A stretch of DNA of 16,771 nucleotides from an uncultured beta proteobacterium. Its GTDB lineage: Bacteria > Pseudomonadota > Gammaproteobacteria > Burkholderiales > Burkholderiaceae_C. The first letter of the stretch is position 1, and each line of letters opens with the position of its first letter. The DNA lies in assembly GCA_903870955.1 (NCBI GenBank), contig CAIQEX010000713.1:1-16771 (forward strand), given 5' to 3'. The notes below the pieces were generated by a model. It worked only from the letters and a program-made list of their open reading frames with translations, was not told the origin of the DNA and did no database searches. The translations under genes and the position numbers were made by a program. Below, in pieces: positions 1 to 16,771 of this stretch.

Positions 1-258
1 AAGGCCTTGAATGAAGCCAGCCGCGTGTTGAAGCCAGGTGGCAAACTTTATATAGGCGAATTTCACCGTCCGCGTATCGCCGTGTTGCGCGCCTTTAGCT
101 GGCTCTACTTCAAGGTATTTGAGCCTTATGGTCTGGCCTTGTGGGATGCGGAAGATCCGGTGAATTATCTAAATTCGATTGGCGAGTGGAACGTGGTGCG
201 CAACACCTATTTCTTCAGCAATTACCAGATGATTACTGCGACCAAAATGTCGCGCTAA
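1..258 (+). CDS. SAM-dependent methyltransferase, C-terminal fragment (possibly RquA-like)
   Basis: The 5' part lies outside the window; the reading frame is open from base 1 (K-A-L-N-E-A-S-R) to the TAA at 256-258. The visible piece begins with the motif RVLKPGGKLYIGEF, which is the late Rossmann-fold strand and turn of class I methyltransferases (motif III region of UbiE-like enzymes), followed by an aromatic-rich tail (SWLYFKVFEPYGLALW) and a final beta strand (SNYQMITATKMSR). From family knowledge the gene is a class I SAM-dependent methyltransferase. The tail makes me suspect the rhodoquinone-biosynthesis enzyme RquA, which occurs in some Rhodoferax-type bacteria, but the diagnostic N-terminal SAM motifs are missing here, so this is a weak inference. 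A generic small-molecule methyltransferase is the alternative. About 105 bp separate it from ald, so it is probably a separate transcription unit. Confidence 0.75.
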   Translation, partial: KALNEASRVLKPGGKLYIGEFHRPRIAVLRAFSWLYFKVFEPYGLALWDAEDPVNYLNSIGEWNVVRNTYFFSNYQMITATKMSR

Positions 259-363
259 TTTATTAGCCTGGCTACTGCATAGTAAAAATCATTAATCTCT
301 ATTTCCAACTGCCAAGCCCACGGGCACACTGCGCTCTTCCAACAAATAACTCAGGAGCACAGC

Positions 364-1476
364 ATGCGCATCGGACTACCCAAGGAAATCAAGAACCACG
401 AATACCGTGTCGGACTCACCCCCGCGAGCGTGCGCGAGCTGACCTCTCACGGCCATTCGGTGCTGGTGCAAACCGGCGCTGGTGCCGACATCGGCTTGAG
501 CGACGAGCAGTACCTTGCTGCCGGTGCCACGCTGGCAGCCAATGCTGCCGAAGTGTTCGCCGCGTCGGAGATGATCGTCAAGGTCAAGGAACCCCAGCCG
601 CAGGAATGCGCCATGCTGCGCCCCGGCCAGATTCTCTACACCTACCTGCACCTGGCTCCGGACCCCGAGCAGACCGAGGCGCTCATCAAGTCGGGTGCCA
701 TCTGCATCGCCTACGAAACCATCACCGGCCCCGGCGGCGGTCTGCCCCTGCTGGCACCGATGAGCGAAGTGGCCGGCCGCATGTCGGTGCAAGCCGGTGC
801 TGCGCACCTGGAAAAATCCAAAGGCGGTATGGGCGTGTTGCTGGGCGGCGTGCCTGGCGTGCACGCAGCGCACTGCGTCATTCTGGGTGCCGGTGTGGTC
901 GGTACCCACGCCTTGCAAATGGCTGTGGGCATGGGCGCGCGGGTCACGGTGCTGGACAAGAGCATTGAACGCCTGCGCCAACTCGACCTGATTTTTGGCA
1001 ACCGCATCAACACGGTTTATTCCAATGTGCAAAGTGTGGAAGAAGCCGTGTTGGATGCCGACCTCGTCATCGGCGGCGTGCTGATTCCCGGTGCCGCTGC
1101 GCCCAAATTGGTCACGCGCGCCATGATCAGCAAAATGAAAAAGGGTGCGGTACTGGTGGACGTGGCGATTGACCAGGGCGGCTGCTTCGAGACCTCGCAT
1201 GCCACCACCCATGCCGATCCGACCTTTGTGGTGGATGGTGTGATTCACTACTGCGTGGCGAACATGCCCGGTGCTGTGGCCCGCACCTCAACCTTCGCGC
1301 TGAACAACGCCACCATCGGCCACGCCGTCACGCTGGCCAACAAGGGCTGGAAGCAGGCCCTCAAAGACAACGTGCATTTGAAGAATGGCCTGAATGTGGC
1401 CGAAGGCAAGGTCACCTACGAGGCCGTCGCTCTGGCCCTGGGCAAGACCTACGTGCCGGCAGACTCGCTGCTGTAA
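364..1476 (+). CDS. ald: Alanine dehydrogenase
   Basis: NAD-dependent L-alanine dehydrogenase (L-alanine + NAD+ + H2O to pyruvate + ammonium + NADH), cytoplasmic. At 370 residues it has the normal family length. It opens with the family N-terminus MRIGLPKEIKNHEYRVGLTP. Catalytic and substrate residues known from the Mycobacterium tuberculosis enzyme are at the same positions: Arg15, Lys75 (in VKEP), His96 (in YLHLAPD) and Asp270 (in DVAIDQGG). The NAD-binding Rossmann glycine motif GAGVVG is at residues 175-180. The start is supported by AGGAG at 352-356, seven bases before the ATG. It appears monocistronic. Its last 28 bp overlap, tail to tail, the convergent XdhC-type gene. It has no obvious metabolic tie to the CO locus; alanine catabolism and reductive amination are its usual roles. 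Confidence 0.97.
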   Translation: MRIGLPKEIKNHEYRVGLTPASVRELTSHGHSVLVQTGAGADIGLSDEQYLAAGATLAANAAEVFAASEMIVKVKEPQPQECAMLRPGQILYTYLHLAPDPEQTEALIKSGAICIAYETITGPGGGLPLLAPMSEVAGRMSVQAGAAHLEKSKGGMGVLLGGVPGVHAAHCVILGAGVVGTHALQMAVGMGARVTVLDKSIERLRQLDLIFGNRINTVYSNVQSVEEAVLDADLVIGGVLIPGAAAPKLVTRAMISKMKKGAVLVDVAIDQGGCFETSHATTHADPTFVVDGVIHYCVANMPGAVARTSTFALNNATIGHAVTLANKGWKQALKDNVHLKNGLNVAEGKVTYEAVALALGKTYVPADSLL

Positions 1477-2567
1477 GACTGCCCGATGGAAGCCACGCCG
1501 ATGCCGCAGGCCAGCGGGTCGGCATGGTTTTCCTGAATCGCAAGTTCGTCTTTGGCCGGTCCCACCTGAAGGTCTTTGGGCAGTTTGACGCCGTTTTTTA
1601 CCGCCAGCAACTCGGCCATGATGCTGACCGCGATTTCCGGGGGCGTCTTGCTGCCGATGTAGATGCCAATGGGTCCGCGCAATTTGGCCAACTCGGCGGG
1701 ACTGACGCCAAAGTGTTCAATCATGCGGGCACTGCGCGCGAGGTTGTTGCGCCGTGACCCAATCGCGCCGATGTAAAAGGCCTCACTTTGAACGGCATCC
1801 AGCAAGGCCAGATCATCCAGCTTGGGATCATGCGTCAGCGCCACCACGGCGCTGCGGCGGTCCGGTTTGAACGCGGCCATGGCGTCGTCCGGCATGTCCT
1901 GCACCACCTGCACACCTGGCACCGACCAACTCGTTCGGTACTCCTCGCGCGGGTCACACACGGTGACGGCAAAGCCGTTGAACTGCGCCATGGTGGCCAG
2001 GTACTCGCTCATCTGGCCGGCGCCAATGATGAGCAGGCGATATTCCGGCCCGAACACATTGCTGAGTGTGCTGGCAGTCAACTTCAAGTCCGAGGGCTGG
2101 TTGCAAAGTCGTACCGTTGCGGCCCCCGTGTCGAGCGCCACGCTGCGTTCGACCAGCAAGCCTTGGTCCAACCAGGCCAGCAAGGTATCCAGTGTCTCCA
2201 CCGCCGGGTCAAACTCCAGCAGCAGTTCCAGGGTGCCACCGCAGGGCAGGCCAAAGCGGTGCGCTTCATCGGCGCTTACGCCATAGGTCAGCAGGCGCGG
2301 CGGTCCCACGGGGAGTTGTTGCGGCTCGCCCGGAGCCACCGCATGCGGCTGTGTATAGGCCTGGGTAAAGCGGTGGATCAGGTCATCTTCGATGCAGCCC
2401 CCGGAGACCGAGCCGACGACCGAGCCGTCTGCACACAGGGCCATGATGGAGCCCACCGGACGCGGCGATGAGCCCCAGGTCCGGACCACGGTCGCCAGCA
2501 GTGCACGCCGTGACCCGGTACGCCAAAATCGCAAGGTTCGCAGCACCATTCCATCCAGATTTTCCAT
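1449..2567 (-). CDS. CoxI/XdhC-family molybdenum-hydroxylase maturation factor
   Basis: The protein has 372 residues and the two-domain layout of the XdhC/CoxI family. The N-terminal XdhC domain contains GSVSGGCIEDD (residues 52-62) and FGLPCGGT (105-112), with the two conserved cysteines Cys58 and Cys109. The C-terminal Rossmann domain contains IGAGQMSEYLA (181-191), YIGAIGSRRN (265-274) and a GPIGIYIGSKTPPEIA segment (298-313). Family members bind Mo cofactor and help sulfurate it and insert it into xanthine dehydrogenase or CO dehydrogenase. Here it is the only family member near a cox operon that has neither coxF nor coxI, so it probably fills that role (inference). It lies 35 bp downstream of the minus-strand membrane-protein gene, so the two are probably co-transcribed. 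GGAAG on the minus strand (about 2576-2580) precedes the ATG. Its last codons run 28 bp into the ald coding end. Confidence 0.9.
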   Translation of the reverse strand: MENLDGMVLRTLRFWRTGSRRALLATVVRTWGSSPRPVGSIMALCADGSVVGSVSGGCIEDDLIHRFTQAYTQPHAVAPGEPQQLPVGPPRLLTYGVSADEAHRFGLPCGGTLELLLEFDPAVETLDTLLAWLDQGLLVERSVALDTGAATVRLCNQPSDLKLTASTLSNVFGPEYRLLIIGAGQMSEYLATMAQFNGFAVTVCDPREEYRTSWSVPGVQVVQDMPDDAMAAFKPDRRSAVVALTHDPKLDDLALLDAVQSEAFYIGAIGSRRNNLARSARMIEHFGVSPAELAKLRGPIGIYIGSKTPPEIAVSIMAELLAVKNGVKLPKDLQVGPAKDELAIQENHADPLACGIGVASIGQSYSSESAGT

Positions 2568-2602
2568 GCGTTACTTCCGTTCAGGCCTGTTGTGGGGTGG
2601 CT

Positions 2603-3316
2603 TCAACGACGGGTGTCGTTGGCACTGGCGAGCAGTGCCCGATTGCGAAACGCAAAGTACTGCCGGTAGAGCGCGACGCTACCCACCATGCCCCAGGTCA
2701 TGCCGACGAACATGCCACCCAGCATGCCTGTCAGGGACGCTGCGCCCAGCATGATTTGCAACCGCACCATCCAGACCGCGCCCAGAGTCATGCCCAGTAG
2801 CATCCAGCCCGAACACAGCAGGTTTTGCGTTAAAACCGAACACAGATAGCGTCCGCAATGGGAGCGCAGCATGCGCAGGCTCGGGATGGCCAGCAAGCCC
2901 CCCAGGAGCATGCCGATGTGCATGCCTGGCAAGTAACGCAGGTGCAGTGAAAAACTCTCAGACAAGCGGAGTGTGGAGGCTTGCTGGCACAGGCTACCCA
3001 ATTGCGCCGGGCCCGCGTTCAGCCAGTCCGCCAACAGGCCCAGCAGCATGCCACCAAAACCCAGCGACAGCATGACATGGGGGGGCGAAAGACCGGCGCT
3101 CTGGGGCCTGACCCAGCTTAACGCCGCACAACCAGCGGCCACCGCCAGCAGGCACAGCAGGATGACCGGCCAGACGGCATCCAGCGTCACGGGAAGTGAC
3201 TGCCGGTCGGCAAACCAAAGGGCCATGGCCACCGTAGCAATCAGCAGCGCGGGCGTGACGGACGCCGACCCAATGCCGCGTGCCAGCCAATGCGCCTGTG
3301 TGTTGAGGATGGTCAC
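2603..3316 (-). CDS. Polytopic, methionine-rich membrane protein of unknown function
   Basis: I do not recognise a family for these 237 residues. By eye there are about six hydrophobic segments, near residues 15-36, 45-66, 79-98, 128-146, 160-182 and 184-210, with a short basic C-terminus (RNRALLASANDTRR). Methionine is frequent and clustered in Gly-Met patterns such as GMHIGMLLGG and GMLGGMFVGMTWGMV; these could be glycine-zipper helix packing or thioether metal sites. Translation appears to start at GTG (3314-3316), but no clear ribosome binding site is visible, so a later start is possible. The gene is the first of a minus-strand pair with the XdhC-type gene and is divergent from rcoM. Some characterised cox clusters carry extra membrane proteins (CoxB, C, H, K), and this may be a functional counterpart, but no homology is claimed. 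Confidence 0.7.
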   Translation of the reverse strand: MTILNTQAHWLARGIGSASVTPALLIATVAMALWFADRQSLPVTLDAVWPVILLCLLAVAAGCAALSWVRPQSAGLSPPHVMLSLGFGGMLLGLLADWLNAGPAQLGSLCQQASTLRLSESFSLHLRYLPGMHIGMLLGGLLAIPSLRMLRSHCGRYLCSVLTQNLLCSGWMLLGMTLGAVWMVRLQIMLGAASLTGMLGGMFVGMTWGMVGSVALYRQYFAFRNRALLASANDTRR

Positions 3317-3544
3317 CTGTTTGTGCTCGTTGTGTTGGGCTGCATGCGTGCAAGGGTTAACCCGATGTGTCGCACGCGCAGTGAATTTCTGACCGTTTTA
3401 AGGGATCGCACTGTAAGCGTATTTGGCAATTTCTGCAGCCCGATGAACGAATTGCTTACAGCCTGCATGAGTAACCGTGCACCCGCATGAGCGATGCGAC
3501 GGAATCCGCTGTAATTCACTTTCCAATACATAAAGAGACAAGAC
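3317..3544. promoter_or_regulatory. Divergent control region between membrane-protein gene and rcoM
   Basis: These 228 bp separate two divergent genes and should hold both promoters. Visible elements are: a perfect 10-bp palindrome GGGTTAACCC (3354-3363); the octamer AATTTCTG twice in direct orientation (3384-3391 and 3428-3435, offset exactly 44 bp); TTnnnG hexamers at 3386, 3397, 3430 and 3456, the first two 11 bp apart; and a perfect 8-bp inverted repeat, CTGTAAGC (3411-3418) with GCTTACAG (3454-3461). LytTR-type regulators generally bind direct repeats spaced about one helical turn, and TTnnnG is the motif I recall for RcoM sites, so part of this may be an RcoM site. I could not fix convincing -35/-10 pairs. 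Confidence 0.45.
3354..3363. repeat. Perfect palindrome GGGTTAACCC
   Basis: A 10-bp perfect palindrome lies 37 bp upstream of the minus-strand membrane gene start, in the divergent control region. It is a plausible operator half-site pair for a dimeric regulator, but no specific factor can be assigned. Confidence 0.4.
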
Positions 3545-4354
3545 ATGACTTCCTGTAAGCACGCCGTTGGGGCGGGCCCATCCGGCACCACCCATCCGAA
3601 CTCCTGGCTTTATTTGCTGGAGCGTTTTGATGTGGGTGTGGTGCATCTGGATGTGCAACTGCACGTCACCGGAATGAACGATTTCGCGCGGCGCAGCCTG
3701 CCGGTGCAGGACAAAATGCCGTTTGGAAAAATAGTCACCGATTTCCATCCGGAAGCGGCCAGAGCCAAGGTCAAGTTTCTGCTGGGTCAGGCCGAATGCC
3801 CGGTGAACAACGCCCCACCCATGGCCATGATGATCAGCATTCCCGAGCGTATGTTGCTGATCAAGGTCTCCAAAATAGCCGACATGCAGGGACAGACCAC
3901 GGGATATACGCTGGTGTTCTATGACATTACCGAGGTCGTCAGCAAGGATGCCGACAGCAGCGCAGCTGCCGGAAGCGCAGAACCCAAGGCCAAACGCCAG
4001 CTGCGCAAGATTCCCACCATCAAGCAAAACCGCGTGCTGCTGGTGGATGTATCGCACGTTTCCTTCATCCGCTCCGAAGGGCATTACACCTGGGTGCACA
4101 ACGTGCAGGGTGGGCAGTTCTGCAATCTGACCATTGGCGATCTGGAAACCCGCCTCGATCCGAATCTGTTTTTGCGGGTGCACCGCAGCTACATCGTGAA
4201 CCTGAGCCAGGTCGATGAAATCGTGCGTGACGACGGCCGTATCACGCTGCGCATGATGGGCTCCACGCCGGTCGAGATACCGGTATCGCGTGCCAGCGCG
4301 GCGCGCCTGATGGAGCACCTGGGACTGAGCGACGCCACCCTGGCCAGGGCTTAG
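3545..4354 (+). CDS. rcoM: RcoM: CO-sensing heme PAS-LytTR transcriptional regulator
   Basis: This 269-residue single-component regulator has an N-terminal PAS sensor (about residues 20-135) and a C-terminal LytTR DNA-binding domain (about 157-262, with FIRSEGHYTWVH and LRVHRSYIVNL). In B. xenovorans RcoM the heme iron ligands are His74, Cys94 (ferric state) and Met104 (ferrous, displaced by CO). The equivalents here are His68 (in DFHPE), Cys85 (AECPV) and Met95 (AMMISIPER), in the same order and local context. CO binding to heme is known to switch RcoM to an activator of coxM-type promoters. The ATG has a purine-rich AAAGAGACA upstream. It is encoded immediately before coxM on the same strand, 196 bp away, as expected for the local activator of the CO dehydrogenase operon; it may also act on the divergent pair. 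The alignment to RcoM is from memory; the domain call is secure. Confidence 0.9.
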   Translation: MTSCKHAVGAGPSGTTHPNSWLYLLERFDVGVVHLDVQLHVTGMNDFARRSLPVQDKMPFGKIVTDFHPEAARAKVKFLLGQAECPVNNAPPMAMMISIPERMLLIKVSKIADMQGQTTGYTLVFYDITEVVSKDADSSAAAGSAEPKAKRQLRKIPTIKQNRVLLVDVSHVSFIRSEGHYTWVHNVQGGQFCNLTIGDLETRLDPNLFLRVHRSYIVNLSQVDEIVRDDGRITLRMMGSTPVEIPVSRASAARLMEHLGLSDATLARA

Positions 4355-4404
4355 TTACCCGAAGGGCAGAGTGCCAAGTTGTTCAGAGTGGCCCCCGACT
4401 GCAT

Positions 4405-4418
4405 TGTGCAAACGCACA
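4405..4418. repeat. Inverted repeat TGTGC-N4-GCACA upstream of coxM
   Basis: A 5-bp perfect inverted repeat with a 4-bp AAAC centre lies about 50 bp after the rcoM stop codon. It superficially resembles a Crp/Fnr-type operator, but the spacer is 4 rather than 6 bp and the half site is TGTGC rather than TGTGA. It could be a regulator site or a small stem in the rcoM 3' UTR. Confidence 0.35.
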
Positions 4419-4513
4419 TATTCGGCTCGTGCGCCCTGGCTGCCGTTCATGCGCGACAAAAGCCGTTGATTGGATAGCCTCCCTTTTTTGAAAGTCGCCC
4501 GATAAAGTGGGCG

Positions 4514-4531
4514 GCTCTGCATTGACAGAGC
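4514..4531 (+). promoter_or_regulatory. Leader hairpin directly before the coxM ribosome binding site
   Basis: GCTCTG-CATTGA-CAGAGC forms a perfect 6-bp stem with a 6-nt loop, ending 6-7 nt before the AAAAGGAGA Shine-Dalgarno. In the mRNA it would sit just upstream of the ribosome landing site without covering it, so it could stabilise the 5' end or keep the site open. The TTGACA string inside it (4522-4527) is unlikely to be a -35 element because no -10 fits before the start codon. Confidence 0.5.
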
Positions 4532-4550
4532 ACCCATAAAAGGAGACAAC

Positions 4551-5414
4551 GTGATCCCACCCGCATTCGATTACCACGCACCCCAGACGGTGGCAGAAGC
4601 CATTGGCTTGCTGGTGTCTCTGGGCGATGACGCCAAGCTGCTGGCCGGCGGCCACAGCCTGCTGCCCATGATGAAGCTGCGCTTTGCTGCGCCCGGCACG
4701 CTCATCGACATCAACCGCATTCCCGAGCTACGCGGCATCAGCGAAGCCGGCGGCATGATTCGGATTGGCGCCATGACCAGCGAGAACGAACTTATTGACT
4801 CGGCTCTGCTGAAAGAAAAACTGCCGCTGTTGGGTGAAGCCGCCAAACTGATTGCCGACCCGCAGGTGCGCAACCGCGGCACCATCGGCGGTGACATTGC
4901 GCATGGCGACCCCGGCAACGACCACCCCGCCATTGCCATGGCGCTGGACGCCACCTTTGTGTTGCAAGGGCCGCGCGGCGAGCGCCAGGTCAAAGCGGTG
5001 GACTTCTTCCATGGCACCTACATGACCGCACTGGCCGAGGACGAGATCCTCACCGCCATTCTGATTGCACCCTTTGCTCCCGGCACCGGCAGCGCCTACC
5101 AAAAGCTCAAGCGCAAGACCGGCGACTGGGCCACCGCCGGCGCGGCTGTGGTGTTGCGCATGAGCGGTGGTGTGGTGACCCATGCCAGCATTGGCCTGAC
5201 CAATGTTGCACCCACGGCGCTGCGCGCCCGGGACGCCGAAGCGGCACTAATTGGTCAGCCCATTAACGCCGCCTCGCTGGAGGCTGCAGCGCAAGCGGTG
5301 CGCGCCATCTGCGATCCGGCAGAGGACCTTCGCGGTGACGCCGAATACAAAACTGCCATGGCTGCCGAAATGACCAAACGTGCCATCTCTGCAGCTGCCG
5401 CACGTTGCGCCTGA
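4551..5414 (+). CDS. coxM: CO dehydrogenase medium (FAD) subunit CoxM
   Basis: The 287-residue flavoprotein subunit of aerobic Mo-Cu CO dehydrogenase takes electrons from the CoxS iron-sulfur clusters and passes them on via FAD. The two FAD-pyrophosphate motifs of the Oligotropha enzyme are present: AGGHS at residues 32-36 and TIGGD at 111-115. The FAD_binding_5 domain spans about 1-175 and the CO_deh_flav_C domain about 180-285. Translation starts at GTG (4551), four bases after the strong Shine-Dalgarno AAAAGGAGA; this start gives the family N-terminus IPPAFDYHAP. It is the first gene of the operon, and the M-S-L order is that of form I cox clusters. CoxS follows after 32 bp. Confidence 0.96.
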   Translation: MIPPAFDYHAPQTVAEAIGLLVSLGDDAKLLAGGHSLLPMMKLRFAAPGTLIDINRIPELRGISEAGGMIRIGAMTSENELIDSALLKEKLPLLGEAAKLIADPQVRNRGTIGGDIAHGDPGNDHPAIAMALDATFVLQGPRGERQVKAVDFFHGTYMTALAEDEILTAILIAPFAPGTGSAYQKLKRKTGDWATAGAAVVLRMSGGVVTHASIGLTNVAPTALRARDAEAALIGQPINAASLEAAAQAVRAICDPAEDLRGDAEYKTAMAAEMTKRAISAAAARCA

Positions 5415-5446
5415 ACCCCCTTTATTCCTAACACCGAGACACACCC

Positions 5447-5938
5447 ATGAGCAAAAAAATGGTCGCCATGACTCTCAATGGCAAGAGCGTGGAAGAGGCG
5501 GTGGAGCCGCGCACGCTGCTGATTCACTTTCTGCGCGAAAAGATGTCCCTGACGGGTGCCCACATTGGCTGCGAGACCAGCCATTGCGGCGCCTGTACCG
5601 TGGACATTGACGGCCAGTCCGTCAAGTCCTGCACCCACCTCACGGTGCAGTGCGAAGGCAGCGACATCAAGACCGTCGAGGGCCTGGCCAACGCCGGTGC
5701 CCTGCACGCTATTCAGGACGCGTTCTACAAGGAACACGGTTTGCAGTGCGGCTTCTGCACCCCTGGCATGCTGATGCGTGCCTACCGCTTTCTGCAGGAC
5801 AACCCCAACCCGACAGCCGAAGAAGTGCGCCACGGCATGTCCGGCAACCTGTGCCGTTGTACCGGCTACCAGAACATCATCAAGGCGGTGCTGCATGCTG
5901 CCAAGACCATCCAACAACAAAGCGCAGTGGCCGCGTAA
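5447..5938 (+). CDS. coxS: CO dehydrogenase small ([2Fe-2S]) subunit CoxS
   Basis: The 163-residue iron-sulfur subunit carries electrons from the Mo-Cu site to FAD. The plant-ferredoxin-type N-terminal domain has cysteines 42, 47, 50 and 62 ([16 protein letters not shown], then KSC), which hold the distal [2Fe-2S] cluster. The four-helix domain has Cys101 and Cys104 (CGFCTPGM) and Cys136 and Cys138 (LCRCTGY), which hold the proximal cluster. All eight ligands are present and the length matches the roughly 166 residues of the Oligotropha protein. The ATG at 5447 follows a purine-rich CCGAGACAC. It lies 32 bp after coxM and 30 bp before coxL in the same operon. Confidence 0.97.
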
Positions 5939-5968
5939 GCGGCTCACAACGCGACCGGAGACAAGCAC

Positions 5969-8371
<2,403 letters not shown>

Positions 8372-8387
8372 GTTTTATTGTTCATCC

Positions 8388-8417
8388 GGGGCGGATGCAC
8401 TGCGGTGCCTCCGCCCC
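8388..8417 (+). promoter_or_regulatory. Strong intercistronic hairpin between coxL and coxG
   Basis: GGGGCGGA (8388-8395) pairs perfectly with TCCGCCCC (8410-8417). After one T/C mismatch, GCAC (8397-8400) pairs with GTGC (8405-8408) around the loop TGCG. That gives 12 base pairs, mostly G-C. The sequence after it (CTTGTATTTTCT) is only moderately T-rich, so it could be a leaky terminator or attenuator, or a stem that protects the coxMSL message from 3' exonucleases. Either would give more structural than accessory protein. The coxG Shine-Dalgarno begins 12 bp after the stem. Confidence 0.65.
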
Positions 8418-8439
8418 CTTGTATTTTCTAAGGTTTGAT

Positions 8440-9090
8440 ATGGAAGTTGTTCTCGACAAGACTTACCCGGTCGCCTCCGGTGTGGACGCGGCCTGGCTGG
8501 TGCTGGCCAATATGCACGAGTTGGCCACCTGCATGCCCGGTGCGCAGATTACCGAGGACATTGATGCCACGCACTTCAAGGGCGCGGTCAAGGTCAAGGT
8601 CGGCCCGGCCGTGGCGGCCTTTGCCGGCACCATCGAAATTCTGACTCTGGATGCGGCCACCCGCACCCTCAAGATGATGGGCAAGGGTGCCGACAAGGGC
8701 GGCTCGTCGGCCTCCATGGAACTCACCGCCAACCTGGTTGAAGCCGAAGGCGGCATGAGCACCCTGGTGGGCCACGCGGAGGTGATCGTCAACGGCAAGT
8801 TCGCCCAGTTTGGCGGTCGCATGATGACCTCGGTATCGGACATGATCCTGTTGCAGTTCGCCGATGTGTTCTCGCAAAAGGCGGCCGTGCAGCAGGCGGC
8901 CATGGCACCTGCTGAAGTGGCACCGGTGAATGCCGCAACCACCACCGCCAGCGCGACTGATGCACCGGCCCCCGTTGCCGCGCAGGCGGCACCGGTGGCT
9001 CCGATTGTGGCCAAGGAATTCAATGCGCTGGCCTTTGCCTGGCTGATGGTCAAGAACTTCTTTTCCGGCCTGTTTGGCCGCAAAGCCTGA
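8440..9090 (+). CDS. coxG: CoxG, SRPBCC-domain membrane-recruitment subunit
   Basis: The 216 residues start at ATG 8440, preceded by TAAGG (8429-8433). A longer in-frame reading from 8164 would overlap coxL and cross the intercistronic hairpin, so I rejected it. Residues 1-145 form a CoxG/SRPBCC lipid-pocket domain (MPGA near residues 32-35, KVKVGP and FAGTIEI, GGRMM). An Ala/Pro/Thr-rich linker follows (about 150-190). The C-terminal helix, with hydrophobic and aromatic residues and Lys/Arg (about 193-214, LAFAWLMVKNFFSGLFGRK), is a probable membrane anchor. CoxG proteins have been reported to recruit CO dehydrogenase to the membrane and to bind quinone, linking CO oxidation to the respiratory chain. 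The position between coxL and coxD is consistent with this. Confidence 0.93.
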   Translation: MEVVLDKTYPVASGVDAAWLVLANMHELATCMPGAQITEDIDATHFKGAVKVKVGPAVAAFAGTIEILTLDAATRTLKMMGKGADKGGSSASMELTANLVEAEGGMSTLVGHAEVIVNGKFAQFGGRMMTSVSDMILLQFADVFSQKAAVQQAAMAPAEVAPVNAATTTASATDAPAPVAAQAAPVAPIVAKEFNALAFAWLMVKNFFSGLFGRKA

Positions 9091-9108
9091 TGCCCGTGAG
9101 ACAACGCC

Positions 9109-10038
9109 ATGGCTGAACTGCAAGTGCCATCCCCTGAAGGTCTGCGCGAGCAACTCTTCAAGGCCGGCTACATCGCCGATGAAGACCTCGCCAGCCTGGT
9201 CTGGATGGGTCTGGCGCTGGAGCGCCCGCTGCTGCTCGAAGGCGAGGCCGGTGTCGGCAAGACGGCGATTGCGTCTGCTTGTGCACGGGCTCTGAACCGT
9301 CCTCTGCTGCGCCTGCAGTGCTACGAAGGACTGGATCTGGCGCAGTCCGTTTACGAGTGGAACTACAGCCGCCAGTTGCTGGAAATCCGCCTGGCCGAGG
9401 CGGGTCAGGGCGACCGCGCCGCCTTGCGCGACAACCTGTTCTCCGAGGCCTTCCTGCTGGAGCGCCCGCTTTTGCAGGCGATACGCTGCGCCGAGCCCTG
9501 CGTGCTGTTGATCGACGAGATCGACCGAGCCGACGAAGCCTTCGAGGCTTTTCTGTTGGAGATGCTGTCCGAGTACCAGGTCACTGTGCCCGAAATCGGC
9601 ACCCTCAAAGCGCTCAGCAAACCTTTGGTGGTGCTCACCAGCAATGGCACGCGCGATCTGTCGGATGCCCTGCGCCGCCGCTGCCTGTTCCATTACGTGG
9701 ACTTCCCGACACTGGCGCGTGAGACGCAAATTGTGCGCACCCTGGTGCCCGAAGCCGCGGGACGCCTGGTCGAAGAGGCGGTCGCCTTTGTCCAGCGACT
9801 GCGCAAGCAGGACCTGGAGAAAACGCCGGGCGTCGCCGAAACGCTGGACTGGGTGCGGGTGCTGTTCAAGCTCGGGCATGGCGAATTGCCAGTGGATCCG
9901 CAGTTGCTGGTGCCTTCGCTCTCGGCCCTGCTGAAGACCCGCACCGACCGCTGGCTGGTGACTTCCGACACCGTCGCCAAACTGCTCGACGGGCCACGCA
10001 TAGCGCAGGACGTGGGCGTGGCCGGGGCCATGAAATAA
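9109..10038 (+). CDS. coxD: CoxD, MoxR-type AAA+ ATPase for active-site maturation
   Basis: The 309 residues contain a MoxR-family AAA+ module. Walker A is GEAGVGKT (residues 45-52), Walker B is CVLLIDEID (131-139), sensor 1 is in VVLTSNG (174-180), and an arginine-rich DALRRRCLFHYVDFP segment (187-200) follows. In Oligotropha, CoxD is the membrane-associated chaperone-like ATPase required to sulfurate the Mo and insert Cu in apo-CO dehydrogenase. MoxR ATPases act with VWA-domain partners, and coxE is directly downstream, 12 bp away. The gene starts 18 bp after coxG; the ribosome binding site is weak (GTGAGA), so coupling to coxG translation is likely. Confidence 0.95.
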   Translation: MAELQVPSPEGLREQLFKAGYIADEDLASLVWMGLALERPLLLEGEAGVGKTAIASACARALNRPLLRLQCYEGLDLAQSVYEWNYSRQLLEIRLAEAGQGDRAALRDNLFSEAFLLERPLLQAIRCAEPCVLLIDEIDRADEAFEAFLLEMLSEYQVTVPEIGTLKALSKPLVVLTSNGTRDLSDALRRRCLFHYVDFPTLARETQIVRTLVPEAAGRLVEEAVAFVQRLRKQDLEKTPGVAETLDWVRVLFKLGHGELPVDPQLLVPSLSALLKTRTDRWLVTSDTVAKLLDGPRIAQDVGVAGAMK

Positions 10039-10050
10039 GGCGGCGTCAGC

Positions 10051-11235
10051 GTGGCCATTCTGGAGCAAATCAGCGTCCCGGCAGCCTCCGATCCGCGCCA
10101 GCAACTCGGTGAATTCGCCCACTATCTGCGCGGCCACGGCTTTGCGCTGGGCTATGCCGAGGTCGAGTTGATGGCCCGCGCCGCCGCTGCCCTGCCCCTG
10201 GTGCAATGGCCCCGTCTGCAAGCCCTGTGGCGTGGCATTGCCTCGGGCAGCCAGACGCAGTGGACACGCTACCCGGATTTGCATCAGAGCTTCTGGTTCC
10301 CGCACAAGCAGCGTATGGCCCGGCGCAGTTCGGGCCTGACGCAAAAGTCACGCGCGCTGCCCGAGCTGGTGCAGCAAATGCACAAGGACATGGCCAACAC
10401 ACCGCCGGGGGCCGCCAAACCCTCCCTCGGTGTGGCCGATCAGGCCGGCTCCGGTGACGTGGATGCCGCGGATGCCGCCAAGAAAGCCCAGGGCGGTGCC
10501 AGCCGCACGCCACCGCAAGACACGCGCGATTTTGCCGACTGGCTGCCCGGTGACATGGACCGCTTCGAGCCGCTGGTGGAGGCCTTCAAACGTCGGTTGC
10601 GCGCCAAGCTGATGCGCCGTGTACAGGATCACCCGCAGCGGGGTGCCATCCATTTGCGGCGCTCGCTGCGCCAGGCGCTATCCACCGGCGGCGAGTTGGT
10701 GCAGCTGCACCATGTGCGACGCAAGCGCCGCCTGCCTCGGGTCAGTGTGCTGGTGGATGTGAGCCGCTCCATGGAAACCCATGCCCAGTTTTTTCTGCGC
10801 CTGGGCCGTGCCCTGGTTGAAGTCATGGACGCACGGGCCTTTGTGTTTCACACCCGCCTGGCCGAGGTCACGCCCTTGATGCGCAAGCGCAGCAAGCGCA
10901 TGCAGGAAAAAGTCAACGCGGTCAGCTTCGGCTTTGGTGGCGGCACGCGTATTGCGCATTGCCTGGGTCAGGCATTGGATGTGCACCTGGGCCGCGCGCT
11001 GAAAAGTGGCGACATTTTTATGGTCCTGAGCGATGGCTACGACACCGATGCGCCGGAAGATCTGTGCGCGGTGCTGGCCCGCGTCAAGGCGCGTGGTGCC
11101 CGCATCTGCTGGTTGCACCCGACCGTGGAACGGCCACAATCCGAGGCTATGCGTCTGGCGGCACCGCACGTGACGCACTTCATGCCGGTGCACAACCTGG
11201 CCAGTCTGTCACGCCTGCCCGAACTGCTGGCGTAG
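10051..11235 (+). CDS. coxE: CoxE, VWA-domain maturation factor
   Basis: The 394-residue CoxE-like protein has a C-terminal von Willebrand A domain from about residue 228. The MIDAS metal site is visible as Asp236-x-Ser238-x-Ser240 (DVSRSMET), Thr299 in GGGTRI, and an aspartate in LSDGYDTD. The N-terminal half is basic with an Ala/Gly/Pro-rich low-complexity stretch (about 110-160). CoxE is the conserved partner of the CoxD ATPase in cox clusters and is needed for maturation of the Cu-Mo centre. The start is GTG at 10051, with TAAGG overlapping the coxD stop codon (10036-10040) as Shine-Dalgarno; the spacing is rather long at about 10 nt. Confidence 0.93.
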   Translation: MAILEQISVPAASDPRQQLGEFAHYLRGHGFALGYAEVELMARAAAALPLVQWPRLQALWRGIASGSQTQWTRYPDLHQSFWFPHKQRMARRSSGLTQKSRALPELVQQMHKDMANTPPGAAKPSLGVADQAGSGDVDAADAAKKAQGGASRTPPQDTRDFADWLPGDMDRFEPLVEAFKRRLRAKLMRRVQDHPQRGAIHLRRSLRQALSTGGELVQLHHVRRKRRLPRVSVLVDVSRSMETHAQFFLRLGRALVEVMDARAFVFHTRLAEVTPLMRKRSKRMQEKVNAVSFGFGGGTRIAHCLGQALDVHLGRALKSGDIFMVLSDGYDTDAPEDLCAVLARVKARGARICWLHPTVERPQSEAMRLAAPHVTHFMPVHNLASLSRLPELLA

Positions 11236-11266
11236 CGCCGCAGCACAACTATTTTGGAGAACGTTT

Positions 11267-11941
11267 ATGGGATGTCAGTTCAAACAAGGTGGTGGGTTGT
11301 ACACCCGCCTGCGCGTCGGTGCCGTGCTGCTGGCCGCTGGTGAGGGCCAGCGCATGGGCGGCGTGGCCAAGTCGCTCATCCGGCTGCAAGGCGTGCCGCT
11401 GATCAACCGACAACTGGTGGCCCTGAGCGGTGCCGGTATCGATGAAGTGGTGGTGGTCACTGGCCATGCGCGCGATGCGGTGGAGGCGGCCGTGTCCGGC
11501 TTTCCGGTGACGCTGGCGCACAACGAAAATTACAAGGACGGGCAGCAGGGCTCGGTGCGCGCCGGCCTCGACAAATTGGGTCCCAATTGCGATGCCGTGC
11601 TGATACTCCTGGCGGACCAGCCACTGATTGGAGCGGCCGACCTTACCGAACTGATTGCCGCCTTCAAAAAGCGTGGCCAGGGTCATGTGCTGGTGCCCAT
11701 GGTGGACGGGCAGCGCGGCAACCCCATCGTGCTGGACGATGTGGCACGTGCACAGATTCACGCCAGCGGCACCAACCTGGGCTGCCGCAACCTGATCGAG
11801 CGCAACCCCGAACTGGTGTGTGTGCATGAAACCGCCAACACCCGCTTTGTCACCGACCTGGACACCCCCGAGGATCTGGCCCGCCTGGCCGCGCGCACCG
11901 GCTGGCGGCTGGAGTTGCCGCAGGTCGAGACCGCGGCATGA
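11267..11941 (+). CDS. MocA/MobA-like molybdenum cofactor nucleotidyltransferase
   Basis: This 224-residue protein is a nucleotidyltransferase of the MobA/MocA fold. The nucleotide-binding signature LAAGEGQRMGGVAKSL is at residues 22-37 and the metal-binding LADQPL is at 115-120 (Asp117); RGNPIVL and a C-terminal FVTDLDTPEDL follow. MocA-type members transfer CMP from CTP to Mo-molybdopterin, making the molybdopterin cytosine dinucleotide that CO dehydrogenase uses. Given its place in the cox operon, MCD synthesis is the likely role, although a GMP-transferring MobA or a sugar nucleotidyltransferase cannot be excluded from motifs alone. The ATG at 11267 has TTGGAGA (11254-11260) upstream. About 16 residues precede the first strand, slightly longer than typical. 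Its stop overlaps the next start as ATGA. Confidence 0.88.
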   Translation: MGCQFKQGGGLYTRLRVGAVLLAAGEGQRMGGVAKSLIRLQGVPLINRQLVALSGAGIDEVVVVTGHARDAVEAAVSGFPVTLAHNENYKDGQQGSVRAGLDKLGPNCDAVLILLADQPLIGAADLTELIAAFKKRGQGHVLVPMVDGQRGNPIVLDDVARAQIHASGTNLGCRNLIERNPELVCVHETANTRFVTDLDTPEDLARLAARTGWRLELPQVETAA

Positions 11942-12639
11942 CGGCAACTGTGCCCGCCAGTCCCTTGCAGGCACACTGGCCTGTGCCTTTTGCCAGGCAC
12001 AGCTTTGCGCAGGCTGCCGAGGTCAACGAGGTGTTGGCCCGCGTCTTCACGGTGATGCGCGCCACCGACCCCGGCTACCGTCCCGGCAGCAGTTTTTACG
12101 CCAGCAGTGACGACCTGCTGGGGCGCGTGGACGTGCCGGAGTTTGCCGCCCTGATCCAGTTCATTGCCCAGGCGCTGCAGCAGACCGTGAAACAGGCCAA
12201 TGCCGGTGTCTGGCCGCAGGGCCGCCATGCACTGCAACTGGAGTTAACCGGGGTCTGGTTTCAGGTCCAGAACGGGGCAGCATTTCACGACATCCACAGC
12301 CACGGCAACTGCTCCTGGTCAGGCGTGTACTACGTGCAGATGGACCCACCGGAACAGCGCCAGGCACATGTGGAACTCGGTGCCCTTAACGGTGCCACGC
12401 GCTTTTACAGCCCGATGTTCCCGTTGCTGGGAGGCGCCTACATGGACATGGGCAATGCCTGGCTGCAGCAGGCCACGCTGGACGTGACGCCACAAGCCGG
12501 TGAACTGCTGCTGTTCCCGGCCTTGCTGGCGCACAAGGCCATGCCCTACAGCGGCACGAAGGACCGCATCGTGGTGTCCTTCAATGCGCAAATCCACGCC
12601 CCAGCAGGTGACAAGGTGTTTTCCTACGCTGCGGTGTAA
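11938..12639 (+). CDS. Putative 2OG-Fe(II) oxygenase, last gene of the cox operon
   Basis: The 233 residues resemble the small putative 2OG-Fe(II) oxygenase family (TIGR02466-like). Candidate iron ligands are in FHDIHSHGNCSWSGVYYVQ (His117, Asp118, His120 and His122), with a distal His199 in ALLAHKAMPYSG and Arg210 in KDRIVVSFN as the possible 2-oxoglutarate carboxylate anchor. These lie in double-stranded beta-helix-like strands (LELTGVWFQV; ELLLFPALLAH). The substrate is unknown. Its ATG overlaps the stop of the MocA-like gene (ATGA, 11938-11941), which indicates translational coupling and probably makes it the terminal gene of the cox transcript. It ends 21 bp from the convergent rhodanese gene. 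I know of no established role for such an enzyme in CO oxidation. Confidence 0.75.
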   Translation: MTATVPASPLQAHWPVPFARHSFAQAAEVNEVLARVFTVMRATDPGYRPGSSFYASSDDLLGRVDVPEFAALIQFIAQALQQTVKQANAGVWPQGRHALQLELTGVWFQVQNGAAFHDIHSHGNCSWSGVYYVQMDPPEQRQAHVELGALNGATRFYSPMFPLLGGAYMDMGNAWLQQATLDVTPQAGELLLFPALLAHKAMPYSGTKDRIVVSFNAQIHAPAGDKVFSYAAV

Positions 12640-12660
12640 GCCGCAGGACCGGTTTTCAGG

Positions 12661-12984
12661 CTAGGGCTTTTTCAAGCGCTTTTGCGCCTCTTCAAAGCCG
12701 CCGTAGTTTTCGATGTTGGAGAAGCCCAGGCTCTTGAGCGTGCCCAGGGCCAACTCGGAGCGGCGTCCCGACCTGCAATACAGGATGACGTGGTCGTCCT
12801 TGTTGACCTTGGCCTTGGTGATGTCCTGGCCGATGCTGTCATGTGGAATGTTCAGTGCACCCTCGACATGGCCGCTTTGAAATTCCTGCGCGGTGCGCAC
12901 GTCAATGACGACGTCCTTGGCAAACGCCGAGCAGGCCAGTAGCAGGCCCAACAGGCCCGCGACCATTCTTCTTTTGGTAATCAT
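12661..12984 (-). CDS. Exported single-domain rhodanese
   Basis: The 107-residue rhodanese-like sulfurtransferase has an N-terminal export signal: a basic start (MITKRR), a hydrophobic core (residues 7-17), and a probable signal peptidase I cut after SAFA (residue 22) before KDVVIDVR. LLAC at 15-18 is a poor lipobox, so a lipoprotein is a weaker alternative. The catalytic loop is YCRSGRRSE, with active cysteine Cys70; the fold starts with VIDVRTAQEF and ends with NYGGFEEA. It is probably periplasmic, similar in layout to PspE. It starts 21 bp after the acyl-CoA synthetase stop, so the two are probably co-transcribed. It converges on the oxygenase-like gene, and no clear terminator is visible in the 21-bp gap. 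Confidence 0.9.
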   Translation of the reverse strand: MITKRRMVAGLLGLLLACSAFAKDVVIDVRTAQEFQSGHVEGALNIPHDSIGQDITKAKVNKDDHVILYCRSGRRSELALGTLKSLGFSNIENYGGFEEAQKRLKKP

Positions 12985-13005
12985 TCAGAGGTTCCGATGG
13001 TTTTA

Positions 13006-14673
13006 TCAGGGATCGGTTTTACCACTCTCCTGTTGACGCAATAGAAAGCGCTGAATTTTCCCGCTCGGCGTCTTGGGCAATTCATAGACAAACTGCACCT
13101 CACGCGGATAGGCGTGCGCTGCCAGACGGTGCTTCACCAATTGCTGCAGTTCCTCTGCCAGCTCCGGGCTGGCGGTGTAGCCCTGCTTGAGCACCACAAA
13201 GGCCTTGACGATTTCAGTGCGTTCCGGGTCGGGCTTGCCGATGACGGCGGTCTCGGCCACGGACGGGTGTTCGATCAGGCAGCTTTCGACATCAAACGGG
13301 CCGATGCGGTAGCCCGCCGAGGTGATGATGTCGTCGCCGCGTCCGACAAAGGCGATGTTGCCACTGGCATCCATCTCCACGGTGTCGCCCGTCAGGTAGT
13401 ACTTGCCCACAAAGTTGGAAGTGTGGGTCTTCCAGTAGCCGGCAAAGTACTGCAGGCTGGAGGCTTCGCGGTCGACGGCCAGTGTGCCCTGCTGACCGGG
13501 GGGTAATTCGACGCCTTCGTCGTTGACCACCACCATGCGAAAGCCGGGCACGGAAAAGCCGGCTGAGCCGGCACGCACGTCATGCTTCAGGCCATGGAAA
13601 TTGCACAGCACCATGCCGATTTCGGTCTGGCCGTAATGGTCGTTTACCGGGCAGGCCAAATGTTCGTGAAACCAGCGGATCACCTCGGGGTTCAAAGGTT
13701 CGCCCGCGCTGCTGGCCACACGCAGTTGCCCTTTCACGGGGCTGGCCTTTTCGCCTCCCGCTGCGATCAACAAACGGTAGGCCGTGGGTGCTCCGGCCAG
13801 GTTGGTAATGCCATATTTCTGAATCACGCGGTAGGTGCTGTCGACCGTAAACGAGCCCTCGTAAAACAGGGTGGCGTGGCCCATCAGCAGGGGCCCGATG
13901 ACTGCGTAGTACAGGCCGTAAGCCCAGCCCGGGTCGGCAATGTTCCAGTACGCATCGCCGGGCCGCAAATCGACGGCGTAACGCATGTACATGTAGAAGG
14001 CTTTGAGCGCCATGTTGGGTACCGCCACGCCCTTGGCCAGACCCGTGGTGCCGGAGGTGAAGAGCATCATGCAGGCGTCGTCACCGGTTCGCATCACGGG
14101 CGCAAAGCTGGCGCTGTGACGTGCCAACTCGGCGTGGAAATCAAAGTCGCCGTCAGTCACGGGTGCAGCCCTGGCGATGGTTGCGACCGGCGGGCAGTTG
14201 GCCACATCGTTCAGCTTGTGGCGGTTGTTGCTGTCGGTGACGATGAACTTGGCCTCGCTGGAGGACACCCGGTATTCAATCGCCTTGGGCCCAAAGGCGG
14301 TGAACAGGGGCTGGTAGACGGCCCCCGCACGCCAGGTGCCCAGAATGACCACCAACAGCTCAGGCACGCGCGGCAGCAAGCCCGCCACGCGGTCGCCGGG
14401 TTGCACGCCCTGGCTCACCAGAAAATTGGCAAAGCGGGAGGACGCCTCTTTCAGTTCTTCAAAGGTATGGCTGCTGCTGCGCCCGTCCTGCCCTTCCCAG
14501 CGCAACGCAATGCGGCCACTTTGTGCGTAACGGTCGCAGCACTCGATGGCGGGGTTCATGCCGGTCTCGAAGTTGCCGGCAAATTTCGGGTTCAGGCTTT
14601 CGGCCTTGAAGGCCGCAAGAAAGTCGTCGTAATCCGGAATCGGGGTGGTGTCGGTTTCAGGTGCGTGGACCAT
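13006..14673 (-). CDS. AMP-forming acyl-CoA synthetase (acetyl/medium-chain type)
   Basis: The 555-residue ANL-superfamily ligase activates a carboxylic acid with ATP to an acyl-adenylate, then forms the CoA thioester. The P-loop is FTSGTTGLAKGV (residues 205-216); a DHYGQTEIG motif, the YLTGDTVEMD hinge region and the GYRIGPFDVES (A8) segment follow. The catalytic lysine is Lys539 in TPSGKIQR. The length and these motifs fit the AcsA/ACSM group more than the 650-residue housekeeping acetyl-CoA synthetase, so the substrate could be acetate, propionate or a medium-chain or aromatic acid; sequence alone does not decide. GGAG on the minus strand (14681-14684) lies 7 nt before the ATG. It is the first gene of a pair with the rhodanese and is divergent from the patatin-like gene. 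Confidence 0.92.
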   Translation of the reverse strand: MVHAPETDTTPIPDYDDFLAAFKAESLNPKFAGNFETGMNPAIECCDRYAQSGRIALRWEGQDGRSSSHTFEELKEASSRFANFLVSQGVQPGDRVAGLLPRVPELLVVILGTWRAGAVYQPLFTAFGPKAIEYRVSSSEAKFIVTDSNNRHKLNDVANCPPVATIARAAPVTDGDFDFHAELARHSASFAPVMRTGDDACMMLFTSGTTGLAKGVAVPNMALKAFYMYMRYAVDLRPGDAYWNIADPGWAYGLYYAVIGPLLMGHATLFYEGSFTVDSTYRVIQKYGITNLAGAPTAYRLLIAAGGEKASPVKGQLRVASSAGEPLNPEVIRWFHEHLACPVNDHYGQTEIGMVLCNFHGLKHDVRAGSAGFSVPGFRMVVVNDEGVELPPGQQGTLAVDREASSLQYFAGYWKTHTSNFVGKYYLTGDTVEMDASGNIAFVGRGDDIITSAGYRIGPFDVESCLIEHPSVAETAVIGKPDPERTEIVKAFVVLKQGYTASPELAEELQQLVKHRLAAHAYPREVQFVYELPKTPSGKIQRFLLRQQESGKTDP

Positions 14674-14827
14674 GGTTAACTCCAGAGAACGTTAAGCGGT
14701 GCTTGATTATGTCCACGCTGAATGCATGCCAGTGTCGCCAGGGCGCGATAAAAGAAATGACGCAATTCGCAGACGTGCATTCCCCCAGCGGCAATAATGA
14801 AATTATTAAATTCCACAAAGAGAAGCC
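14674..14827. promoter_or_regulatory. Divergent promoter region between acyl-CoA synthetase and patatin-like gene
   Basis: This 154-bp AT-richer spacer should contain both promoters. On the minus strand a -10-like CATAAT (complement of 14707-14712) lies about 35 bp before the synthetase start, without a good -35. Near the plus-strand gene, AATAAT-GAA-ATTATT (14793-14807) is a perfect inverted repeat ending 20 bp before the ATG. It may be an operator or a small leader stem. The patatin-like ribosome binding site is AAAGAGAAG. Confidence 0.4.
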
Positions 14828-15967
14828 ATGAGCACGACCCATCCCCCCCTTTCCACGCCCGCAACCCACGGCCCCATCAACCTCGCGTTACAGGGTGGGG
14901 GCTCACATGGTGCCTTCACCTGGGGCGTGCTGGACACCTTGCTGGAGGATGGCCGTCTGGACTTCGAGGGCATCAGCGGCACCAGTGCTGGCGCCATGAA
15001 TGCGGTTGCCATGGCCCACGGTTTGGCTGTGGCCGAGGGCAAACCGATTGCTGACCAGCGGCAGTCAGCGCGCGAATCTTTAAAGGCCTTTTGGGATGGC
15101 GTGGTGGGCATGGGGGCCCTGCAAAACACCATTGCCAATGCGCAGCGTGTGCCGTTTGACCTGTTGTTTGGTGGTTTGGCAGCGTTGGCAGGGCACGCAT
15201 CACCAGGACAAATGGTGACCGATGCCCTGACGGGCTTTTGGGGCAAGTCCTTCTCGCCCTACCAGACCAACCCGATGGACATCAACCCGCTCAAGGATTT
15301 TCTGGAGCGGCAAATTGATTTTGAACGGCTGTCTGACTACAAGGGCGTGAAGGTGTTTGTGCTGGCCACCAAGGTGAGCACGGGAAAAGCCGAAATATTT
15401 TCTGGCAAACGCCTGAGTGCCAAGGCGGTGATGGCGTCTGCCTGCCTGCCCACCGTGTTTCAGGCGGTGGAGGTGGAGGGCGACTTTTACTGGGATGGCG
15501 GTTACTCAGGCAACCCGGCCATTCACCCGCTGGTTTACAACTGCGACAGCCGCGATGTAGTGTTGGTGCAGATCAACCCCATTCGACGCCACGAGGTGCC
15601 CACCACCTCCACAGACATCCTGGACCGGCTCAACGAAATCACCTTTAACGCGGCCCTGATCGCGGAAATGCGCGCTATCGACTTCGTCAAGCGCCTGCTG
15701 GCCGAAGGCAAGTTGGACCCCAAGCACTACAAAAATGTGCTGATGCACCGCATTGATGGCGGCAAAGAACTGGATGCTTACCCCGCCTCCAGCAAGTCCG
15801 AGACCAGCGCCGACCTCATTTACCGCCTGCGGGACCTTGGCAAACGTTCGGCTAAATACTGGCTGGAGCAGAAATTGCCGGAAGTGGGTATCGTGTCCAG
15901 TATCAATATTGCAAGGGATTACCTGGATGATTTGAGGGTGCCGGTTTCTCCGCAGATTCCCGGCTAA
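14828..15967 (+). CDS. Patatin-like phospholipase
   Basis: The 379-residue patatin-family serine hydrolase has a Ser-Asp catalytic dyad. The oxyanion-hole glycine motif is LQGGGSHGAF (residues 21-30), the nucleophile elbow is GTSAG with Ser53, and the catalytic aspartate is Asp223 in the DGG motif (FYWDGGYSGNP). Family enzymes are acyl hydrolases on phospholipids or other esters; bacterial members include some linked to polyhydroxyalkanoate granules, but nothing here settles the substrate. No signal peptide is seen, so it is probably cytoplasmic. The ATG follows AAAGAGAAG by a few bases. It is divergent from the acyl-CoA synthetase gene, and a hairpin 24 bp after its stop codon may terminate it. 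Confidence 0.92.
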   Translation: MSTTHPPLSTPATHGPINLALQGGGSHGAFTWGVLDTLLEDGRLDFEGISGTSAGAMNAVAMAHGLAVAEGKPIADQRQSARESLKAFWDGVVGMGALQNTIANAQRVPFDLLFGGLAALAGHASPGQMVTDALTGFWGKSFSPYQTNPMDINPLKDFLERQIDFERLSDYKGVKVFVLATKVSTGKAEIFSGKRLSAKAVMASACLPTVFQAVEVEGDFYWDGGYSGNPAIHPLVYNCDSRDVVLVQINPIRRHEVPTTSTDILDRLNEITFNAALIAEMRAIDFVKRLLAEGKLDPKHYKNVLMHRIDGGKELDAYPASSKSETSADLIYRLRDLGKRSAKYWLEQKLPEVGIVSSINIARDYLDDLRVPVSPQIPG

Positions 15968-15990
15968 ATTAATGGCCAGGTAAAAGCAAA

Positions 15991-16010
15991 AATCACTCTA
16001 AAGGGTGATT
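15991..16010 (+). terminator. Possible terminator after the patatin-like gene
   Basis: AATCACTC (15991-15998) pairs with GGGTGATT (16003-16010) around a TAAA loop: eight pairs including one G-T wobble. The downstream sequence GTCAATTTAATTTAATT is AT-rich but not a clean T run, so termination strength is uncertain. Confidence 0.45.
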
Positions 16011-16083
16011 GTCAATTTAATTTAATTCTGGAAACAATATGTGCTTATGAGTGTGTTGATGCACCATATAAAAACCATAATTC

Positions 16084-16761
16084 ATGTCCAGTCCCTCGAC
16101 CATTCAGTTGCTGATGCGGGTTCCCCTGCTGGCGGGCATTACCGAGGCTGAGGCGATTGCGCTGTTCATGGCCAGCGAAAAGGTCCGATTCAACAAGTCT
16201 CAGCTGCTGGTTGAAGAGGGCGAAACCGAGCAGTCTTTGTACATCATCCTGAGTGGGCGGGTCCATGTAGTGCTGTCGGGAAGCAAAGGAAAATCCATCA
16301 CTTTGGCGACCTTGGGTGCTGGTGAGTGTGTGGGTGAAATGGGAGCCCTCGACCAACAACCCGCCAGCGCAACCGTCATTGCAGAGAATTCCGTCGATGC
16401 GCTAAAGCTCGACCGTTTGACCTTTAGCGATGTCCTGCATCAAAACCCGCACATTTCAGTCACCATACTGAAAACCCTGGCCCGACGCCTGCACAGTACC
16501 CATCAGCAAATCGTGCGCCTGGCCAGTGTCAGCGTGCAGGGTCGCGTGGCCCGGACTCTGATGGATATGGCGACGCCCTTGTCAGCTGCCGAATTGCTGA
16601 TCAAGGGCAAGGTCAAGCACGCCGCGATAGCCGCCAAAGTAGGTGCGACACGCGAAATGGTGGGGAAAGCGCTCAAGGACCTGGAAGCCAATGGCTTTAT
16701 CAGCAAGGAGCCAGACGGCAGTATTCGCGTCCGAGATAAGCGCGCCCGCCCCCGCTTGTGA
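16084..16761 (+). CDS. Crp/Fnr-family transcriptional regulator
   Basis: The 225-residue Crp/Fnr-type regulator has an N-terminal cyclic-nucleotide-binding beta-roll (about residues 15-120), a dimer helix (about 121-150) and a C-terminal winged helix (about 150-225; recognition helix in GATREMVGKALKDLEANGF). In the phosphate-binding cassette GEMGALDQQPASATV, Ala94 occupies the position of the cAMP-contacting Arg82 of E. coli CRP, while the following Ser95 is kept. The only cysteine is Cys82, so an Fnr-type Fe-S cluster is excluded. Cyclic AMP is therefore an unlikely effector; the true signal is unknown. No clear Shine-Dalgarno precedes the ATG. A -10-like TATAAA (16067-16072) would give a very short leader, so either the message is nearly leaderless or the start is at a downstream codon. 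Confidence 0.88.
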   Translation: MSSPSTIQLLMRVPLLAGITEAEAIALFMASEKVRFNKSQLLVEEGETEQSLYIILSGRVHVVLSGSKGKSITLATLGAGECVGEMGALDQQPASATVIAENSVDALKLDRLTFSDVLHQNPHISVTILKTLARRLHSTHQQIVRLASVSVQGRVARTLMDMATPLSAAELLIKGKVKHAAIAAKVGATREMVGKALKDLEANGFISKEPDGSIRVRDKRARPRL

Positions 16762-16771
16762 ATAGCGAGGG

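Follow-up and report, generated by a model that had tools for sequence, protein, structure and literature searches.

The gene at positions 3,545–4,354 of the stretch of DNA analysed here (16,771 nucleotides, hereafter the window) encodes an orthologue of the CO sensor RcoM from a Comamonadaceae branch of the family, for which heme, CO and DNA binding are predicted. We propose that it forms a CO-activated switch, in which a heme-PAS RcoM would bind triplets of direct repeats spaced 20 bp apart and so activate both the cox operon and a divergent transcription unit; we put the probability of this reading at about 0.9. It builds on four features readable in the sequences: the residues in the heme ligand columns, the conservation of the repeats, the almost constant distance between these and a –10-like element, and the way in which the parts occur or are missing together. 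The occurrence of rcoM beside cox genes is not unusual, being already in print for Cupriavidus and Paraburkholderia in the available text of PMC11771112. What is new here is the operator map and a likely second target, the divergent membrane gene. The features are listed in Table 1.

Table 1. Annotated and predicted features of the window.
Feature	Position	Strand	Basis or remark
XdhC/CoxI/CoxF-like protein	1449..2567	–	Pfam; 35 bp after membrane gene
Unnamed membrane protein, 237 aa	2603..3316	–	no Pfam family; invariant Cys/His/Met
–10-like TACAGT of divergent unit	3410..3415	–	36 bp past start of third repeat
Second predicted RcoM operator: CTCATGC, CTCATGC, TTCGTTC	3445..3491	–	repeats 20 bp apart; faces divergent membrane gene
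rcoM, 269-aa PAS-LytTR regulator	3545..4354	+	ORF from ATG; Pfam, alignment, AlphaFold model
PAS domain, residues 24–129	3614..3931	+	Pfam PAS_10; PAS folds in structure matches
His68 codon	3746..3748	+	column of RcoM-2 His74
Cys85 codon	3797..3799	+	column of RcoM-2 Cys94
Met95 codon	3827..3829	+	column of RcoM-2 Met104; Met96 = column of RcoM-2 Met105
LytTR DNA-binding domain, residues 163–259	4031..4321	+	Pfam; structure matches
Predicted RcoM operator of coxM: CTCGTGC 4426, TTCATGC 4446, TTGATTG 4466	4426..4472	+	repeats 20 bp apart
–10-like TAAAGT	4503..4508	+	37 bp past start of third coxM repeat
coxM	4551..5414	+	Pfam
coxS	5447..5938	+	Pfam
coxL, form I	5969..8371	+	Pfam; TIGR02416; motif
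coxG	8431..9090	+	Pfam
coxD-like AAA ATPase	9109..10038	+	Pfam; coxD name from position and relatives
coxE, VWA protein	10051..11235	+	Pfam
mocA-like nucleotidyltransferase	11267..11941	+	below curated cut-off of MocA model
2OG-Fe(II) oxygenase-like protein	11938..12639	+	overlaps mocA stop; operon member by position only

The order of a PAS followed by a LytTR domain within one protein, which is the layout of RcoM, was found both by Pfam and in an AlphaFold model. The LytTR match is strong (E 2.7e-21), and the PAS_10 match lies near its threshold (E 1.8e-4; 22.6 bits against a cut-off of 22.1). The model, built with 32 sequences, has a mean pLDDT of 78.7; its best structure match is a solved LytTR domain, followed by other LytTR and PAS domains, among them the heme PAS domains of Aer2, DosP and FixL. 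Sequence searches of the PDB returned a LytTR domain and chance-like matches, and RcoM was not found among them. In a single comparison, the protein is 40% identical over 254 residues (E 1e-59) to the record ‘heme-containing CO-sensing transcriptional regulator rcoM 2 [Paraburkholderia xenovorans LB400]’ (P0151), which came from a search led by a Paraburkholderia aromaticivorans relative. The source genome is a 4.39 Mb draft (87% complete, 5.6% contaminated), in which the RcoM query gave no second match at E 0.001. Rfam had no match anywhere in the window.

An earlier note on this DNA had placed His68, Cys85 and Met95 at the ligand positions of RcoM and had named a pairwise alignment as the test that could refute it. 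The alignment bears the claim out, as all three residues fall in the ligand columns of LB400 RcoM-2. It also settles a doubt about which Met of the AMMIS stretch is concerned: the first of the pair, Met95, occupies the ligand column, since it falls on RcoM-2 Met104 and the column holds Met in 237 of 241 aligned proteins (among the matches listed). Among the same listed matches, the His68 column is His in 241/241 and the Cys85 column Cys in 232/241, with Met in 233/241 at the Met96 column and in 133/241 at the Met93 column. This alignment comprises P0001 and 240 listed matches (the best 120 of 1455 and the best 120 of 369), P0002 being the window's protein again. The ligand counts were taken from protein searches; of the two patterns used for contig scans, one, [AP]PP[ML]AMMI, favours relatives that keep the Met. 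Identical ligand columns occur in P0150, named from Burkholderia sp. Ch1-1 (none of the records obtained bore the name of LB400 RcoM-1). In one relative, P0109, Leu-Met stands where others have Met-Met; because of this replacement, and because the Met96 column is also strongly conserved, the ligand may have shifted by one residue in that protein. Three further proteins (P0204, P0207 and P0219) of the 241 aligned keep His with Cys and Met both gone, and their heme ligation, perhaps also their signal, should differ. An alphaproteobacterial RcoM beside cox, from Acidisoma cellulosilyticum (P0239, locus L046), has His and Met, and no Cys at the ferric column.

The functions of these residues would follow those in P. 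xenovorans RcoM. Met104 is reportedly the CO-replaceable ligand in a study of BxRcoM-1, and RcoM-2 is said to have a Cys-ligated heme with a redox-mediated ligand switch. In reduced RcoM, His and Met ligate the heme and CO takes the place of the Met, according to the available part of PMC9670170. By analogy, His68 would stay bound to the PAS heme, Met95 would be the second ligand of the ferrous heme and be displaced by CO, and Cys85 would probably ligate the ferric heme; redox tuning may likewise carry over to the window RcoM, in which Cys85 is present. Heme-binding PAS domains respond to a wide range of signals, oxygen sensors of the PAS type are among the structures that the model resembles, and the family may be non-uniform, with 9/241 relatives lacking Cys and three of these also lacking Met (among the matches listed). 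It is nevertheless very unlikely that this heme-PAS LytTR regulator responds to oxygen, NO or redox instead, with CO being incidental: the window protein keeps all three ligands, and the repeats described below precede CO dehydrogenase genes in 60/60 distinct co-directional sequences.

The claim that rcoM lies 196 bp upstream of a form I cox operon was confirmed. The gap spans 4,355–4,550 and is followed by coxM, S, L, G, D, E, mocA-like and 2OG-Fe(II) oxygenase-like genes; there is no coxF after coxE here. CoxL scores 1523 bits against the TIGR02416 cut-off of 991, and at residue 379 it carries AYRCSFR, a motif that we take to mark form I CO dehydrogenase and that matches the pattern AYxCSFR, with CoxM and CoxS as partners. 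The genome has a second CoxL-like gene (contig C658, locus L115), 39–41% identical, with the motif AYRGAGR, presumably form II-like; its cluster contains an XdhC of its own, 73% identical to that of the window.

The site of RcoM1 consists of three TTCNNGCA repeats with 12–13 bp spacers, as given in the available text of PMC11347149. In the window, triplet direct repeats are found near the CO genes as a sequence pattern. The first two repeats upstream of coxM resemble the published RcoM-1 repeat (2 and 1 mismatches of 6 to TTCNNGCA), and the third, a poor fit with 4 mismatches of 6, shares little with it beyond TT. A scan of the window's two intergenic regions alone for TTNNNGC gave scattered matches and no clear triplet, so both operators were recognised only through comparison with relatives; a sigma-70 promoter scan of 3,300–4,600 returned none at threshold.

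For this comparison, 84 loci were assembled (1 from a plasmid, 13 from relatives and 70 named, with some genomes present twice). In 70 of them coxM comes after rcoM in the same direction. Among the other 14, rcoM is divergent from cox in 11, no coxM was found in L048, and the available stretch ends soon after or within rcoM in L101 and L106. Including the window, 71 rcoM–coxM intergenic sequences were collected, 60 of them distinct. In 60/60 of these, two TTCGTGC-like heptamers stand 20 or 21 bp from one another and together deviate by no more than 2 mismatches; this count is not blind, the heptamer having been settled on once the sequences had been read. At most 1 mismatch was found in 58/60 and none in 48/60, and the corresponding means after dinucleotide shuffling (20 rounds) were 0.45, 0 and 0. 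The window's own pair, with 2 mismatches, is weaker than most. Because the heptamer was chosen post hoc, the likeness to the published RcoM-1 motif serves as independent, if partial, support. A third repeat at 20–21 bp, at most 2 mismatches from TTGATTG or TTCGTGC, occurs in 58/60 distinct sequences; it is absent in L014 and L015, whose RcoM is 50% identical. Three loci from two genomes (L003, L052 and L061) have an rcoM–coxM gap grown to 554–730 bp, with the triplet still about 124 bp from coxM. The enlarged gaps of L003 and L061 contain short repeats of the CATGCA type.

The position of the triplet relative to the putative promoter is nearly fixed: in 56/60 distinct sequences a –10-like TANANT begins 37 bp downstream of where the third repeat starts, and 1.3% of random anchors have TANANT at 36 or 37 bp. 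This geometry bears on whether RcoM activates or represses cox. CoxC of Afipia carboxidovorans, a membrane-bound MHYT-LytTR repressor with a copper-dependent sensor, likewise uses a LytTR domain and three direct repeats, and RcoM might by the same token repress cox until CO relieves the repression. The CoxC operator overlaps the –35 box, whereas the sites of RcoM1 and most LytTR activators lie upstream of it (PMC11347149, in its available text, for CoxC and RcoM1 alike). The window triplet, with 37 bp from the start of its third repeat to the –10-like element, is placed upstream of the expected –35, and the sensor domains of CoxC and RcoM are unrelated; we therefore consider repression highly improbable and favour activation by CO-bound RcoM. 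RcoM-1-like repeats upstream of coxM, here and in relatives, strengthen the link between RcoM and cox, and in this respect the CO-dependent control of cox predicted by the earlier note is supported.

A second triplet, on the other strand, faces the divergent membrane gene and fits TTCNNGCA with 2, 1 and 1 mismatches of 6. The pair pattern with at most 1 mismatch has three matches in the window, two at the divergent site and one at coxM; 200 shuffles gave a mean of 0.17 and never reached three. Among 51 distinct sequences (from 62) between the membrane gene and rcoM, a triplet on the minus strand with 5 or fewer mismatches of 21 was found in 50 (shuffle mean 0.2, largest 1) and one on the plus strand in none. 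With its start 54 bp ahead of the rcoM start codon, the triplet is near enough to affect rcoM transcription and could be read as rcoM autoregulation, with RcoM controlling cox alone and not the membrane gene. We regard this as unlikely. The triplet is oriented to the membrane gene, and on that side a –10-like element lies at 36–38 bp in 48/50 sequences (at 36 or 37 bp in 37/50). Furthermore, in 8/8 Ramlibacter loci that have rcoM and in which no membrane gene was found, any triplet within 252 bp of rcoM has at least 7 mismatches, which argues that the second operator belongs to the membrane gene rather than to rcoM. This comparison required at least 252 bp upstream of rcoM, and L092, with too little sequence, was left out; triplets with 4 mismatches occur 400–500 bp from rcoM in 5/8 of these loci, within a long divergent ORF. 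In six Ramlibacter loci (L049, L051, L054, L077, L078 and L087), the gene divergent from rcoM resembles one for a selenium-binding protein (methanethiol oxidase type).

Genomes with cox and without rcoM served as natural controls. A coxL match at E 1e-200 was obtained in 15 of 61 genomes, the window's own included, and 12 of those 15 have rcoM. The cox-upstream stretches scanned in the other three (G005, G016 and G059) hold no heptamer pair at 20–21 bp that stays within 2 mismatches, the best pairs having 4, 5 and 3 mismatches, respectively; in G059, where mocA precedes coxM, both the stretch upstream of mocA and that between mocA and coxM were scanned. In G005 and G016 (L111 and L112) the membrane gene and coxM are immediate divergent neighbours, and rcoM and both operators appear to have been lost together; the two junctions are alike and may represent one loss event, and G016 is 75% complete. 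A decaying cluster is suggested in Candidatus Paraburkholderia kirkii (L047, 2,276–6,811), where rcoM and coxG each match in two pieces and coxL only in part.

Within the window's own genome (4.39 Mb), YTCRTGC-N12-14-YTCRTGC occurs three times, two of the occurrences being the coxM and divergent promoters, and the reversed control occurs once. The third match, on contig C270, falls within a long opposite-strand ORF and was for this reason rejected as an operator. Across the 61 genomes the N12–14 pattern often reflects one similar N14 sequence recurring in many of them; there are 20 N13 matches, of which 11 adjoin rcoM.

The putative second target encodes several predicted transmembrane helices. 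No Pfam family matches the 237-residue protein well, none of the 120 relatives listed of at least 412 has a functional name, and a model of it (pLDDT 79.7) gave no match below E 0.2 to solved folds. In 25 aligned sequences, Cys63, 110, 154, 159 and 168, His80, 125 and 133 and at least 10 Met are invariant. A full-length copy of the gene is present in 14 of the 61 genomes, including all 12 with an RcoM at least 79% identical, and cox genes lie beside it in all 14 (in G010 and G019, coxM and coxS alone were seen). G002 contains a short piece of the protein (residues 191–227) and gave no coxL or rcoM match. Kinship with known proteins was also considered. For MHYT proteins and CoxC, no MHYT Pfam match was obtained in the window protein or in 25 family members, and hhalign against CoxC gave a probability of 0.1; a kinship with OmpW was tested and not found either.

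The invariant Cys, His and Met residues, the RcoM-type operator of its own and the position beside cox allow the membrane protein to be read as an accessory of CO dehydrogenase. The downstream XdhC/CoxF-like protein is 27% identical over 162 residues to the XdhC-family protein (CoxF) of the A. carboxidovorans cox cluster, and copper supply is assigned to CoxF by Pelzmann et al. in the available text of PMC4240915. On the grounds of the invariant residues, the enzyme cofactor and the neighbouring CoxF-like gene, we offer the doubtful suggestion that the membrane protein is CO-induced under RcoM control and handles copper for the Mo-S-Cu site together with its XdhC/CoxF-like partner; no direct fold or family match backing a copper role was found.

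Taken as a mechanism, CO binding to the PAS heme would lead the LytTR domain to bind the triplet repeats. From the triplet just upstream of the coxM core promoter, RcoM would activate coxMSLGDE and mocA, and from the second triplet the divergent unit of membrane protein and XdhC/CoxF-like gene. What we infer, rather than read from the sequences, is that the protein binds heme and CO, that it recognises the repeats, that it acts as an activator and not as a repressor, and how it behaves towards redox changes. The self-contained sense-and-use module predicted by the earlier note seems to comprise two divergent units rather than one operon. The locus adds a well-supported RcoM with likely operators in the Comamonadaceae, far from the laboratory-studied branch, and makes the DNA code of RcoM comparable across 40% protein identity. 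It also singles out a family of uncharacterised membrane proteins that the CO switch probably controls, and so opens to test a step that may be missing from the account of how CO dehydrogenase matures or is used.

Compared with known systems, the window resembles RcoM-1 and RcoM-2 of LB400 in its PAS-LytTR layout, its TTCNNGCA-like triplet and cox genes as target, and RcoM-2 also in the His/Cys/Met ligand columns. At 40% identity to RcoM-2, the window protein differs in lacking 8 residues ahead of the His and another 3 in the stretch from there to the Cys. In the 11 Burkholderia-type loci examined, the repeats are mostly 21 bp apart rather than 20, and rcoM is divergent from cox, whereas the window rcoM is on the same strand. 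When scored against TTCNNGCA, with no shuffle control, 10/11 of these loci have a triplet with at least 14 of 18 positions matching, the best mostly 21 bp apart. Every match listed faces the cox side, with none in L042, and the strict heptamer pair occurs on the cox side in 1/11 (L045). Paraburkholderia aromaticivorans (L002) has one triplet before an OmpW gene and another before coxM, and RcoM may therefore govern an envelope protein besides CO dehydrogenase in both branches, a different one in each.

The window shares an rcoM within a form I cox cluster with mocA with Cupriavidus ulmosensis CV2 and Paraburkholderia terrae COX, in which rcoM occurs with coxGDEF and mocA (PMC11771112, available text); it differs in that its XdhC/CoxF-like gene is located at the opposite side of the cluster, following the membrane gene. 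An rcoM has also been described in an anaerobic coo cluster (PMC4257681, available text). CoxC, finally, is comparable as a LytTR regulator of cox with three direct repeats, but the match to it covers the LytTR part alone (33.9% over residues 147–260).
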